A DNA stretch of 64,000 bases from Rhodanobacter sp. AS-Z3 (GTDB lineage Bacteria; Pseudomonadota; Gammaproteobacteria; Xanthomonadales; Rhodanobacteraceae). Below are positions 1-64,000 of the stretch, one piece after another (position 1 is the stretch's first letter; every line of letters begins with the position of its first letter). Below the pieces are notes generated by a model. That model had not been told where the DNA came from, ran no database searches, and saw nothing but the letters and a program-made list of their open reading frames with translations. The stretch covers positions 2,379,001-2,443,000 of the forward strand of contig NZ_CP119392.1 in NCBI RefSeq assembly GCF_029224025.1, in the 5' to 3' direction. The translations under genes and the position numbers were made by a program.

Positions 1-2
1 GC

Positions 3-785
3 ATGGGTGCGCGTTACCTGACCGGCTTGGTCGGCAACATCGCCATCCCGAAACAGACCGGCGGCGCCACCTTCGCGTTCGTCTCCGAAAGCGGCACCGG
101 CAGCCCATCCGGCCAGACCATCGGCCAGGTGCCGATGACGCCAAAGACCGGCATGGCGCGCACCCAGCTCAGCCGCAAGCTGCTGCTGCAAAGCTCGCTG
201 GACGTGGAAAGCTTCATCCGCAACGACCTCGCCACCATCGTCGGCTTGGGCATTCAGCAGGCCGCCATCAACGGCAGCGGCTCGGCACCGATCCCCATGG
301 GCATCCTCAACCAGTCGGGCATTGGCTCGGTGGTGGGTGGTACCAACGGCTTGGCACCGACGTGGGGCAACATCGTGGGGCTGGAATCCGCGGTGGCCAT
401 CGCCAATGCTGACGTGGGCAGCCTCGGCTACCTCACCAACGCCGGTGTGCGCGGCAAGTTGAAGACCACGCAGAAGTTCCCCACCAGCAACGGCGATGCC
501 ATCTGGGCCGACGGCAATACGCCGCTGAACGGCTATCAGGTGGGCGTCACCAACGCCGTGCCCAGCAACGGCACAAAAGGCACCAGCACCGGTAACTGCA
601 GCTCGATCATTTTCGGCAACTTCGCCGACCTGATCGTGGGCATGTGGGGCGGTCTGGAGCTGCAGGTGGACCCGTACAGCCAGGGCGATTCCGGCTCCGT
701 CGTCATTCGCGCCTTCCAGGACGTAGACGTCGCGGTGCGCCACCCGGAAAGCTTCGCCGCCATGATCGACGCGCTCACCGCGTAA
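3..785 (+). CDS. Phage major capsid protein (HK97 type), 5'-truncated
   Basis: This is the C-terminal part of an HK97-fold major capsid protein, which forms the icosahedral head shell. The frame is open to the window edge, so the true start lies upstream; the ATG at 3 is only the first Met in view. Family-typical stretches are visible: the VPMTPKTG region, then a run of the SLDVESFIRNDLA type, then AAINGSG...PMGILN, and a C-terminal DVDVAVRHPESFAAM segment. The 260 visible residues are what is expected for the mature domain. It is followed by head-tail genes on the same strand, the usual order in siphophages. No protease or portal gene is in view because the window starts here. Confidence 0.88.
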   Translation: MGARYLTGLVGNIAIPKQTGGATFAFVSESGTGSPSGQTIGQVPMTPKTGMARTQLSRKLLLQSSLDVESFIRNDLATIVGLGIQQAAINGSGSAPIPMGILNQSGIGSVVGGTNGLAPTWGNIVGLESAVAIANADVGSLGYLTNAGVRGKLKTTQKFPTSNGDAIWADGNTPLNGYQVGVTNAVPSNGTKGTSTGNCSSIIFGNFADLIVGMWGGLELQVDPYSQGDSGSVVIRAFQDVDVAVRHPESFAAMIDALTA

Positions 786-870
786 GCATGAAAGCACTGG
801 CCTGCCAGCGCGAACAAGCCCACCACCCGGCGCCATGCCGGGTGGTGGCACGCGTGTGCGGGGCCCAGTC

Positions 871-1173
871 ATGACCACAGCAGCACCCGAATTCAATGCG
901 CTCGATGACGAGTTGTTTGGCGAGTTTGCCGAACAGTGCAGCATCGTGCGCGGTACCGACGCACCCGTCATCACCCGCTGCCTTGTCGACGACGGCGCGC
1001 AGACGCTGGGCCAGCACGGCCGCATCATCGGCAACAAACGCGTACTGACCTTCATCAAATCCGAATGGTCGCCCGCCCGTGCCGACCAGATCACCGTGCG
1101 CGGCGCCATGCGCAAAGTCGACGAAATCCTGATTGACGATGGCTACACCGTGCAGGCGGTGATGCATGGGTAA
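871..1173 (+). CDS. Putative phage head-tail joining protein
   Basis: A 100-residue protein lies between the capsid gene and the tail genes, the position normally held by small head-completion or head-tail joining proteins (lambda FII-like). The frame is open further upstream to 835, but the ATG at 871 fits the end of the intergenic spacer and gives a normal small protein. The sequence has an acidic N-terminus and a beta-rich second half (RVLTFIKSEW ... ADQITVRGAMRKVDEILIDDGYTVQAVM), as in small head-tail connectors. It overlaps the next gene by 8 bases. The function is inferred mainly from position. Confidence 0.55.
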   Translation: MTTAAPEFNALDDELFGEFAEQCSIVRGTDAPVITRCLVDDGAQTLGQHGRIIGNKRVLTFIKSEWSPARADQITVRGAMRKVDEILIDDGYTVQAVMHG

Positions 1174-1636
1174 CGCACTGGTCGCCACCGCCTCGCGCAC
1201 TTGGACCATCATCCAGGCGCTGGCCGTGCAACTGGCCACCATCACCGTGGCCAACGGCTACCTCACCGACGTGGGCAACAACGTCTGGACCACTGACAAC
1301 CAGCGCACCGACACCGATGCGCTGGGGCTGATGATTTACAGCGAATCCATCACTGGCGCCGGCCTCGACCTCGAGCGGCCCGGCAAGGGCGTGCGTGATT
1401 TCGGGCTGCTGGTGGAAGCTGCCATCGGCACTGATATCGACGACGCGCAGCAGCAGATCCACAGCATCATCGAAGACATCGACAACTGCATGATCGCCTA
1501 CGGCCGTCTGCTGCAAAAATCGCCGAACCTGCAGCAGGCATCCGTGCACGTGGCGGATATCGCCATTCTCGACCGGCCCGAAGGCATGGCGGTGGTCATC
1601 ATGCAGGCGCGCATTGTGACGAGATATTTTCGATAA
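1166..1636 (+). CDS. Phage tail-completion/minor tail protein (putative)
   Basis: A 156-residue protein overlaps the preceding head-tail gene and is the last gene before the inserted ligase module. It has no transmembrane or signal segment. Its middle (DFGLLVEAAIGTDIDDAQQQIHSIIEDID) and position match tail-terminator/minor tail proteins that cap the tail tube. I do not recognise a specific catalytic or binding motif, so the role is inferred from synteny only. Confidence 0.5.
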   Translation: MGNALVATASRTWTIIQALAVQLATITVANGYLTDVGNNVWTTDNQRTDTDALGLMIYSESITGAGLDLERPGKGVRDFGLLVEAAIGTDIDDAQQQIHSIIEDIDNCMIAYGRLLQKSPNLQQASVHVADIAILDRPEGMAVVIMQARIVTRYFR

Positions 1637-1643
1637 ATGTCGC

Positions 1644-1672
1644 TTGCATAGGGCAAATAGCCCTGTTATAGT
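1644..1672 (+). promoter_or_regulatory. Sigma-70 promoter for the ligase moron
   Basis: TTGCAT at 1644-1649 and TATAGT at 1667-1672 are separated by exactly 17 bases, close to the consensus. It lies just after the stop codon of the preceding tail gene and about 40 bases before the ligase start. A promoter here is unexpected in a late morphogenesis operon. Confidence 0.65.
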
Positions 1673-1713
1673 CAACCCATACCAGCGCACCATGCGCTGA
1701 AAAGGTGACCACC

Positions 1714-2643
1714 ATGTCCGCCGATTCTGTTTTTTCCGTCATGCTTGCCGATCGTTATCAGGCCGCTGCGATTACCCATTGGCCAGTCCAGGTCGAGCCG
1801 AAGATTGACGGCGTTCGTTGCCTTGCTGAAGTAGACCTGGCCGCCGGCAAGGTGCAGTTGCATACCCGCAACGGCAACCTGATCAGCCACATGGAAAGCT
1901 TGAACCACGGCGTGCTTGAGTTGGCCCGCAGGCTGGCCGCACCAGTCGGTGCGGGTGTGGTGATCATTGATAGTGAACTCACCGCCGGCAATTTCGCGCA
2001 GACCTTGGCCGCGCTGCGTGGTGTCGCGCCGCCAGACAAAACGCCGACTCTGCATGTGTTTGATGCGCTGGTGGACGTGCATGCTTGTTCCTTGCAAGAG
2101 CACGGCAGTTACGCCGCCCGCCGTCAGCGGCTGCAACAGGCTTGGGCTGCTGGCATGCCTTCGACATTGCAGCTGGTGGCCAGCGAATCGGCCCACACGG
2201 AAGGCGAAGTCGAGGCGATCTATCGCCGCCAACTGGCCGCTGGCTGGGAGGGCGTCATGGTCAAGAACCCTTCGGCATTTTATGCGGCCGGCCGCAGTCA
2301 GGCATGGTTGAAAATCAAGCCGCGTGAAACGTTCGATGTTGCAGTTGTTGGTGCATTCGAAGGCACCGGCCGTCAGGCCGGAACGCTGGGCGGGCTCATC
2401 GTCGACCACCAAGGCGTCGAGGTGCGCATCGCGTCTGGATTCACCAGTGATCAGCGCGATGACTACTGGTATCAGTACAGCCGCGACCTGAAATGGCAGG
2501 CAGCGGGGATGTCTGATGCATGCCAACTGCTCGGCGGTATCGTAGAGGTCAAGTGTCAGGAAGAGCTTCCCAGCGGGTCCATGCGCCATCCGGCGTTTGT
2601 CTGCCGGCGACTGGACAAGGATGCACCACGGCGCGCCGCATGA
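1714..2643 (+). CDS. ATP-dependent DNA ligase, phage-type
   Basis: Seals nicked DNA by the AMP-ligase mechanism. Ligase motif I, EPKIDGVR, is near residue 28 with the adenylated lysine. The later nucleotidyltransferase motifs are visible as VIIDSEL, EGVMVKNP and LKIKP. The C-terminal part (VGAFEGTGRQAGTLGGLIVD ... VRIASGF) fits an OB domain. At 309 residues it is a small T7-like enzyme. An upstream GTG at 1705 is possible, but the ATG at 1714 has AAAGG about 8 bases before it. It interrupts a head/tail block and has its own promoter, which is moron-like. It overlaps the next gene by ATGA, so the two are probably co-translated. Confidence 0.9.
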   Translation: MSADSVFSVMLADRYQAAAITHWPVQVEPKIDGVRCLAEVDLAAGKVQLHTRNGNLISHMESLNHGVLELARRLAAPVGAGVVIIDSELTAGNFAQTLAALRGVAPPDKTPTLHVFDALVDVHACSLQEHGSYAARRQRLQQAWAAGMPSTLQLVASESAHTEGEVEAIYRRQLAAGWEGVMVKNPSAFYAAGRSQAWLKIKPRETFDVAVVGAFEGTGRQAGTLGGLIVDHQGVEVRIASGFTSDQRDDYWYQYSRDLKWQAAGMSDACQLLGGIVEVKCQEELPSGSMRHPAFVCRRLDKDAPRRAA

Positions 2644-2855
2644 AGCCAGATGCACACCACCACAATCCAGACCCGGCCTACCTGCGCGGGTTGTTGGCAC
2701 GGGCGCGGCTTTCGCAAGCCGCAGCCGCCGCCTTGCTTGGCGTGAACCCGCGCACGATGCGTTCCTACCTGGCCAATGATGCAAGCCGCGCACCGGCGTC
2801 ATACGTTGTGCAGTACGCGCTGGAACAGTTGGCGGCTGGAAACGCTTTGCCTTAA
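2640..2855 (+). CDS. Small helix-turn-helix (XRE/Cro-like) protein
   Basis: A 71-residue protein whose ATG overlaps the ligase stop (ATGA), so translation is likely coupled. The core RGLLARARLSQAAAAALLGVNPRTMRSYLAND is a standard helix-turn-helix of the XRE/Cro type, and the rest is a short helical tail. It probably binds DNA and may regulate the ligase promoter, which is an inference from the two-gene unit. The longer open frame beginning at 2520 overlaps the ligase completely and is not the likely start. Confidence 0.7.
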   Translation: MKPDAHHHNPDPAYLRGLLARARLSQAAAAALLGVNPRTMRSYLANDASRAPASYVVQYALEQLAAGNALP

Positions 2856-2863
2856 TCATTTCC
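2839..2863 (+). repeat. Dispersed 25-bp repeat, copy 1
   Basis: A 25-base stretch beginning GAAACGCTTTGCCT, spanning the last codons and stop of the small HTH gene. A second copy with 23 of 25 identical bases is at 15117-15141. The two copies bound most of the tail gene block. Confidence 0.6.
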
Positions 2864-2887
2864 GAAAAGTGCTGCAACGTAGGGGGC

Positions 2888-3547
2888 ATGAACCCCACAC
2901 TGAGCATTGAACTGACTGGCGCGCTTGACGCGGCACAGTCCATGTCGGCCGTTCCATCGCGCATCCTGCGTGCCCAAGAGCACGCATTGGCAGAAATGCG
3001 CCGCCGTCTCGGCACTGAAGCGAAACGTGATATCGGCTTGGAATATAACCTCCGGGCTGGCCGCATTTCGCAGGGGCTCCGTACGCAAAACACGCCGGAC
3101 GGCATCAAGCTGGTTGGTAAGTCGCGCGGCATCAATGCGATCGAGTTTGGCGCCACCTGGAGCCGCGTGCGCGGTGCCGGTTTGGTATCACGCGTCAGCC
3201 GGCTCAAATACGCCGCCCCTCGTGCGCTTCACCTGCGCGGCGACAGCGGGCTGGGCGCGAAATGGTCTGCACGTCGTGGCGCGGCGAAAACGGTACACCC
3301 TGGCACGTTCATCGCCCGCGGAAAAAACGGCGCCATGTTGGTACTCCAACGCGATCCCGAGGGCAGCACGTACACGCCAAAAACGGGCTGGCATGCTGGC
3401 CAGCGACAGACCCCTCGGCTTCTTGGCGTCTACGGCCTCAGCGTCGGTCAGATGTTGAAGCATGGGCGCCGGCCCGAGCGTCTGGCGGAATTTGCGCTCG
3501 GCAAGGTCGATGAATACCTACGCAAGGAATTGGGAATCACACCATGA
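2888..3547 (+). CDS. Phage minor tail protein Z-like
   Basis: A 219-residue protein of the prophage minor tail protein Z (GpZ) family, involved in completing the tail top before it joins the head. The family look is visible: a basic N-terminal helix (RAQEHALAEMRRRLGTEAKRDI), a central segment with the RALHLRG type sequence, the Lys/Arg-rich middle, and a C-terminal YLRKELG. The purine run before the ATG is very close to the start codon, so initiation may be weak. It overlaps the next gene by ATGA. Confidence 0.75.
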   Translation: MNPTLSIELTGALDAAQSMSAVPSRILRAQEHALAEMRRRLGTEAKRDIGLEYNLRAGRISQGLRTQNTPDGIKLVGKSRGINAIEFGATWSRVRGAGLVSRVSRLKYAAPRALHLRGDSGLGAKWSARRGAAKTVHPGTFIARGKNGAMLVLQRDPEGSTYTPKTGWHAGQRQTPRLLGVYGLSVGQMLKHGRRPERLAEFALGKVDEYLRKELGITP

Positions 3548-3795
3548 CCCAGATCATCCTCGACCAGCCCCACACCCACGCCGGCCAGCCCTACGAAAAG
3601 GGCGCCGAGCTGGACGTGCCACAGCATGACGCGGAGTACCTGGTCACCGCGGGCGTGGCGCGTTTCAAGCAAGGCCTGCAGCGCCGCGCCCCAAAAAATG
3701 ACCCCCCCGAGAGCGAAGCCAGCGCGGTGGCAGGTGAGCCTGCCGCCGCTATGGAAAGCACCGAAACCGATGCACCTTCGCCCACCACCGACTGA
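3544..3795 (+). CDS. Small conserved phage tail-module protein
   Basis: An 83-residue protein overlapping the minor tail gene. The first 45 residues are structured (LDQPHTHAGQPYEKGAELDVPQHDAEYLVTAGVARF reads like a small beta-barrel seen in phage structural cassettes), and the rest is a disordered Pro/Glu/Ala/Thr tail. No enzymatic motif is seen. It is probably a structural accessory, and the exact role is unknown. Confidence 0.55.
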   Translation: MTQIILDQPHTHAGQPYEKGAELDVPQHDAEYLVTAGVARFKQGLQRRAPKNDPPESEASAVAGEPAAAMESTETDAPSPTTD

Positions 3796-3833
3796 TTTTT
3801 GCCACCCACCCCCGCACGACCGGAGAGATATCC

Positions 3834-4607
3834 ATGAGCCTCGAAAACTTCTATTACGGCCAGGGTCGCCTGTCCATTGCGGTGCGTGACGCCGTTACCG
3901 GCATCCTTGGCCCGTGGGCCTGGGTGGGCGACGTGAGCGCGTTCAGCGCCAAGCCCACCACGCAGATGATCCAGCACCGCGAAAGCTACAGCGGCAACAA
4001 CTCGCTGACCCGCAACATTCCGCACCAGCGCGACCTGGCGCTGGACTGGACCTTCAGTGAGTTTCGCCCGGAGAACCTAGCCAAGGCGCTGTTTGGCACC
4101 AACATCGCCGTTGTCAGTGGCACCGCCACGGCGGAATCGCTGGGCGCCACGGTGGCCGTTGGCGACGAAGTGCGCACGGCGCACCCCGGCATCAGTGCAC
4201 TGGTGATCAGCGACTCCACGCCCACCACGCCGCTGGTGCTGGTGGAAGGCGTGGACTACACCGTCGACCTCACGTTCGGCCGCATCGACATTCTCAATAT
4301 CGGTTCGTACGTGCAGCCGTTCAAGGCAGCCTACAGCTACGCCAAGCGCACCGACACCGGCATCTTCACCGCCGCCCAGCCGGACATCTCGGTGCTGTAC
4401 GAAGGCATCAATCTGGCGCAGAGCAACGCCGGCGTGATCGCGGAGTATTACAAGGTGGCGCCGTCGGTGGTCACCGAGCTGATGCACATCACCACCGGCA
4501 ACGACACCGCCGGCCTGGCGATCACCGCGCAGGCGTTGCTGGACAGCAGCAAGCCGGCCAACGGTCCGTTGGGTCAGTACGGCCGGATCACGCAGGTGGG
4601 TGTGTAA
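3834..4607 (+). CDS. Phage major tail tube protein
   Basis: A 257-residue protein immediately before the tail-assembly chaperone and tape measure genes, the standard place of the tail tube protein in siphophages. The sequence is beta-rich, with an N-terminal FYYGQGRLSIAVRD strand and a central insertion (residues about 90-160, GVDYTVDLTFGRIDIL) that looks like an Ig-like decoration domain. It contains no transmembrane segment. The assignment rests on position, size and beta content. Confidence 0.75.
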   Translation: MSLENFYYGQGRLSIAVRDAVTGILGPWAWVGDVSAFSAKPTTQMIQHRESYSGNNSLTRNIPHQRDLALDWTFSEFRPENLAKALFGTNIAVVSGTATAESLGATVAVGDEVRTAHPGISALVISDSTPTTPLVLVEGVDYTVDLTFGRIDILNIGSYVQPFKAAYSYAKRTDTGIFTAAQPDISVLYEGINLAQSNAGVIAEYYKVAPSVVTELMHITTGNDTAGLAITAQALLDSSKPANGPLGQYGRITQVGV

Positions 4608-5092
4608 TGGAACAGCCTGCTGCCGGTGGCGCGAGCGATCTCGCCACCTTGTTCCCCGAGCGCACCACCACCATCGCCGATCGCGTGGTGGTGATGCGCG
4701 AATACAGCTTCGTGGAATCGCTGCACCTGTCCGCGCCCATTGCCGGCCTGGTGGACGCCATGGCCGGCGTGGCGCTGGCCGGCAACTTCCACGACATCGA
4801 CAGCCTGCGCACCGCCTTTGGTGATCAGGCAGATGCCGTGTTGCAACTCATCGCCGCCGCTTGCGACCAGCCGCAGAGCTGGGTGCAAGGGCTGGACGCC
4901 GCCAGTGGCGAGCAGCTGATGCTGTTGTGGTGGGGTGTGAACACGGATTTTTTTCTGCGTCGCGTACTGCAAAGCGTGCAGCTGGCCAAGCTGCGCGAGG
5001 TGCAGGCGATCGTTGGTCCGACATCTTCGCTGCACTCGTCGATGCCGGACACGACGCCACCCGACTTGGCAACTACACGTACCGTCAACTGA
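4607..5092 (+). CDS. Tail assembly chaperone, unshifted form (gpG-like)
   Basis: A 161-residue protein whose ATG overlaps the TAA of the tube gene (TAATG). In siphophages this slot encodes the chaperone that coats the tape measure protein during tail assembly, made in a short and a frameshifted long form. The helical segments (SLRTAFGDQADAVLQLIAAACDQP and EQLMLLWWGVNTDFFLRRVLQ) fit that family. The last 45 residues after the slippery site are the part replaced in the long form. Confidence 0.75.
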   Translation: MEQPAAGGASDLATLFPERTTTIADRVVVMREYSFVESLHLSAPIAGLVDAMAGVALAGNFHDIDSLRTAFGDQADAVLQLIAAACDQPQSWVQGLDAASGEQLMLLWWGVNTDFFLRRVLQSVQLAKLREVQAIVGPTSSLHSSMPDTTPPDLATTRTVN

Positions 5093-5226
5093 TGTTGTAT
5101 TACCGCGCCGCCAAGCGATTGGCGCGCAGTAAACGCCAGCAGGCACTGGTGGATGGAACCACCGCGCAGGCCGGCGGCACCGCGGCGCAAGAGCTGTTCA
5201 AGCAGCTGGGCAACTCACCGGAATAA
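4607..5226 (+). CDS. Tail assembly chaperone, -1 frameshift product (gpG-T-like)
   Basis: A -1 slip on the seven-T run at 4948-4954 joins the first 116 residues of the short form to an overlapping frame open to 5226, giving a protein of about 206 residues. The extension (DRWSDIFAALVDAGHDATRLGNY...LMLYYRAAKRLARSKRQQALVDG) has the basic T-domain character seen in other phages. The zero-frame codons TTT TTT are placed exactly as the slippery heptamer rule requires. The G to G-T frameshift is established in lambda. Here it is inferred from sequence. Confidence 0.72.
4948..4954 (+). other. -1 programmed frameshift slippery site (T TTT TTT)
   Basis: Seven consecutive T residues, read in the zero frame as T TTT TTT, followed by C. 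The -1 frame is open from upstream of this point to the stop at 5226, and the zero frame ends at 5092. This is a canonical X XXY YYZ heptamer located in the expected gene. Confidence 0.72.
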
Positions 5227-5231
5227 CGCGC

Positions 5232-8200
5232 ATGGCCGTCCAAGATTACGAACTGCTACTGCGCGTCCGGGCTGACCTGCTGGAAGCGATCAGCGGTCTG
5301 AAAGGCCTCACCACTGAACTGGGGCAGGGGGATGCGGCGGCCAAGCAATTGGGCAACACCGCCGACACCACTGCTGCCAAAGTGGACGCACTGGCGCAAT
5401 CGCTCAAGGCCCGCGACGATGCCAATGCGCGCTCGTTTGATGCCACCGCACGCGCCGCGCAGCAGTCCAAGCAAGTCATCGCGGACATGGACGCCGAGGC
5501 CGCGGCGCACAAGCGTGCCGGCGCGGCGGCGCAGGCCTACCGCGATGCCGAGTCGGCCCGTGGCACCGCCAACACCGCGACGCTCGAGCGCACCGCCGCG
5601 CTGGCGGCCCAGCGCACGGAAATGGCCAAGCTGGCCGGCCAGATCGACCCCACCGTCAACGCCATGGCGCGGCTCGACGCACAGGAACGCTCGCTCAATG
5701 CCATGCGCAAAGCCGGCGTGGTGGGCATGGAGGATTACACCCGCTTCAAGGCGGTGATCGACGCCAACCGGCTGTCGATCGGCGGCGCTGCCAAGAGCAT
5801 GCACAAGTTCAGCCTCAACACCCAGCAAACGCGGCTGGAGATGGGGCGGCTGATCAAGGATATTTCGACCGGGCAGTGGGGCCGGCTGGCCAGCACCGGC
5901 ACTACGCTGGCCAACCAGGCCGGCTTTATAAGCCTGTTGTTCAGCCCGCTTGGGTTGGCCATTGGCGCGGTGGTTGGTTCGCTCGGCGCGTTTGCGGTCG
6001 CGTTGGAAAAAGGATACCAAGAAGAAGAAAAAATAAATCAAGCGATCGTCGTCACAGGAAACTATGCCGGCGTAACTGTGGGTCAGATCGATGCTTTGGC
6101 CGCCAGCATGGGGGCTGTCAGCGGTAAAACTGGCCAGGCGCGGGACATTCTCACCGGTTTGATTGCCACCGGAAAGTTCACGGGCGAGTCGTTGCAATCC
6201 GTGGGCCAGGCGGCGGCTGACATGGCAGCCGTCACCGGCAAAAGTGCCGCTGAAGTAGTAGCGCAATTCAGCAAGTTTGCCGATGATCCAGTCAAAGCAG
6301 CGATGGAACTGGATGGGCAATACCACATCCTCAACACCACGATCTACGAACAGATCAAGGCGCTGCAGGATTCCGGCGACAAGTTTGGCGCCTTGGAAGT
6401 TTTAGCAAAACGATTCACCGACGAAACCGGCAAGAATTTCGACGAACTCCGCTCACACATGAGCTGGTACGAAAAGTTCGTGGACCGCTTTTCCACGGAC
6501 AACGGGTTCAGCCGACTCTTCGACTGGGCGAAAAATCTTGGTCGTCCCACCACCGAACTCGATACATTTCGGGCCGCGTTGGAAAAGTACAACTCGGTAT
6601 ATGACACCTATCAGGCAAGCCTGACGGGAAGCTCGACCAAAGACCGGCAGGAATACTTGTTTGCGGCGTCTCAACAGGCCTATAAGGAACTGCAGGCTGC
6701 GCAAAAGGCCGCGCAGGGCGTGCAAGCCAAAGCTCTTGATGATGGCACGCAAAAGCGGCTCGACTCAGCAGCGGTATCGGCCGACGCCAAGCTAGACGCG
6801 CTGCAAAAGAGCATGGAATCCAAGGCCGACAAGGTCAAGGACAAAATCAAGGAACTCAACCAGGCGTACACGGATCTGTGGGGCGGTGCCGATCCTAACA
6901 ACCCAAAACTCAAAGGCGTGCAGCGTTTCATCGCCGAAGATGGCAACGTCAGCTATGCCGGTGGCCAGTACGACAAAGACCTTGCCAACATCAACGCTAT
7001 GGACAAGGGGTCCAAAGGCCCTCGCGGCCGGTCGCAAGCCAGCATCGACCAGGCCGCCGATGCCGCGCTGCAGAAGCTCATCGAGGGGCTTGGGAGTCTG
7101 CAGGGCAAGCTCGATCCGACTGCCGCCGCCTGGGCTGCTTATAACAAGGAAGTGGATAACGCCAACAAACTGGCAGTAGAAGCAAAGACGCATGGCAACG
7201 CGAATATCGCCATGATTAATGGCTTGCGAGATGCTCGCATCGCGGAAGCGGCAACCGTTCGTGATGCTGCGATCGCGGAGGAAGCCGACAAGGATAGGAA
7301 TGCCTACGAAAAGTTGCGCGACAGCATCAAGGATGTCGACAACGTCAGCCTTGGCAAAGCGTTCGCCCAACTCAAACAGCTCAACGATGAATTGGCCCGT
7401 GGAACGATCACGCAGCGCGAACACGACGACACGGCCGGTGCCATTGTCGATGCCAACATCCCGAAATCCCTCCACTACAAAGGCCTTGACGCTGTTGTCG
7501 GTGGTCCGTTCGGTGAAGTGAACAAGGCCGACAGGGCGCTGGAGGATCAGCAGAAAAATTATCAAAAACAACTTGACGCGCTCAACAAATTCCACGACGC
7601 AAAACAGCAGTCAGATGCGGATTTCGTCGCCAAAGAAAATGCGCTGAAGAAAGAAAACGACGCGGAGGTTCAGGCCATTCAGGAGGCGCGTCAGCAGGCG
7701 ATGTTGATGGGCATCACATCATCGTTTGCCTCGGCTGCCGATGCTATCAAACAGGGCTTCGGTGAGCAAAGCAAGGCCTACCGTGCGGCGTTTGCACTCA
7801 GCAAGGCCGCCGCTATCGCGCAAGCGACCGTGGGCATGTTTATGGATATCAGCCATGCCATCGACAAAGGCTGGCCGCAAAACATCCCGCTGATCGCGCA
7901 GGCGACCGCCGAAGGGATTGGCCTGATCGGCAGCATTCGCAGCCTGACCGCCGGCTACCGCGAAGGCGGCTACACCGGCCCGGGTGGTGTTGACCAGCCG
8001 GCCGGCACCGTGCACGCAGGCGAAGTGGTGTGGTCGCAAAAGGATATCGCCCGTGCTGGCGGCGTCGGCATGGTCGAAGCCATGCGTCTGGGCATGATTG
8101 GGTACGCCGACGGCGGCGTAGTCGGTGCCTTCGCCTCGGCAGCGGATTTCCCGCGCGGCCCCACGCCCGGCATGCCGCGTAATACCGTCGAAAAAACCGG

Positions 8201-8342
8201 TGCGCCCACCAACAACATGCGCGTGTATGTGGTGCAAAACGAAGACCAGCTGCTGCAGCGCCTGTCGCAACACCCCGCGATGGAAAAAGCAGTGGTAGCG
8301 ATTGCCGGTGAAAACGGCACGGCCATTCGGGCGAAGTGGTAG
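5232..8342 (+). CDS. Phage tail tape measure protein
   Basis: A 1036-residue protein, the longest in the prophage, immediately after the G/G-T chaperones. It sets tail length and later forms the DNA channel. The first 200 residues are Ala/Gln/Lys-rich coiled coil. Hydrophobic segments follow at about 225-260 (LFSPLGLAIGAVVGSLGAFAVAL). Long charged helices fill residues 480-760, and a typical C-terminal region (IAQATAEGIGLIGSIRSLTAGYREGGYTGPGG) ends the protein. A tape measure this long implies a non-contractile tail of roughly 150 nm by the usual 0.15 nm per residue rule. Confidence 0.9.
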   Translation: MAVQDYELLLRVRADLLEAISGLKGLTTELGQGDAAAKQLGNTADTTAAKVDALAQSLKARDDANARSFDATARAAQQSKQVIADMDAEAAAHKRAGAAAQAYRDAESARGTANTATLERTAALAAQRTEMAKLAGQIDPTVNAMARLDAQERSLNAMRKAGVVGMEDYTRFKAVIDANRLSIGGAAKSMHKFSLNTQQTRLEMGRLIKDISTGQWGRLASTGTTLANQAGFISLLFSPLGLAIGAVVGSLGAFAVALEKGYQEEEKINQAIVVTGNYAGVTVGQIDALAASMGAVSGKTGQARDILTGLIATGKFTGESLQSVGQAAADMAAVTGKSAAEVVAQFSKFADDPVKAAMELDGQYHILNTTIYEQIKALQDSGDKFGALEVLAKRFTDETGKNFDELRSHMSWYEKFVDRFSTDNGFSRLFDWAKNLGRPTTELDTFRAALEKYNSVYDTYQASLTGSSTKDRQEYLFAASQQAYKELQAAQKAAQGVQAKALDDGTQKRLDSAAVSADAKLDALQKSMESKADKVKDKIKELNQAYTDLWGGADPNNPKLKGVQRFIAEDGNVSYAGGQYDKDLANINAMDKGSKGPRGRSQASIDQAADAALQKLIEGLGSLQGKLDPTAAAWAAYNKEVDNANKLAVEAKTHGNANIAMINGLRDARIAEAATVRDAAIAEEADKDRNAYEKLRDSIKDVDNVSLGKAFAQLKQLNDELARGTITQREHDDTAGAIVDANIPKSLHYKGLDAVVGGPFGEVNKADRALEDQQKNYQKQLDALNKFHDAKQQSDADFVAKENALKKENDAEVQAIQEARQQAMLMGITSSFASAADAIKQGFGEQSKAYRAAFALSKAAAIAQATVGMFMDISHAIDKGWPQNIPLIAQATAEGIGLIGSIRSLTAGYREGGYTGPGGVDQPAGTVHAGEVVWSQKDIARAGGVGMVEAMRLGMIGYADGGVVGAFASAADFPRGPTPGMPRNTVEKTGAPTNNMRVYVVQNEDQLLQRLSQHPAMEKAVVAIAGENGTAIRAKW

Positions 8343-9544
8343 CCGTGGGTTTCTCCGATACCACCGATGTGCCATGGACCATTCCGCCGGACTGGACGGC
8401 CGGTGTGCAGGAAGTGCTGTCGTGGTCGACGGATGTGATGCAGGCCAGTGCCAGCGCCGTCACCCAGCACCGCAGCCTGCGCAGCCTGCCGCGCCGCCGC
8501 TTCGCGATGCAGGTGCTGGCAACCGACCAGTGCCGCCGAGCGGCCGACGCGCTGCTGGCTGGCCACGGCGGCCTGTGGCAGCTGCCGATCTGGGCCGACG
8601 TGCAATGGCTGGTCGCGCCACTGGCAGCGGGCGCGGCTTCCATCCCGTGCGTCACGGACGGCTATGACTTCGTGGCCGGCGGCAAGGCGCTGCTGTTAAG
8701 CGCGGTCAACACGTGGGAAGTGGTCACCGTCACCACGGTCGCGTCCGATCATCTGACACTCAGCGCCAACACCGTCGCGGATTACGCGATCGGTGCGCGG
8801 CTGTATCCGCTGCGGCTGGCCCGGGTGCAGGATAGCGGCGAAGAAACCCTGAAAAGCGACACCGTCAGCCAGCGCAACCTCACGTTCGACATCGTGGAGC
8901 CGTGCGACTGGCCGCTGCTGGCCAGCCCCACGATGTACCTGGGCCACCTGGTGCTGGACGTGCGCCCGGACGAAAGCACCAGCCCAACCAGCAGCTACAG
9001 CCGCCTGCTGCAAAGCGTGGATTACGGCGTGGCGTTTCCCGTGGTGCATGACCTGCCTGGCTTGGCGCTGCGCGTGCAGCAAAGCCACTGGTCATTGTTC
9101 GGCCGCGCCGAGCACACGTGGTTTCGCTCGCTGCTGTACACGCTGGATGGTCGCCGCGTGCCGATCTGGGTACCCAGCTTCGCCGCCGACCTGCTGCCGG
9201 TGGCTACCATCGGCGCCAGCAGCACATCGGTGACGGTGGAGTGGGCCGGCTACACCAAGTTCGGCAAAAGCCAGCCCAACCGCACCGACGTGCGCATTGA
9301 ACTGGTCGACGGCACCGTGCTGTATCGCCGCATCACCAATGCGCTGGAATCGGGCAATACGGAGATCCTCACGCTGAGCGCCGCGCTTTCCAGCAGCAGC
9401 ATCGCGCCGGCCAGCATTCGGCAAGTTTCCTTCATGGCGCTGTGCACGCTGGGCAGCGACGACGCCGAACTGGATCACGTCACCGATCAGGACGGCGCCG
9501 CCACGTCAACCATCGGCTGGCAAGCGGTGGTGCCCGATGTTTAA
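8336..9544 (+). CDS. Phage distal tail protein (putative)
   Basis: A 402-residue protein starting at a GTG that overlaps the tape measure stop. It follows the tape measure and precedes the DUF2163-type hub protein, the place of distal tail/tail tip proteins. The content is beta-rich with no hydrophobic segment. Visible features include repeated short Ig-like strands (LTLSANTVADYAIGARLYPLRLARV and VTVEWAGYTKFGK). I recognise it only as a conserved minor tail protein of this siphophage tail type. The start could also be the GTG at 8345. Confidence 0.6.
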   Translation: MVAVGFSDTTDVPWTIPPDWTAGVQEVLSWSTDVMQASASAVTQHRSLRSLPRRRFAMQVLATDQCRRAADALLAGHGGLWQLPIWADVQWLVAPLAAGAASIPCVTDGYDFVAGGKALLLSAVNTWEVVTVTTVASDHLTLSANTVADYAIGARLYPLRLARVQDSGEETLKSDTVSQRNLTFDIVEPCDWPLLASPTMYLGHLVLDVRPDESTSPTSSYSRLLQSVDYGVAFPVVHDLPGLALRVQQSHWSLFGRAEHTWFRSLLYTLDGRRVPIWVPSFAADLLPVATIGASSTSVTVEWAGYTKFGKSQPNRTDVRIELVDGTVLYRRITNALESGNTEILTLSAALSSSSIAPASIRQVSFMALCTLGSDDAELDHVTDQDGAATSTIGWQAVVPDV

Positions 9545-10394
9545 TACCTTCGAGACCAGCCGTTTCCTTGGTCGCCCGGTGCGGCTGTTCCGCTTCGAGC
9601 GCCAGGGGCTGGTGTGGCGTTTCTGCAATGCGCCGCAAGACCTCACCATCGGCGGCTTCACCTACCTTGCCGCGCAGATCGACCGCAGCGAAATCAAGCA
9701 AACGGTTGAGCGCGCCAAGGACAAGGTGCAGGTCACCATCGCCTACCTGCGTGACCCCGGCGCCACCACCTTCCCGGTGACGCAGGCGCTCGGCGACAAC
9801 TGGCACCCCTACACACCCAGCGACACCGTGCGCGTTATCTGCCTGTCCGCCCACATCGGCGATACGGATCCACCGGTGGTCGAGTGGATGGGCATGGTCA
9901 GCCAGCCTGCCTTCACCGATGTTGAGCTTACGCTCACCTGCGAGCCCAGCACAGCCATTGCGCTGGCGCTGCAGCAGGGGCCGAAGTGGCAGAAAGGCTG
10001 CTACAAAACCGTGTACTCCACCGGCCCGCGCGGTTGTGGCCTGGACCCGGCCGCGTTCGAAGTAACGGCCACGCTGACCGCCGCGAGCGGCCTCACGCTG
10101 ACCGCGGCGGAGTTCGGCACGTCGCCGCTGTCGCTGGCCGGCGGCTGGGTGGAATGGACGCGCACCGATGGGCTGGTGGAGCGGCTTTCCATCATGTCGC
10201 ACAGCGGCACATCCATCGGCCTGCTGTCCGGCGCGGTGGATCTGGCCATTGGTCTGGCCGTGGTGGCGCGGCCGGCGTGCGAGCAGACCTGGGCGGCGTG
10301 CGCGGTGCGTTTCGCCAACCCCGAGTTGCATTACGGCGGCGCCATCTACAAGCCCGTCAAAAACCCCACCGGAGATTCCATGTCATGGGGCTGA
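9537..10394 (+). CDS. DUF2163 / BR0599-family phage tail hub protein
   Basis: A 285-residue protein of the family found in the tail tips of many siphophages and gene transfer agents. The N-terminal half has the family look (EIKQTVERAKDKVQVTIAYL). The C-terminus carries the conserved cysteines and aromatics in ACEQTWAACAVRFANPELHYGGAIY, preceded by KGCYKTVYSTGPRGCGLDPA. In the related gene-transfer-agent protein, cysteines in this family bind an iron-sulfur cluster. Whether that holds here is inference. It overlaps both neighbours by a few bases, as in a tightly packed tail-tip operon. Confidence 0.75.
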   Translation: MFNTFETSRFLGRPVRLFRFERQGLVWRFCNAPQDLTIGGFTYLAAQIDRSEIKQTVERAKDKVQVTIAYLRDPGATTFPVTQALGDNWHPYTPSDTVRVICLSAHIGDTDPPVVEWMGMVSQPAFTDVELTLTCEPSTAIALALQQGPKWQKGCYKTVYSTGPRGCGLDPAAFEVTATLTAASGLTLTAAEFGTSPLSLAGGWVEWTRTDGLVERLSIMSHSGTSIGLLSGAVDLAIGLAVVARPACEQTWAACAVRFANPELHYGGAIYKPVKNPTGDSMSWG

Positions 10395-10807
10395 TACTGC
10401 GCGGCCGTCATCGCTGCAACGTGTGGTCGTGGCGCCTGCGCTACTGGTGGATGGACACCCACGCCGGCCAGCAGGCGCATATCGCCGTGCTGTGCCTTGC
10501 CGCGCTGGTCGTGGTTGGCCAGATGGTGCACCTGGGCATCGCCGCGCTGCATCCGGCGCCGGTGACCGAACAGCACAGCGTGATCTGGTGGGTGGTCTAC
10601 CTGATCGTGATGCTGGTTGCTGCGGCAGTATCCTACGCTATGCGCCCCAAAGCGGAAAACACTAAGCCGACGGAGCAATCCGGCCCAACCACCGAAGACG
10701 GCCAGTCGGTCATGCGCTTCTGGGGAACGCATTGGATCGATGACGAATTCCTGCTGGCGTGGAAGATCGTCGGCCGCGATCCGATCAAAGCCAGCGGGGG
10801 CAAGTGA
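10385..10807 (+). CDS. Phage tail-module membrane protein
   Basis: A 140-residue protein starting at the ATG at 10385, inside the end of the hub gene. Two strongly hydrophobic segments are visible at about residues 34-56 (AHIAVLCLAALVVVGQMVHL) and 72-92 (VIWWVVYLIVMLVAAAVSYA). They are followed by a soluble tail ending in FWGTHWIDDEFLLAWKIVGRDP. Small proteins with this C-terminal motif occur between hub and tip genes in related siphophage tails. A role in membrane passage of DNA at injection is possible but unproven. Confidence 0.6.
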   Translation: MGLILRGRHRCNVWSWRLRYWWMDTHAGQQAHIAVLCLAALVVVGQMVHLGIAALHPAPVTEQHSVIWWVVYLIVMLVAAAVSYAMRPKAENTKPTEQSGPTTEDGQSVMRFWGTHWIDDEFLLAWKIVGRDPIKASGGK

Positions 10808-11037
10808 TGATCGTCACGACCCGCCACTTGTTCACTTGCCCCGGCTTCAGCCGCCGCGCCGGTTTCTGCCGCGACGGCGCCCGCCGCCAGTCGGTAGCGC
10901 TTGGCCTTGACTGGCGCGACTTCGTCGCCAACGGCATCGCCGCCGACAAACTGCTGGCCACCGGTAACGGCTTCGCCATCGCGCTGGTCGCGTGGGCGGA
11001 AAAGTGCGAAGCGCAGGAGCACACGCAACATGGGTAA
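10807..11037 (+). CDS. Small tail-tip module protein
   Basis: A 76-residue protein whose ATG overlaps the stop of the preceding membrane gene (TGATG) and whose end overlaps the start of the large tip gene by 8 bases. It has two cysteines near the N-terminus (FTCPGFSRRAGFCRDGARR) and no transmembrane segment. It is conserved by position only and I do not recognise its function. Confidence 0.5.
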   Translation: MIVTTRHLFTCPGFSRRAGFCRDGARRQSVALGLDWRDFVANGIAADKLLATGNGFAIALVAWAEKCEAQEHTQHG

Positions 11038-13666
11038 GGGCAGCAAACCCACCATTGGCTTCTGGTACCACGTGGCCTATCACCACGGCCTCACCATCGG
11101 ACCCATCGACGCTTTCCTCGAATATCGCGGCGGCGACAAAACCGCGTGGCAAGGCGAGCTGACCGCCAGCGGCACCATCAACGTCAACGCACCCAATTTG
11201 TGGGGTGGCGAAAAAGACCAGGGCGGCATCGTCGGCAACCTCGACGTGATGTTCGGCGAGCCCACGCAGGTGCCCAACCCTTACCTGGTGTCGACCTTGG
11301 GCAACCAGACGGCGGCATGGCGCGGCTTCAGCACCGTGGCATTCACCGGCGGCCGCTACGGCGCCATGAACCCGTACCCGCAGAAGCCGAGTTACAAGAT
11401 CCGGCAGATTTTGAACGGGTGGGATGACGGGTGTTGGTATCCGGACAAGGCACCGATCATCATGGCGCCGTCTAGCGGCACCCCGTCGGATGTTGTTCTG
11501 ATTTCGGAATTGGCAATGGCGGGCAATGTCGTCATTGGCCCAGGCACGACTGGTGGCGCGTACATCGAGATCGGCGGTTTTTCTGTCGCGGATCAACTTG
11601 TACTTAGCGTGATTGATGGAACGTACGCAGCATGGTCACGGTGGGCCACCGACGACCATAACGGTGGGCGGTCGTGGACGTGCGGCGTTTCGATGACGAC
11701 GGATAATGGGACCATCCTTCGATATCTGGATGATCCCGGTTACAGCGCCACGCATTATTTTTCGACGGCCGCCGCCGCCCACGCTTATGCAGTGACGCAG
11801 CCGGCGGGAATCTTTTCCGGAAGTACGTACTATCGGTTGAATTTCGATGACTATGCGGTCAACGAAAATCGAGGCGGCTTGTCCCTTCGGGTGAGTCGCC
11901 GGGGCGCATTCTTGCAGGCAATCAACCCGGCGCATGTGCTTTATTATTCGCGCACAAACCAAGAGATGGGACGAGAGCTTGCCAGCAGCATCAACAGCGC
12001 TAGCCTTCAGGCCGCGGCGGACAAACTCTTTTCCGAAGGCTTCGGCATTTGTCCCAAATGGGACCCGGCGAGCGAGACGGTAGAGGATTTCGAGAAGCGC
12101 ATCTGCAAGCTGATCGGCGGCAGCTTCAGCCGTAGCCTGGAAGATGGCCAGTGGTATCTCGACCTCGCACGCGGCGACTACGTGTTGGCTGACCTGCCCA
12201 TTCTTACGGACGATGACATCCTCGACTTCAAGGAGCAGCCATCGTTGCTGGATAACGCGATCAACAGCGTCAGCGTTCGGTACTTCGATCCAGAAAAGAA
12301 GGAAACAATCGTCACGGCACCGGTGCGTGCGTTGGGATTGGTAGCATCGTTCGGAACCATCCACCAGACCAACGACTATCCCGAAATACCCACTGCCGAC
12401 CTGGCGGCGCGTGTAGCTTTGCGTGACCTGCTGACCACCGCGACGCCAACGCGGGCCTTTGATCTTGTCACCAACCGCACGCCCTACAACTGGCGCCCCA
12501 ATCAGTACTTCCGCCTGCAGGCACCCAAGCGCGGCATTGCCGACATGGTGTGCATCCTCGGCGAAAATCAAACGGGTACGTTGAAATCCGGTGCCATTCG
12601 ACTGAAGGCGACGCAAGACATCTACGGCCTGCCGTCCGCCAGCTTCGTGCAGGTGGAGTCTGGGGTGGATACCCGGCCGTCGCAAATACCCACGGTGATC
12701 CCGCTGCAGCGCGTTTTCGAGGCACCTTACGTCGAAGTCGCCGGTGCGCTGTCGCGTGCGGATCTTGCCGCATTGCCTTCGGACATTGGCTATGTGATGG
12801 GCGCCGCATCCACCCCGGCAACGGATATTGATTACGCGTTGATGGTGAGCGCGGCCGGTGGCGACTACGTTGAGGTGGCGCGTGGTGATTGGTGCGCAGT
12901 GGCGACGATCAATGAAACGGCTGCACCCGGTGACACCGCATTCACGCTTGCCAATGGTTCGCGTCTTGCTGCCGTGGAAGTTGGCATGGCGGCGCTGTGG
13001 GACGATGAGATTGTGCGGGTGGATGCGATCGCCGCCACGGCGCTGACGCTGACGCTCGGCCGTGGGTGTGCTGATACCGTCGCCGCTGAATCGCATGCGG
13101 GCGGCAGTCGCGTATGGTTCTACGACACGGCGGCCGCGCGAGGCACAGCCGAATACGCCGCCGCCGAAGTTATCGCTGTCAAGCTGCTCAGCAACACGGG
13201 CAGCCAGCGGTTGCCGTTGGCGTCGGCGACCGCGTTGTCGCTGACGTTCGCGTCGCGGCAATACCGTCCGTATCCGCCAGGCCAGTTCCGCGTCAACGGG
13301 TTGGTTTCGCCGACCGACGTCATCGGCGCGGTCACCCTCACCGGCGTGCACCGCGACCGCGTGCAGCAAGCCGATCAGCTTGTCGATGGCGAGATGGCGG
13401 CGATCGGCCCTGAAGCGGGGACTACCTACACGGCGCGTTATTACATCAACGGCGCGCTGGTACATACCGACAGCGGCCTTAGCACGCCGTCATCGACTTA
13501 CACGCCAACGGCCGGCGGCATCATGCGCGTGGAATTCGAAGCGGTGCGCGACGCGCTGGCCAGCTTCCAGATGCATGTTCGCGAATTCGCGGTTGGTGCC
13601 GTGTTGCAAGCGGAAGACGGCACGCTGATCAGCACCGAAGACGTTCAATCCATTTTGATGGGGTAA
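11030..13666 (+). CDS. Phage tail tip attachment protein (gpJ-like)
   Basis: An 878-residue protein, the large central tail tip/host-specificity protein of the siphophage tail. The N-terminus (GFWYHVAYHHGLTIGPIDAFLEYRGGD ... GGEKDQGGIVGNLDVMFG) is typical of this hub family. The middle (residues 330-560) contains the gp27-like hub region (SFSRSLEDGQWYLDLARGDY), and the C-terminal third has fibronectin-like beta repeats. The ATG at 11030 is chosen because it overlaps the preceding stop and starts the conserved sequence. The longer open frame from 10901 overlaps a real gene. It probably determines receptor contact. Confidence 0.78.
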   Translation: MGKGSKPTIGFWYHVAYHHGLTIGPIDAFLEYRGGDKTAWQGELTASGTINVNAPNLWGGEKDQGGIVGNLDVMFGEPTQVPNPYLVSTLGNQTAAWRGFSTVAFTGGRYGAMNPYPQKPSYKIRQILNGWDDGCWYPDKAPIIMAPSSGTPSDVVLISELAMAGNVVIGPGTTGGAYIEIGGFSVADQLVLSVIDGTYAAWSRWATDDHNGGRSWTCGVSMTTDNGTILRYLDDPGYSATHYFSTAAAAHAYAVTQPAGIFSGSTYYRLNFDDYAVNENRGGLSLRVSRRGAFLQAINPAHVLYYSRTNQEMGRELASSINSASLQAAADKLFSEGFGICPKWDPASETVEDFEKRICKLIGGSFSRSLEDGQWYLDLARGDYVLADLPILTDDDILDFKEQPSLLDNAINSVSVRYFDPEKKETIVTAPVRALGLVASFGTIHQTNDYPEIPTADLAARVALRDLLTTATPTRAFDLVTNRTPYNWRPNQYFRLQAPKRGIADMVCILGENQTGTLKSGAIRLKATQDIYGLPSASFVQVESGVDTRPSQIPTVIPLQRVFEAPYVEVAGALSRADLAALPSDIGYVMGAASTPATDIDYALMVSAAGGDYVEVARGDWCAVATINETAAPGDTAFTLANGSRLAAVEVGMAALWDDEIVRVDAIAATALTLTLGRGCADTVAAESHAGGSRVWFYDTAAARGTAEYAAAEVIAVKLLSNTGSQRLPLASATALSLTFASRQYRPYPPGQFRVNGLVSPTDVIGAVTLTGVHRDRVQQADQLVDGEMAAIGPEAGTTYTARYYINGALVHTDSGLSTPSSTYTPTAGGIMRVEFEAVRDALASFQMHVREFAVGAVLQAEDGTLISTEDVQSILMG

Positions 13667-13671
13667 CCGCT

Positions 13672-14502
13672 ATGCCTAAAATTTCCCAAATGAGCCCGCC
13701 TGTTGGCGCATTGAGCGGACTGGAGCTGATCCCGCTGTTGCAAGGCGCGGCGAATGCGGGGCTGCCGCTACTTGCCGCTGGCGCGCTGCCAAAGGGTACC
13801 GTGTTGCAGTTGCGACGCCCGTTTGCGGCCGACCTATCGGCCACGGCGGATGCGGACCCGGGTGCCGGCAAGTTGCGCTGGAACAATGCCGCGCCCGCGT
13901 CGGCGACCATGCTGTATATCGACAATGTGGACGGCGGCGCCACCAGCATCGCGGCGGCCTGGGCATCACTGAACGTCGGCGGCTTCGTTTATGTGCAGGG
14001 CGTGACAGACGCCGCCCGGGGCAACTGGCAAAAGTGGCAGGTCGCGTCGGTGGCCACCGGCACCGGCTACGCCAAAATCGGCGTATCGCTGCAAGCCAGC
14101 GCGGGCACGTTTGCTGATACCGATCCGGTCGAGCTGACGCTGCAACAGCCCACGCCGTCGCCGGGTATCGATCGCGGTGTGCTGTCGGGGCTTTCGATTG
14201 CCAGCGGTGTCGTCAATATCGACTGCTCGTTGGGTGACTACTTCACCCTGGCACATACCGCCAATGTCACCAGTCTCACGTTCAGCAACCTGCCTGCTGC
14301 AGGGATGGCCCGCACGTTGATGGTGCGCATCAAGCAAGACGGTACCGGTGGGCGCACGTTCGCCATGCCAGCGTCCTTCAAAGCCATCACGGGCAGCGAT
14401 ACCGCGGTGCAGTCGGCGGCGAATGCCTACACGATTCTGGCGATCACCACGTTCGATCAGGGCACGCGGTGGGAATACAGCATGAAGGCAGGTGCGGCAT
14501 GA
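13672..14502 (+). CDS. Phage tail fibre/tip accessory protein
   Basis: A 276-residue protein 5 bases after the tip protein. The N-terminus (KISQMSPPVGALSGLELIPLLQGAANAGLPL) is the short motif seen at the start of many phage fibre proteins that dock to the tail. The C-terminal half (SLGDYFTLAHTANVTSLTFSNLPAAG ... TFDQGTRWEYSM) is a beta-rich fold typical of fibre tips. It is likely a receptor-facing structural protein. It overlaps the next gene by ATGA. Confidence 0.6.
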   Translation: MPKISQMSPPVGALSGLELIPLLQGAANAGLPLLAAGALPKGTVLQLRRPFAADLSATADADPGAGKLRWNNAAPASATMLYIDNVDGGATSIAAAWASLNVGGFVYVQGVTDAARGNWQKWQVASVATGTGYAKIGVSLQASAGTFADTDPVELTLQQPTPSPGIDRGVLSGLSIASGVVNIDCSLGDYFTLAHTANVTSLTFSNLPAAGMARTLMVRIKQDGTGGRTFAMPASFKAITGSDTAVQSAANAYTILAITTFDQGTRWEYSMKAGAA

Positions 14503-15110
14503 CCGCTATCGCCCACCATGCGGCGCTGATAGCCGCCGCAAGCATTAGCGCGTACACGACCTTGAACCCATCGGACAAATCGTCAAGCATCACGTTGAGC
14601 GGTGGGAATCTCGTTGCAACAGGAAACACGGCAACGTCGGGCATTGTTCGAAGCATCAAGGCCATCACGGATAAAAAATATTTCGAATGCGTTATCTCAG
14701 GGCCCAACGTTGGCAATACTGCAACATGGGCGGCCGGCATCGCTAACGCATCCGCATCCCTGACTGGGTCGCTTGGATATTCGGATGCAAACGGTTGGGC
14801 GTTTTGGGCGGCTAACCTAGGCGCGAGGCACAACGGAATAACGACGGTAACAATCGGAGCTTATGCACCAAACGTGCTCGGTTTCGCGGTAGACGAAACC
14901 AGCGGGAATATGTGGATTAGCATCAATGGCGTGTGGATTTCTGGCGATCCGGTGGAGGGAACCAGCCCAGCGTTCACGGGCATCACCGGGACGATCTACG
15001 CGGCGGCGTGTCCGTGGACGAATGCAGTATCGGCAAAATGCACGATGCGTTTTGACCCGGCATTGATGTCATATACATTGCCGACAGGGTATTCGGGTAT
15101 CGCTGCATGA
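14499..15110 (+). CDS. SPRY-like phage tail protein
   Basis: A 203-residue protein whose ATG overlaps the preceding stop. It has a concanavalin/SPRY-like beta-sandwich pattern: KYFECVISG, then GYSDANGWAFW, then NVLGFAVDETSGNMWISINGVWI, then GTIYAAACPW. Such domains are used by phages for binding host surface ligands. The base composition is visibly more A/T-rich than its neighbours, which suggests separate acquisition, as is common for receptor-binding modules. Confidence 0.6.
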   Translation: MTAIAHHAALIAAASISAYTTLNPSDKSSSITLSGGNLVATGNTATSGIVRSIKAITDKKYFECVISGPNVGNTATWAAGIANASASLTGSLGYSDANGWAFWAANLGARHNGITTVTIGAYAPNVLGFAVDETSGNMWISINGVWISGDPVEGTSPAFTGITGTIYAAACPWTNAVSAKCTMRFDPALMSYTLPTGYSGIAA

Positions 15111-15116
15111 AGGTCA

Positions 15117-15141
15117 GAAACGCTTTGCCTCAGTCATTTCC
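15117..15141 (+). repeat. Dispersed 25-bp repeat, copy 2
   Basis: 23 of 25 bases match the stretch at 2839-2863. It lies just after the SPRY-like gene and before the endolysin. A 35-codon frame (15107-15214) that starts with an ATGA overlap reads through it and begins MKVRNALPQ, resembling the NALP end of the small HTH gene. This suggests a recombination scar rather than a gene. Confidence 0.55.
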
Positions 15142-15164
15142 AGCACTACCCCGACGATGGCTGC

Positions 15165-15794
15165 ATGTCCGCCGCCAACTTCGCCGCCAGCCTGCAGCTC
15201 ACCCTCGGTTATGAGGGTGGCTTCAGCGATCACCCGCTCGATCCCGGTGGCGCCACCATGTGCGGCGTCACCCAGCGCGTGTATGACGAAGACCGCGATG
15301 CGCGCCGCCTTGCTCGGCAAAGCGTGCGGCTTAGCACGGAAGCCGAGCGCGCCGCTATCTACCGCCAGCGCTATTGGGCCACCTGCGCTGGCGACGCGCT
15401 GCCGGTGGGCGTGGATTACGCGGTGTTCGACTTCGCCGTGAACAGCGGGGTGGGGCGGTCGGTACGCACGTTGCAGCGCCTGGTGGGTGTGGCTGACGAT
15501 GGCGCACCGGGCCGCTACACGCTGGCCGCGGTACAGCGCTACTGCGCCCAGTACAACGCCAACGCGCTGACCGATGCCATCTGCCATGCGCGCATGCAGT
15601 TCCTGCGCGGCCTGCCCACCTTCGGCACGTTCGGCAAGGGCTGGACCACCCGCGTGATGGGCAAACAGGACGGCACCCAGTTGACCGACACGGGCGTGAT
15701 CGATCGCGCTTACGCGATGGCCATGGGCGCGGGCGTCACCCAGCCGGCCACGCCCATCGTCACGCCGAAGACCTATCTGGCCACAGCGGCATGA
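15165..15794 (+). CDS. Endolysin, glycoside hydrolase 108 family
   Basis: A 209-residue muramidase that cuts the peptidoglycan glycan chain at lysis. The GH108 active-site motif with the catalytic Glu is near residue 18 (YEGGFSDHPLDPGGATMCGVTQ). The family's FDFAVNSGVGRSVRTLQR segment follows at about 88-105, then a C-terminal peptidoglycan-binding type region (GVADDGAPGRYTLAAV ... RMQFLRGLPTFGTFGKGW). There is no signal peptide, so release would depend on a holin, consistent with the holin-like genes that follow. Confidence 0.87.
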   Translation: MSAANFAASLQLTLGYEGGFSDHPLDPGGATMCGVTQRVYDEDRDARRLARQSVRLSTEAERAAIYRQRYWATCAGDALPVGVDYAVFDFAVNSGVGRSVRTLQRLVGVADDGAPGRYTLAAVQRYCAQYNANALTDAICHARMQFLRGLPTFGTFGKGWTTRVMGKQDGTQLTDTGVIDRAYAMAMGAGVTQPATPIVTPKTYLATAA

Positions 15795-15821
15795 TCCCGG
15801 TGGCAACCTCGAGGGCACGCG

Positions 15822-16214
15822 ATGATGATTGAAATCCGCGCCAGTGCTTTCCTCGGTGGCGTTTATTCCACCGCCGCCGCCGCCGCCACCTGGACCAGCC
15901 CGCTGGAGTTCGTCGGCCTGCCGGCGCCGGTGTTGTTCATGGCGTTCGCCGGGGTGGCCTTCGGGCTGATCCTGCAGCCACCCAAAACCAGCCGCACCAC
16001 CATGTTCCTGCTGGTGCTGGCGTACACCTTTTTCAGCGCCGTGGCCACCGTGATGGTGGGCGGCATTCCGCATATGGAATGGGCGCAAGCGTCCGCGCCG
16101 GCCATTGCCGGCTTTCTTGGCGTGTTCGCGCAAGTCGTGGTGCCGGCGGCGCGTAACCGGCTGACCCGCGAAGTTCAGGACCGGGGGAACAGCTCGAACG
16201 GAGGTGCTCCATGA
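15822..16214 (+). CDS. Putative holin (membrane protein)
   Basis: A 130-residue protein with three or four hydrophobic segments (VLFMAFAGVAFGLIL, TTMFLLVLAYTFFSAVATVMVGG, APAIAGFLGVFAQVVVPA) and a short charged C-terminus. It sits between the endolysin and the spanins, the usual position of a holin that permeabilises the inner membrane. It overlaps the next gene by ATGA. Family membership is not certain; the call rests on topology and position. Confidence 0.62.
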   Translation: MMIEIRASAFLGGVYSTAAAAATWTSPLEFVGLPAPVLFMAFAGVAFGLILQPPKTSRTTMFLLVLAYTFFSAVATVMVGGIPHMEWAQASAPAIAGFLGVFAQVVVPAARNRLTREVQDRGNSSNGGAP

Positions 16215-16531
16215 TCGACATCATCGCCTGGCTGGCGGCACTGGTAGCCGCCCTGACCGGGCTGGCCATGCTGCAAGACTCCACGCGTCGCCCCGCCGAT
16301 CGCAGTCGCGTCGGCTGGACGCGCCACATTCTTCGCTGCGGCCTGCTGGTGTTCATCACCGCCAGCGCGGCCATCCTGTTGTTCATGCCCGAAGCCCGCA
16401 CGGCGTCGGTGTATGAGGTGGCCTTCCGCTGCAGCCTCACCGGCTTCATGGCCATGCAGTCACCGTGTCCGTGGTGGCGCTACGTGTTCAAAGGTGGCGT
16501 GAAGCCACAAAGGCGTATCACCGATGGCTAG
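16211..16531 (+). CDS. Small membrane protein of the lysis cassette
   Basis: A 106-residue protein with an N-terminal transmembrane segment (IDIIAWLAALVAALTGLAML) and a second one (LRCGLLVFITASAAILLFM), then a basic tail. It is translationally coupled (ATGA) to the upstream holin-like gene and overlaps the spanin gene. It may be a second holin or an antiholin, which cannot be decided from sequence. Confidence 0.55.
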   Translation: MIDIIAWLAALVAALTGLAMLQDSTRRPADRSRVGWTRHILRCGLLVFITASAAILLFMPEARTASVYEVAFRCSLTGFMAMQSPCPWWRYVFKGGVKPQRRITDG

Positions 16532-17087
16532 TGCACTGGCGTTGCTCAAGGCCTACTGGAAGCCGCTGCTGGCGATAGCGCTGCTGGTCGCCGCGCTGGC
16601 GACTGCCTACCACCGCGGCCAAACGAACGGCGAAGCCGCCGGCGACGTCAAGGTGGCGAAGCTCACCGCTGACCACGCCCAAACCCTGCAGCACCTCGCC
16701 GAGCTGGCCACCCGTTCGGCGCTGGCCGCCCGCGACGCTGAACACGCCCAGGCGGACGCCATCACCGCTGTGGCCGCCCACTACGAACAGGCCAAAACCC
16801 ATGCCCAAGCCCTTCCTGCCGCTGTGGCTGCTGATCTGCACGCTGGCGTTATCAGCCTGCGCCAGCAGTGGACGTGTCCAGCCCCTTCCATCACCCGTGC
16901 TGACCTGCCCACGCCCGGCGGCGCCGCCGCCCAGCCTGATGCAAACGCCGCACTACGAAACCAAGGTGCGGGCGATCTTGTTGGACTCGCCGCCGAAGCC
17001 GACGCCCAGGTAGCGGGCCTGCAGCAAGCCCTGTTAATCTGCACCGCACCGGCCACGCAGCCGACCACGCCCAAACCCGACGGGTGA
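16524..17087 (+). CDS. Inner-membrane spanin (Rz-like)
   Basis: A 187-residue protein with one N-terminal membrane anchor (LLAIALLVAALATAYHRG, residues about 14-31) followed by a long Ala/Gln/His-rich coiled coil (residues 35-110), the architecture of Rz i-spanins, which fuse inner and outer membranes at the end of lysis. A second gene encoding a lipoprotein is nested inside it in another frame, as in the lambda Rz/Rz1 pair. Confidence 0.75.
   Translation: MASALALLKAYWKPLLAIALLVAALATAYHRGQTNGEAAGDVKVAKLTADHAQTLQHLAELATRSALAARDAEHAQADAITAVAAHYEQAKTHAQALPAAVAADLHAGVISLRQQWTCPAPSITRADLPTPGGAAAQPDANAALRNQGAGDLVGLAAEADAQVAGLQQALLICTAPATQPTTPKPDG
16801..17013 (+). CDS. Outer-membrane spanin lipoprotein (Rz1-like), nested
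   Basis: A 70-residue lipoprotein entirely inside the Rz-like gene in the +1 frame. It has a signal sequence and lipobox LALSAC with the lipidated Cys at residue 20, then a short Pro-rich mature part (LPSPVLTCPRPAAPPPSL), which is characteristic of Rz1 proteins. The nesting, lipobox and proline content together support the call. Confidence 0.78.
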   Translation: MPKPFLPLWLLICTLALSACASSGRVQPLPSPVLTCPRPAAPPPSLMQTPHYETKVRAILLDSPPKPTPR

Positions 17088-17142
17088 CAAAAACCGGGTG
17101 GCAACTGTCGCAAGTGGTTGAAAAGCCTAGAACCGCAACGCC

Positions 17143-17186
17143 CTGCAAATCCGCGTACGCCGGTTCGATTCCGACCTAGGCCTCCA
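17143..17186 (+). other. tRNA-Cys 3' half: attachment-site remnant
   Basis: These 44 bases read as the 3' half of tRNA-Cys: anticodon loop with GCA, anticodon 3' stem TCCGC, T-loop TTCGATT, acceptor strand CTAGGCC and a genomic CCA end. There is one C-A mismatch in the T stem. The 5' half is missing: the bases upstream do not pair. It lies directly between the lysis genes and an integrase gene, which is what a right-hand attachment site of the prophage should look like. Confidence 0.7.
17164..17179 (+). repeat. Direct repeat, copy 1 (putative attL of satellite-like element)
   Basis: TTCGATTCCGACCTAG, identical to 25049-25064. It covers the T loop, T-stem 3' strand and start of the acceptor strand of the tRNA-Cys remnant. 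The integrase start is about 170 bases downstream. Confidence 0.68.
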
Positions 17187-17220
17187 TTGCGCTTAACCGC
17201 AACATCCCGGAACACCCCGC

Positions 17221-17244
17221 AAACCCCGCTAATGCGGGGTTTTT
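17221..17244 (+). terminator. Rho-independent terminator
   Basis: Stem AAACCCCGC / GCGGGGTTT with a TAAT loop, followed by T residues. It follows the lysis genes and the tRNA remnant and would insulate the integrase gene from late phage transcription. Confidence 0.75.
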
Positions 17245-17310
17245 CTTTGTCTGACGTCCCGTAGTACTCCCGCTGTGTCACTTGTGATACCGCAAGTCTA
17301 CCGGTAGCTT

Positions 17311-17348
17311 TGACGGTATCGGCAACATGCCAAATCCGGATACCGTCA
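17311..17348 (+). promoter_or_regulatory. Perfect inverted repeat at the integrase start (possible operator)
   Basis: TGACGGTATC (17311-17320) and GATACCGTCA (17339-17348) are perfect inverted repeats separated by 18 bases. The last base of the second arm is the first base of the preferred integrase ATG. It could be an operator or an RNA hairpin that hides the start codon. Confidence 0.5.
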
Positions 17349-18610
17349 TGCTGACCCCTTCCGCCGTTGCGAATGCGAAGCCACAAGCTAAGCCATACAA
17401 GCTGGCCGACGAACGCGGCATGTATCTACTGGTGAAGCCGGACGGAGCGCGCTTGTGGCGCTTTGATTACCGGCGCCCGGACACGCGCAAGCGCAACACC
17501 CTATCTCTGGGCGCCTTTGCTGACGTGAGCCTGCGTAAGGCACGCGATAAGCGCGACGAAGCCCGCGCGCTGTTGGCGGACGGTATCGACCCCGGTGTAC
17601 ATCGGGTGGCGCAGAAACGCGCAGGCGAAGAACGCGCAGCCAATTCGTTCGAGGTTGTCGCGCGCGAATGGCTGGCCGTGAAATCGCCGGAATGGATGGA
17701 TGAAACTGCGAAGCGCGTAACGGCTTGGCTGGAAAACAACGTGTTTCCCATCATTGGTAAGCGGCCCATCGCGGAACTGGAATACAACGCCCCCGAGTTG
17801 CTGGATGTTCTGCGTCGTATGGTGAAGCGAGGCGCCGTGGATTCTGCGCACCGAGTCCGCGAGCACATGGGCGCTGTGTTTCGTTACGCCATCGCTACGG
17901 GGCGCGCGAAGCATGACCCCGTTGCTGACTTGCGCGACGCGCTGCCACGGGCGGAAGTGGAGAACTTCGCGGCACTGACTAAGCCTGATGATATTGCCGC
18001 CTTGTTGCGGGCCATCGACGGTTATCAAGGTTCACCTGTCACGCGCGCGGCGCTGCTGCTGTCGCCGCTGGTGTTCCAGCGTCCGGGAGAAGTGCGCCAA
18101 GCCGAATGGGAGCATATCGACCTTGATGCGGGTGAATGGCGCGTGCCGGCATCCGTGCAGAAGTTAAAGAAGGCGCAGAAGGAAAACCCGCGTACACCAG
18201 ACCATATCGTGTTGCTGTCGGTACAGGCGGTGGCGATCCTGCGCGAGTTGCAGCCACTGACGGGGAGGGGCCGCTACGTGTTCCCCGGCGCGCGCGACCG
18301 TAATCGCCCTATGTCGAACAACACGGTGCGCGGTGCATTGCAGCGACTTGGCTACACGGGCGAGGAAATGACTGCGCACGGTTTCCGCCACATGGCTAGC
18401 ACGCGACTAAACGAGATGAGCCAGTGGAACCCGGACGCCATCGAGGCGGCGCTGTCGCACAAGATGCCGGGTGTGCGTGGCGTGTACGCCGGACGCGCGA
18501 AGTTTCTGGATGAGCGCAAACGCATGATGCAGGTATGGGCGGACTACTTGGATACTTTAAAAGTCGGCGGGAACGTAATCGCGCTCCGACGCGGGAGCAA
18601 AGGTAAGTGA
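17348..18610 (+). CDS. P4-type tyrosine integrase
   Basis: A tyrosine recombinase that integrates and excises the element at the tRNA-Cys site. The N-terminal arm-binding domain (DUF4102-like) starts MLTPSAVANAKPQAKPYKLADERGMYL. The catalytic residues are visible: Arg in FQRPGEVRQAEW, His-x-x-Arg in HGFRHMAST, and the Tyr in GVYAGRAKFLDER. The ATG at 17348 gives the family-typical N-terminus of 420 residues; an alternative ATG at 17327 adds 7. No clear ribosome-binding site precedes either. The gene overlaps a following open frame by a GTG, suggesting a small operon. Confidence 0.92.
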   Translation: MLTPSAVANAKPQAKPYKLADERGMYLLVKPDGARLWRFDYRRPDTRKRNTLSLGAFADVSLRKARDKRDEARALLADGIDPGVHRVAQKRAGEERAANSFEVVAREWLAVKSPEWMDETAKRVTAWLENNVFPIIGKRPIAELEYNAPELLDVLRRMVKRGAVDSAHRVREHMGAVFRYAIATGRAKHDPVADLRDALPRAEVENFAALTKPDDIAALLRAIDGYQGSPVTRAALLLSPLVFQRPGEVRQAEWEHIDLDAGEWRVPASVQKLKKAQKENPRTPDHIVLLSVQAVAILRELQPLTGRGRYVFPGARDRNRPMSNNTVRGALQRLGYTGEEMTAHGFRHMASTRLNEMSQWNPDAIEAALSHKMPGVRGVYAGRAKFLDERKRMMQVWADYLDTLKVGGNVIALRRGSKGK

Positions 18611-18922
18611 CAAGACTGCTCGCTATGGCGAAGGCCGAATTGGTTGACCTTGTGATTGGTATGCGTGAAGAACTGCGCGATGAAAGGAAGTCCGTACGGG
18701 AGTGGCAGGAATCGTGTGCCTATTGGAAAGAGCTCGCGAACGCGAACGCATTGCAGCATGGGGAGTCACACCGTGTTTCCCGCCCCAAGGTGATGCGCGA
18801 CAACAGGCGCCAGGAAGGCACACGCAAGGAACGCCGACCCGATGTGACGGAATGGATCGCAAAGCAACTCGCGCGGAATGCCTCTGCAAAGTCTCCTGAT
18901 TTGTGTGTCGACTCCCCATAAA

Positions 18923-19741
18923 TCAGTGCCACGCTAAATTAGAGGTCGCCGGGTCGTTTTGAATGCGGAATTCGGCGGGCGTGAGCCCGTCGAGGCTGTC
19001 ATGGGGAATCTCGTTGTTGTAGTCAGCTACCCATCGTTCGGCCTGCTCGCGCACTTCGGTGAGATTGCGGAAGACATGCATGTCCAACACGCCACGCCGG
19101 AAGCTTCCGTTGAAGCGTTCGATAAAGCCGTTCTGCATCGGCCGGCCGGGCTCGATGAAGTCCAAGGCGATGCCCTTGCGTTCCGCCCATTCGGCCAGAG
19201 CCAGCGCGATGAACTCCGGGCCGTTATCCAGGCGCAGCTTGGTCGGGTAGCCGCGCCAGGCGGCGATGCGCTCTAGCGTGCGAATGACACGTGTGGCTGG
19301 TAGATTGAGATCCACTTCGACCGCCAGCGCTTCGCGACTGAAATCATCGATCACATTGAACGTACGAAAGCGCCGCCCGTCCCACAGGGCGTCGGACATG
19401 AAGTCGATCGACCAACTGCTGTTGATCTGGTCGCCGGCCACCAACGGCATCGGGTGCCGGTTGGGTAACCGCTTCTTTCCGCGGCGGCGCCGGTTGAGCT
19501 GCATCAGGCAGTACACGCGCCACACCCTCTTGTGATTCCAAACCAGCCCGCGACGGCGGATCAGTTGGAACAGCTTGTCGAAACCACGCTCCGGAAACCG
19601 CTCAGCCAGCTCGGCCAGCAACGCAATCACTGCTTCGTCCCGATCCACTCGGCGTTTGTAGCGTGCCGTCGATCGAGAAAGCCCCACCGCCTGACAAGCC
19701 CGACGCTCGCTCCAGTCGTGAACATCCATCAGCCACGACAT
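18923..19741 (-). CDS. IS3-family transposase OrfB (catalytic domain)
   Basis: 272 residues as an isolated frame. An N-terminal HTH_21-type region (GLSRSTARYKRRVDRDEAVIALLAELAERFPERGFDKLF) precedes the DDE integrase core: Asp in SWSIDFM, Asp in LRLDNGPEF, and Glu in NGFIERFNGSFRR. It is normally made as an OrfAB fusion by -1 frameshifting from OrfA. The frame is open upstream back to the slippery A-run at 19771-19777. Confidence 0.93.
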   Translation of the reverse strand: MSWLMDVHDWSERRACQAVGLSRSTARYKRRVDRDEAVIALLAELAERFPERGFDKLFQLIRRRGLVWNHKRVWRVYCLMQLNRRRRGKKRLPNRHPMPLVAGDQINSSWSIDFMSDALWDGRRFRTFNVIDDFSREALAVEVDLNLPATRVIRTLERIAAWRGYPTKLRLDNGPEFIALALAEWAERKGIALDFIEPGRPMQNGFIERFNGSFRRGVLDMHVFRNLTEVREQAERWVADYNNEIPHDSLDGLTPAEFRIQNDPATSNLAWH

Positions 19742-19764
19742 CAGCGGGCGCTTGTGCGCCGGGT

Positions 19765-20031
19765 CTATAGTTTTTTTGCGATGACGTCCTTCAGCGCCAT
19801 GTTCTCCAGCGACAGATCAGCGAACATGCGCTTGAGGCGGCCGTTCTCTTCTTCCAGATCCTTCAGACGCCGAACATCAGCCGCTTCCATGCCGCCGTAC
19901 TTGGACTTCCAGACGTAGTAGGTGGCGTCCGAGATACCCAGCTCTCGGCACACATCTTTGACCTGTCGACCGCCTTCGACCTGCTTCAGCGTCGCGACGA
20001 TCTGGCTCTGGGTGAACTTGCTCTTGCGCAT
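19765..20031 (-). CDS. IS3-family transposase OrfA
   Basis: 88 residues: an HTH_8/Tnp-1 domain (SKFTQSQIVATLKQVEGGRQVKDVCRELGISDATYYVWKSKYGG) followed by a leucine-zipper helix (RRLKDLEEENGRLKRMFADLSLENMAL). It binds the IS ends and dimerises. It ends with AKKL and a TAG directly after the slippery run, so most ribosomes make OrfA and a minority shift to OrfAB. Confidence 0.93.
   Translation of the reverse strand: MRKSKFTQSQIVATLKQVEGGRQVKDVCRELGISDATYYVWKSKYGGMEAADVRRLKDLEEENGRLKRMFADLSLENMALKDVIAKKL
19771..19777 (-). other. -1 frameshift site of the IS (A AAA AAA)
   Basis: On the minus strand seven A residues are read by OrfA as A AAA AAA, then CTA TAG. A -1 slip places the ribosome in ACT ATA GAC, the OrfB frame, which is open through the end of the element. 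Confidence 0.85.
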
Positions 20032-20272
20032 CGTTGGTCTCCTTAGGGGCTAGTTTGCCCGGAGACCTCTGGTTATACCTGGACCAAGTTTATGGGGAGT
20101 CGACATGTGGGAACGGGCCCCCGACTACGTGACGGAACAAATCGGATTTGACCGATTCAAGAAGCGTGTCACCGCTGAAAGGAAAAAGGGTCGCATGTAA
20201 ATAGCGACCTATTCGCCATAGAGCATCCCCGGCAATCCCGCAACAACTGCGGGCAACATCGGAGATGCCGCT

Positions 20273-20500
20273 ATGTCCCCTAGCAACACCCCTGCGACGA
20301 CAACTGAACCGGGCGACCTTGTAACCGAACAGGACGCTGCTGCCATTCTGTCTACTGCTGTTCGCACCCTGCGCAATTGGCGGGCCCTGCGCAAAGGCCC
20401 GCGCTATCGCAAGATCGGCGCACGCATGGTGCGCTATCACCGCGCAGACCTTGCCGAGTTCCAGAAGATTATGGCGGGCGATGGTGAGGCTGCGGCATGA
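20273..20500 (+). CDS. AlpA/excisionase-like helix-turn-helix regulator
   Basis: A 75-residue MerR/HTH_17-type protein: LVTEQDAAAILSTAVRTLRNWRALRKGPRYRKIGARMVRYHRADLAEF. Proteins of this type act as AlpA activators of integrase/excision or as excisionases in P4-like elements. It is the first gene of a run of overlapping genes that lead into the replication functions, which suggests control of excision and replication together. A longer leader (about 70 bases after the broken gene) shows no obvious promoter. Confidence 0.82.
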   Translation: MSPSNTPATTTEPGDLVTEQDAAAILSTAVRTLRNWRALRKGPRYRKIGARMVRYHRADLAEFQKIMAGDGEAAA

Positions 20501-20898
20501 CCCGGCCCGGCTCGCATATCCCTAGAAGCGCGAAACCCCACGGCAGCAACCGTAGGGCTTCAAGTGCGGCAATGCTCGATTCTGTGCGTGCATTGTACGG
20601 CGACAAACCGGCGGCACACATCCCCGACAACTGGCGCGACCGTCTGCCCGATCCGGCGACCTACTACGGCCAGCACGTCTCCAAGCTGGGGCCACCGAAG
20701 GGCAACGGCTACGCGGTGGGTCTGTGTCCTTTCCACGACGATCACACGCCTAGCTTTGGCGTGAAGCTGACCGACCCACGCGGGCACTGGTGTTGCTATG
20801 CCGGATGCGGCAAGGGCGACATGGTGTCATTTCACCAGCGACGTACTGGCCTGGACTTCAAGGCCGCTGTGCGTGATCTGATTGGTGGGAGTCGATGA
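20497..20898 (+). CDS. CHC2 zinc-finger DNA primase domain protein
   Basis: A 133-residue protein with the DnaG-type zinc-binding domain: CPFHDDHTPSFGVKL (Cys-x2-His), then WCCYAGCGKGDMVSFHQRRTGLDFKAAVRDL. It is only the DNA-binding part of a primase. The TOPRIM catalytic part appears at the start of the next gene, so the primase is split over two genes. It is translationally coupled to both neighbours by ATGA overlaps. Confidence 0.85.
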   Translation: MTRPGSHIPRSAKPHGSNRRASSAAMLDSVRALYGDKPAAHIPDNWRDRLPDPATYYGQHVSKLGPPKGNGYAVGLCPFHDDHTPSFGVKLTDPRGHWCCYAGCGKGDMVSFHQRRTGLDFKAAVRDLIGGSR

Positions 20899-23330
20899 AC
20901 GCCGTGGCCCAATCTATCGAGACACCTAAAGAGGCGGCACGCCGTCTGTCTGCTGGCGCTATGCGTGATGGATTCAAGCCAATCGCATTGCACTGTTACC
21001 GCGAAGCAAGCGGCGACCCCATGTTTTGGCGCATCCGCTGCAAGCATGCGGACGGGCGCAAATGGATGCGGCCCATGTTCCACGATGGCACCGGCTACGT
21101 TCTAGGCGAGCCACCGGCACCAGCCGAAGGCAAACTGCTGTATCACCTGCCCGAGCTGCTGGCCGCTGACCCCGCTGTTCCGGTTGTCATCGTGGAAGGC
21201 GAAGGCAAGGTGAAAGCCCTGCAAAAGCTGGGCATGGTGGCCACTACATCCGGCAGTTGTACCAGCGCCAGCGGCGCGGATTGGCAGCCATTAGCAGGGC
21301 GTCATTGTGTGATCTGGCCTGACAACGATGCACCGGGCGCGGAGTATGCCGACGGCGTAACCGCCACGCTGCACGCACTTGGCTGCGTGGTCGAGTTGAT
21401 CGACGTAGAGCCGCTGGGCTTGCCTGAAAAGGGCGACGCGGTGGACTGGCTGGCGCTGTATCCGAACGCTACGGCTGATGACGTGCTGGCGCTGTTGAGG
21501 CTGCCCCCTGAAAAATCAGGTGTGGCAGGTGTGGCAGGTGTGGCATCAAGCGCAGCAACTCCTGCGACGCCACACGCTGCCACACCAAAAAACGAAGGTG
21601 TGGCAAAACCAAAGGCACGCTTTGATCTGGTGGCCAATCAGACAGGACGTAAATCGGGTGTCTATTGGATCGGCACCGCGCGCGACAAAGACACCGGCGA
21701 GGAGATCGAGCGCGAACCCGAATGGATCTGTTCGCCTTTGGTAGTGCCAGCAACGACGCGTGACGGCGACGGCAGCGAATGGGGGCGCCTGTTGGTTTTC
21801 ACTGACCGCGACCGCTTGGAGCATCGCTGGGCTATGCCTATGACCATGATGGCGACCGATGGCGCCGACCTGCGCACGGAACTGCTACGGCAAGGGCTGG
21901 AGATAGCCACCGATGGCACGCGGCGGCGGCACCTGCTGAATTACATTCAATGGGCGAACCCGGACACGGCGGCGCGATGCGTCACGCGTACCGGCTGGCA
22001 TAACGATGCTTTCGTGTTGCCGACCTTCACCTATAACGATGAAGCGGAGCCGGTCATTTATCAAAGCGCGTCGCTGGACGGCGTGGCCTTGTCGCAAGCG
22101 GGCACGTTGGAAGCGTGGCGTGAACAGGTGGCCATGCCGTGTGCTGGCAATAGTCGGCTTGTCTTGTCCGTTGCTGCCGGATTCGCTGGCCCGTGTCTCG
22201 GTCTGGCAGAGGCGGAGGGCGGCGGTATTCACCTGCGCGGCCCGTCCAGTGTCGGCAAGTCCACGGCGCTACAGGTGGCGGGTTCGCTGTTTGGCCCGCC
22301 TGCGCGGTACGTTCGCACCTGGAGGCAGACGGATAACGCATTGGAGGGCGTGGCATCGCTTCATTCTGACCTGCTGCTGATCCTAGATGAGATCAAGGAG
22401 CTGGCCGCAAAAGATGCGGGCGCCGTGGCGTACATGCTCGGCAATGGGCAGGGAAAAGGTCGAGCCAATCGCAGCGGTTCCGCACGCGCGGCGGCACGCT
22501 GGCGTCTGTTGTTCCTGTCATCGGGTGAGGTGGGACTGGGTGACTTGATCGCACAAGGCGGAGGAACGCTTCACGCTGGCCATGAAGTGCGATTTATCGA
22601 CGTGCCAGCGGATGCGGGGACTGGACTGGGCTTGTTTGATTGCGTGCCTGATGGCATCGCGCCGGGCGTCTTTGCTGACCAGTTGAAACAGGCGGCAGCG
22701 GCACACTACGGTCATGCACTGCCCGCGTTTCTGGAGCGGCTTACAGCCGACGTGGCCAGCAATCGTAATTTGCTGGTGAGCATGCGTGATGCATTGGCCG
22801 ATGAACTGGCCACCGGCACCAATGACGGGCAGGTGCGAAGGGTGGCGCAGCGGTTCGCGTTGATCGCGGCAGCCGGTGAACTTGCCACACATCACGGCCT
22901 GACAGGTTGGCCACCGGAAACAGCCGAACTGGCAGCGCGTGCGTGTTTTCGTGATTGGCTGGCAACACGCGGCACCAAAGGTAACTCGGAGCCAATGGCG
23001 ATGGTGTCAGCGGTACGGGCGTTTCTGGAGTTGCACGGCGAATCACGTTTCACCCCATGGGATGCCGACGACAAAACCCCGCGCACCATCAACCGTGCTG
23101 GCTATCGAAAGAACACCCCCGATGGCCCGGAGTACTACGTGGAGGGTGAAGCATTTCGACGCGAGATCACGAAAGGGTTTGACTCGCGTAGTGTGGCCCG
23201 ACTGCTGATAGAGCATGACGCCATGCTGCCAAGCCCTGACGGCAAGGCGTCCCGTTCCGAACGGTTGCCGGATAACCGAAACGCGCGTGTTTATCGAATC
23301 CTGCCGAAACTGTGGGAGATCGAGTTATGA
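20895..23330 (+). CDS. TOPRIM-DUF927 replicative helicase/primase
   Basis: 811 residues. A TOPRIM domain is visible at about 95-160 (VVIVEGEGKVKAL with the Glu, then VIWPDNDAPGAEYAD with the Asp-x-Asp). A Gly/Val/Ala/Thr/Pro linker at about 207-236 is encoded by iterated DNA repeats. It is followed by a DUF927 AAA-like ATPase: Walker A GPSSVGKST at about 449-457 and Walker B LLLILDEIKEL at about 493. Together with the upstream zinc-finger gene this forms a P4-alpha-like primase-helicase that would start replication of the element. It overlaps the next gene by ATGA. Confidence 0.85.
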   Translation: MNAVAQSIETPKEAARRLSAGAMRDGFKPIALHCYREASGDPMFWRIRCKHADGRKWMRPMFHDGTGYVLGEPPAPAEGKLLYHLPELLAADPAVPVVIVEGEGKVKALQKLGMVATTSGSCTSASGADWQPLAGRHCVIWPDNDAPGAEYADGVTATLHALGCVVELIDVEPLGLPEKGDAVDWLALYPNATADDVLALLRLPPEKSGVAGVAGVASSAATPATPHAATPKNEGVAKPKARFDLVANQTGRKSGVYWIGTARDKDTGEEIEREPEWICSPLVVPATTRDGDGSEWGRLLVFTDRDRLEHRWAMPMTMMATDGADLRTELLRQGLEIATDGTRRRHLLNYIQWANPDTAARCVTRTGWHNDAFVLPTFTYNDEAEPVIYQSASLDGVALSQAGTLEAWREQVAMPCAGNSRLVLSVAAGFAGPCLGLAEAEGGGIHLRGPSSVGKSTALQVAGSLFGPPARYVRTWRQTDNALEGVASLHSDLLLILDEIKELAAKDAGAVAYMLGNGQGKGRANRSGSARAAARWRLLFLSSGEVGLGDLIAQGGGTLHAGHEVRFIDVPADAGTGLGLFDCVPDGIAPGVFADQLKQAAAAHYGHALPAFLERLTADVASNRNLLVSMRDALADELATGTNDGQVRRVAQRFALIAAAGELATHHGLTGWPPETAELAARACFRDWLATRGTKGNSEPMAMVSAVRAFLELHGESRFTPWDADDKTPRTINRAGYRKNTPDGPEYYVEGEAFRREITKGFDSRSVARLLIEHDAMLPSPDGKASRSERLPDNRNARVYRILPKLWEIEL
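21519..21605 (+). repeat. Iteron cluster A (GGTGTGGCA repeats)
   Basis: Three perfect head-to-tail copies of GGTGTGGCA at 21519-21545, a 32-base spacer that ends in the related CGCCACACG, one inverted copy TGCCACACC at 21578-21586, a 10-base gap, then a direct copy at 21597-21605. The cluster lies inside the linker region of the helicase gene. The same arrangement in mirror image is at 23367-23454. Confidence 0.72.
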
Positions 23331-24007
23331 CACTGGCCGCGATCATTGCTGAGCATTCGGCGAATCTGCCACACCCAACGCGGGAAGGTGTGGCAACGTG
23401 TGGCGTGCAAACCGTTGGTACGCCTAGTGCCACACCTGCCACACCTGCCACACCCAAAAAACAGACCCATGAGGTACGGGCGCAAACGCCGTCCAATACT
23501 GTCCAATCATCCGATGTACTGAAAGCCGAACGCGCGCGCCTGCTGGAACTGGCCGCTGCTGAGGTAATCGACGCGGCCCATGTTCACCGATTGAAAGATG
23601 CCGACCTTGCCGAGTGCCTAGGGCTGGATGACGGGCAGCGCAGGGTATTCCTGCGAATGATGGATGACACGGCAGAGCGTCACGCCGGACGTGTGCCGCT
23701 GGATGACACGGCGGCGATGTACTGCGAAAGGTGCGGCCCGGTCTGGACTCACCCCGACATTGCCGAGAGTCTGCCCGTAGTCAAAGACTGGCCGCGTGCG
23801 CTGGGCTGTCCGTGGTGTTTCGTGCGCAAGGCAGGGGGATACATTCCGCGCCCGCCTGTTGCTTGCTGTGATTGCCAGCACTTCACCGCTGACGCATTGA
23901 ACCGCGAGGCGGGCATAGGCACCTGTACTAGCGACCACGGTTCGTACTGGGCAGGGCAGCGGCATGCCTGCGCAGCGTTCCAGCCTGACAAGGAGCCGAC
24001 TGTATGA
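23327..24007 (+). CDS. Cys-rich zinc-ribbon-like protein of the satellite
   Basis: A 226-residue protein coupled by ATGA to the helicase gene. The N-terminal 50 residues are low-complexity and encode the second iteron cluster (TPSATPATPATPKKQ). Residues 75-125 are helical. The C-terminal third is Cys-rich: CERCGPVWTHPDIAESL, LGCPWCFVRKAGG, PVACCDCQHF, GTCTSDHG, suggesting zinc-ribbon knuckles. I do not recognise a named family; a DNA- or RNA-binding role in replication is only a guess from its position. Confidence 0.6.
   Translation: MTLAAIIAEHSANLPHPTREGVATCGVQTVGTPSATPATPATPKKQTHEVRAQTPSNTVQSSDVLKAERARLLELAAAEVIDAAHVHRLKDADLAECLGLDDGQRRVFLRMMDDTAERHAGRVPLDDTAAMYCERCGPVWTHPDIAESLPVVKDWPRALGCPWCFVRKAGGYIPRPPVACCDCQHFTADALNREAGIGTCTSDHGSYWAGQRHACAAFQPDKEPTV
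23367..23454 (-). repeat. Iteron cluster B, inverted copy of cluster A
   Basis: One TGCCACACC (23367-23375), an 11-base gap, one inverted GGTGTGGCA (23387-23395), a 32-base spacer starting with the related CGTGTGGCG, then three perfect tandem TGCCACACC copies (23428-23454). This is cluster A reversed and complemented: the same number, order and orientation of repeats and the same 32-base spacer. It lies in the coding region for the low-complexity N-terminus of the following gene. Confidence 0.72.
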
Positions 24008-24249
24008 CGTGGCAACCTGGGCAACCTGTGGTGAGTGCCAGCGATGAAGTCGATTGGAAGGCATGGCGCAAGGCCAGCAAGTTGGAGGCGCAGCGTTGGC
24101 GACGGCGGCAATATCCACGCATCGACTACTACCCAAGCGAGGAGGCGCTGGCAGTGATTGAGACGTACACAGGCAACCACGCCGGGGGCAATTTCAGCAG
24201 CGTTATAGATCGCCTGATTCTGTCTGCTGCTGACGACCTTCCGGAATAG
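24004..24249 (+). CDS. Small hypothetical protein, possibly ribbon-helix-helix
   Basis: An 81-residue protein coupled to the preceding gene by ATGA. A Trp/Arg-rich N-terminal part (DWKAWRKASKLEAQRWRRRQ) precedes RIDYYPSEEALAVIETYTGNHAGGNFSSVIDRLIL, a strand followed by two helices that resembles a ribbon-helix-helix DNA-binding fold. If so it may be a repressor in the element. The assignment is tentative. Confidence 0.5.
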   Translation: MTWQPGQPVVSASDEVDWKAWRKASKLEAQRWRRRQYPRIDYYPSEEALAVIETYTGNHAGGNFSSVIDRLILSAADDLPE

Positions 24250-24364
24250 AGTAGTGATAAATAGAGATCGGAACCGTCGATTGCCACCGGCATCGCGCCC
24301 ATGCGTGCGCGCGAACAAGTTAGGACGAACCAATGCGGAACCGTCGAATTAATGGACGCCTTTC
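24250..24364. repeat. Intergenic region with imperfect duplication
   Basis: GGAACCGTCGA occurs at 24270-24280 and 24337-24347. About 30 bases after each copy comes a CATGCG...CGCGAA...TTAGG stretch; the second of these includes the start codon of the next gene. The spacer appears to have arisen by imperfect tandem duplication. No other feature is seen. Confidence 0.5.
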
Positions 24365-24607
24365 ATGCGCGCGAATGACTTAGGCGGTCTGCTCGTGGTC
24401 TGTGGGGGCAGGCGTCGCCGTGACGGCAAGCCCTGCGAAGCTCTAAGCGTTCCGGGCAAGCGTCGCTGCAAATGGCATGGCGGGTGTTCTACTGGCCCAC
24501 GTACTGCCGAGGGAAAGGCTAAGGTGGCGGCTAACCTGCGGCTTTCGATGACCGCCGACGTACGCCTATACAATCTGGTCAGTAGATCAAAAAAGGGGGA
24601 GTTATGA
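24365..24607 (+). CDS. HGG-STGPRT motif phage/plasmid-type protein
   Basis: An 80-residue protein with the motif CGGRRRRDGKPCEALSVPGKRRCKWHGGCSTGPRT followed by AEGKAKVAANLR. This short Cys/His motif family is widespread in prophages, plasmids and islands of Xanthomonadales and rhizobia. Its function is unknown; a single zinc-binding knuckle is likely. It is near the right end of the satellite-like element and overlaps the lipoprotein gene by ATGA-type coupling. Confidence 0.6.
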   Translation: MRANDLGGLLVVCGGRRRRDGKPCEALSVPGKRRCKWHGGCSTGPRTAEGKAKVAANLRLSMTADVRLYNLVSRSKKGEL

Positions 24608-24915
24608 GGACTGCTGAAACTTTGGGGTTGCTGTGTGCTTTGTTCGTCTTGTCCGGCTGTGCGACGACACCATCTAACGCTGCATTATCCGTCCGCGACG
24701 CGGATACTCGCATGGTCGCGTCCTGTCAGTTTCTCGGAGATGTGACTGGCAATTCTGGCTTTGGCGGAGTGGCAGCCAGTACAGGCGAAAAGAACGCGCA
24801 AACGGAAGCACGCGAAAAGGCCGCTCGGTTGGGAGCTACTGACATCGTATGGTCGAACTTGGATGGAGGATGGACGCCGAGCGTAAGCGGTAAGGCGTAT
24901 CGTTGCGCGAAGTGA
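24604..24915 (+). CDS. DUF4156-like lipoprotein
   Basis: A 103-residue lipoprotein: signal sequence ending in lipobox LSGC (Cys at residue 19), then a mature domain with CQFLGDVTGNSGFGG ... TEAREKAARLGATDIVW ... GKAYRCAK, the pattern of the DUF4156 family. It is probably anchored in the outer membrane. It is cargo-like: a lipoprotein at the end of a satellite element might alter the host surface, which is inference. Confidence 0.7.
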   Translation: MRTAETLGLLCALFVLSGCATTPSNAALSVRDADTRMVASCQFLGDVTGNSGFGGVAASTGEKNAQTEAREKAARLGATDIVWSNLDGGWTPSVSGKAYRCAK

Positions 24916-25048
24916 GGGCGAGAATGTCGGTCAACCTGCCAAAGCGGCTGCGATCCATGAGCATCGCGCCGTGCTGGCGGTATATTTGACGGTAGCGGAG
25001 AGCTTTCTCTATGGATGATTGGCTTCAGGAAAGCGTTTCGGGCCATGA

Positions 25049-25064
25049 TTCGATTCCGACCTAG
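25049..25064 (+). repeat. Direct repeat, copy 2 (putative attR of satellite-like element)
   Basis: TTCGATTCCGACCTAG, identical to 17164-17179. It lies after the last cargo gene and before the terminator and the host GGDEF-EAL gene. The distance between the repeats is 7.9 kb including the 1.2-kb IS. Confidence 0.68.
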
Positions 25065-25096
25065 CCATTGCTCGACAGGCTGCCAATCAGCCGCTG

Positions 25097-25121
25097 AAAA
25101 CCCGCCATCGGCGGGTTTTTT
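25097..25121 (+). terminator. Rho-independent terminator
   Basis: Stem AAAACCCGCC / GGCGGGTTTT with an ATC loop and a T-run. It is placed between the end of the satellite-like element and the convergent GGDEF-EAL gene. The A-run before the stem means it could work on both strands. Confidence 0.75.
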
Positions 25122-25177
25122 GTTGGCTTGAAATCGATCGGTGCAGAGTTGGCAATGGTGTCGCGGCCACCACGCAA

Positions 25178-27319
25178 TCAACAGCTTGGCGTGGTGGCGT
25201 CGTCGGTGCCGCCTGCGGCTACCGCGTGCTGAATCGCCCACTGCTGGAATTCATCTGCCGGTAACGGTTTGCAGATGAGGTATCCCTGCATAAGGTCGCA
25301 GCCGAGTTTCCGCAACACGGCTTCCTGCTCTTTCGTTTCGACGCCTTCGGCAATCGTGGTCATGCCCAGTCGCTGGCCCACCTCGATCACAAAACCCGCC
25401 AATGGATCGGCAACATCCGGTTGCAACGAGGTGACAAAGGAGCGGTCGATCTTCAACTCGTCCATGGGCAGTTGTTGCAGGTAGGAAAGTGACGAGTAAC
25501 CGGTACCGAAATCGTCCAGCGATAGCTGGAAGCCGATGGCGGAAAGTTGCTTCAGCGTCTGCAGTGCCGCGGGAAAGTCGGTCAACAGTGCACTTTCAGT
25601 CAATTCGAGCGTCAACTCCGACGGACTGACGTTGGCAGCGGCCATCTGCGCAGCAATGTTCGCTACAAATTGCGGGTGGGCAATTTGCCATGGGCTGATG
25701 TTGACCGAGATTCGGCCACCAAAATCGATTCCCAGCGACCTCCATTTGCGAAGGTGCTCGCAGGCGCGAGCAACCACCCACGCGCCGATGGCATGAATGA
25801 GCCCGGTTTCTTCGGCGATCGGAATGAAAGTAACCGGCGAGATCTGGCCCAGCGTGGCGTGGGTCCAGCGCAGCAAGGCCTCGGCACCGACCAGCCTTCC
25901 GTGCATGTCCACCTGAGGCTGGAAATGCAGCGAAAACTCGTGCCGTTCCAGCGCCTCGCGCAAGCCGCGCTCCAGGTCCATGCGTGCATCGGCCTCGCGT
26001 TGCATTTGCGGCAGAAACAGGCGCGCGGCATTTCGTCCGGCTGACTTGGCGCGATACAACGCAATGTCCGCACAGCGAACGACGTCGGTTGCGCCCTGAC
26101 CGTCGTGCGGAAATGCCGCCACGCCAATACTGGCGCCCACGCCTAGAAAGCGGCCGTCAATTGCCAGCGGCGTGGCAAGTCGCTGCAACAGGCTTTCGGC
26201 AATTTCCATCGCGCATGTGGCTGCGTGTTCCGGCGTGGCGTTGCTGGCACCAAGCAACATGATGAACTCGTCCCCACCCAGGCGGGCAACGGTGGCGTCG
26301 GATGGCGCCACTGCAAGCAGGGTATCGCCGATGCATTCCAGCACGCGGTCGCCCACCTGGTGTCCCAGCGAATCATTGATGGTCTTGAAGTTGTCCAGAT
26401 CGACCATCAACACCGCGCCGTACTGCTTGCGCTGGCTGGCTTCGACCAACAGATCAGTGAGGATGTACAGCGCACGCAGCCGATTCGGCAGGCCGGTCAA
26501 GGCGTCGTGATAGGCGGCATGGCGAAGGTCGAGTTCGGCCCTGCGCCGAGAGTTGGCCTCATCCCGCAATTCGCCGGCGATGGTTTCCAGTTGCAGGCTG
26601 CGTCGACGGATCTGGTCGGCCAGGGAGATGCCCATCAACAGCACAAACAACGGAAACGCAAACAGATCCAGCGGTGGGCTTCGCAGGTTCAGTGTCTTGA
26701 GCAGAATGAAGCTCCATGATCCGCCCATGACCAACATGGTCAGACACACAAGCAACATGCCGCCGCGCCAGCGTTCGCCGGCCAGGACTTGTCGCGCTGC
26801 GCTGTAGAACGTCCAGCCAATGACGAGGATGTCCAGCAGGCTGTATACATATCCGGCGGTCGAAATCGTGCGCTTGATGGTGAACAGCTGTTCACCCCAG
26901 GGCAGTACCATGCGCGGACCTTCTTCCAGCAGCGTATAGAACGCGCCATAGGGACTGCTCAGGTTGATCCAGAACATGCCCAGTGAAAGCAGGCAGAGCA
27001 TGCCGAGCAGGTAGCGGTTCATCGGCCTTTCCGTGTAGAAACCCACGAAAAACGCCAGTGACGGTAGCGTCAGCAAGGAGATGCCCGTCAACAGGCGCAC
27101 CGTTGGGACGGCCAACACAAGCGATGTAGTGACGTACTGGAATGCGCTTGCGATAGACAGCATTCCGACACATGCGCACAGCACGCTGAAAGCCAGATAG
27201 GTGCGATCCGTTCCGCCGCGCAGACCGACGATCAGATACTGCAGAGCCGCACCGCACACCAACACCCCGACTGCTATCAGGGCAACTGTGTAATAGCCGA
27301 AACTTGTTGGTTCAACCAT
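25178..27319 (-). CDS. Membrane-bound GGDEF-EAL cyclic-di-GMP protein
   Basis: 713 residues. The N-terminal 235 residues carry about seven transmembrane segments (for example YYTVALIAVGVLVCGAALQYLIVG and LFAFPLFVLLMGISLADQI), a sensor-like membrane domain. A short coiled helix leads into a GGDEF domain with intact LGGDEF near residue 350, then an EAL domain with EALLRW near 480 and LDDFGTGYSS near 590. Both catalytic signatures are present, so it may make or degrade c-di-GMP, or both depending on the signal. It is a single gene facing the satellite-like element. Confidence 0.92.
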   Translation of the reverse strand: MVEPTSFGYYTVALIAVGVLVCGAALQYLIVGLRGGTDRTYLAFSVLCACVGMLSIASAFQYVTTSLVLAVPTVRLLTGISLLTLPSLAFFVGFYTERPMNRYLLGMLCLLSLGMFWINLSSPYGAFYTLLEEGPRMVLPWGEQLFTIKRTISTAGYVYSLLDILVIGWTFYSAARQVLAGERWRGGMLLVCLTMLVMGGSWSFILLKTLNLRSPPLDLFAFPLFVLLMGISLADQIRRRSLQLETIAGELRDEANSRRRAELDLRHAAYHDALTGLPNRLRALYILTDLLVEASQRKQYGAVLMVDLDNFKTINDSLGHQVGDRVLECIGDTLLAVAPSDATVARLGGDEFIMLLGASNATPEHAATCAMEIAESLLQRLATPLAIDGRFLGVGASIGVAAFPHDGQGATDVVRCADIALYRAKSAGRNAARLFLPQMQREADARMDLERGLREALERHEFSLHFQPQVDMHGRLVGAEALLRWTHATLGQISPVTFIPIAEETGLIHAIGAWVVARACEHLRKWRSLGIDFGGRISVNISPWQIAHPQFVANIAAQMAAANVSPSELTLELTESALLTDFPAALQTLKQLSAIGFQLSLDDFGTGYSSLSYLQQLPMDELKIDRSFVTSLQPDVADPLAGFVIEVGQRLGMTTIAEGVETKEQEAVLRKLGCDLMQGYLICKPLPADEFQQWAIQHAVAAGGTDDATTPSC

Positions 27320-27407
27320 GCGCCCCCCGGTCTTCGCGTTTGGCGCTTCGATCCGTCGGTAGCAGCGTACGTCATGTGGTGCTCAAACAGCGAGTAGATT
27401 GCTCAGA

Positions 27408-27444
27408 CTCGTACTTTCGACACATAAGTACGAGAATTTATGTG
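27408..27444. promoter_or_regulatory. Two overlapping perfect inverted repeats upstream of the HU-like gene
   Basis: CTCGTACTT (27408-27416) pairs with AAGTACGAG (27426-27434), and CACATAA (27421-27427) pairs with TTATGTG (27438-27444). The two hairpins share bases and exclude each other. They lie between the divergent GGDEF-EAL and HU-like genes, about 90 bases from either start, where an operator or RNA switch could act. Confidence 0.5.
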
Positions 27445-27535
27445 CAAACCCGTTGGCGTAACCCTAAAATTCCCCTACATTCAGCGTGCCGTGAGGCATT
27501 CAAACATTCCATCACACCTAGACGAGGGGAAATCC

Positions 27536-27922
27536 ATGGCAAAGGCACTGAAAGCAGCAGCCAAGAGCAAGCCGGCACCGAAGGCCAAGGCCGCACCGGC
27601 AGCTCCGAAGCCGATCAAGGAAGCGCTGAACAAAACCAGCCTGGTGGCACACATCGTGGAAGCCAGCGGCGTGGTCGCCAAGGACGTCCGTGCCGTGCTT
27701 GCTGCACTGGAAGGCGCCGTTGCCGGTTCCATCCACAAGAAGGGCGCAGGCTCGTTCCAGCTGCCGGGTCTGCTGAAGATCACCTCGGTGAGCGTGCCGG
27801 CCAAGCCGAAGCGCAAGGGTATCAACCCGTTCACCAAGGAAGAGCAGTGGTTCGCGGCCAAGCCGGCGTCGGTCAAGGTCAAGATCCGCCCGCTGAAGAA
27901 GCTGAAGGACGCGGCGGCCTGA
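27536..27922 (+). CDS. HU-family DNA-binding protein with Lys/Ala/Pro-rich N-terminal tail
   Basis: A 128-residue nucleoid protein. Residues 1-30 are a Lys/Ala/Pro tail (KSKPAPKAKAAPAAPKP), histone-H1-like. Residues 32-125 are an HU/IHF fold (KTSLVAHIVEASGVVAKDVRAVLAAL ... GINPFTKEEQW). The ATG at 27536 has GAGGGGA about 8 bases before it. The extra tail is known in xanthomonad HU-like proteins. A terminator follows the gene. Confidence 0.85.
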   Translation: MAKALKAAAKSKPAPKAKAAPAAPKPIKEALNKTSLVAHIVEASGVVAKDVRAVLAALEGAVAGSIHKKGAGSFQLPGLLKITSVSVPAKPKRKGINPFTKEEQWFAAKPASVKVKIRPLKKLKDAAA

Positions 27923-27951
27923 TAGCTGCTGTTTACTCTGCGTCAATCATG

Positions 27952-27984
27952 AAAGTGCGACGGCCCGTCCGTCGCACTTTTTTT
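27952..27984 (+). terminator. Rho-independent terminator after the HU-like gene
   Basis: A 12-bp perfect stem AAAGTGCGACGG / CCGTCGCACTTT with loop CCCGT, followed by TTTT. It is directly downstream of the HU-like gene and close to the convergent tRNA-Leu. Confidence 0.88.
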
Positions 27985-28012
27985 GTGCGTCAGTAAGGCG
28001 TGGAAACGTGTT

Positions 28013-28099
28013 TGGTGCCCGAACCCGGAATCGAACCGGGATACCCGTGAGGGTGAGGGATTTTAAGTCCCTTGCGTCTACCAGTTTCGCCATTCGGGC
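28013..28099 (-). tRNA. tRNA-Leu (UAA anticodon)
   Basis: On the minus strand the 87-base sequence folds as a class II tRNA: acceptor GCCCGAA / TTCGGGC, genomically encoded CCA end (28013-28015), anticodon loop CTTAAAA with TAA, a long variable arm, and T-loop TTCGATT. The anticodon and long variable arm identify leucine. Confidence 0.95.
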
Positions 28100-28183
28100 C
28101 GGATGTCGGAGCAAACTGCAGCGTGGCTGCAGGCGGCGCGAATCGTAACATGCGCGCAGCAAGGGCCTGTCATTCGGGCCCGT

Positions 28184-29419
28184 TCAGAACAGACTCTTGA
28201 AGATGTGGATGCCGGCGCTGTACTCGCCGATGATCGTGCCGACGCTGACCAGGAAGAAGTTCAGCAAGGTGCGAGCGACCCGGTTCTTCCACCAGCCACT
28301 CCAATGCACGATGTCGTCGCGCAGGGTGTCGAAGTCGACTACGCGCGGTCGACGGGCCCAGGCCTCGGCCATCGCGCTGATGCCGCCGGCGGGAATGCCG
28401 GGGCGAAACGGTTTGATCGGCGCGGCGATGAAGGCCGCCAGGATACTGACCGGATGACCGCCAGCGAGCAGCGCGCCCACTGCAGCGAAGCCACCGGTGA
28501 ACAACACCCAGTCACGCAGGGCCTGCGTGCCGAGCGCAGTGTTCTGATGGAACGCCCAGGCAATCGCGGCGAAAACCAGCAGCACCAGCGCCACGGCCAG
28601 CCACTTCGGCCAGCGCGCCTTCGGTGGTGACAGCGCCAGTTCGGTGACTGTGCTGGCGGGATCGTCCTGCTGCTCGCGCAGCAGCGCGCACATGCCCTTG
28701 AGATGGCCGGCACCAATCACCACCAGCACGCGGCGTGGTTCGGTGGTGGCCGAACGAGCGGCCTCCTGGCGAAGGCGTGCGGCCATGAACGCATCGCGTT
28801 CGCCAATCAAGCTGTTGTAGAGCGGCTTGGAACCGTTGGCGAATTCACTGAAGGCGCTTTCGAGCAAGTCTTCCTGCTTGAGCTTTTCGATCTCGCCTTG
28901 TTCGATGTCTTCGCGATCAAACACGCTGGCCAGCAAGCCGCCGAGCAGGCCGAAGCGCTGCCAGAAACCCACGCTGCGCCAGGCGCGCTTCAGCGTGGTG
29001 CCGACTTCGCGATCGATCAGCCACAGCGGCAGCTGGCGTTTGTCCGCACCGTCCATGGCGGCTTTCATCTCCGCGCCGGGCTGGATACCGGACTGGTCGG
29101 CCAGGCGTTTCTGGAACGTTGACAGCACCAGGCTCGCAGCGACCATGCCGGCCTTGCCCTCGCGGATGACCTTGAACAGATCGAGCTGCCTGAAGGCCTC
29201 GGGGTCACGCATGCTTTGCGCGCGGCTATCGCAGAGTTCCACCGCCACCGCGTCGAAGTGCTCGTGATCGAGCATGGCTTCGACCGCTTCCATGCTGCTG
29301 CGCGATACGTGGGCGGTGCCCAGCACCACGTACTCCACGCCCTCGCGCTGCACCCGTTCGATTGGCTGGCCATCCAGCGCAGCAGGCAAGGCGATGACTT
29401 CGGTTTCAGGAACACTCAT
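28184..29419 (-). CDS. TraB/GumN-family membrane protein
   Basis: A 411-residue TraB-domain protein. Family motifs: GTAHVS near residue 34, VAVELC near 58, GERDAFMAARL near 206, and GAGHLKGM near 236. The C-terminal 150 residues hold about four transmembrane segments (WLAVALVLLVFAAIAWAF, DWVLFTGGFAAVGALLAGG, others). Proteins of this kind are thought to be membrane metalloproteases related to the pheromone-shutdown protein TraB; the substrate here is unknown. It is a single gene between tRNA-Leu and aguB. Confidence 0.82.
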   Translation of the reverse strand: MSVPETEVIALPAALDGQPIERVQREGVEYVVLGTAHVSRSSMEAVEAMLDHEHFDAVAVELCDSRAQSMRDPEAFRQLDLFKVIREGKAGMVAASLVLSTFQKRLADQSGIQPGAEMKAAMDGADKRQLPLWLIDREVGTTLKRAWRSVGFWQRFGLLGGLLASVFDREDIEQGEIEKLKQEDLLESAFSEFANGSKPLYNSLIGERDAFMAARLRQEAARSATTEPRRVLVVIGAGHLKGMCALLREQQDDPASTVTELALSPPKARWPKWLAVALVLLVFAAIAWAFHQNTALGTQALRDWVLFTGGFAAVGALLAGGHPVSILAAFIAAPIKPFRPGIPAGGISAMAEAWARRPRVVDFDTLRDDIVHWSGWWKNRVARTLLNFFLVSVGTIIGEYSAGIHIFKSLF

Positions 29420-29508
29420 GCGATCAGCCGGCCGGTTTCAGGTGGAAATTCAAGCATGGGGACGATCGCCATGCGGAACAAGCAAGCACATCCTGTGCTC
29501 GCACGGAT

Positions 29509-30399
29509 TCAGTCGCGGTAGCGCTTGAGCAGGTCGGCATACGCATCGATGCGGCGATCGCGCAGGAACGGCCAGATCCGCCGCACATGCTCGCTGCGCG
29601 CCAGGTCAACCTCGGCCAGCAGCAGTTCCCGGCCGTTGGTGCCGGCCTGGGCCAGATACTCGCCCTGCGGGCCCGCAACAAAGCTTGAACCCCAGAACTG
29701 GATACCGGCGCCGACTGCGCTCGGATCGGCTTCATAACCGGTACGGTTGCATGACAACAGCGGCAAACCGTTGGCTACCGCATGGCCCCGCTGCACGGTG
29801 ATCCAGGCATCGCGCTGGCGATCCTTCTCGGCCTGGTCGTCGTTCGGGTCCCAACCAATGGCGGTGGGGTAGAGCAGCAATTCAGCGCCGGCGAGCGCCA
29901 TCAGGCGCGCCGCTTCCGGATACCACTGGTCCCAGCACACCAGCACGCCGAGGCGGCCGACTGAAGTGTTGATCGGTTCGAAGCCAAGGTCGCCCGGGGT
30001 GAAGTAGAACTTTTCGTAAAAGGCGGGATCGTCGGGAATGTGCATCTTGCGATACTTGCCGGCGATCTCTGCGGAGCGATCGAAAACCACGGCGGTGTTG
30101 TGATATAGCCCGGTCGCGCGCTTCTCGAACAGCGAGGCGACCACCACCAGTTGCAGTTCCTCGGCCAGCTTGCCGATGCGCTCGGTGCCGGGGCCGGGAA
30201 TCGTTTCGGCCTGATCAAACACTTCGACCGACTCGTGCTGGCAGAAGTACGGTCCATTATGCAGTTCCTGCAGCAATACCAGTTCGGCACCGGCCTTGGC
30301 AGCCTCGCGCAGGCCGGCCTCGATCGCGTCGAGGTTGGCGTTGCGGCTGCCGCGGTCGGTTTCTTGCAGCAGCGCAACCTTGAGGGTCTTGCGGGTCAT
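29509..30399 (-). CDS. aguB: N-carbamoylputrescine amidase
   Basis: Hydrolyses N-carbamoylputrescine to putrescine, CO2 and ammonia, the last step of the agmatine route. 296 residues, nitrilase superfamily. The Glu-Lys-Cys triad is visible in LLQELHNGPYFCQ, KYRKMHIPDDP, and LVCWDQWYPEAARLMA. The long YEKFYFTPGDLGF segment is typical of AguB. It is 59 bases downstream of aguA on the same strand, so the two enzymes of the pathway are made together. Confidence 0.93.
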   Translation of the reverse strand: MTRKTLKVALLQETDRGSRNANLDAIEAGLREAAKAGAELVLLQELHNGPYFCQHESVEVFDQAETIPGPGTERIGKLAEELQLVVVASLFEKRATGLYHNTAVVFDRSAEIAGKYRKMHIPDDPAFYEKFYFTPGDLGFEPINTSVGRLGVLVCWDQWYPEAARLMALAGAELLLYPTAIGWDPNDDQAEKDRQRDAWITVQRGHAVANGLPLLSCNRTGYEADPSAVGAGIQFWGSSFVAGPQGEYLAQAGTNGRELLLAEVDLARSEHVRRIWPFLRDRRIDAYADLLKRYRD

Positions 30400-30458
30400 C
30401 GGGGCTATCCTGGGCGTGGCGCCAGCTGGAACAGACCCCGCAGTTTAGCCGATGCGGG

Positions 30459-31493
30459 TCAGGCCAGCCCGGCCGGCAGCTGCATGGTGATGCAGTGCAG
30501 GCTGCCGTTCTGCCAGATCAGCGGGCGACAGGGCACCTGCACGATTTCGCGGCCCGGATGGGCGCTGCCGATGATGCGGGCGGCTTCTGCATCGGCCGGA
30601 TCGTCGTAGGCGGGCACCAGCACGGCGCCGTTGACGATCAGATAGTTCGCGTAGGACGCGGCGAGACGGCGGCCTTCATCGATGATTGGTTGCGCCCACG
30701 GCAATGGATGCAACTGATACGGGCGACCATCCACCGTGCGCAGTGTGGCCAGCTCGGCGGCCATGCGCTGCAATTCGTCGTGGTGCGGATCGCTGGCGTC
30801 ATCGCAGGCCTGGAACACGATGCGATCACCCGGCGCAAAGCGGGCGAGCGTGTCGATGTGGGCGTCGGTGTCGTCACCTTCGAGATAACCGTAATCCAGC
30901 CACAACACGCGCTTGGCGTGCAGGCCATCGCTGAGGATCGCGCTCATTTCCTCGCGCGACTGCTCCGGATGCCGCTGCACCAGGCAACGCCAGGTGGTCA
31001 GGATGGTGCCGGCGCCGTCGCTTTCGATGCCGCCGCCTTCGAGTGCCCAGTCGATGCGCTTGTGTGCTGCATGGCCAAATACGCCAGCTCCGACCAGGCC
31101 CGCGACCAGCGCGTCGTCTTGCTCGGCACCGAACTTGCCACCCCAGCCGGTGAAACGGAAATCAGTGAGCTGGAAGCCGGCGTCGCCGCCCTTCAAGGTG
31201 ATCGGACCGGAATCACGCAGCCAGGTGTCGTCGTAGGGCAGGGTGATGCAGCGTACTTTCGACAGCGTCACGCCGGCATCCGCCAGCAGGCCTTCCACGT
31301 GAGTTCGCAACGCCGCGTCGGCAACCACGATGATCAACGACTGGAAACGGGTGACCGCAGCAGCCAGTGCCACGTAGGTGCTCTCGACCGAGGCCAGCCG
31401 GTCGGCCCAGTCGGTATCGGCGTGCGGCCAGGCGATCAGTACGGCGGATTGCGGTTCCCATTCGGCGGGCAGGCGCAAGTTGTGGTCGGTCAT
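30459..31493 (-). CDS. aguA: Agmatine deiminase
   Basis: Converts agmatine to N-carbamoylputrescine. 344 residues, guanidino-group-modifying fold. Key stretches: DDTWLRDSGP (substrate Asp), EGGGIESDGAG, DTDAHIDTLARF, ANYLIVNGAVLVPAYDD, and the catalytic Cys in NGSLHCITMQ at the C-terminus. It is the first gene of an aguA-aguB unit. It is preceded by a bidirectional hairpin that separates it from the periplasmic protein gene. Confidence 0.94.
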   Translation of the reverse strand: MTDHNLRLPAEWEPQSAVLIAWPHADTDWADRLASVESTYVALAAAVTRFQSLIIVVADAALRTHVEGLLADAGVTLSKVRCITLPYDDTWLRDSGPITLKGGDAGFQLTDFRFTGWGGKFGAEQDDALVAGLVGAGVFGHAAHKRIDWALEGGGIESDGAGTILTTWRCLVQRHPEQSREEMSAILSDGLHAKRVLWLDYGYLEGDDTDAHIDTLARFAPGDRIVFQACDDASDPHHDELQRMAAELATLRTVDGRPYQLHPLPWAQPIIDEGRRLAASYANYLIVNGAVLVPAYDDPADAEAARIIGSAHPGREIVQVPCRPLIWQNGSLHCITMQLPAGLA

Positions 31494-31566
31494 GCGGGAC
31501 AGTCTCGTGGACAGGCGGTATGGCGTACGACCGCAAAGTGTACGACGAGGTGGGCACGCTTACACA

Positions 31567-31600
31567 AAAACGCGGCCCGCATTGCTGCGGGCCGCGTTTT
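31567..31600 (-). terminator. Rho-independent terminator
   Basis: A 15-bp stem AAAACGCGGCCCGCA / TGCGGGCCGCGTTTT with loop TTGC. It has A/T runs on both sides and could act on both strands, ending the gene at 31611-31973. Confidence 0.85.
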
Positions 31601-31610
31601 CATCAGCGAA

Positions 31611-31973
31611 TCAGTGGATCGCCGAAGGATCGGTGTTATTGCCTGCCGGCGTATTCAGCACCGAGTGGATCACGTGGCTGTGTTCGAAGTAAACGATGAA
31701 GTTCGCGTACTCCCAGCGGTTGATCTGTGGGTGCTTGCTGGTGTCGCCACCACGTGGTGACAGCTTGCGTTGCGGTGCGCCCCAGGTCTTCTCGACCTGG
31801 CTCATGCTCAAGCCGCGGCGGGGCAGGTTCATGCCCTTTTCCTGCTGCACACGGTGCACCAGCAGGCTGTCGCCGTGCTTGTGCTGTGCCGCCACGGCGT
31901 TCTGCGGCGCGGCGAAGGCAGCGGCCGCCGCCAGTACGACGACGATTGGCAAAATAGTAGTGAACTTGACCAT
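31611..31973 (-). CDS. Small exported protein of unknown function
   Basis: A 120-residue protein with a signal peptide (FTTILPIVVVLAAAAAFAAPQNAVAA). The mature domain (VHRVQQEKGMNLPRRGLSMSQVEKTWGAP ... INRWEYANFIVYFEHSHVIHSVL) has the layout of small envelope proteins with a SmpA/OmlA-like two-helix plus sheet pattern (GLSMSQVEKTWGAP resembles the gMs..eV...lG.P motif). It is probably periplasmic. No cysteine lipobox is present. Confidence 0.65.
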   Translation of the reverse strand: MVKFTTILPIVVVLAAAAAFAAPQNAVAAQHKHGDSLLVHRVQQEKGMNLPRRGLSMSQVEKTWGAPQRKLSPRGGDTSKHPQINRWEYANFIVYFEHSHVIHSVLNTPAGNNTDPSAIH

Positions 31974-32166
31974 CGGTTCCCCTCTCCCTGCAAGGCTGTA
32001 TGCGGCGTCGTTGTAGCAGAAGTAACCATGCTACGCCATGTCGGAGGCGAACGATTGCGATGGATTCGGCATTCGCTCACACCCGGTGATTGGTCGAGAA
32101 TAACCCGTTCGCCGCTATCATGGGCGGCTGCGGGCAACGACCCGCCCGCTTCAGTCCGGGTTTTTC

Positions 32167-34101
32167 ATGATTTCCTTCCGACATTTCGCCTTGCGCCGTG
32201 GCAGTCGACTGCTGCTTTCCGACATCGATCTGGTGATCCAGAGTGGCTGGCGCCTCGGCGTGATCGGCCGCAACGGCTGTGGCAAGTCCAGCTTGTTCGC
32301 CACCTTGCAGGGCAAGCTCGAAGGCGATGCCGGCGAGCTGGAGATGTCCGGCAAGTTGCGGCTGGCCTCGGTGGCGCAGGAAACCCCGGCGCTGCCCGAT
32401 GCGGCAATCGACTACGTGCTGGGCGGTGATGAGGAGCTGGCCGAGGCGATCAACGCGGAAGCCGATGCTGGCGAGCGCGGCGACATGGACGCGATGGCCA
32501 AGGCGCATCACCGCATCGAAGAGTTGAACGGTTATGACGGCCGCGCCCGTGCCGGGCGCCTGCTGCATGGGCTGGGCTTCCCACCTGAAACGCACGAGCG
32601 TGCGGTGCAGGAATTCTCCGGCGGCTGGCGCGGACGCCTGAACCTGGCCCGTGCACTGATGTGTCCGTCGGACTTGCTGCTGCTCGATGAGCCGACCAAC
32701 CATCTCGATCTCGACGCCGTGTTGTGGCTGGAAGAATGGCTGCGCCGCTATCAGGGCACCTTGCTGATCATCTCGCATGATCGTGAGTTCCTCGACGGCG
32801 TGATTACCCATACGCTGCATCTCAATGACGGCAAGGCCAAGCTCTACACCGGCAATTACAGCGCATTCGAGCGCCTGCGTGCCGAGCAGCTGCGCCAGCA
32901 GCAGATCTCGCATGAACGCGAGCAGGCCGAGCGCGCCCATCTGCAGTCCTTCATCGACCGCTTCAAGGCCAAGGCGACCAAGGCCAAACAGGCGCAATCG
33001 CGCATGAAACGACTGGAGAAGCTGGCCGGCACCGAGGCCGTGCGCGCTGACCGGCCCTTCAGCTTCACCTTCCCGATACCCGGTCGCCTGCCGGATTCGA
33101 TGCTGCAACTGGAAGACATCACCGCCGGCTATATGGCCGACCCATCCAGTCGCGAGGGCAATGAGGAAGTCGCCCACATCGTGCTCGCCGACGTGCGTTT
33201 CAGTATCGAGGCGGGCGAGCGAATCGGTCTTCTCGGCCCCAACGGCGCCGGCAAATCCACTTTGGTGAAAACGCTGGTCGGTGAGCTGGAGCCGTTCAGC
33301 GGCGAGCGCAAGGTGCACAAGGATCTGAACATCGGCTACTTCGCCCAGCACACGGTGGAAAGCCTGCGCGAAGGTGCCAGCGCGCTCGATCACCTGATGG
33401 ACAAGGCGCCGGGTGTAGCAACACAGGTGATGCGCGATTTCCTTGGCACCTGGAACTTCGCCGGTGATCGGGCGTTTGAATCCGTTGACGGTTTCTCGGG
33501 CGGCGAGCGTGCGCGCCTGGCGCTGGCGCTGATCGCGTGGGACAAGCCGAACCTGTTGCTGCTCGACGAACCCACCAACCATCTCGACCTGGACATGCGC
33601 GAAGCGCTGGCCGATGCGCTGGCCGATTTCGACGGCGCACTGGTCCTGGTCTCGCATGACCGCCATCTGCTGGGCATGGTTTGCGACAGCTTCTGGCGCG
33701 TTGCCGACAGCGTGGTAGAGCCGTTCGATGGTGACCTCGACGATTACGCGCGCTGGCTGAAGAATCGCGGATCGGCGAGCAAGAAGGCCGCGAAAGCCGG
33801 TGCGGCCAAGCCGGTGGAAGTCAAGTTGGTCGAGATTTCACCGGAGGAGCGCCGCCGTCAGGTGGCCGCTCAGCGTGACGACGAGAAAGCTGCGCGCCAG
33901 CGGGTGAAAAAGGTCGAGACGCGCACTGCCACGATCGACACCGAGCTGAGCACGATCGAGACGCAACTCGCTGACCCGGCCACCTACAACGGACCGACCC
34001 AGGAAATGATGCGGCTGGGCCAGCGGCAGGCCGAGTTGCGTAGCGAGAAAGAAGCGCTGGAAAGCGAATGGCTGGCGTTGATGGAACAACTGGAGGCATA
34101 G
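32167..34101 (+). CDS. yheS: ABC-F family ATPase
   Basis: A 644-residue cytoplasmic ABC-F protein that binds ribosomes rather than membranes. It has two ABC domains: Walker A GRNGCGKSS near 36 and GPNGAGKST near 359, signatures EFSGGWRGR and GFSGGERAR, and two LLLLDEPTNHLDLD Walker B regions. A charged linker between the domains (residues 235-290) and a C-terminal coiled coil (from about 540) match YheS. It has no transmembrane segments. It is followed after 2 bases by a phosphoglycerate-mutase-like gene, probably one operon with recJ. Confidence 0.9.
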   Translation: MISFRHFALRRGSRLLLSDIDLVIQSGWRLGVIGRNGCGKSSLFATLQGKLEGDAGELEMSGKLRLASVAQETPALPDAAIDYVLGGDEELAEAINAEADAGERGDMDAMAKAHHRIEELNGYDGRARAGRLLHGLGFPPETHERAVQEFSGGWRGRLNLARALMCPSDLLLLDEPTNHLDLDAVLWLEEWLRRYQGTLLIISHDREFLDGVITHTLHLNDGKAKLYTGNYSAFERLRAEQLRQQQISHEREQAERAHLQSFIDRFKAKATKAKQAQSRMKRLEKLAGTEAVRADRPFSFTFPIPGRLPDSMLQLEDITAGYMADPSSREGNEEVAHIVLADVRFSIEAGERIGLLGPNGAGKSTLVKTLVGELEPFSGERKVHKDLNIGYFAQHTVESLREGASALDHLMDKAPGVATQVMRDFLGTWNFAGDRAFESVDGFSGGERARLALALIAWDKPNLLLLDEPTNHLDLDMREALADALADFDGALVLVSHDRHLLGMVCDSFWRVADSVVEPFDGDLDDYARWLKNRGSASKKAAKAGAAKPVEVKLVEISPEERRRQVAAQRDDEKAARQRVKKVETRTATIDTELSTIETQLADPATYNGPTQEMMRLGQRQAELRSEKEALESEWLALMEQLEA

Positions 34102-34103
34102 CC

Positions 34104-35024
34104 ATGTCGCTAACGGTTCGCTCGCTGCAGTTGTGGCTGCCCGCGCTGGCGCACTTCGAGCCTGGGCATCCGCTACGCGAATGGCTGGCCCGGGCTGATC
34201 GTCTTGCCGCGGGCGGCAAGGGTTACTTCGGCGGATTGGCTGATCATTTTTCGTCGGTCGACGCGAAGCTTACGGCGGCGGCCATTACCCGCCAGTTTCT
34301 TGCCGGCGACGCCGCCGATGGCCTGTGGCTGTCGGCCGATCCGGCCTGGATTCAGCCGGACATGAATGGCGTGCGGCTGCTGGCTTGTGGACGCATGCAG
34401 CTGGACCGGGACGCGGCGCAAGCGCTGGCCGAAGCGTTGCGGCCGGTGTTCGAAGAAGTCGGCATGCAACTGGAGGTTTCCACGCCCGATCACTGGCATC
34501 TCCGATTGCCAGCGGACATATCGCTGCCCGATTTCGCTGCCCCCGCGCAGGCGTTGGGTGAGGACCTCGCCCAGCATTTGCCGCAAGGTCCGGAGGGCCG
34601 TCGCTGGCGTGTCCTGCTCAATGATATTCAGGTGTTGTTGCATCAGCATCCGCTGAATCGGCAACGACAGGCGCGCGGTCTATCGCCGGTCAACAGCTTG
34701 TGGTTGTGGGGTGGCGGGCGTTTGCCGACCGGGATCACCACTCAATTTGGCGGTGTAATCAGCGACGACGTGCTGTTGCGCGCACTGGCGTCGCTCGCAG
34801 GTATCACGCAGCAGGCGCGCAGTCCTGAAACCATCGCGACCAGCAAAGCAGGTAGCTTGATCGATCTGCAGGACTTGCCGGCACGTGACATCGCCACGCA
34901 TTGGTGGCCGTGCGTACAGCCATTGCTTGAGCAACAGCCGGTGCTGCTGCAGTTCGCCAGTGGCGAGCGCTGGCAGCGCAAACCCTGGCACCGCTGGCGC
35001 GTGTGGCGCAGGGTGGGCCGTTGA
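34104..35024 (+). CDS. Phosphoglycerate-mutase-like protein (putative)
   Basis: A 306-residue protein of a xanthomonad family commonly labelled as a cofactor-independent phosphoglycerate-mutase-like regulator. Visible stretches: RSLQLWLPALAHFEPGHPLREWLARAD, WLSADPAWIQPDMNGVRLLA, LLNDIQVLLHQHPLNRQRQARG, and PVNSLWLWGGGRLP. No clear metal-binding active site can be confirmed. The activity label is uncertain; the protein itself is surely real. The ATG at 34104 follows the yheS stop by 2 bases and its end overlaps recJ. Confidence 0.62.
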   Translation: MSLTVRSLQLWLPALAHFEPGHPLREWLARADRLAAGGKGYFGGLADHFSSVDAKLTAAAITRQFLAGDAADGLWLSADPAWIQPDMNGVRLLACGRMQLDRDAAQALAEALRPVFEEVGMQLEVSTPDHWHLRLPADISLPDFAAPAQALGEDLAQHLPQGPEGRRWRVLLNDIQVLLHQHPLNRQRQARGLSPVNSLWLWGGGRLPTGITTQFGGVISDDVLLRALASLAGITQQARSPETIATSKAGSLIDLQDLPARDIATHWWPCVQPLLEQQPVLLQFASGERWQRKPWHRWRVWRRVGR

Positions 35025-36778
35025 GCGTGTTGCAACTGCAACGGCGCGAACGTCGGGCTGAGCCGCACGGTTGGCCGGCTTCGGTGCACCCGGTCTTGCA
35101 GCAGGTGTATGCCGCGCGGGGCGTGCTGGAACCTGCGCAGGCTGAACACAGGTTGGCCCGGATGCTGTCGCCGGAACTGCTTGGTGGGATGAGTCAGGCG
35201 GTCGACCTGCTGGCTGAAGCCATCCGTGATGACTGGTCCATCCTGATCGCCGGCGACTACGACTGTGACGGCGCCACCGGCACCGCGGTGGCCGTGCGCG
35301 GTCTGCGTCTGCTCGGTGCGCGGCAGGTTGGTTATGCGATTCCCAATCGTTTCACCCACGGCTACGGTCTGAGCGCCACCTTCGTGGCTTCGCTGCAGCC
35401 GACACCGCAACTCATCGTCACCGTGGACAACGGCGTAGCCAGTGTGGCCGGCGTGGCGGCAGCGAAGGCCCGTGGTATCCGCGTCATCGTCACTGATCAT
35501 CATTTGCCCGGCGAACAGCTGCCGGACTGCGATGCCATGGTCAATCCGAATCTGGCCGGCGATCCGTTTCCGAGCAAGATGCTGGCCGGCGTCGGCGTGA
35601 TGTTCTACTTGCTGTTGAGCCTGCGTGCGCGGCTTTACCCTGGTGATCATCCTGATCGCGAAGATCAGCAGGGGACCATCCCCGGCCGTGCTGTTCAAAA
35701 GCGCCAACGCCCCGATCTTTCGAGCGTGCTCGACCTGGTTGCGCTGGGCACGGTGGCCGATCTGGTGCCGCTGGATTTCAACAACCGCGTGCTGGTCGAA
35801 GCTGGCCTGCAGCGTATGCGCGGCGGGCGCGCCTGTGCCGGCATCACCGCGCTGGTCGAAGCTGGCAAGCGCAGTCTGGCGACGTTGTGCGCCAGTGATC
35901 TGGGCTTTGCCGTGGGTCCCCGCTTGAACGCTGCCGGGCGTCTGGAAGACATGCGGCTTGGGGTGGAATGCCTGCTCACCGATGACGCGGCGCAGGCACG
36001 CCATTACGCCGCGCAGCTCGATGCAATCAACCGTGAGCGACGCGATCTTCAAGCCTCCATGGTGGCCGAAGCGGAGCAAATGGTCGCCGGCCTCTCCGAC
36101 ATCGACGCGATCGGCGTGGCCTTGTTCGAACCGTCGTGGCATGCAGGCGTGGTGGGTCTGGTCGCTTCTAAACTTAAAGAGCGGCTGCATCGCCCGGTGA
36201 TTGCCTTTGCTCCGGCCAGTGCAGACGATGGTGATAATTTGCGTGGGTCTGCCCGTTCGATTCCGGGCTTCCACATCCGTGATGCGCTGGCCGCCATCGA
36301 TGCACGCCAGCCCGGCCTGATCGAGCGCTTCGGCGGCCATGCGATGGCGGCCGGGCTGAGCCTGAAGGCTGTGGACTACCCGCGGTTTGCTGCTGCCTTC
36401 GATGCCGTGGCACGCGAATTGATCGAGCCAGAACGTTTGCAAGCGGTGTTGCATACCGACGGCGAGCTGCCGCCCGGCGCCGCTACGCTGGATCTTGCCC
36501 GGCAATTGCGTCGGGCCGGGCCGTGGGGCCAGGCCTTCCCCGAACCGTTGTTCGATAACGTGTTCGACTGCGCCAGCTGGAAGGTGATGGGTGAATGCCA
36601 TCTGCGCCTGCAATTGCGCGATCCGCGCGATGGCGCCGTGCATGACGCGGTGATGTTCAACGCCTATCACGGCCAACCGCCGCCGTCGCGCCTGCGTGCC
36701 GCCTACGAGCTGGTGATCAACGACTGGCAAGGCCGCGAAAGCCCGCGCCTGCTGCTGCGGCATATCGAAGCGGCTTGA
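35003..36778 (+). CDS. recJ: Single-stranded-DNA-specific exonuclease RecJ
   Basis: Degrades ssDNA 5' to 3' in recombination and mismatch repair. A 591-residue DHH/DHHA1 protein: GDYDCDGATGT near 86, VTVDNGVAS, the DHH motif VTDHHLPGEQLPDCDAMVNPN near 165, and DHHA1 IERFGGHAMAAGLSL near 440. Length fits the family (about 570). The GTG at 35003 overlaps the preceding gene; the TTG a few codons later is also possible, so the exact start is uncertain. Confidence 0.93.
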   Translation: MAQGGPLSVLQLQRRERRAEPHGWPASVHPVLQQVYAARGVLEPAQAEHRLARMLSPELLGGMSQAVDLLAEAIRDDWSILIAGDYDCDGATGTAVAVRGLRLLGARQVGYAIPNRFTHGYGLSATFVASLQPTPQLIVTVDNGVASVAGVAAAKARGIRVIVTDHHLPGEQLPDCDAMVNPNLAGDPFPSKMLAGVGVMFYLLLSLRARLYPGDHPDREDQQGTIPGRAVQKRQRPDLSSVLDLVALGTVADLVPLDFNNRVLVEAGLQRMRGGRACAGITALVEAGKRSLATLCASDLGFAVGPRLNAAGRLEDMRLGVECLLTDDAAQARHYAAQLDAINRERRDLQASMVAEAEQMVAGLSDIDAIGVALFEPSWHAGVVGLVASKLKERLHRPVIAFAPASADDGDNLRGSARSIPGFHIRDALAAIDARQPGLIERFGGHAMAAGLSLKAVDYPRFAAAFDAVARELIEPERLQAVLHTDGELPPGAATLDLARQLRRAGPWGQAFPEPLFDNVFDCASWKVMGECHLRLQLRDPRDGAVHDAVMFNAYHGQPPPSRLRAAYELVINDWQGRESPRLLLRHIEAA

Positions 36779-36846
36779 ACCTTTCTTGCGCGTTGTTCAC
36801 GTGATGGGGTGCATGCTGGCGCCTCCACCCTCCACGGAGAACAACC

Positions 36847-37221
36847 ATGATTTCACAAATCGAAGGTCTGCCTGCCGGCACGCTGGGTTTTCGTGCCCAT
36901 GGTCAGGTCACCGCGGATGACTACGAAAGCATCATCGTGCCGGACGTGGAAGCGGCGTTTGCGCTCAATCGCAAATTGCGCTTGCTGTATGTCACCGCGG
37001 AGGACTTCACCGGCTTCGACCCGGGCGCCATGTGGAACGACGCGAAGCTGGGTGCGCGGCATTTCAGTGGTTGGGATCGCGTGGCTCTGGTCACCGACGT
37101 GCCATGGCTGCGAGTGACTGCTGCCACGTTCAGCTTTGCCATACCGGCACAAGTCCGGCTATTCCATGCCGCTGAAATCGAACAGGCTACTGCCTGGATC
37201 ACCGAAGCTTCAGACGGCTAA
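36847..37221 (+). CDS. SpoIIAA/STAS-like domain protein
   Basis: A 124-residue protein with the SpoIIAA-like (DUF3478) pattern: GLPAGTLGFRAHGQVTADDYESIIVPDVE, RLLYVTAEDFTGFDPGAMWNDAKLGARHF, WDRVALVTDVPWLR, RLFHAAEIEQATAWI. Such proteins are soluble and probably bind lipid-like or signalling partners; the substrate is unknown. It is a single gene between recJ and the asn leader region. Confidence 0.78.
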   Translation: MISQIEGLPAGTLGFRAHGQVTADDYESIIVPDVEAAFALNRKLRLLYVTAEDFTGFDPGAMWNDAKLGARHFSGWDRVALVTDVPWLRVTAATFSFAIPAQVRLFHAAEIEQATAWITEASDG

Positions 37222-37283
37222 ATGGCCGATTGATCCGTTTTTCGGCACTTGCCAAGCTGCTGAGAATCTGTTCCAGTAAGTCC

Positions 37284-37406
37284 ATGCATTCCGCCACCGC
37301 CCGTTTCGTCAACCTCATTGCGCTCTCCGCGCAGGGTTTCGTGCTGGCCAGCAACAACAATAATCGCGCGAACAATAACGCCAACCGTTGGCGGGCCCTC
37401 GCGTAG
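37284..37406 (+). CDS. Asparagine-rich leader peptide of asnB (40 aa)
   Basis: A 40-codon frame ATG to TAG, too short for normal gene callers. It contains nine Asn codons, eight of them in the last 17 residues: a run of four (37353-37364), a run of three (37371-37379) and one more (37383-37385). The next gene is asparagine synthetase and a strong terminator lies between them. This is the arrangement of amino-acid leader peptides, in which ribosome stalling at scarce aminoacyl-tRNA decides read-through. The ribosome-binding site is weak. Confidence 0.82.
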   Translation: MHSATARFVNLIALSAQGFVLASNNNNRANNNANRWRALA

Positions 37407-37468
37407 CTTCAAGTCTCCACGAAAAATACGCGAAGAAGGCCCGCCTAGTGCGGGCCTTCTTCGTTTTT
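37390..37468 (+). promoter_or_regulatory. asnB transcription attenuator (antiterminator/terminator)
   Basis: Terminator: perfect 14-bp stem CGAAGAAGGCCCGC (37431-37444) with GCGGGCCTTCTTCG (37450-37463), then five T. Alternative pairing: GGCGGGCC (37390-37397), located right after the Asn codon cluster, is perfectly complementary to GGCCCGCC (37438-37445) in the terminator's left arm. A ribosome stalled at the Asn codons would leave 37390-37397 free to block the terminator. One that reaches the stop at 37404 would cover it and allow termination. The model is inferred from sequence. Confidence 0.8.
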
Positions 37469-37538
37469 GCCTGTGGGCATGGATGCCCACTTTTGCCCCG
37501 CGATCAGGGATCGGTCGCACAAACAAAAGGCCTTCACC

Positions 37539-39206
37539 ATGTGCTCGATATTCGGAATGTTCGACCTGCAACCCGGTGATGATCTGGCGGCGTTGCGCCG
37601 ACAGGCGCTGGAACTGTCGCAGCGCCAGCGCCATCGCGGGCCGGACTGGAGTGGTGTTTTCGTCGACGCCGGTGTGATTCTGGTGCACGAGCGCCTGGCG
37701 ATTGTCGACCCGGCCAGCGGTGCCCAGCCGCTGCGTTCGCGTGATGGCGCGCTGGCGCTGGCGGTCAACGGCGAGATCTACAACCACCGCGAGCTGCGTG
37801 CGGCCAGTGACTATGACTTCACCACCGGGTCGGACTGCGAGGTGATCAACGCGCTCTATCGGGAGCATGGCAGTGATTTCCTCGGCAAACTCAACGGCAT
37901 CTTCGCGTTCGCGCTGTGGGATGGTGTGGCGCAGCGTTATTTGATCGCCCGCGATCCGATGGGCGTGTGCCCGCTGTATTGGGGGCATGACGTGCAGGGA
38001 CGTCTTTGCGTGGCGTCGGAGATGAAGGCGCTGGTTGGCGTATGTGCCGACGTGGCGCCGTTTCCGCCGGGGCATGTTTACGACAGCGCGAGCGGCGAAT
38101 TGCAGCTTTACTACAGCAAACCCTGGCGTGATTACGAAGCGACGCGTGGCCAGGAAGTCAGTGCAACCGCGTTGCGCGAGGCCTTCGAGCAGGCGGTGCA
38201 TCGTCAGTTGATGACCGATGTGCCGTACGGCGTGTTGTTGTCCGGCGGGCTGGATTCTTCACTGGTCGCGGCTTGCGCGGCGCAGTTTGCACGTGAGCGG
38301 GTCGAGGACGACGATCGCAGCGAAGCGTGGTGGCCGCGGCTGCATTCGTTCGCGGTCGGGCTGGACGGCTCGCCCGATCTGGCTGCGGCGCAGATCGCTG
38401 CCGATGCGCTGGGTACCGTGCATCACGGTTTCATCTACACGTTCTGGGAAGGGCTGGATGCCTTGCCCGAAGTGATCCGGCACATCGAAACCTACGACGT
38501 CACCACGATTCGCGCCGCTACGCCGATGTATTTGCTGGCGCGGCGGATCAAGGCGATGGGCGTGAAGATGGTGTTGTCTGGCGAGGGTTCGGACGAGATC
38601 TTCGGGGGTTACCTGTACTTCCACAAGGCACCGTCGGCCGAGGCCTTTCACGAAGAAACCGTGCGCAAGCTTGATGCGCTGCACAGCTACGATTGCCTGC
38701 GCGCGAACAAGGCGATGATGGCCTGGGGAGTGGAGGCGCGCGTGCCGTTCCTCGATCTGGAATTCATCGACGTGGCGATGGGACTGGATGCTGTACGGAA
38801 GATGGCCGGGCAGGGCAAGATCGAGAAGGCGGTATTGCGCGAGGCGTTCGAAGGCGCGTTGCCGAATGAAATTCTGTGGCGGCAGAAGGAGCAGTTCAGC
38901 GACGGCGTCGGTTACGGCTGGATCGACGGGCTCAAGGCGCATGCGGAACAACAGGTCAGTGACCGCGAGTTCGCGGCGGCTGCGGCTCGTTTCCCGTTCA
39001 ACACGCCGGCAACCAAGGAAGCCTATTTCTACCGCTGCATCTTCGAGCAACATTTTCCGGGTGAAGCCTGTGCAGCCACGGTGCCTGGCGGCAAGTCGAT
39101 CGCCTGCTCCTCGCCAGCGGCGCTGGCGTGGGACCCGGCCTTTGCCAGTGCGGCTGATCCGTCCGGGCGTGCGGTGAAGGGCGTGCACCAGCAGGCGTTG
39201 GCCTGA
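37539..39206 (+). CDS. asnB: Asparagine synthetase B (glutamine-hydrolysing)
   Basis: Makes asparagine from aspartate, ATP and glutamine. 555 residues, the normal length of AsnB. The N-terminal glutaminase starts MCSIFGMF with the catalytic Cys2; RHRGPDWSGVF and NGEIYNHREL follow. The synthetase domain has the PP-loop LLSGGLDSSLVAA near 229 and VLSGEGSDEIFGGYLYF near 340. The ATG at 37539 is chosen because Cys must follow Met. The gene is preceded by a probable Asn-leader attenuator. Confidence 0.96.
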   Translation: MCSIFGMFDLQPGDDLAALRRQALELSQRQRHRGPDWSGVFVDAGVILVHERLAIVDPASGAQPLRSRDGALALAVNGEIYNHRELRAASDYDFTTGSDCEVINALYREHGSDFLGKLNGIFAFALWDGVAQRYLIARDPMGVCPLYWGHDVQGRLCVASEMKALVGVCADVAPFPPGHVYDSASGELQLYYSKPWRDYEATRGQEVSATALREAFEQAVHRQLMTDVPYGVLLSGGLDSSLVAACAAQFARERVEDDDRSEAWWPRLHSFAVGLDGSPDLAAAQIAADALGTVHHGFIYTFWEGLDALPEVIRHIETYDVTTIRAATPMYLLARRIKAMGVKMVLSGEGSDEIFGGYLYFHKAPSAEAFHEETVRKLDALHSYDCLRANKAMMAWGVEARVPFLDLEFIDVAMGLDAVRKMAGQGKIEKAVLREAFEGALPNEILWRQKEQFSDGVGYGWIDGLKAHAEQQVSDREFAAAAARFPFNTPATKEAYFYRCIFEQHFPGEACAATVPGGKSIACSSPAALAWDPAFASAADPSGRAVKGVHQQALA

Positions 39207-39319
39207 GCTTGCAGTCGAGGTGGCAATCGCCCGGCGTGACCGTCAAAGCCTCATGTCGGCATGCTGTGCCGGCATGGGCTCTGCTACCATTGCGAGCTGT
39301 TTTCCTGCGATTTCCTACC

Positions 39320-40445
39320 ATGATCGAGACCAATCCCATCCAGGCCCAGATCACCGACCTTCGTGACCGTGTCGAGTCACTTCGGGGGTATCTTTGACTA
39401 CGCTACAAAAAGCGAACGTCTGGAAGAAGTAACCCGCGAACTGGAAAGTCCCACGGTCTGGGATGACCCCGCGCGCGCCCAGGAACTGGGCCGCGAGCGT
39501 GCCCGGCTCGATACCATTGTCCACGGCATCGACCGCATGACCGCCAGCCTCACCGATGCCGGTGAGTTGCTGGAGATGGCCATTGCCGACGGTGACGATG
39601 ACACTGCGCAATCGGTGATCGACGATCTGACCAAGGTGGAAACCGAAGTCGGCAAGCTGGAATTCCAGCGCATGTTCTCCGGCAAGATGGATGCAACCAA
39701 CGCGTTCGTCGATATCCAGGCCGGTGCCGGTGGCACCGAAGCGCAGGACTGGGCCGAAATGCTGCTGCGCATGTATTTGCGCTGGTGCGAAAACCGCGGT
39801 TGGAAGACCGAGTTGATGGAAGTCTCCGGGGGCGACGTGGCCGGCATCAAGTCCGCCACCTTCCGCGTCGAGGGTGACTACGCCTATGGCTGGTTGAAGA
39901 CCGAGATCGGCGTGCACCGGCTGGTGCGCAAGTCGCCGTTCGATTCGGATAACCGCCGGCACACCAGCTTCACTTCGGTGTTCGTGTCGCCGGAAGTCGA
40001 TGACAACATCGAGATCGACATCAATCCTGCTGACCTGCGTACCGACGTGTATCGGTCCTCCGGCGCCGGTGGTCAGCACGTCAACAAGACCGAATCGGCG
40101 GTGCGAATCACGCATATTCCGACCAATACCGTGGTGGCCTGCCAGACCGGCCGCAGCCAGCACCAGAACCGCGACACCGCGATGAAGATGCTGGCCGCCA
40201 AGCTGTACGAACTGGAAATCCAGAAGCGCAATGTGGAACGCGATGCGCTGGAAGCGACCAAATCCGACATTGGCTGGGGCAGCCAGATCCGCAACTACGT
40301 GCTCGACCAGAGCCGCATCAAGGATCTGCGCACCGGCATCGAACGGACCGACACCCAGAAAGTGCTCGACGGCGACATCGATGAATTCATCGAGGCCAGC
40401 CTGAAATCGGGTCTGGAGGCTGGCTCCAAACGCATCGATGCGTAA
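39320..40445 (+). CDS. prfB: Peptide chain release factor 2, with programmed +1 frameshift
   Basis: Recognises UGA and UAA stop codons. The first 25 codons (39320-39394) end at an in-frame TGA (39395-39397) within GGGGGTATCTTTGAC, the classic RF2 autoregulatory site with an upstream Shine-Dalgarno-like G run. Reading continues in the +1 frame from GAC at 39396 to the stop at 40445, giving 374 residues in all. The GGQ motif is in [17 protein letters not shown]. Any annotation that does not join the two frames will miss the N-terminus. Confidence 0.96.
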
Positions 40446-40491
40446 GTGTTGATGCGTTGAATGTGTGCATTTTTCGAGTGGAGTCCCGGTC

Positions 40492-40818
40492 ATGAACAGC
40501 AAGAAAACCTTCCGCATGCTGCTGGTTTGCGCGATGTTTGCAGCGTTCAGTTCCACCGCTTGCGCAGCCCAGGATGGCTCCGGCCAGAGCATCAAGCAGG
40601 ACGCGAAAACGGCAGGCCACGGCATCGCTGATCGTGCTCGCGACGTCGGTCATGCGACCAAGCATGTGGCCACGAAGGTGGGCCATGGTGGGAAGGAAGC
40701 CGGCGTGGGGATTGGTCACGGTGCGAAGAAGGCCGGGCTGGGCATTGGCCACGGTGCACGCGATGGCTGGAACGCGACGAAACACGCGGTCAAGAAGGTT
40801 TTCAACAAGGGCGATTGA
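40492..40818 (+). CDS. Small exported protein with GHG-type repeats
   Basis: A 108-residue protein with a signal peptide ([20 protein letters not shown]) and a mature part of short repeats ([38 protein letters not shown]). This amphipathic pattern resembles small stress-associated periplasmic proteins. No catalytic motif is seen. It lies between prfB and lysS and could be an insertion into that pair. Confidence 0.6.
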
Positions 40819-40913
40819 CGCGTATTGCAGGCCATTGCGTGTTGTCTGGCAACCCGAATCAAACCATGAGGCGTTCGCCAAGCGATGCGGACGCCCGGAG
40901 CAGCAAAAGTCCC

Positions 40914-42431
40914 ATGAGCGAAACGACCGACACCCCGATCATCGACGAGAACCGGCTGATTGCCGAGCGCCGCGAAAAGTTGCATGCGCTGCGCGAGCAG
41001 GGCATCGCGTTCCCGAACGACTTCAAAGTCGACAGCTTCGCCGGTGATTTGCAGGCCGAGTTCGCAGACAAGGATGCGCACACGGCAGAAGTTGTCGAGG
41101 CTGCCGCACGGCGGGTGAAGATGGCCGGTCGCATCGTGCTCAAGCGCGTGCAGGGCAAGGTCAGCTTCGTGCAGTTGCAGGATTTCAGCGGTCGCATCCA
41201 GTTGTTCATCCATCAGGGCACGGTCGGCGAGATCTACGAGGCATTCAAGAGTTGGGACATGGGCGACATCGTGGGCGCCGAAGGCGTGCTGATGCGCACC
41301 AAGACCGGCGAGCTTTCGGTGCGTGTCGACCAGCTGCGTCTGCTGACCAAGAGCCTGCGACCGCTGCCGGACAAGCATCACGGCATGGCCGACGTGGAGC
41401 AGCGCTACCGCCAGCGCTACGTCGACCTGATCGTCACCGAGGAAGCACGGCGCACCTTCATGCTGCGCTCGCGGATCATCGGCTACATGCGCCAGTGGCT
41501 GGAAGCACCGTCGCGTCGCTTCATGGAAGTGGAGACGCCGATGATGCACATGATCCCCGGCGGCGCCACGGCCAAGCCGTTCACCACGCATCACAACGCG
41601 CTGGATCTGGATCTGTACCTGCGCGTGGCGCCGGAGTTGTACCTGAAGCGCCTGGTGGTTGGCGGCTTCGACCGCGTCTACGAGATCAACCGCAACTTCC
41701 GCAATGAGGGTGTGTCCACGCGGCATAACCCCGAATTCACCATGCTGGAGCTGTATCAGGCCTACGCCACCTATCACGAGATCATGGATCTCACCGAGGC
41801 GGTGATCCGCGACACCGCGGCCAACGTGCTCGGTACCACGGAAATCGAATGGGATGGTGCGGCGATCGACGTCGGCCCGGCGTTCCGTCGCTGGCGCATG
41901 GAAGATGCCGTGCTTGAGCACAACCCCGAAATCAAGCGCGAAGAGTTGCGCGATCGCGAGGCGATGGCGGCGCATGCCAAGCGCGTCGGTGCGCAGGTGA
42001 AACCTGGTTACGGTTGGGGCAAGCTGCTGCTGGAGATCTTCGAGCACACCGTCGAACACACGCTGATCCAGCCCACCTTCATCACCGACCATCCGGTCGA
42101 AGTGTCGCCACTGGCGCGCGAAAGCGATACCGACAAAGGCATCACCGACCGCTTCGAGCTGTTCGTCAACGGCAAGGAACTGGCCAACGGCTTCTCCGAG
42201 TTGAACGACCCGGAAGACCAGGCCGCGCGTTTCCAGGCCCAGGTCGACGCCAAGGATGCCGGCGACGACGAGGCGATGCATTTCGACGCCGACTACATTC
42301 GCGCACTGGAAGTGGGCCTGCCACCCACCGGCGGCCTCGGCATCGGCATCGATCGACTGGTGATGTTGCTGACCGGTTCATCCTCGATCCGCGACGTGCT
42401 GCTGTTCCCGTACATGCGACCCGAGGCCTGA
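40914..42431 (+). CDS. lysS: Lysyl-tRNA synthetase, class II
   Basis: Charges tRNA-Lys. 505 residues, as in E. coli LysS. An N-terminal OB-fold anticodon-binding domain ([20 protein letters not shown]) is followed by the class II core: motif 2 [18 protein letters not shown] near 260 and motif 3 [15 protein letters not shown] near 480. The ATG at 40914 gives [15 protein letters not shown], the usual N-terminus; the longer frame from 40815 is unlikely. A thioesterase gene starts on the base after its stop. Confidence 0.96.
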
Positions 42432-42920
42432 GTGAACACACTGGCGCTACAGGATCTGGCTGCGCCCGATGGCATCTGCTACGGCTGCGGCAGTGCCCAT
42501 CCGCACGGGCTGCACATCAAGAGTCGCTGGGATGCGGATGGCGTGCATGTGGTGTCCACGCATCTGCCCGATGCCGACTTTCACGGCTGGCCGGGGCTGG
42601 TCTACGGTGGCCTGATCGCGATGCTGGTGGATTGCCATTCCAACTGGACGGCGATGGCGTACCACTACCGCGCGGAAGGGCGCGAGCCGGACAGCAAGCC
42701 GCGCATTGACTGCGTTACCGGCAACCTCGGCGTGAAGTTTCTCAAGCCCACGCCGATGGGCGTGCCGCTGACTTTGAAGGCACGCGTCGACGGTGAGCTG
42801 GGCCGCAAGACGCGGGTGCTTTGCGAGGTTTTCGCTGGCGACGTGCTGACGGCGCTGGGCGATTCAATCTTCGTGCGCGTGGATACCGCGCAGCTGGCCG
42901 CAGCCGCGCGGAACGGCTGA
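42432..42920 (+). CDS. PaaI-like hotdog-fold thioesterase
   Basis: A 162-residue hotdog-fold protein: [16 protein letters not shown], then the helix [27 protein letters not shown] with the conserved Gly and Asp, and [19 protein letters not shown]. It is probably a soluble acyl-CoA thioesterase with unknown substrate. It starts at a GTG directly after the lysS stop, so it is likely translated from the same message. Confidence 0.83.
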
Positions 42921-42972
42921 CCGGCGCCGTGCGTTAAACTTCGCGTTTCATCTCAACTCTGGAGCTTGCACC

Positions 42973-43275
42973 ATGTGGTTTGCCATCATCGGAACGGACG
43001 TTGCCGACTCGCTGGAAAAGCGCAGGAGCGTTCGCCCGGCGCACATCGCACGGCTGCAGGCATTGCTGGATGAAGGTCGGCTGTTCGTGGCGGGCGCATT
43101 CCCGGCGATCGAAGCCGAAGATCCGGGTCCAGCTGGTTTCAGCGGCAGCATGATTCTGGCTGAATTTTCGTCACTGGCTGACGCCCGCAGCTGGGCCGAT
43201 GCCGATCCCTACATCGCGGCCGGCGTTTACGCCGACGTACAAATCAAGCCGTTCCGCAAGGCGTTGCCGGCGTGA
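42973..43275 (+). CDS. YciI-family protein
   Basis: A 100-residue YCII-domain protein: [45 protein letters not shown], with the conserved His of the RPAH motif, and [35 protein letters not shown]. The family has a dimeric ferredoxin-like fold with a possible His-Asp active site but no known general reaction. It overlaps the following BolA-family gene by GTGA. Confidence 0.86.
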
Positions 43276-43529
43276 GTGAAGTGATGCTCGAACAGATCCG
43301 CCAGCGCCTCACCCAGGCACTGGCGCCGATCGAGCTGGAAGTAGTCGATGAAGGTCACCTGCACGCCGGACATGCCGGCGAGGGCAAGGGTCATTTTCAT
43401 GTGCATATCGTCAGTCCGGCGTTCGACGGGCTGCTGCCGATCCGCCGGCACCGGCTGGTTTACGCGGCGCTGGATGGTCTGATGGAGCATGGTATCCACG
43501 CACTATCAATAGATGCGAAGAATAAGTAA
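43272..43529 (+). CDS. BolA-family protein
   Basis: An 85-residue BolA/IbaG-like protein: [32 protein letters not shown], then [42 protein letters not shown]. The conserved His residues can bind an Fe-S cluster with a monothiol glutaredoxin in this family. It starts with a GTG overlapping the YciI gene; ATG at 43284 is an alternative start. Confidence 0.9.
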
Positions 43530-43664
43530 TTCAGGAACAAAGTGTTAGGTTATATTTTTCAACTGTTACCTTACGCAGGAACGCATTGCAGCGCCGCCTT
43601 GCGTTTGGCACAGTGACTTGTCGCCCGGCAGTACGGGCCTTACCGCTGACCCGTTGAAGACCGC
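43530..43664. other. Intergenic region upstream of smc
   Basis: 135 bases, A/T-rich in its first half (GTTAGGTTATATTTTTCAAC). It probably carries the smc promoter but no single -35/-10 pair stands out. Confidence 0.4.
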
Positions 43665-46600
43665 ATGCGCCTGAGCACCATCAAACTCGCCGGTTTCAAG
43701 TCCTTCGTGGACCCGACCACTCTGCACCTGCCAAGCAACATGATTGGCGTGGTGGGGCCGAACGGCTGCGGCAAATCCAACATCATCGACGCGATCCGCT
43801 GGGTGATGGGCGAGAGCGCGGCCAGCCGCCTGCGCGGCGATTCGCTGACCGACGTGATCTTCTCCGGCTCCAACACGCGCAAGCCGGTGGGGCAGGCGAC
43901 GGTCGAACTGATCTTCGACAACGCTGATGGCTCAGTGCAGGGCGAGTACGGCCAATACGCCGAAATATCGGTGAAGCGCCAGGTCACCCGCGATGGCCAG
44001 TCGGCGTATTACCTCAATGGCGCGCGCTGCCGTCGGCGCGACATCACCGATTTGTTCCTCGGCACCGGTCTGGGTCCGCGCAGCTACTCGATCATCGAAC
44101 AGGGCATGATCAGCCAGATCATCGAGGCGCACCCGGAAGAATTGCGTACACATCTGGAAGAAGCGGCCGGCATTTCCAAGTACAAGGAACGGCGCAAGGA
44201 AACCGAAAGCCGCATCAAGGCCACCCGCGAAAACCTCGACCGTGTGCGCGACGTGCGCGACGAGGTCGACAAACAGCTCGAGCATTTGAACCGTCAGGCC
44301 CGCGCGGCCGAGCGCTGGAAAGCACTGAAGGAAGAGCAGACACGCAAGGATGCCGAGCTGCGTGCGCTGGAATACCGTGGCCTCAAAAGTCAGCACGATG
44401 GCGAAGGCGCAGGCTTGTCCGCCGCCGAGATCGAGATCGAAAAGCAGCTCGCCGGCCAGCGCCAGATCGAAGCGCAACTGGAAAGCGTGCGCGAGCGTCA
44501 CACGGACGCCAGTGAACACCTGAACGCGGTGCAGTCCGAGGTCTACAAGGTTGGCGGCGAGATTGCCCGCGTCGAGCAGCAGGTGCGCTACAACAAGGAA
44601 ACCGCCGAGCGCCTGCAGCGCGCGCAGGCTGATGCCGCGCGCGAGCATGCCGAACTGGCCGCGCACATTGCCACCGACGGCGAGCAGGTTGAGGCCTTGC
44701 GCCTGGCACTGGCCGAAGGCGAACCCAGGCTCGAAGCGCTGCAGCAATTGCAAGACGACACCGGCGAAGCTCAGCGCAGCACTGAAGCCAAGCTCGCCGA
44801 CTGGCAGCAGCGTTGGGACAGCCACACCCGCAACGCCGGGGAATCCAATCGTGCGGCTGAAGTCGAGCGCACCAAGCTCAATTATCTGGATCGTCAGGCG
44901 ATCGACCTTGCGCGTCGCCGCGAGGTACTGGAAACGGAGCAGAAAGCCACCGATATGGCGGCACTGGATGCCGCCGGCGAACAGTTGGCCAACGAGCACG
45001 ACACCCAGCGCGAACGTGTCGAAACCCTGGGTAGCCTGCTTGATCAGCATAAATCCAGTCACGAGAAGGTGCTGGAAGACGAGCGCCAGGTGCAGTCGAC
45101 CCTGAACGAAGCACGCCAGCAGTTGCAGACGGCACGGGGCCGACATGCGTCGCTGGAAGCCTTGCAGCATGCCGCGCTCGGGCAGGAAGAAAATGCCGCC
45201 AGCAGCTGGTTGGCACGACTCGGGCTGGATCACTCCCGTCGTCTGGGTGCCGCGCTGCAAGTCGAGGCGGGTTGGGAGACGGCCGTGGAAACCGCGTTGA
45301 GCGGCTTCCTGGACAGCGTGCTGGTGGACCAGGCGCATGCGCTAGCCAGCGAATTCCCGGCGATCGAGAATGCCGATGTGGCTTTACTTGACGCCAGCGA
45401 AGGCGGTGGCAACACCGCCGGTACGCTGGCGGCACAAGTGCGCGGTCCGGCCGCTGCCATGGCGATTCTCGGCCAGGTATTCACCGCCTCCTCCATTGAC
45501 GAAGCGCGTCAGCGCGCCGCGTCGCTGGCGCCGCACCAGTCGGTGATGACCGCCGCTGGCGAGTGGTTGGGTCCGGGTTGGGCGCGCGTGCGCCGGGCGC
45601 AAGGCAGTCAGGTTGGTGTGCTGGCACGCGAGCGCGAATTGCGCACGTTGACCGAGCAGATTGCCATGCTGGAAGCGCAGTTGGAGGAAGCCAGCGAACA
45701 GCTCGACACGCTGCGTACCAGCAAGTTCGAAACCGAACGCGCGCGCGACGATGCTCAGCGCGAGTTGTACAACGCCCATCGCCGCCAGTCCGAACTGGCC
45801 GGCCAGCTGCAGAGCCACCGGGGCAAGCTTGAAACCGCGCGCGCCCGCGCCGAGAAGGTCAATGGCGAGCTGGCGGACCTCACGCGGCAGATCGATGAAC
45901 TGCAGGGCCAGACCCGCGAGGCACGTGCGCGACTGGATGAATCCGTGGGCCTGATGGGCGATCTCGAAGACCAGCGCCGCGAGTTGGAAAACGAGCGCCG
46001 TGGTCTGCTTGAAGCGCGCGAAGAAGCGCGCATGAATGCGCGCGAGGCCGCCGATCAATCGCATTCGCTGGCACTGTCGCTGGAGTCCAAGCGTTCTTCG
46101 CTGAGTTCACTGGAACAGACCCTGGGTCGCATGGATGCGCAGTTGCGCCAAATCGAAGCGCGCCGCAACGAGATCACCGAGCAGCTGGCGGCCGGCTCCG
46201 ATCCGATCGCCGAACTGGAAGCCGAACGGCAGGCCTATCTGGAGCAACGCCTGCTGGTCGACAAGCAACTGGTCGAAGCGCGCCGCGCGCTGGAAGACTG
46301 TGATATCGAGTTCCGCAAGCTGGAGCAGCAACGGCATCTGGCGGAGCAGGGATTGGCGAGCCTGCGTGAAGGTCTGTCGCAGAAGCGACTTGCCGCGCAA
46401 GCCCTGCAGTTGCGTGCCGACCAGTTGGCCGAGGCGATCGCCGCGTCGGGGCTGGAACTGGAAACCCTGCTTGCCGAATTGGCGCCCGATATTGACGCCA
46501 ACCAGTGGCGCTCGCAGCTGGCCGATCTTGGTCAGAAGATCGCGCGACTGGAGCCGGTGAATCTGGCGGCGATCCAGGAACACGCTGAACAAAGCGAGCG

Positions 46601-47165
46601 CAAGACCTACCTCGACAACCAGCTTGCCGATCTGGTTGATGCGATGGAGACGCTGGAAGGCGCAATCAAGAAGATCGATCGCGAAACCCGTCAGCGCTTC
46701 AAGGAAACCTTCGACAAGGTCAACGCCGGTGTGCAGGAATTGTTTCCGCGCCTGTTCGGTGGTGGCCATGCGTATCTCGAACTGACCGGCGACGACCTGC
46801 TCAACACCGGCGTAACGATCATGGCGCGCCCGCCCGGCAAGCGTCCGTCCAACATCTCGCTGCTGTCCGGCGGTGAGAAGGCGCTGACCGCGGTGGCATT
46901 GGTGTTTGCCATCTTCGGCCTCAACCCGGCGCCGTTCTGTCTGCTCGACGAGGTCGACGCGCCGCTGGATGAAGCCAACGTGGGGCGCTTCTCCAGCCTG
47001 GTACGCGAGATGAGCGAACACGTGCAATTCATCTTCATCAGTCACAACAAGGCGACCATGGAAGCCGCCACCCAGCTTTGCGGCGTAACCATGCGCGAAC
47101 CCGGCGTGTCACGATTGGTGCAGGTGGATCTGGCCGAAGCGGCTAAACTGGCAGGCGCTGCCTGA
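43665..47165 (+). CDS. smc: Chromosome segregation protein SMC
   Basis: 1166 residues, normal for bacterial SMC. The N-terminal Walker A GPNGCGKSNIIDAIRW is near residue 30. Two long coiled coils flank a hinge around 500-640 (WLARLGLDHSRRLGAALQVEAG...). The C-terminal ABC signature NISLLSGGEKALTAVAL is near 1064, followed by Walker B FCLLDEVDAPLDEANVGRF. It compacts and separates chromosomes as a dimer with ScpAB. It is followed after 8 bases by zipA, an order typical of Xanthomonadales. Confidence 0.97.
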   Translation: MRLSTIKLAGFKSFVDPTTLHLPSNMIGVVGPNGCGKSNIIDAIRWVMGESAASRLRGDSLTDVIFSGSNTRKPVGQATVELIFDNADGSVQGEYGQYAEISVKRQVTRDGQSAYYLNGARCRRRDITDLFLGTGLGPRSYSIIEQGMISQIIEAHPEELRTHLEEAAGISKYKERRKETESRIKATRENLDRVRDVRDEVDKQLEHLNRQARAAERWKALKEEQTRKDAELRALEYRGLKSQHDGEGAGLSAAEIEIEKQLAGQRQIEAQLESVRERHTDASEHLNAVQSEVYKVGGEIARVEQQVRYNKETAERLQRAQADAAREHAELAAHIATDGEQVEALRLALAEGEPRLEALQQLQDDTGEAQRSTEAKLADWQQRWDSHTRNAGESNRAAEVERTKLNYLDRQAIDLARRREVLETEQKATDMAALDAAGEQLANEHDTQRERVETLGSLLDQHKSSHEKVLEDERQVQSTLNEARQQLQTARGRHASLEALQHAALGQEENAASSWLARLGLDHSRRLGAALQVEAGWETAVETALSGFLDSVLVDQAHALASEFPAIENADVALLDASEGGGNTAGTLAAQVRGPAAAMAILGQVFTASSIDEARQRAASLAPHQSVMTAAGEWLGPGWARVRRAQGSQVGVLARERELRTLTEQIAMLEAQLEEASEQLDTLRTSKFETERARDDAQRELYNAHRRQSELAGQLQSHRGKLETARARAEKVNGELADLTRQIDELQGQTREARARLDESVGLMGDLEDQRRELENERRGLLEAREEARMNAREAADQSHSLALSLESKRSSLSSLEQTLGRMDAQLRQIEARRNEITEQLAAGSDPIAELEAERQAYLEQRLLVDKQLVEARRALEDCDIEFRKLEQQRHLAEQGLASLREGLSQKRLAAQALQLRADQLAEAIAASGLELETLLAELAPDIDANQWRSQLADLGQKIARLEPVNLAAIQEHAEQSERKTYLDNQLADLVDAMETLEGAIKKIDRETRQRFKETFDKVNAGVQELFPRLFGGGHAYLELTGDDLLNTGVTIMARPPGKRPSNISLLSGGEKALTAVALVFAIFGLNPAPFCLLDEVDAPLDEANVGRFSSLVREMSEHVQFIFISHNKATMEAATQLCGVTMREPGVSRLVQVDLAEAAKLAGAA

Positions 47166-47173
47166 GGAACCTC

Positions 47174-48166
47174 ATGATGACGTTGCAACCTGTGCTTGCC
47201 TTTGCCTGGAATCCCGCTGTCGGCATTCCGATGTTGATTGTCGGCATCATCGTACTGGCGCTGCTGTGGCTGTTCGGTCAGCCGAAGAAGGAGCAGGGCA
47301 AACGCCGTATCGTTCCCAGTCCGCAGACCGGCGAGCGCCGTGAGCCGACCCTGGGTGCATCCGATGCCGAGTCGATCGATGACGACTTCTATACGAGCGA
47401 CATCAAGCCGCAGCAAGGTGAGCTGGAAGTTGGCTTGCGCGAGGAACTGGAGCGACTCGGCGCTGCACTCTCGGGTGATCGCAGCAAGGAGCCGGCGCCC
47501 GCGCCGGGTCCAAAAGGACAAAAGAGCAGGCAACAGCCGAAACTGGCCGATCACGTGGCTTCAATCATCGACGCATTGCGCGCGCCCAGTTCCGGTGACG
47601 TCACGCCATTCGACGCGCCGGTGACCGCGCAGGAAGCGTCGCCACCCGTAGCCGCGACGGCGACACCGTCAGCCGCGACGGTGCAGCGTTCGGAAGTGGG
47701 TCGCCGTCCCGCTCAACTTCCGGTGGAACGGATCGTGACCTTGTTCGTGGTGGCACGTGAAGGAGGCCGTTTTCACGGCCCGGATCTGATCGTGGCCGCC
47801 GAAAAGGCCGGTCTGGAATTCGGCGACATGGGTATTTACCATCGTCTGGTCGACGGCAAGCGCGAACTGGGTCCGCTCTTCAGCGTCGCCAACATGCTCA
47901 AACCCGGCAACTTCGACCTTTCCCGGTTGGAAGACTTGCGCACACCGGGCGTCAGTTTCTTCATGACCTTGCCGGCGCCGCTGCCGGCGCTGGACGCGTG
48001 GGATGCGATGCTGCCCACCGCCCAGCGGCTGGCCGAGTTGCTTGATGGCCTGGTGCTGGATGAAGAGCGCAATGCGCTCGGCCGCCAGGGTATTGCGCAC
48101 ATCCGCGACCAGTTGCGCGGCTGGGATCGAGATCACGAAGGCAAGGAAATCATCTTCGGTCGCTGA
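47174..48166 (+). CDS. zipA: Cell division protein ZipA
   Basis: Anchors FtsZ to the inner membrane at the division septum. 330 residues: an N-terminal transmembrane helix (GIPMLIVGIIVLALLWLFG), a Pro/Gln-rich disordered linker (residues 40-185), and the C-terminal FtsZ-binding domain (ERIVTLFVVAREGGRFHGPDLIVAAEKAGLEFGDMGIYHR...). Two adjacent ATG codons are possible starts. In many relatives ligA follows zipA; here the next genes are msrA and msrB on the opposite strand. Confidence 0.95.
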   Translation: MMTLQPVLAFAWNPAVGIPMLIVGIIVLALLWLFGQPKKEQGKRRIVPSPQTGERREPTLGASDAESIDDDFYTSDIKPQQGELEVGLREELERLGAALSGDRSKEPAPAPGPKGQKSRQQPKLADHVASIIDALRAPSSGDVTPFDAPVTAQEASPPVAATATPSAATVQRSEVGRRPAQLPVERIVTLFVVAREGGRFHGPDLIVAAEKAGLEFGDMGIYHRLVDGKRELGPLFSVANMLKPGNFDLSRLEDLRTPGVSFFMTLPAPLPALDAWDAMLPTAQRLAELLDGLVLDEERNALGRQGIAHIRDQLRGWDRDHEGKEIIFGR

Positions 48167-48172
48167 TACGTT

Positions 48173-48682
48173 TCAGCCGCCCGTGCTGCGCCGGGGTAAC
48201 TTCCAGTCAGCCCGGATGAAATGGCAGGTGTAACCCTGCGGATAGCGTTCCAGATAGTCCTGGTGCTCCGGTTCGGCTTCCCAGAAGTCGCCAGCCGGTG
48301 CCAGCTCGGTCACCGCCTTGCCCGGCCACAAACCTGAGGCATTGACGTCGGCGATGGTGTCTTCGGCGATTTCCTTCTGCTGCTTCGATGTGTAGTAAAT
48401 CCCCGAGCGATAGGATGTGCCGCGATCATTGCCCTGGCGGTTTGGCGTGGATGGATCGTGGATCTGGAAGAAGAATTCCAGCAAGGTGCGATAGCTGATC
48501 CGCGAGGGATCAAACACGATCTCGATGGCCTCGGCATGACTGCCATGGTTTCGATAGGTCGCATTCGGCACGTCGCCACCACTGTAGCCGACCCGCGTGG
48601 ACAGCACGCCGTCGCGCTGGCGAATCAGATCCTGCATGCCCCAGAAGCAGCCGCCGGCGAGAACCGCGCGCTCGGTATTCAT
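48173..48682 (-). CDS. msrA: Peptide methionine (S)-S-oxide reductase
   Basis: Repairs methionine S-sulfoxides. 169 residues with the catalytic motif GGCFWGMQ near residue 9, then [27 protein letters not shown] and [25 protein letters not shown]. The Met of [15 protein letters not shown] at 48682 is the natural start; it overlaps the msrB stop by ATGA, so the two reductases are coupled. Confidence 0.95.
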
Positions 48683-49128
48683 CGCACATCCTCCACCTGA
48701 TCCAGCCACGCGCCATAGCCTCGCGCTTCCATCTCGTCGCGATGGACAAAGCGGAGCGAGGCGGAATTGATGCAGTAACGCAGCCCGCCACGATCCCGCG
48801 GGCCATCCGGGAAGACGTGACCGAGATGGCTGTCACCATGCGCGGAGCGCACCTCGATACGAACCATGCCGTGGGTCATGTCGCGCAACTCATTCACGTG
48901 CGCCGGCTCCACCGGCTTGGTGAAACTCGGCCAGCCACAGCCGGATTCGAATTTGTCGGACGAGGCGAACAGCGGCTCGCCCGAAACCACGTCGACGTAG
49001 ATGCCCGGCTCGTGATTGTGCAGATATTCGCCCGTGCCAGGCCGTTCAGTGCCGCTTTCCTGGGTTACCCGAAACTGCTCCGGGGTGAGGTTGGACAGAG
49101 CCTCGGCGTTTCTGGTGTAGGTGGGCAT
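48679..49128 (-). CDS. msrB: Peptide methionine (R)-S-oxide reductase
   Basis: Repairs methionine R-sulfoxides. 149 residues: [11 protein letters not shown] near 68 and the catalytic Cys in [11 protein letters not shown] near 122. The usual zinc-binding CxxC pairs are absent ([14 protein letters not shown] replaces the first), so this is the zinc-free form. The Met at 49128 is preferred; the longer frame reaches into the IS5 region. An IS5-family element has inserted about 100 bases upstream of this start and may have changed the promoter. Confidence 0.94.
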
Positions 49129-49230
49129 GTGCAGCTTCCTTGGAACGACGTTCGGTCTGATTGAAGATGGCAGCGGAGCGACGTTTATCAAGGGTTCGCT
49201 GGTGTTGCGTTGCTGGCACAAGGACACTAG

Positions 49231-50420
49231 GGATGCTCTGATCAATTAAGTTCAAAATGGCCGTCCAGACGGCCGTGCTAAAAATATGGATTGACTACGA
49301 CGAAAAGGCAGATTGTGAGGCATATCGCCGCCATCGCCGTGCTGGGTTACCCCCAATCGCCTCGATTTCCCGCCTCACAGGCGCACCTCCCCTGCGGACG
49401 CTAGCAACGTTCGTCGCACCATCCACAGATTCGATAGCGCGAACAGCGTGAGTATCTGAGCGGTGTTCTTGAGCAAGCCCTTGAAGCGCACCTTCTGATA
49501 GCCGAACTGCCGCTTCACCACCCGGAACGGATGCTCCACCTTGGCTCGAACCGCGGCCTTCATGTGCTCGGTGTGCTTGACCGCATCCTTCAACTCGCCC
49601 TCGGGCATCGCCTTCACGCTGCCGCGTTTGGCCGCGATATGCCACGTGCGGCCGCGCTTGGGTGCCCGTTTCTCGGCGCCTTGGTAGCCGGCATCGGCAT
49701 GCACCGTCTTCTCTTGGCCGTGCAGCAACTTGTCCACTTCCGTCACGTCGCCCACGTTGGCAGGTGTCGTGGTTACCGTGTGCACCAGCCCCGATTCCAC
49801 GTCCACCCCGATGTGCGCTTTCATGCCGAAGTACCACTGCTGGCCCTTCTTCGTCTGGCGCATGTCCGGGTCACGCTGTTTGTCCGCATTCTTGGTCGAG
49901 GACGGCGCCTGAATGATCGTGGCATCCACGATCGTGCCCTAGCGTAGCAACAGGCCCTAGCCGCTCAGGTGCGCATTGACCGCTTCGAAGATCTTCACCG
50001 CCAGGCCGTGCTGCTCCAGGAAGCGACGGAACTTCAGGATCGTCGACTCGTCCGGAATCGCGTCCTCGTTCAGCTCCAGCCCGGCAAACCGGCGCATGGA
50101 CTCGATCTCGTACAACGCATCTTCCATCGCTGGATCGCTCAGTGCGTACCACTGCTGCATGAAGTGGATCCGCAGCATCGTCGATGCCGCCATCGGCGGG
50201 CGACCGCGACGACCGGAGGTCGGATAGCTCGGTTCGATCAGCGCCAGCAGGTCGGCCCACGGCACGACTTTGTCCATCTCACCCAGAAACCGCTCACGAC
50301 GTGTCGGCTTCTTCTTGACTTCAAAACTCAACGAGGCGAACGAACGCTGCTTCATCGGCGATGGGCTTCCTGGGGACTGCTGGCTATGATGCCGCAGACG
50401 GGGAATAAATCAGAGCATCC
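49231..50420 (-). mobile_element. IS5-family insertion sequence, 1190 bp
   Basis: Terminal inverted repeats GGATGCTCTGAT (49231-49242) and ATCAGAGCATCC (50409-50420), flanked by a perfect 4-bp duplication CTAG (49227-49230, 50421-50424), the YTAR target preferred by IS5. It contains one transposase frame on the minus strand broken by two stop codons. Confidence 0.9.
49375..50355 (-). pseudogene. IS5-family transposase with two in-frame amber codons
   Basis: A 326-codon DDE transposase. The N-terminal half (FASLSFEVKKKPTRRERFLGEMDKVVPWADLL ... MRRFAGLELNEDAIPDESTILKFRRFLEQHGL) and the C-terminal half (VDATIIQAPSSTKN ... GMKAHIGVDVESGLVHTV ... HADAGYQGAEKR ... KAAVRAKVEHPFRVVKRQFG) are in the same frame. 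They are separated by GGC TAG GGC CTG TTG CTA CGC TAG GGC, two TAG codons six codons apart; the second stands where related transposases have Gln. There are no frameshifts. It is probably inactive unless TAG is suppressed. Confidence 0.88.
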
Positions 50421-50424
50421 CTAG

Positions 50425-51137
50425 GGCGTCTTGCTTGGGTGCGCCGTGGACTCTAGAAAATACCGATTGCAGGCTTCTCACTAATACCCGCCCGAGCTAA
50501 TTTTGCCAGCAACTTGTCAAACTGGAATGGCTCATCGAGGGTGAAGCCAGGCTTGTGCAGGCGAATCTTGCACTGGCGAATGTTGGCAATACGCTAACTG
50601 AGGGAGAGTTTCAATTCTTCGGCGACCAAAAGGGGATGGCGAGACTGGGTAGTCAGGGCTTGCTGCGCAGGCGGTGTCGTCCGGGGCCCGCTGCAGCCCA
50701 GTGCGAGAAGCGCCCTCACACTTCGTGTAGGCATTCGCCTACAGCACAGGCTATGATCATGTGTGACGCTGGAAACGGTATGCCGCGGCTGTGCTTGATG
50801 ACAGTTGGTCCAGCTACAAGTGGACGACAGGCAACCGCACGAGACAAAGTCGGTTGATTGGGCTTTATCGAATACAGGCGTTGTGGGCCGTCGAGGGTGG
50901 CTCGCAAGTAGCCGCATCAGCCAACTCGATAAAAGTTTGCCAGTTCGATTGATTCGCCATAAGCATCTGTTTCGCCGCGTTCAGCGCCGCACAAAGTCAG
51001 AGCCATTCGCGTCCAGCATTTTTTACGCCGAACGGCGTTCCTGGTAGGGCGAGCGTCAGCTCCGTCCCATGCAGGTTTGCGGCGCGATTCCGAAACCATC
51101 CGCGTGCGGGCGGGGAATATCAGGATTACATTTACTT
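50425..51137. other. Long non-coding or decayed stretch
   Basis: About 700 bases between the IS5 element and the injection-system regulator. Short open frames exist on both strands (for example one ending on the minus strand in FTLDEPFQFDKLLAKLARAGISEKPAIGIF, near 50455-50580), but none continues or resembles a complete protein. It looks like the remains of genes removed by mobile-element activity. Confidence 0.5.
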
Positions 51138-51166
51138 TTGCGTTTGTTTGGACGGCTAAATATATT
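51138..51166 (+). promoter_or_regulatory. Sigma-70 promoter for the activator gene
   Basis: TTGCGT at 51138-51143 and TATATT at 51161-51166 with a 17-base spacer, in a local A/T-rich patch. The predicted start would leave a leader of about 185 bases before the activator ATG. Confidence 0.55.
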
Positions 51167-51357
51167 AATGTCAACGTGGCTGATCTATATAGACTTGCCA
51201 ATTCGTGTTTAAGGAAACTTCTTGCCGGCGCGGTAGCTTGAAGCATTGGGCATGGCTCTTGCGAGTCCTTGTCTGGTCACACCGGTTAACGATGGATATG
51301 CATTGCCTGCTGGTCTAAAACGTCGATAGTGCGGTGGCGTTTCTGGGGAGATGAACG

Positions 51358-52344
51358 ATGCCGGTCATGCTGGGTCAATCCAAGGTTTTCGGGCAAATGC
51401 TCGCGCAACTGCATTGTTATTCCCGGTGCGACGTGCAAATTCTTCTGGAAGGCGAGACAGGAACTGGGAAGGAGCTCGCCGCCCGGGAAATTCACTACGC
51501 CAGCGAGCGCCGTGAGCGACCGTTTGTTCCGGTCAATTGCGGTGCGCTGCCTGACACACTGATCGAGAATGAACTCTTCGGCCATGAGCGTGGTGCCTAT
51601 ACCGATGCCAAAAGCGCACAGCCGGGGCTGATCGAGCACGCGCGCGGCGGCACCCTGTTTCTTGATGAGGTGGATTCGCTGTCCATCAAGGCGCAAGTGA
51701 CTTTGCTGCGCTTTCTTGAGAACAACGAATATCGACCGGTGGGAGGCGGTGTGACGCGATTTTCGAACGCGCGCATCGTCGCGGCTACCAACGCCAGTCT
51801 GGAGACGCAGGTAGCGGCCGGCCTGTTTCGGCGCGATCTGCAGCATCGGCTCAACGCCCTGCATGTGCGTCTGCCTCCATTGCGTGAGCGCGGTGGAGAT
51901 GTACCGATGCTTGCCGAGCACTTCCTTCGGCAAGTCTCCCAAAGTATGGACAGGCCTGCCAAGCATTGGAGCGCTGGAGCTTTGCGCGTACTGGATGCGC
52001 ACGATTGGCCTGGCAATGTACGTGAACTGGAGAATGTCGTATTGCGTTCTTACCTGGGCACGGACGGGGCAGTGATAGACGCGTTCACTCTCGATGGTCT
52101 CATCACATCCGTGTCGAACATTTCATCGCACTCGCCGGCAAGCACGCTCCAGGACGATGGCGAGCTTCATTACGTTTCTGCAAAGCACAATGCCATGAGT
52201 GCGTTTGAGCGATCCTACCTTTTTGGCCTGATGACGAAGACTTCCGGAAACATTACCGCCGCGGCGCGTCTTTCCGGTACGGACCGGCGACAGCTTGGAA
52301 AGCTGCTCAAGAAGCATTGCATTGAGACGGGTGTGTTTCGGTAG
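51358..52344 (+). CDS. Sigma-54-dependent transcriptional activator without a receiver domain
   Basis: A 328-residue bacterial enhancer-binding protein. It begins directly with the AAA+ domain: Walker A LEGETGTGKELAAREIH near 33, Walker B GGTLFLDEVDSL near 97, sensor II/arginine-finger region FRRDLQHRLNALHVRLPPLRERGGD, and a C-terminal Fis-type HTH (ITAAARLSGTDRRQLGKLLKKH). There is no receiver or sensory domain, as in HrpS and PspF, so its activity must be set by level or partner. The sigma-54-contact loop reads GAYTDA instead of GAFTGA (near 79-84). An in-frame TGA precedes the ATG by one codon, so the protein is not truncated. Its neighbour is a -24/-12 promoter. Confidence 0.92.
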   Translation: MPVMLGQSKVFGQMLAQLHCYSRCDVQILLEGETGTGKELAAREIHYASERRERPFVPVNCGALPDTLIENELFGHERGAYTDAKSAQPGLIEHARGGTLFLDEVDSLSIKAQVTLLRFLENNEYRPVGGGVTRFSNARIVAATNASLETQVAAGLFRRDLQHRLNALHVRLPPLRERGGDVPMLAEHFLRQVSQSMDRPAKHWSAGALRVLDAHDWPGNVRELENVVLRSYLGTDGAVIDAFTLDGLITSVSNISSHSPASTLQDDGELHYVSAKHNAMSAFERSYLFGLMTKTSGNITAAARLSGTDRRQLGKLLKKHCIETGVFR

Positions 52345-52500
52345 TGGATCGCTGCGTTTTCACCGTCTGCTCTCAAGGCATGGTCGGAATGCGCAAGCTC
52401 CAGATCCCATTCGTTCGCAAGCCAATCGCCATTGTCCCCACCTCATTCGCGCTTGGCGGGCGAAGGGCCTTGAGGGCAAGGCAGTACCTCTGGGTGTGAG

Positions 52501-52531
52501 TTGACCCACCTGCACCATTGGACCGGGTCAA
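52501..52531 (+). promoter_or_regulatory. Inverted repeat, candidate enhancer for the activator
   Basis: TTGACCC (52501-52507) and GGGTCAA (52525-52531), a perfect 7-bp inverted repeat with centres 24 bases apart. It is about 70-100 bases upstream of the -24/-12 promoter, within the usual range for upstream activating sites of Fis-type activators. Confidence 0.45.
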
Positions 52532-52597
52532 ACCTTACCCAGTTGTTCGCCTGATCATCGCAGACCGGCCATTTAGCGCCATTTTTCATTGCGATGG

Positions 52598-52613
52598 TTG
52601 GCACGGTGATTGC
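52598..52613 (+). promoter_or_regulatory. Sigma-54 (-24/-12) promoter of the injection-system operon
   Basis: TTGGCAC-GGTGA-TTGC: the -24 GG (52600-52601) and -12 GC (52612-52613) are spaced exactly as RpoN promoters require and every consensus base is present. It is 30 bases upstream of the first small gene of the cluster and downstream of the activator gene. Confidence 0.85.
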
Positions 52614-52642
52614 CTCAGTCCCCAGTGACATGGAGGTGACGC

Positions 52643-52912
52643 ATGAACCATCGGCAAATCCCGGAGCACGCTGACTGCTGTGAAGTGGAGTGCGCGGTAC
52701 TGGGCTATTTGGCGCAGCACCCCGATGCCGCGGACACGCTCGATGGCATCGTGAGCTGGTGGTTGCCGACGCAACGCTACGAAGCCGAACGCCAATGCGT
52801 AGAGAAAGCGCTGGAACACATGGTCGAGCGGGGCCAGTTATGCCGCGACCACCTTCCCGGCGGCAGTGTGCTTTACGCACTGAGACATGCCAACCATTCG
52901 CGGCTGCACTGA
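52643..52912 (+). CDS. Small winged-helix-like protein, first gene of the injection-system operon
   Basis: An 89-residue protein preceded by GGAGGTGACGC, a strong ribosome-binding site. CEVECAVLGYLAQHPDAADTLDGIVSWWLP, then EAERQCVEKALEHMVERGQLCRDHLPGGSVLYAL, reads as a winged helix with a C-terminal hairpin. It is the first gene after the sigma-54 promoter. It may be a regulator of the cluster; I do not recognise a named family. Confidence 0.65.
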   Translation: MNHRQIPEHADCCEVECAVLGYLAQHPDAADTLDGIVSWWLPTQRYEAERQCVEKALEHMVERGQLCRDHLPGGSVLYALRHANHSRLH

Positions 52913-53205
52913 CCAATGCACACCGTCATGGCCAAGAACGCCGACATGTCAGCCCTCGCAAAATTTCCGAGCACCGGTATCGCGGGGATGCCCAGCAGTG
53001 CTCGAGCCATTGCGGTGAGCGCCGCAACGAAGACGGACAGCTGGCCGCATACCCGGCTCGGCATGTATGCGTTGAACAAGGTCAACCTGTTTGAGCTGCC
53101 GAGTTTCCCCGCAGACGCGCGTGATGGTGTTGGTCGTGAGTCCACCGCGCTGCTCGACCCGGGCTTCGATCACTGCAGTATTCACTGTGAAGCCAGGAGG
53201 CGGGC
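52913..53205. other. Gap with only weak open frames
   Basis: About 290 bases between the small winged-helix gene and the cap gene. An open frame of 102 codons (52916-53224) starts 4 bases after the preceding stop and overlaps the next start by 19 bases. Its sequence (ALAKFPSTGIAGMPSSARAIAVSAATK) shows no recognisable domain. It could be a small real gene or a leader; evidence is insufficient. Confidence 0.35.
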
Positions 53206-53856
53206 ATGCTTTCACATGCTTTGACCATCGTGGCAAACGAACTGGAGCGACACTTGGCTGACGCATACGGCGCGCCGGCAGTGTCGCCCCAGGTGCGCCT
53301 TGGCAACATCGCCGAGGGCGTGGGTGGTGGCAGTCCCGGGGCGATTCCGCGCGACGTGCTTGCGTTCTCGATGATCAATATCCGCGAGGAGAAGACGCTC
53401 AAGAATCTGGTCCAACCTGTGCGCAACGATGCCACGTTGCGCGTGCAGTACCAGAACCCGGCGCTCTACCTGAATTTTCACATCATGGTTGTGGCAACCC
53501 ACACCAGCTACACCAATGCGTTGCTGCTGCTATCGCGCACGATCAAGTTTTTCCAGTTCAACAATGTCTTCAACCAGAACTCGGTGGCGCCGGATTCATT
53601 GACCACCAATGCGCCCACCAATCCGCTGGATCAACTCGAAACGTTCAAGCTGATTTTCGACATCTATTCGCCGACCCTGGAAGAGGTAAATCATCTGTGG
53701 GGCACATTGGGTGGCAAGCAGTACCCGTTCGCGCTGTACACGCTGCGCCTGCTGGAGATGACATTCCGTGCCATCCAGGCTGAGGGTGGCCTGATCACCG
53801 AGGTGGCGGGCGATACCTCCTTGCGGTCGTTCCAGCAGATCGGCTTGGGGGGCTGA
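53206..53856 (+). CDS. Injection-system tail-cap protein, DUF4255/Pvc16-like
   Basis: A 216-residue DUF4255 protein: ALTIVANELERHLADAYG at the start, then VLAFSMINIREEKTLKNLVQP, YLNFHIMVVATHTSYTNALLLLSRTIKFFQFNNVF, and LWGTLGGKQYPFALYTLRLLEMTFRA. In PVC/Afp-type systems this family terminates the sheathed tube at the top. It is preceded by AGGAGGCGGGC. It starts the structural block and is followed after 1 base by the next gene. Confidence 0.87.
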   Translation: MLSHALTIVANELERHLADAYGAPAVSPQVRLGNIAEGVGGGSPGAIPRDVLAFSMINIREEKTLKNLVQPVRNDATLRVQYQNPALYLNFHIMVVATHTSYTNALLLLSRTIKFFQFNNVFNQNSVAPDSLTTNAPTNPLDQLETFKLIFDIYSPTLEEVNHLWGTLGGKQYPFALYTLRLLEMTFRAIQAEGGLITEVAGDTSLRSFQQIGLGG

Positions 53857-53857
53857 A

Positions 53858-54877
53858 ATGAGTGAGCGTTCAACTACCTCGTACCGCCGCCTGTTCGAAG
53901 TGCGATTGCTGCATCACTACTGGCTGGATGATGGTGGGCAGCGCTTTGACACGCTTGCGCCAGAGAGGCAGGCCGAGCGTCTGTTGAACTATGAGGTGCG
54001 ACGGCTGCTGCAGGTGACGCCAACACCGTCCACGCTAAGGCAGCTGGGCTCCCAGCGCTGTTTGTTCAAGCCAACCGGGCGGGGTTTCATCGTGGCGGCG
54101 CCGAGCGAAGCGACGTTCGACCCGGCTGCCACGTTCTCGTTCGCGCTGTCGATCGCCAGCGGTGACTGCCTGGACTACACCGCGCTGACCTTCCGACCAA
54201 AGGCCGTGCAGGAAGCTGTCGACCCCACCGATCTGTCACCGTCCCGAGTGATCTATCGCTACAAGGCAGACGTGCCGGTACTGTCCAATCTCACCGGGGC
54301 CAAGCGCACCCTTGGTTCTGGCCAGGTGCTGTTTCTGTCGCGTGACTATCCGGCGCCAGCCGCGAGCGACACGGTAGAGGCCATGGTGCTTTCCGCCGGT
54401 GCCCTGCTGCAACTGACCAGCGACAACCCCGGCGCGACCACCGAACAGTTGGCGGCTTCCGCCGCCGACTTGCCGGTGTTCATGCACCAGGGCGATGTGC
54501 CGGACATCGTGCCGCCGGCCGGCGTGGTCGGTGCGCCGGTGCGTGGTGTGCAGCTCAGCGACGAGATGTCCGATGACGTGTTCGCCCTGATCACACTCAC
54601 CGCGGTGCGGGCAGGTGATGACGACTTCAGCTTCGTCGACGGCACTGGTGCGGCGAAAGTGCCCGCCACCGTCTACGACGTGCGGTTGAAGAACCGGTCT
54701 ACCTGGTGGACCTATCTCGACAAGCGGACCGGCGTGCTCGACGCAGCCGAACCGCAACCGTTGCCGCTGACCTTTTTCGGCAATGCAGGCACCCGGCAGA
54801 AGCCTTCTCAGGGCATCGTGAAAGCGCAGGTGAGCGGCGCGCGCATCACGCAGCTTGTTTCGGAGATCTACATCTAG
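53858..54877 (+). CDS. Conserved injection-system accessory protein of unknown function
   Basis: A 339-residue protein between the cap and sheath genes. The N-terminus (RLFEVRLLHHYWLDDGG) and the long beta-rich remainder (SFALSIASGDCLDYTALTF, FALITLTAVRAGDDDFSFVDGTGAAKVPATVYDVRLKNRSTWW) have no motif I can name. Homologues occupy the same slot in some extracellular contractile injection systems, and it is absent from the classic PVC/Afp set. It has no signal peptide or transmembrane segment. It is possibly a structural or cap-associated protein. Confidence 0.6.
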   Translation: MSERSTTSYRRLFEVRLLHHYWLDDGGQRFDTLAPERQAERLLNYEVRRLLQVTPTPSTLRQLGSQRCLFKPTGRGFIVAAPSEATFDPAATFSFALSIASGDCLDYTALTFRPKAVQEAVDPTDLSPSRVIYRYKADVPVLSNLTGAKRTLGSGQVLFLSRDYPAPAASDTVEAMVLSAGALLQLTSDNPGATTEQLAASAADLPVFMHQGDVPDIVPPAGVVGAPVRGVQLSDEMSDDVFALITLTAVRAGDDDFSFVDGTGAAKVPATVYDVRLKNRSTWWTYLDKRTGVLDAAEPQPLPLTFFGNAGTRQKPSQGIVKAQVSGARITQLVSEIYI

Positions 54878-54931
54878 GTTTTTTCACACCGTCCACTGAA
54901 CCAGTACGCGGAATAGAGGGAGTTCACGGTC

Positions 54932-56320
54932 ATGGCCTACAACACACCTGGCGTCTACGTTGAAGAAATTTCGTCGCTGCCGCCATCAGTGGCTGGCGTC
55001 GCCACGGCGATCCCCGCCTTTATCGGCTACACGCAGCAGGCGATGCTGTCGACGGCTGGCGACCTCACGCTGAAGCCGACGCGCATCGCCGCAATGGTCG
55101 ACTATGAAAAGCACTTCGGCGGTGCCGATCCGGAGCTGAAGATCAAGGTCACCATTGCCAGCGCCGCGGACGGCAGCCTCAACGCGGTAGCGACACTGGC
55201 GGAGGCCGATCGATCCCACCATCTGATGTGGTACGCCTTGCGCCTGTATTTCGACAATGGTGGCGGACCTTGCTACATCTGCTCCGTCGGTGGCTATGGC
55301 GCGCTGGACCTCACCGAACTTGAGAACGGTCTCACTGCGGTCGGCAAGGAGGATGAGCCGACCCTGCTGGTGTTTCCCGAGGCGCAGTACCTCGACATCG
55401 CCGACTGCAAATCGCTCTACGACCAGGCTTTGCAGCAATGCGCGGCCTTGCAGAACCGCTTCGTGATCATGGATGTGCATGGTGGTGCCGTGTCGCTCAA
55501 CGATCCCGGCGCAGATATCAACACTGCGGTGAAGAACTTCCGTGACAACGGCACGCCGGCCAACAACCTCAAATACGGTGCCGCTTACGCGCCAAATCTG
55601 GAAACCACGGTGCGTTTCGCCTATGACGACACCCAGACCCATGTGATTGTCGGCGCCGCCGACTCCACACTCGATACGCTGGAGACGACCAATACCCAGA
55701 ACTACAACCTGGCGCTTGGCGCGATCAACAAGCTGACCTGCAAGTTGCCACCGTCCGGTGCGGTGGCCGGTATTTACGCTGCGGTCGACAACGCACGCGG
55801 CGTGTGGAAGGCACCGGCCAACCTCAGCGTCGCCGATGCGATTCAGCCGACCATCGCGATTGACAGCACGACGCAAGACAGCATGAACGTAGACAGCACC
55901 AGCGGCAAGTCGGTCAACGCGATCCGTGCCTTCACCGGCGTGGGAACCCTGGTCTGGGGTGCACGTACGCTGGCCGGCAACGACAACGAATGGCGTTACG
56001 TCAACGTGCGTCGGTTCTGCATCTTCGCCGAAGAGTCGATCCGCCGCGCCACCCGTCAGTTCGTGTTTGAGCCGAACGATGCCAATACCTGGGTCAAGGT
56101 CAAAGGCATGATCGAGAACTTTCTCACCTCGTTGTGGCGTCAGGGTGCATTGATGGGCGCCAAGACATCGGACGCATTCTCGGTTCAGGTGAGTCTGGGC
56201 AGCACCATGACCGCGCTGGATGTGCTGGAGGGCCGCATGGTGGTGGTAGTGGGGCTGTGCCCGGTGCGGCCGGCCGAATTTATCGTGCTGCGTTTCGTGC
56301 AGACGATGCCCGTGTCCTGA
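54932..56320 (+). CDS. Contractile sheath protein
   Basis: A 462-residue tail-sheath protein whose contraction drives the inner tube. The N-terminus YNTPGVYVEEISSLPPSVAGVATAIPAFIGYT is the signature of phage and eCIS sheaths. The C-terminal core (FVFEPNDANTWVKVKGMIENFLTSLWRQGALMGAKTSDAFSVQVSL ... EGRMVVVVGLCPVRPAEFIVLRFVQ) is the polymer-forming part. Only one sheath gene is seen, unlike the three in PVC/Afp. Confidence 0.95.
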   Translation: MAYNTPGVYVEEISSLPPSVAGVATAIPAFIGYTQQAMLSTAGDLTLKPTRIAAMVDYEKHFGGADPELKIKVTIASAADGSLNAVATLAEADRSHHLMWYALRLYFDNGGGPCYICSVGGYGALDLTELENGLTAVGKEDEPTLLVFPEAQYLDIADCKSLYDQALQQCAALQNRFVIMDVHGGAVSLNDPGADINTAVKNFRDNGTPANNLKYGAAYAPNLETTVRFAYDDTQTHVIVGAADSTLDTLETTNTQNYNLALGAINKLTCKLPPSGAVAGIYAAVDNARGVWKAPANLSVADAIQPTIAIDSTTQDSMNVDSTSGKSVNAIRAFTGVGTLVWGARTLAGNDNEWRYVNVRRFCIFAEESIRRATRQFVFEPNDANTWVKVKGMIENFLTSLWRQGALMGAKTSDAFSVQVSLGSTMTALDVLEGRMVVVVGLCPVRPAEFIVLRFVQTMPVS

Positions 56321-56361
56321 GCCGTTCGTCCCGAGCCGATCTTTTCAACAGGAGTTGAGCC

Positions 56362-56802
56362 ATGAGTCAGCAAGCCTATCCCCTGCCGCGATTCCACTTC
56401 CAGGTGGACTGGGGCGGCACGATGATCAGTTTCACCGAAGTCACCGGTCTGGTGATGGAGCGGGAAAAGATCGAGTACCGCCATAGCGACAGCCAGGACT
56501 TCCACAAGATCGCCCAGCCCGGCTTGCAGAAAACCGCGGCCCTGGTGCTCAAACGCGGCAAGTTCGAAAAGGATGTCGATTTCAACACCTGGTTCGAGGA
56601 CGTCGCCGACGATCGTGCCAACAAGCGCCGTGACGTGATCATCCGCTTGCTCAATGAGAAGCATCAGCCGGTCGCGGCATGGAAGGCCTCGCGCTGCTTT
56701 CCGCTGAAGGTCACTGCGCCGGACCTGAAGTCCGACGCCAACGAGATCGCCATCGAGAGCGTGGAAATCGCCCACGAAGGCCTTAGCCATATCGACGTTT
56801 GA
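56362..56802 (+). CDS. Inner tube protein 1
   Basis: A 146-residue gp19/Hcp-like tube protein: YPLPRFHFQVDWGGTMISFTEVTGLVMEREKIEYRH, then LQKTAALVLKRGKFEKDVDFNTWFEDV. This is the T4 gp19-type tail tube family that stacks as hexamers inside the sheath. It has an AGGAGTTGAGC ribosome site and is followed closely by a second tube gene. Confidence 0.92.
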   Translation: MSQQAYPLPRFHFQVDWGGTMISFTEVTGLVMEREKIEYRHSDSQDFHKIAQPGLQKTAALVLKRGKFEKDVDFNTWFEDVADDRANKRRDVIIRLLNEKHQPVAAWKASRCFPLKVTAPDLKSDANEIAIESVEIAHEGLSHIDV

Positions 56803-56807
56803 CCACC

Positions 56808-57263
56808 ATGAGTGACTACTACCCGCCCTGGAGTTTTTACTACAAGGTCGAGTTCATGCTCGGGGGCAGATCCGCGCCTGCGCCCGATGCACGCTTCCAG
56901 ACGGTTTCGGGGCTGTCAGTGGAGTACGACTTCGAAAGCTTCAAGGAAGGCGGCGAGAACCGCTTCGAGCACAAGTTGCCGGTTCGCACCAAGTACGCAG
57001 ATCTGGTACTCAAGCGCGGAATGCTGATGGGCTCGGCGGTGCTGGACTGGTTCACGGCCGCTTTCAGCGATCGCAGCTTCACGCCCGCGGACATCAACGT
57101 GATCCTGATGAACGAGCAGGGACAGTCGCTGCGTACCTGGAACGTGGTGCAGGCGATCCCGAAGAAATGGTTGATCAGCGACTTGAATGCCAACGAAAAC
57201 AGTTTGGTGATCGAAACCATGGAGTTGTCGTACCGCTATTTCAACCTGCAGGACGGGGCGTAG
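56808..57263 (+). CDS. Inner tube protein 2 (tube-initiator type)
   Basis: A 151-residue paralogue of the preceding tube protein: YPPWSFYYKVEFMLGGRSAPAPDARFQTVSGLSVEYDFESFKEGGENRFEHKLPVRTKYADLVLKRGML. In PVC/Afp a second tube protein (Pvc5-type) starts the tube on the baseplate, which is the probable role here. The ATG at 56808 is preferred over the TTG at 56799. Confidence 0.9.
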   Translation: MSDYYPPWSFYYKVEFMLGGRSAPAPDARFQTVSGLSVEYDFESFKEGGENRFEHKLPVRTKYADLVLKRGMLMGSAVLDWFTAAFSDRSFTPADINVILMNEQGQSLRTWNVVQAIPKKWLISDLNANENSLVIETMELSYRYFNLQDGA

Positions 57264-57288
57264 CCATCAACCACCAAGGCCATAGGAC

Positions 57289-57477
57289 ATGCCGATCGAG
57301 ATCAAGGAACTGCACATCCGCGTCACCGTCTCGGGCAAGCCGCCGGAGGCGCATGGCGCTACCGGCAGCGCGGCGAAACAGGCTGCGGCTGCCGGTGCGG
57401 CGGTGGGCAAGGACGAACTGCTGGCTGAATGCGTGGAGCAGGTCTTTGAACTGCTTCAGGCGCGCAAGGAACGCTGA
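57289..57477 (+). CDS. DUF5908 small protein (Pvc6-like)
   Basis: A 62-residue protein starting MPIEIKELHIRVTVSGKPP, the DUF5908 signature, with a C-terminal helix (DELLAECVEQVFELLQARKER). In contractile injection systems these short proteins are always next to tube and LysM genes; the role is unknown. It overlaps the next gene by its stop (TGATG). Confidence 0.85.
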   Translation: MPIEIKELHIRVTVSGKPPEAHGATGSAAKQAAAAGAAVGKDELLAECVEQVFELLQARKER

Positions 57478-58202
57478 TGGCCGACTCTGGCAAGCACGGC
57501 AAAATGCTGATCCTCGCCTTTGCAGATTCCAAGGCCGCGGAGAACGGTGGGTTGGCCGAGGCCGACGCTTCCTTCGAGGCGCTGATCAATCCGGAGACTT
57601 ACACGCTGTCCTACAAGCTGAAGTTCTCCGAAGGCGGGCAAGGGCAGGGCAGCAGCGGCAAGCAGCTGAAGTACGAATACACCGAGCCGTCGGAGATGGC
57701 TTTCGAGTTCCTGTTCGACAACACCGGCATCATCGATGGCGAAGCGCGCGATTCGATCGCCGATGATCTGGCCACATTCAAGAAAATCCTCATCGACTAT
57801 CAGGGCGACGCGCACGAGCCGCGACATTTCAAGCTGGTATGGGGCAAGAACTCGATCTTCAAAGGCCGCGTCACCGCGGTGGACATTCTCTACAAACTAT
57901 TCAAGTCCGACGGCACGCCGATCCGCGCCACCGCCAAGGTGACCTTCAAAAGCAGCATCGAGGAAGAAAAGCGCGCCGCCAAGGAGGACAAACAGTCAGC
58001 CGACCTGACCCATGTGCGGCGGGTGAAGCTGGGGGACACGCTGCCACTGTTGTGCAAGCAGATCTATGGCGATCCGCGCTATTACCTGCAGGTAGCGGAC
58101 CGTAATGACCTGAGCAACTTCCGCCACCTGACACCGGGCATGACGTTGCACTTTCCGCCGATCGCCAAGACTCAAGGCCAGGGACCGGGAGACACTACGT
58201 GA
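57477..58202 (+). CDS. LysM-containing hub adaptor (Pvc7-like)
   Basis: A 241-residue baseplate protein linking tube to spike. The N-terminal 170 residues are a gp53/gp48-like tail domain (ASFEALINPETYTLSYKLKFSEGGQ ... EMAFEFLFDNTGIIDG). The C-terminus is a LysM-type domain (RRVKLGDTLPLLCKQIYGDPRYYLQVADRNDLSNFRHLTPGMTLHFP). Its end overlaps the spike gene (GTGA). Confidence 0.9.
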   Translation: MADSGKHGKMLILAFADSKAAENGGLAEADASFEALINPETYTLSYKLKFSEGGQGQGSSGKQLKYEYTEPSEMAFEFLFDNTGIIDGEARDSIADDLATFKKILIDYQGDAHEPRHFKLVWGKNSIFKGRVTAVDILYKLFKSDGTPIRATAKVTFKSSIEEEKRAAKEDKQSADLTHVRRVKLGDTLPLLCKQIYGDPRYYLQVADRNDLSNFRHLTPGMTLHFPPIAKTQGQGPGDTT

Positions 58203-59965
58203 GCGACCCATCCACTGTTCCGACTCCGGCCACCCCGGATGTCTGCACCGTCGAGATCCTGATCGACGGCCAGGCAATCCCCGGAACCCTGCATGTGCAG
58301 TCGGTGACGGTGATCCGGGAGCTCAACCGGATACCCTCGGCCGTGTTGCAGATTGACGATGGTGAAGCGTCTACGGGCAGCTTTCCAGCCAGCGACGGCG
58401 ATCTGTTCGCGCCGGGCAAGAGCATCGAGATCCAGTTTGGCTACCGCTCGCAAAACACCAAAGTGTTCAAAGGCAAGGTGGTCAAGCAGCGCCTGAAGGT
58501 GCGCAAAAACGGCAGCACGTTGAGCGTGGACTGCTACGCCGATGCAGTGAAGATGACCACCTCGCGGAAGAGCAAGTACTTCGTCGAGCAGAAGGACAGC
58601 GACATTGCTGGCGCTTTGCTGGATGCGCACGGCCTGGCCAACGACGTCGAAGCGACTACGCCCGACCTGAAGGAAGTCGTGCAATACGAAGCCAGCGACT
58701 GGGATTTCCTGCTTTGCCGCGCCGAGGCGAATGGGCAGGTGGTGCTGGTCGGCGACGACAAGGTCTCCGTGGCCAAGCCCAAATTCGGCAGCACACCGGT
58801 GCTGAAGCTTGGCTACGGCAGCACGGTGCTGGAGCTGGACGTGGAAATGGATGCCCGCTGGCAGAGCAAGGGTATCCAGGCGTTGAGCTGGAACGCGGCC
58901 GACCAGGAGGCCATTCATGCCGATGCCACCGAACCATCGCCACCGGCCGCCGGCAATATCCCCGCCACCGATCTGGCCAAGGTGGTTGGCGATGACGTGG
59001 ACGACATCTTCCACGGCGGCGCGCTCGACGAAGCGCAGCTGCAAGCCTGGGCTGATGCACGCCTGCAGCGGATGCGTCTGGCGCGTCTGCGCGGTCGCGC
59101 GCGTTGCCAGGGTTTCGCTGGCGTGGCACCCGATCAGGTGGTGCAGATTGACGGTATTGGCCAGCGCTTCCAGGGCAAGTTGTATGTATCCGGCGTGCGC
59201 CAGACCGTGGCTGGCGGCAACTGGGAAACCGACGTGCAGTTTGGTCTTGGCCACGAGACTTTCGCCGAGACCCATGAGCTGCGTCCGCTGCCCGCCGGTG
59301 GGTTGCTGCCAGCGGTAGCTGGCCTGCAGATCGGCGTGGTCACTCAGCTGGAAAGCGACCCTGCCGGCGAGGACCGCATCAAGTGCCGTCTGCCGCTGGT
59401 CTCCAGCAGTGAAGACGGCATCTGGGCGCGGCTGGCCACGCTCGATGCTGGCAAGGGGCGCGGCACGTACTTTCGTCCGGAGATCGGCGACGAAGTCATC
59501 GTCGGTTTTCTTGGCGATGATCCACGCTATGCCGTGGTGCTGGGTCAATGCCACAGCAGTGCGCATCCGGCGCCGGAACCAGCCAAGGACGCCAACCAGC
59601 ACAAGGGTTACGTCAGCCGCGAAAAACTGAAGCTCACCTTCGACGACGAGAAAAAAGTGATCGGTCTGGAAACCCCGGCCGGCAACAAGATCCGCTTGTC
59701 CGAAGACGCCAAGGGCATCGTGCTCCAGGACCAGAACGGCAACAGCATCACGCTCGACGGTGACGGCATCACCATCGAGAGCGCCAAGGACCTGGTGTTC
59801 AAGGCGAAGAAGGACGTGAAATTCTCCGGCACCAATATCGAACTGAGCGCCAGCAGCGGCTTCAAGGCCTCCGGCACCGGCACGGTCGAGGTGTCGGGGG
59901 CGCAAACCAAGATCAGCGGTGATGCAACCACCGTGATCAAGGGCGGAATCGTGCAGATCAACTAA
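58199..59965 (+). CDS. VgrG-like spike protein (Pvc8-like)
   Basis: A 588-residue gp27/gp5-type spike. The N-terminal hub domains (VCTVEILIDGQAIPGTLHVQSVTVIRELNRIPSAVL ... LLDAHGLANDVEATTPDLKEVVQYEASDWDFLLCRAEANG) precede the OB-fold and triple-stranded beta-helix. The latter shows hydrophobic/glycine repeats (GNSITLDGDGITIESAKDLVFKAKKDVKFSGTNIELSA). It would pierce the target envelope with the PAAR tip. Confidence 0.93.
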   Translation: MSDPSTVPTPATPDVCTVEILIDGQAIPGTLHVQSVTVIRELNRIPSAVLQIDDGEASTGSFPASDGDLFAPGKSIEIQFGYRSQNTKVFKGKVVKQRLKVRKNGSTLSVDCYADAVKMTTSRKSKYFVEQKDSDIAGALLDAHGLANDVEATTPDLKEVVQYEASDWDFLLCRAEANGQVVLVGDDKVSVAKPKFGSTPVLKLGYGSTVLELDVEMDARWQSKGIQALSWNAADQEAIHADATEPSPPAAGNIPATDLAKVVGDDVDDIFHGGALDEAQLQAWADARLQRMRLARLRGRARCQGFAGVAPDQVVQIDGIGQRFQGKLYVSGVRQTVAGGNWETDVQFGLGHETFAETHELRPLPAGGLLPAVAGLQIGVVTQLESDPAGEDRIKCRLPLVSSSEDGIWARLATLDAGKGRGTYFRPEIGDEVIVGFLGDDPRYAVVLGQCHSSAHPAPEPAKDANQHKGYVSREKLKLTFDDEKKVIGLETPAGNKIRLSEDAKGIVLQDQNGNSITLDGDGITIESAKDLVFKAKKDVKFSGTNIELSASSGFKASGTGTVEVSGAQTKISGDATTVIKGGIVQIN

Positions 59966-60025
59966 TGGCGCTGCGTCTGCTCACGCAGACGTGGCATGGA
60001 TGAATACAAAGGACGGAATCGGGCC

Positions 60026-60295
60026 ATGGGATTCGCTGCAAGAGTGACCGACATGATCGTCAGCACCGCCACCTCGAGCATGCCGGTGCCGATCATTCCG
60101 CCGGGAGATCTGACCGTATTGATTGGTGGCCTGCCAGCGGCGCGGATGAGCGATGGCTGCGGTGTGGACGTGGTGCTGCTGGGTTCGATGACGGTAATGA
60201 TCGGCGGCCTGCCAGCGGCGCGCATCGGTGATCCCACTGGCGCCGGTGGCATGGTCACTGCGCCCGGCTGTCTTACCGTGTTGATCGGAGGCTGA
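60026..60295 (+). CDS. PAAR-domain spike tip protein (Pvc10-like)
   Basis: An 89-residue PAAR-like tip: FAARVTDMIV at the start, then two copies of a TVLIGGLPAARMSD-type repeat (residues about 32-48 and 59-75) and a final CLTVLIGG. In this family the repeats form the cone that sharpens the spike. AAAGGA about 13 bases upstream supports the ATG at 60026 over that at 59996. Confidence 0.85.
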   Translation: MGFAARVTDMIVSTATSSMPVPIIPPGDLTVLIGGLPAARMSDGCGVDVVLLGSMTVMIGGLPAARIGDPTGAGGMVTAPGCLTVLIGG

Positions 60296-60299
60296 GCTC

Positions 60300-60740
60300 A
60301 TGGAGCTGGATTTCCTCGGTCGCGGCTGGTCGTTTCCGCCGGATTTCAGCGGAGCGATACCGGGCGTGGCGATGCTGGAAGACGAAGCGGATGTCGCCTC
60401 GAGCCTGCACGTGCTGTTGAGCACGCGACCGGGCGAGCGAGTGATGCAGCCCGACTACGGCTGCAACTTGAGCGAGCTGCTGTTCGAGAGTCTGGATACG
60501 CGGATCAAGACGCTGATCGCCGACAAGATCGAATCCGCGGTGCTGTATTTCGAGTCACGCGTGACGCTGAACCAGGTGACTCTTGATGACAGCGACATTG
60601 CCGAAGGCGTGGTGCTGATCCAGTTGGCCTACACGGTGAAATCGACCAACTCGCGCTTCAACTTCGTTTACCCGTATTACATCCGCGAAGGCACCGACAT
60701 CAATCTCACTACGACCAACCTGTTGCCGGACAACAGCTGA
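60300..60740 (+). CDS. Baseplate wedge protein gp25-like (Pvc9-like)
   Basis: A 146-residue gp25 family protein: SSLHVLLSTRPGERVMQPDYGCNLSELLFESLDTRIKTLIADKIESAVLYFESRV. The E-R-V/QPDYG motif is the gp25 signature used in T4, T6SS and eCIS baseplates. It connects the hub to the wedge. It starts 4 bases after the PAAR gene. Confidence 0.93.
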   Translation: MELDFLGRGWSFPPDFSGAIPGVAMLEDEADVASSLHVLLSTRPGERVMQPDYGCNLSELLFESLDTRIKTLIADKIESAVLYFESRVTLNQVTLDDSDIAEGVVLIQLAYTVKSTNSRFNFVYPYYIREGTDINLTTTNLLPDNS

Positions 60741-60744
60741 CGTC

Positions 60745-63700
60745 ATGACCAACGACTGCTCCCACAACGACGATCCGCTCAAGCTGGTACGTGAAGGCAC
60801 CAGTCAGGACGAGCGCGCCCCGGCGACGCTGTCGCCGGATGCCGCACCCGTGGATGCGCGCACCGTGGCGCACGACATCGTGTTCGCCCAGGGCTATGCC
60901 GGCCTGCTTCGCCGCTACAGCGCTGCCAATGTGCCGGACGGCGACTGGCGCAACTATTTCGGTGGTGACATGGCGGTGCCGCTGGCCGTCGCCGCGATCG
61001 AGGATGTCGATGCGTACAAGGTCCAGGTGCGTGAGTGGTTCGACTTTCTCAACAACATGGACAACGACGGTGATGCGGCTGGCCTGCGCGATCGCCTGGG
61101 CTATTTGTACGCAGCGATCGGCACGCTGGCCGACGCGCTGGATCAGATGCACCGGAAGCTGGCGGAGGAAGCGCCGCTCAAGGGCACGCTGGACAATATG
61201 ATCCGTACCCAGCTGGCGCCCGCATTTGCACGGTTGGTGGCCTACTACAAAGGCGGCATGGCGCTGGGCGTGATCAACGTCGTTGCGCCGCCACTGCGGG
61301 TGTTGCAGTACGACGCCAAAGCTTTCGCTGACGTATTGTCCGAGGGTTTGTCTAACGCATGGAGTGGCGATACAGCCTGGGCTGGCTATGTCAGTGGTAT
61401 CGCGGCCGACGATTCGGTGTATGGCGCGGCCGGTCTGCCCGATCCCTTTATGCGTATCAACCATTGCGCCACGCACAACCTGTTCCGTTCGGTGTTTGAC
61501 TTGTTCCTGAAGGCGCTGATGCGTACGGTCAGCGAGTCACAGGCGGGCCTTGCCGACACACTGGCAAACGTCTCCGACCACGCGCCGCACTACGCGCTGT
61601 ATCTGGCGTTCCTGCAGCTGCTTGCACACGCCAGGGCGGCGACCAACGGGCTGACTCGGCGACATCTGGACTTCTATTATTCAACCATCCTCGGCCTGCA
61701 GCCGCGACCGGCGCAGCCGGGACACGTGCATCTTCTGGCGGAGCTGGCCAAACAGGCATCGCAGTGCGACTTCGCCCCGGGCACGCAGTTCAAGGCCGGC
61801 AAGGATGCCAGCGGCAAGCCCGTAATCTTCGCCAGTGTCGACGATCTGGTCGCCAACAAGGCGACCGTGGTCTCGCTGAAGACGGTGTATCGCCATGGCA
61901 GCGAAACGCTGAGCAACGGCGAGGCCGACCAGGGCCGGCTGTTCGCCTCGCCGGTGGCCAACTCCGATGACGGGCTGGGCGCGGCGCTGACTTCGCCGGA
62001 CAAGTCCTGGCAGCCGTTCTTCAACAAGGAATATGTGGACGGCGAGCTGGTCGCGATCGATATGCCGCCTGCACAGGTGGGCTTCGCTATCGCATCGCAT
62101 CATCTGCTGTTGGCTGAGGGCACCCGCCACGTGATTGTGCAGGTGCATTTACGCGATGCGCTGCCGGCCGGTTTCGACCTGGCCGACGACGTGCAGTGCC
62201 AGCTCAGCACCGCCAAGGGTTGGCTGGTGCGCGGTCCCTCGTCCTTCGCGCGGAGCGACAGCAACACGCTGGAGCTGATGATCGAACTGAGTGGCGCCGA
62301 CGACGCCATCGTGCCGTACACGACGGCGAAGCACGGCTACAACTTCGACACCGATCTGCCGCTGCTGCTGGTCACGCTCAAGCAGGATACTCAGCGCAAT
62401 TACGCTTACGCCCGTGTGCAAGGCCTGGTGCTGATGTCGATCGATCTGCGCATGGAGGTCTCCGGCATCAAGACGGTGGCGGCGGCCAACGACTTCGGGC
62501 CGATCGACCTGTCCAAACCGTTCCAGCCGTTCGGCGCCTCGCCGGTGGAGAACAGCGGCCTGGTGGTCGGTTCGAAGGAGGCGTTCCAGAAACACCTCGA
62601 TAGTCTGTCGCTCGATTTGACCTGGCAGATTGCACCGGTGGCATCTGCATCCACTCCGCCGCCGTCGAATATGGCCACTGGTGTGGTAGTCGATGTGTTG
62701 CAAGCGGGCAGCTGGACGAATGCCATAACCAGTGACTCATCGCTCGGTTTCGGGTCCAGCTCCGCTTACGTCACGCTGGAGGACAGCGCCAACGCCACCG
62801 TGTCCGACCTGCCGGACTTCCAACCCGATCAGCCTTACACCACGTCGGCACGGCAGGGCTATCTGCGCGTGCGGCTCAATGGCGACGTCGGCCAGCGCCA
62901 GTATCAGAGCAACTTGATCGCGTATCTGCGCAAGGATTCCGGTGCGACCGAACCAGACCCGCGTCCGCCGCAGGGCCCAGTCGCCTCGGCGTTGGCACTG
63001 TCTTATGTTTCGTCCACCAGCCTGGTGCTGAGCAGCAGCACCGAAGCCTCATTTCAGGCGCGTGTCGGCCGCTTCTTCCATCTGCTGCCATTTGGTAGCG
63101 CCGAGCGACACCCGTATCTGTGCAACGGCGCACCGGTTCCGCTGCTGGCGCCATTCTCCTTCGCGCGCAACGCCATGGCGCTGAGTAGCGAGGCCGAGTT
63201 GTACATCGGTGTGGCAGACCTCGCGCCACCGCAAAGTCTGGCGCTGCTGTTCCAGGTCGCGGACGGTACCGCCAACCCGCTGGCGAACAAGCCAGTGCCG
63301 CACATCGACTGGTCCTATCTGGTCGACAACCTGTGGGTTCCCTTTCCGCAGAACGCAGTAGTCGATGCGACCGGCGGGCTGCTCAACTCCGGCATTGTCA
63401 CTTTTTCCGTGCCACGCGATGCCGCCAGCGACAACCGCCTGTTGCCGCCGGGGCTGTATTGGATACGCGCCGCCGTGCACGAAGCCAGTGATGCGGTGTG
63501 CCGATTGAAGCTGGTTGCCGCACAGGCGCTGCAGGCGATATTCACCGACAAGGGCAATGCAGCGGACTTCTCGGCGACCCCAGTGCCGTCGGGCAGCGTG
63601 GCTCAACTCGCTGCATCGAATGCGTCGGTCAAGGACATTACCCAGCCGTATCCGTCCTTCGGCGGGCGTGGCGCCGAGAGTGGGGCCGATTTCCATCGGC

Positions 63701-64000
63701 GCGTGAGCGAGCGCCTGCGGCACAAAGATCGTGCGATCGACCTGTGGGACTACGAGCGACTGGTGCTGGAAGCCTTCCCGTCGATCTACAAGGTTAAGTG
63801 TCTCAACCACACCCAGTACGAGCCTGCCGACAGCGTGGGTACCGGTTTGTGCAGCGGCGGTATTTATCGCGAGCTGGCGCCGGGCCATGTCACCTTGATC
63901 GCGCTGCCCAATCTGCGCGGACAAGTACAGCGCGATCCGCTCAAGCCGTATACCAGCCTGGGCCTGCTCGGCGAGATCCAGGCCAGTCTGGCCCAGCGCT
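60745..64000 (+). CDS. Baseplate J-like wedge protein (Pvc11-like), 3'-incomplete
   Basis: An uninterrupted frame from the ATG at 60745 to the window end, at least 1085 codons. The N-terminal 300 residues (RNYFGGDMAVPLAVAAIEDVDAYKVQV..., LGLQPRPAQPGHVHLLAELAKQASQCDFAPGTQFKAGKD) match the baseplate J/Pvc11 family: large proteins that form the outer wedge. A late segment (GGRGAESGADFHRRVSERLRHKDRAIDLWDYERLVLEAFPSIYKVKC) is the gp6/J C-terminal motif. The stop lies past 64000. Confidence 0.88.
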   Translation, partial: MTNDCSHNDDPLKLVREGTSQDERAPATLSPDAAPVDARTVAHDIVFAQGYAGLLRRYSAANVPDGDWRNYFGGDMAVPLAVAAIEDVDAYKVQVREWFDFLNNMDNDGDAAGLRDRLGYLYAAIGTLADALDQMHRKLAEEAPLKGTLDNMIRTQLAPAFARLVAYYKGGMALGVINVVAPPLRVLQYDAKAFADVLSEGLSNAWSGDTAWAGYVSGIAADDSVYGAAGLPDPFMRINHCATHNLFRSVFDLFLKALMRTVSESQAGLADTLANVSDHAPHYALYLAFLQLLAHARAATNGLTRRHLDFYYSTILGLQPRPAQPGHVHLLAELAKQASQCDFAPGTQFKAGKDASGKPVIFASVDDLVANKATVVSLKTVYRHGSETLSNGEADQGRLFASPVANSDDGLGAALTSPDKSWQPFFNKEYVDGELVAIDMPPAQVGFAIASHHLLLAEGTRHVIVQVHLRDALPAGFDLADDVQCQLSTAKGWLVRGPSSFARSDSNTLELMIELSGADDAIVPYTTAKHGYNFDTDLPLLLVTLKQDTQRNYAYARVQGLVLMSIDLRMEVSGIKTVAAANDFGPIDLSKPFQPFGASPVENSGLVVGSKEAFQKHLDSLSLDLTWQIAPVASASTPPPSNMATGVVVDVLQAGSWTNAITSDSSLGFGSSSAYVTLEDSANATVSDLPDFQPDQPYTTSARQGYLRVRLNGDVGQRQYQSNLIAYLRKDSGATEPDPRPPQGPVASALALSYVSSTSLVLSSSTEASFQARVGRFFHLLPFGSAERHPYLCNGAPVPLLAPFSFARNAMALSSEAELYIGVADLAPPQSLALLFQVADGTANPLANKPVPHIDWSYLVDNLWVPFPQNAVVDATGGLLNSGIVTFSVPRDAASDNRLLPPGLYWIRAAVHEASDAVCRLKLVAAQALQAIFTDKGNAADFSATPVPSGSVAQLAASNASVKDITQPYPSFGGRGAESGADFHRRVSERLRHKDRAIDLWDYERLVLEAFPSIYKVKCLNHTQYEPADSVGTGLCSGGIYRELAPGHVTLIALPNLRGQVQRDPLKPYTSLGLLGEIQASLAQR

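Follow-up and report, generated by a model that had tools for sequence, protein, structure and literature searches.

Leader-peptide attenuators in Escherichia coli and Salmonella are described for His, Leu, Thr, Ilv, Phe and Trp in the consulted part of one account (PMC1183508). The locus reported here shares with them a short frame rich in codons for the product, alternative antiterminator and terminator pairings, and a biosynthetic gene directly downstream. It differs from them in the amino acid, asparagine, and in the gene, asnB, as well as in a frame that probably has neither a 5' leader nor a Shine-Dalgarno site. A further difference is that the tested members of a second family have, on average, no 1:2 hairpin beyond synonymous controls. 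Candidate attenuators of Actinobacteria (trp, ilvB, cys, leuS) are, as here, leader frames defined by comparative genomics, several of them with terminators, and a word search of the main text of that study, the part consulted, returned no asparagine case (PMC1262725). A leaderless leader frame has a precedent in trpL of Sinorhizobium meliloti, according to the consulted part of that report (PMC7298713). The trpL/rnTrpL system concerns Trp, not Asn, belongs to an alphaproteobacterium and has a 14-residue peptide, and both its terminated RNA and its peptide act in trans. In the open literature searched, a scope outside which most subscription papers lie, we found no asparagine leader peptide, and as far as this search extends an asparagine leader-peptide attenuator is not in print.

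The window analysed here is a stretch of 64,000 nucleotides from Rhodanobacter sp. AS-Z3. Judged from sequence comparison, it is very likely that asnB in this window is controlled by a ribosome-mediated transcription attenuator that senses the supply of Asn-tRNA, and the best reading of the locus is an Asn-specific, leaderless variant of the His/Leu/Trp attenuators. If this is true, asparagine would join the short list of amino acids with leader-peptide-controlled synthesis. A preliminary description had already interpreted the locus as an attenuator, and that interpretation is supported by the kept Asn codons, antiterminator and terminator and by a coordinated change of the pairing arms between families.

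The asnB leader in the window

Positions 37284-37406 of the forward strand form an open frame of 40 codons, from the ATG at 37284 to the TAG at 37404-37406, that is probably the 5' end of the mRNA. Its 40-residue product, MHSATARFVNLIALSAQGFVLASNNNNRANNNANRWRALA, contains nine Asn, eight of which fall in the last 17 residues. The Asn codons of the control region (37353..37385, +), in the arrangement NNNN-RA-NNN-A-N, are kept in relatives and are the presumed site of ribosome stalling. None of the 953 short frames in the window outside the leader has five or more Asn. The protein collection holds 27 matches to the leader, itself included, and all names shown are 'hypothetical protein'.

Downstream of the frame lies an intrinsic terminator hairpin, C:D (37430..37464, +), with 15 pairs around the loop CTAGT. 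Its stem, which covaries, consists of 14 Watson-Crick pairs (37431-37444 with 37450-37463) and one G-U pair, and is followed by TTTTT, the T-run at 37464..37468 (+). Arm C (37427..37445, +), made up of TACGCG and GGCCCGCC, can form either the terminator with D or an antiterminator with arm B (37390..37405, +), which comprises GGCGGGCC and CGCGTA and is supported by the predicted fold and by pairing in the alignment. GGCGGGCC at 37390-37397 is the exact complement of GGCCCGCC at 37438-37445, and a second antiterminator helix of six pairs is possible between CGCGTA at 37400-37405 and TACGCG at 37427-37432. Both B:C helices are present in the predicted fold of a nascent RNA that ends before the right arm of the terminator, and in the fold of the complete RNA the terminator takes their place; the RNA from 37340 to 37470 folds 4.1 standard deviations below shuffles (z -4.1). 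The preliminary description had proposed the 40-codon frame with its nine Asn, the perfect 14-bp stem with T-run, and the complementarity of 37390-37397 with 37438-37445. All of these are borne out at the coordinates it gave, and the six further pairs come in addition to those it listed.

The presumed controlled gene, asnB (37539..39206, +), encodes a glutamine-hydrolysing asparagine synthase B (NCBIfam PRK09431.1, 866.4 bits where the cut-off is 499) with 94% identity to Rhodanobacter proteins. The genome of the window also encodes a more distant AsnB-like paralogue, and no asnA was found in it.

T-boxes regulate asparagine genes in other phyla, and control of asnB by RNA without a ribosome, through uncharged tRNA in a T-box-like manner or through an Asn-binding riboswitch, was weighed on that ground. 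Against it, no T-box or other regulatory Rfam family (Rfam 15) scores at the gathering level in the window or in seven relatives, and the conserved feature is a run of Asn codons, both AAC and AAT, rather than an aptamer. A cmscan search of 36500-38000 at E up to 1 returned no T-box match. We therefore regard ribosome-free control as very improbable. At the leader, only sub-threshold matches were seen, to Thr_leader (RF00506; 33.1 bits on the minus strand and 25.1 bits, against a gathering score of 55) and to Trp_leader (RF00513; 22.9 bits against 41). The sole Rfam match at gathering level in the window is a tRNA-Leu (TAA) at 28013-28099 (-), which is also the only tRNA found there.

Conservation and distribution of the leader

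We examined a named set of 80 AsnB loci from Rhodanobacter, Dyella, Luteibacter, Frateuria, Dokdonella, Fulvimonas and MAGs. An Asn-containing frame and, a short distance past its end, a terminator precede asnB at 76 of the 80 loci, namely 75 with at least three Asn near the stop codon and L056, whose leader lies further upstream. The four counted as having no leader are L073, with none in its 250 upstream bases, and L026, L031 and L066, each represented by at most 123 upstream bases. Scored over the last 26 residues before the stop, 70 of 76 leaders (75 loci and the window) have at least six Asn and 57 have at least seven; a few have only three or four. Both AAC and AAT are used. In these relatives the N-terminal half of the leader is poorly conserved, and the Asn codons and the end that encodes the antiterminator are kept.

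Background frequencies come from the 80 named loci with their leader zones excluded, a total of 584,917 bases in which frames of 8-80 codons were counted on both strands. At least 4, 5, 6 and 7 Asn in 20 codons were present in 15, 3, 1 and 0 of these 6262 short frames, respectively. Since the single frame with at least six is the displaced leader of L056, the true background at that threshold is 0 of 6261. A tandem array with a 47-base unit in 5.3 copies lies between the terminator and asnB at L056:2621-2873; units similar to it occur in the same interval in L182 (G145), and other repeated units in L083 (G002). Because of such arrays, the leader may sit several hundred bases before the gene.

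A survey of the order covered 150 genomes, of which 97 have asnB above the cut-off, and read 500 upstream bases, so that leaders further off, as in L056, would escape it. The leader was found in 51 of the 53 asnB genomes of families f1 (22/23), f2 (26/27) and f3 (3/3), and in 2 of 44 elsewhere (f8, 2/23; f10, 0/19; f5, 0/1; f6, 0/1). By its presence in f1-f3 and near absence elsewhere, the leader thus marks three families; we take f1 to be Rhodanobacteraceae, and f2 appears to be Xanthomonadaceae. Fifty of the 51 leaders have at least four Asn in 20 codons and one, in G125, has three, and within 500 upstream bases of asnB in G086 and G107 no leader was found. Many f1 survey genomes appear identical to named loci, so the two f1 counts are not independent. 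With a rule relaxed to catch stems that absorb their T-run, the script found a terminator in 50 of the 51, and the one it missed, in G140, shows a hairpin followed by a short T-run.

The exceptions in f8 are G073, which is without a terminator, and G098 (L124), where an Asn/Thr-rich frame, MFAIYNTINTTNNRLLRSAGSF, is followed by a hairpin with a T-run; the latter may be a separate, independent case. In G051, also of f8, there is no Asn-rich frame in 325 upstream bases. A class-wide survey of 223 genomes returned this type of asnB at the strict cut-off in only four, three of them already covered, and the fourth, G293 (L201), has no Asn-rich frame in 400 upstream bases.

These counts bear on a plainer explanation, in which an ordinary intergenic terminator ends an upstream transcript and the Asn-rich frame is there by chance. 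The gene order gives it some footing, as the leader is preceded on its strand by recJ and a gene that has no NCBIfam match, and the terminator stem also reads as terminator-like on the opposite strand. It would nevertheless have to account for the co-occurrence of frame and terminator before asnB (51 of 53 with the frame, 50 of these with a scripted terminator) against the empty background at six or more Asn, for a frame 3' end that tracks the terminator arm in sequence, and for a conserved promoter-like element that directly precedes the frame. We consider this explanation most unlikely.

The supply of charged tRNA-Asn in these bacteria is relevant to what an attenuator before asnB would sense. 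AsnRS is encoded in 73 of 76 genomes tested, out of the 97 with asnB, including 32 of 32 in f1-f3, and GatB was found in none of the 76. Charged tRNA-Asn in the tested genomes therefore derives from free Asn, of which AsnB is likely the main source. The three genomes without AsnRS (G095, G108 and G118, in families f10 and f8) have no leader. We also considered that genomes with no leader before asnB might charge tRNA-Asn by transamidation, and rejected this on the same counts, which hold with or without a leader.

Promoter-like element and the start of the leader

Upstream of the leader, in the window (37249-37283) and in the named loci, we observed a promoter-like element with fixed spacing. 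Across 76 aligned regions it takes the form of TTGC, about 17 bases, a block resembling TCTAGT, about six bases, and ATG. In the window, the -35-like element is TTGCCA (37249..37254, +), with TTGY conserved at this distance, and the -10-like element is TCCAGT (37272..37277, +), 17 bases past the -35 and ending exactly six bases before the leader ATG. At the -35 place, TTGY is present in all 76 Rhodanobacteraceae leaders (75 loci and the window), compared with 27 of 760 control ATGs, and it also precedes an in-frame ATG in 29 of 29 second- and third-family (f2/f3) leaders. TNNRKT ends 5-8 bases before the ATG in 69 of 76 f1 leaders, compared with 20 of 760 controls, and fits only 14 of the 29 f2/f3 leaders; both patterns were derived from the same sequences on which they were scored. 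A generic promoter scan of the window reports no site at this element, because its -10 is far from consensus.

Shine-Dalgarno cores were found in 0 of 76 leaders, 56 of 76 asnB starts and 61 of 760 controls. Median pairing with the anti-Shine-Dalgarno sequence is -2.7 for the leaders, -5.9 for asnB and -4.1 at random places. Transcription from a sigma-70 promoter starts some 6-7 bases past the -10 hexamer. With the -10-like element at its observed position, this spacing would place the start point at the A of the leader ATG. The promoter-like element ending six bases before the ATG, together with the missing Shine-Dalgarno core, suggests that the leader frame of asnB in the window is probably leaderless. 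This refines the preliminary description, whose attenuator interpretation stands and in which a leaderless start did not figure. A leaderless attenuator would be useful for asking how far the timing of attenuation depends on ribosome loading and polymerase pausing.

Many f2 leaders (L103, L145, L149-L153 and others) carry a conserved, operator-like GTTGC..GCAAC.GTTGCG just upstream of the -35 or overlapping it.

Paired arms, modelled ribosome positions and the proposed mechanism

Pairing was scored in an alignment, A1, of 75 Rhodanobacteraceae sequences (74 loci and the window). Of 76 sequences, 75 passed; L043, whose leader peptide is the same as that of L037, was left out, and some rows were lengthened slightly at the 3' end. 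Pairing in the terminator covers 92.1% of cells, and the terminator covaries: both sides have changed in 76 cells, where the shuffled mean is 23.2 (0 of 500 shuffles). The antiterminator B:C pairs in 92.2% of cells, and in at most 41.0% when slid. Covariation of B:C inside Rhodanobacteraceae is no better than in shuffles (176 of 500 for cells paired, 167 of 500 for the score), as the antiterminator core is nearly invariant, and arm C is constrained to fit both B and D. The argument for the antiterminator consequently rests on a comparison across families.

Between families the arms differ. In f1 the terminator reads GGCCCGC..GCGGGCC and the leader typically ends in GGCGGGCC or GGTGGGCC, and in many f2 members the terminator is CCCGCATC..GATGCGGG with a leader end of CGATGCGGG that encodes RPMR in most of these. 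The conserved C-terminus of the peptide, RWRA-type or RPMR-type, thus varies by family along with the terminator arm. When each of 20 genera is represented by a single genome, the mean for native B:C duplexes is -21.3 kcal/mol, compared with -17.8 kcal/mol when re-paired, and none of 20,000 random re-pairings was as stable as the native set, a count uncorrected for relatedness among the 20 genera. Against synonymous recodings of the last 12 codons, B:C has a mean z of -1.85 over 29 genomes, and in seven of the 29 (G125, G077, G121, G151, G026, G150 and G171) it is matched by at least 38% of recodings. In G151, C has ggcctgc, B has the matching GCAGGCC, and D retains a G-U pair. On this comparison, antiterminator and terminator arm have changed together between families, a natural swap of B and C that makes the attenuation model directly testable. 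The preliminary description had named a lack of Asn-codon enrichment and of conserved pairing in close relatives as what would speak against it; since enrichment and pairing are both kept, along with the terminator, that lack was not encountered.

The same family differences weigh on the possibility that the frame encodes a small, Asn-rich functional protein whose mRNA ends at the terminator, with asnB transcribed from its own promoter. Several Rhodanobacter records list the frame as a hypothetical protein, and its C-terminal residues are conserved. However, what is kept is the Asn codons and the antiterminator-coding end rather than the N-terminal half, and the C-terminus and the terminator arm vary jointly from family to family. 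The promoter scan gave no site between the terminator and asnB, a weak point since it passes over the element upstream of the leader as well. A functional small protein is accordingly a highly improbable account of the frame.

The small 1:2 hairpin, a putative protector or pause structure at 37379..37393 (+), has six pairs (37379-37384 with 37388-37393). In fixed columns it pairs in 65.6% of cells, where shuffles give 61.1% and none of 500 comes as high, but slid versions are close behind, at 59.1% and 54.6%, with an ordinary covariation score (66 of 500). Because the register of the stem, by eye, differs between Rhodanobacter- and Dyella-type leaders, synonymous recoding was used. Of 200 synonymous versions of the 37379-37393 stretch of the window, 192 fold less well than the native one, which is not general: five other Rhodanobacter-/Dyella-type genomes (G063, G081, G096, G145 and G070) are similar, with 10 to 23 of 200 versions as good, and the remaining f1 and f2 genomes tested mostly give no support (mean z of -0.82 in f1 and -0.05 in f2). 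The pause hairpin of the preliminary description is thus supported for Rhodanobacter- and Dyella-type leaders, and in the second family it does no better, on average, than synonymous controls. By these measures the 1:2 hairpin appears to be a lineage-specific part of the leader, not a defining one.

We modelled ribosome positions on 50 leaders, with a ribosome that masks 15 bases, counted from the start of the A-site codon. With a stall on Asn codons from -22 to -9, B can pair C, and predicted pairing of the C core ranges from 0.43 to 0.99. At -7, a position found in many f1 leaders, B:C largely disappears (0.00 to 0.16 for the majority), the exceptions being G135 (0.34) and G170 and G150 (0.64 in both). 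In the leader RNA of the window, arm B can still pair when the modelled ribosome sits at codons -17 to -9, and can no longer do so when it sits at -7. A ribosome at the stop codon hides B by construction of the model. With no ribosome, B:C is predicted in most nascent RNAs (mean 0.68), with the lowest values in g23 (six of seven at 0.00 to 0.04). Equilibrium prediction for the full-length RNA puts less than half of it in the terminator form for 11 of 26 f2 leaders, so that termination there would hinge on kinetics or timing and on translation.

Under the attenuator reading, transcription would begin at or beside the leader ATG and a ribosome would load on the unleadered 5' end. With ample Asn-tRNA, the ribosome would reach the stop codon and cover B, C:D would form, and RNA polymerase would stop at the T-run. 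When Asn-tRNA is scarce, the ribosome would wait at Asn codons that mostly lie 27 to 66 bases before the stop; B would then be free to pair with C once C is made, no terminator would form, and asnB would be transcribed. In Rhodanobacter- and Dyella-type leaders, the 1:2 hairpin, which overlaps B, may tip the RNA towards termination in the absence of a ribosome.

A broader joint reading, which we put forward tentatively and hold to be somewhat less probable than its negation, is that an Asn-specific attenuator working from a leaderless mRNA descends from the ancestor of the three related families. As parts of that same tentative reading, the ribosome would meet the leader as the 5' end emerges; the f2 RNA, for which a protector hairpin lacks support on average, would be 'on' by default, so that termination would need finished translation of the leader; and terminator and antiterminator would have been replaced together as the Asn codons stayed. 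Like rnTrpL, the terminated transcript could have a role in trans as well. A default-'on' f2 RNA, if true, would mean that asnB responds to translation initiation as well as to Asn-tRNA.

Codon usage in the leaders has features of its own. Third-position bias is seen in Rhodanobacter-type leaders (21 sequences) and not in Dyella-type leaders (19). AAT makes up 44% of Asn codons in the leaders (75 named loci and the window), compared with 14% in asnB, and the leaders perhaps favour AAT because the rarer codon is read more slowly, which is speculation on our part.
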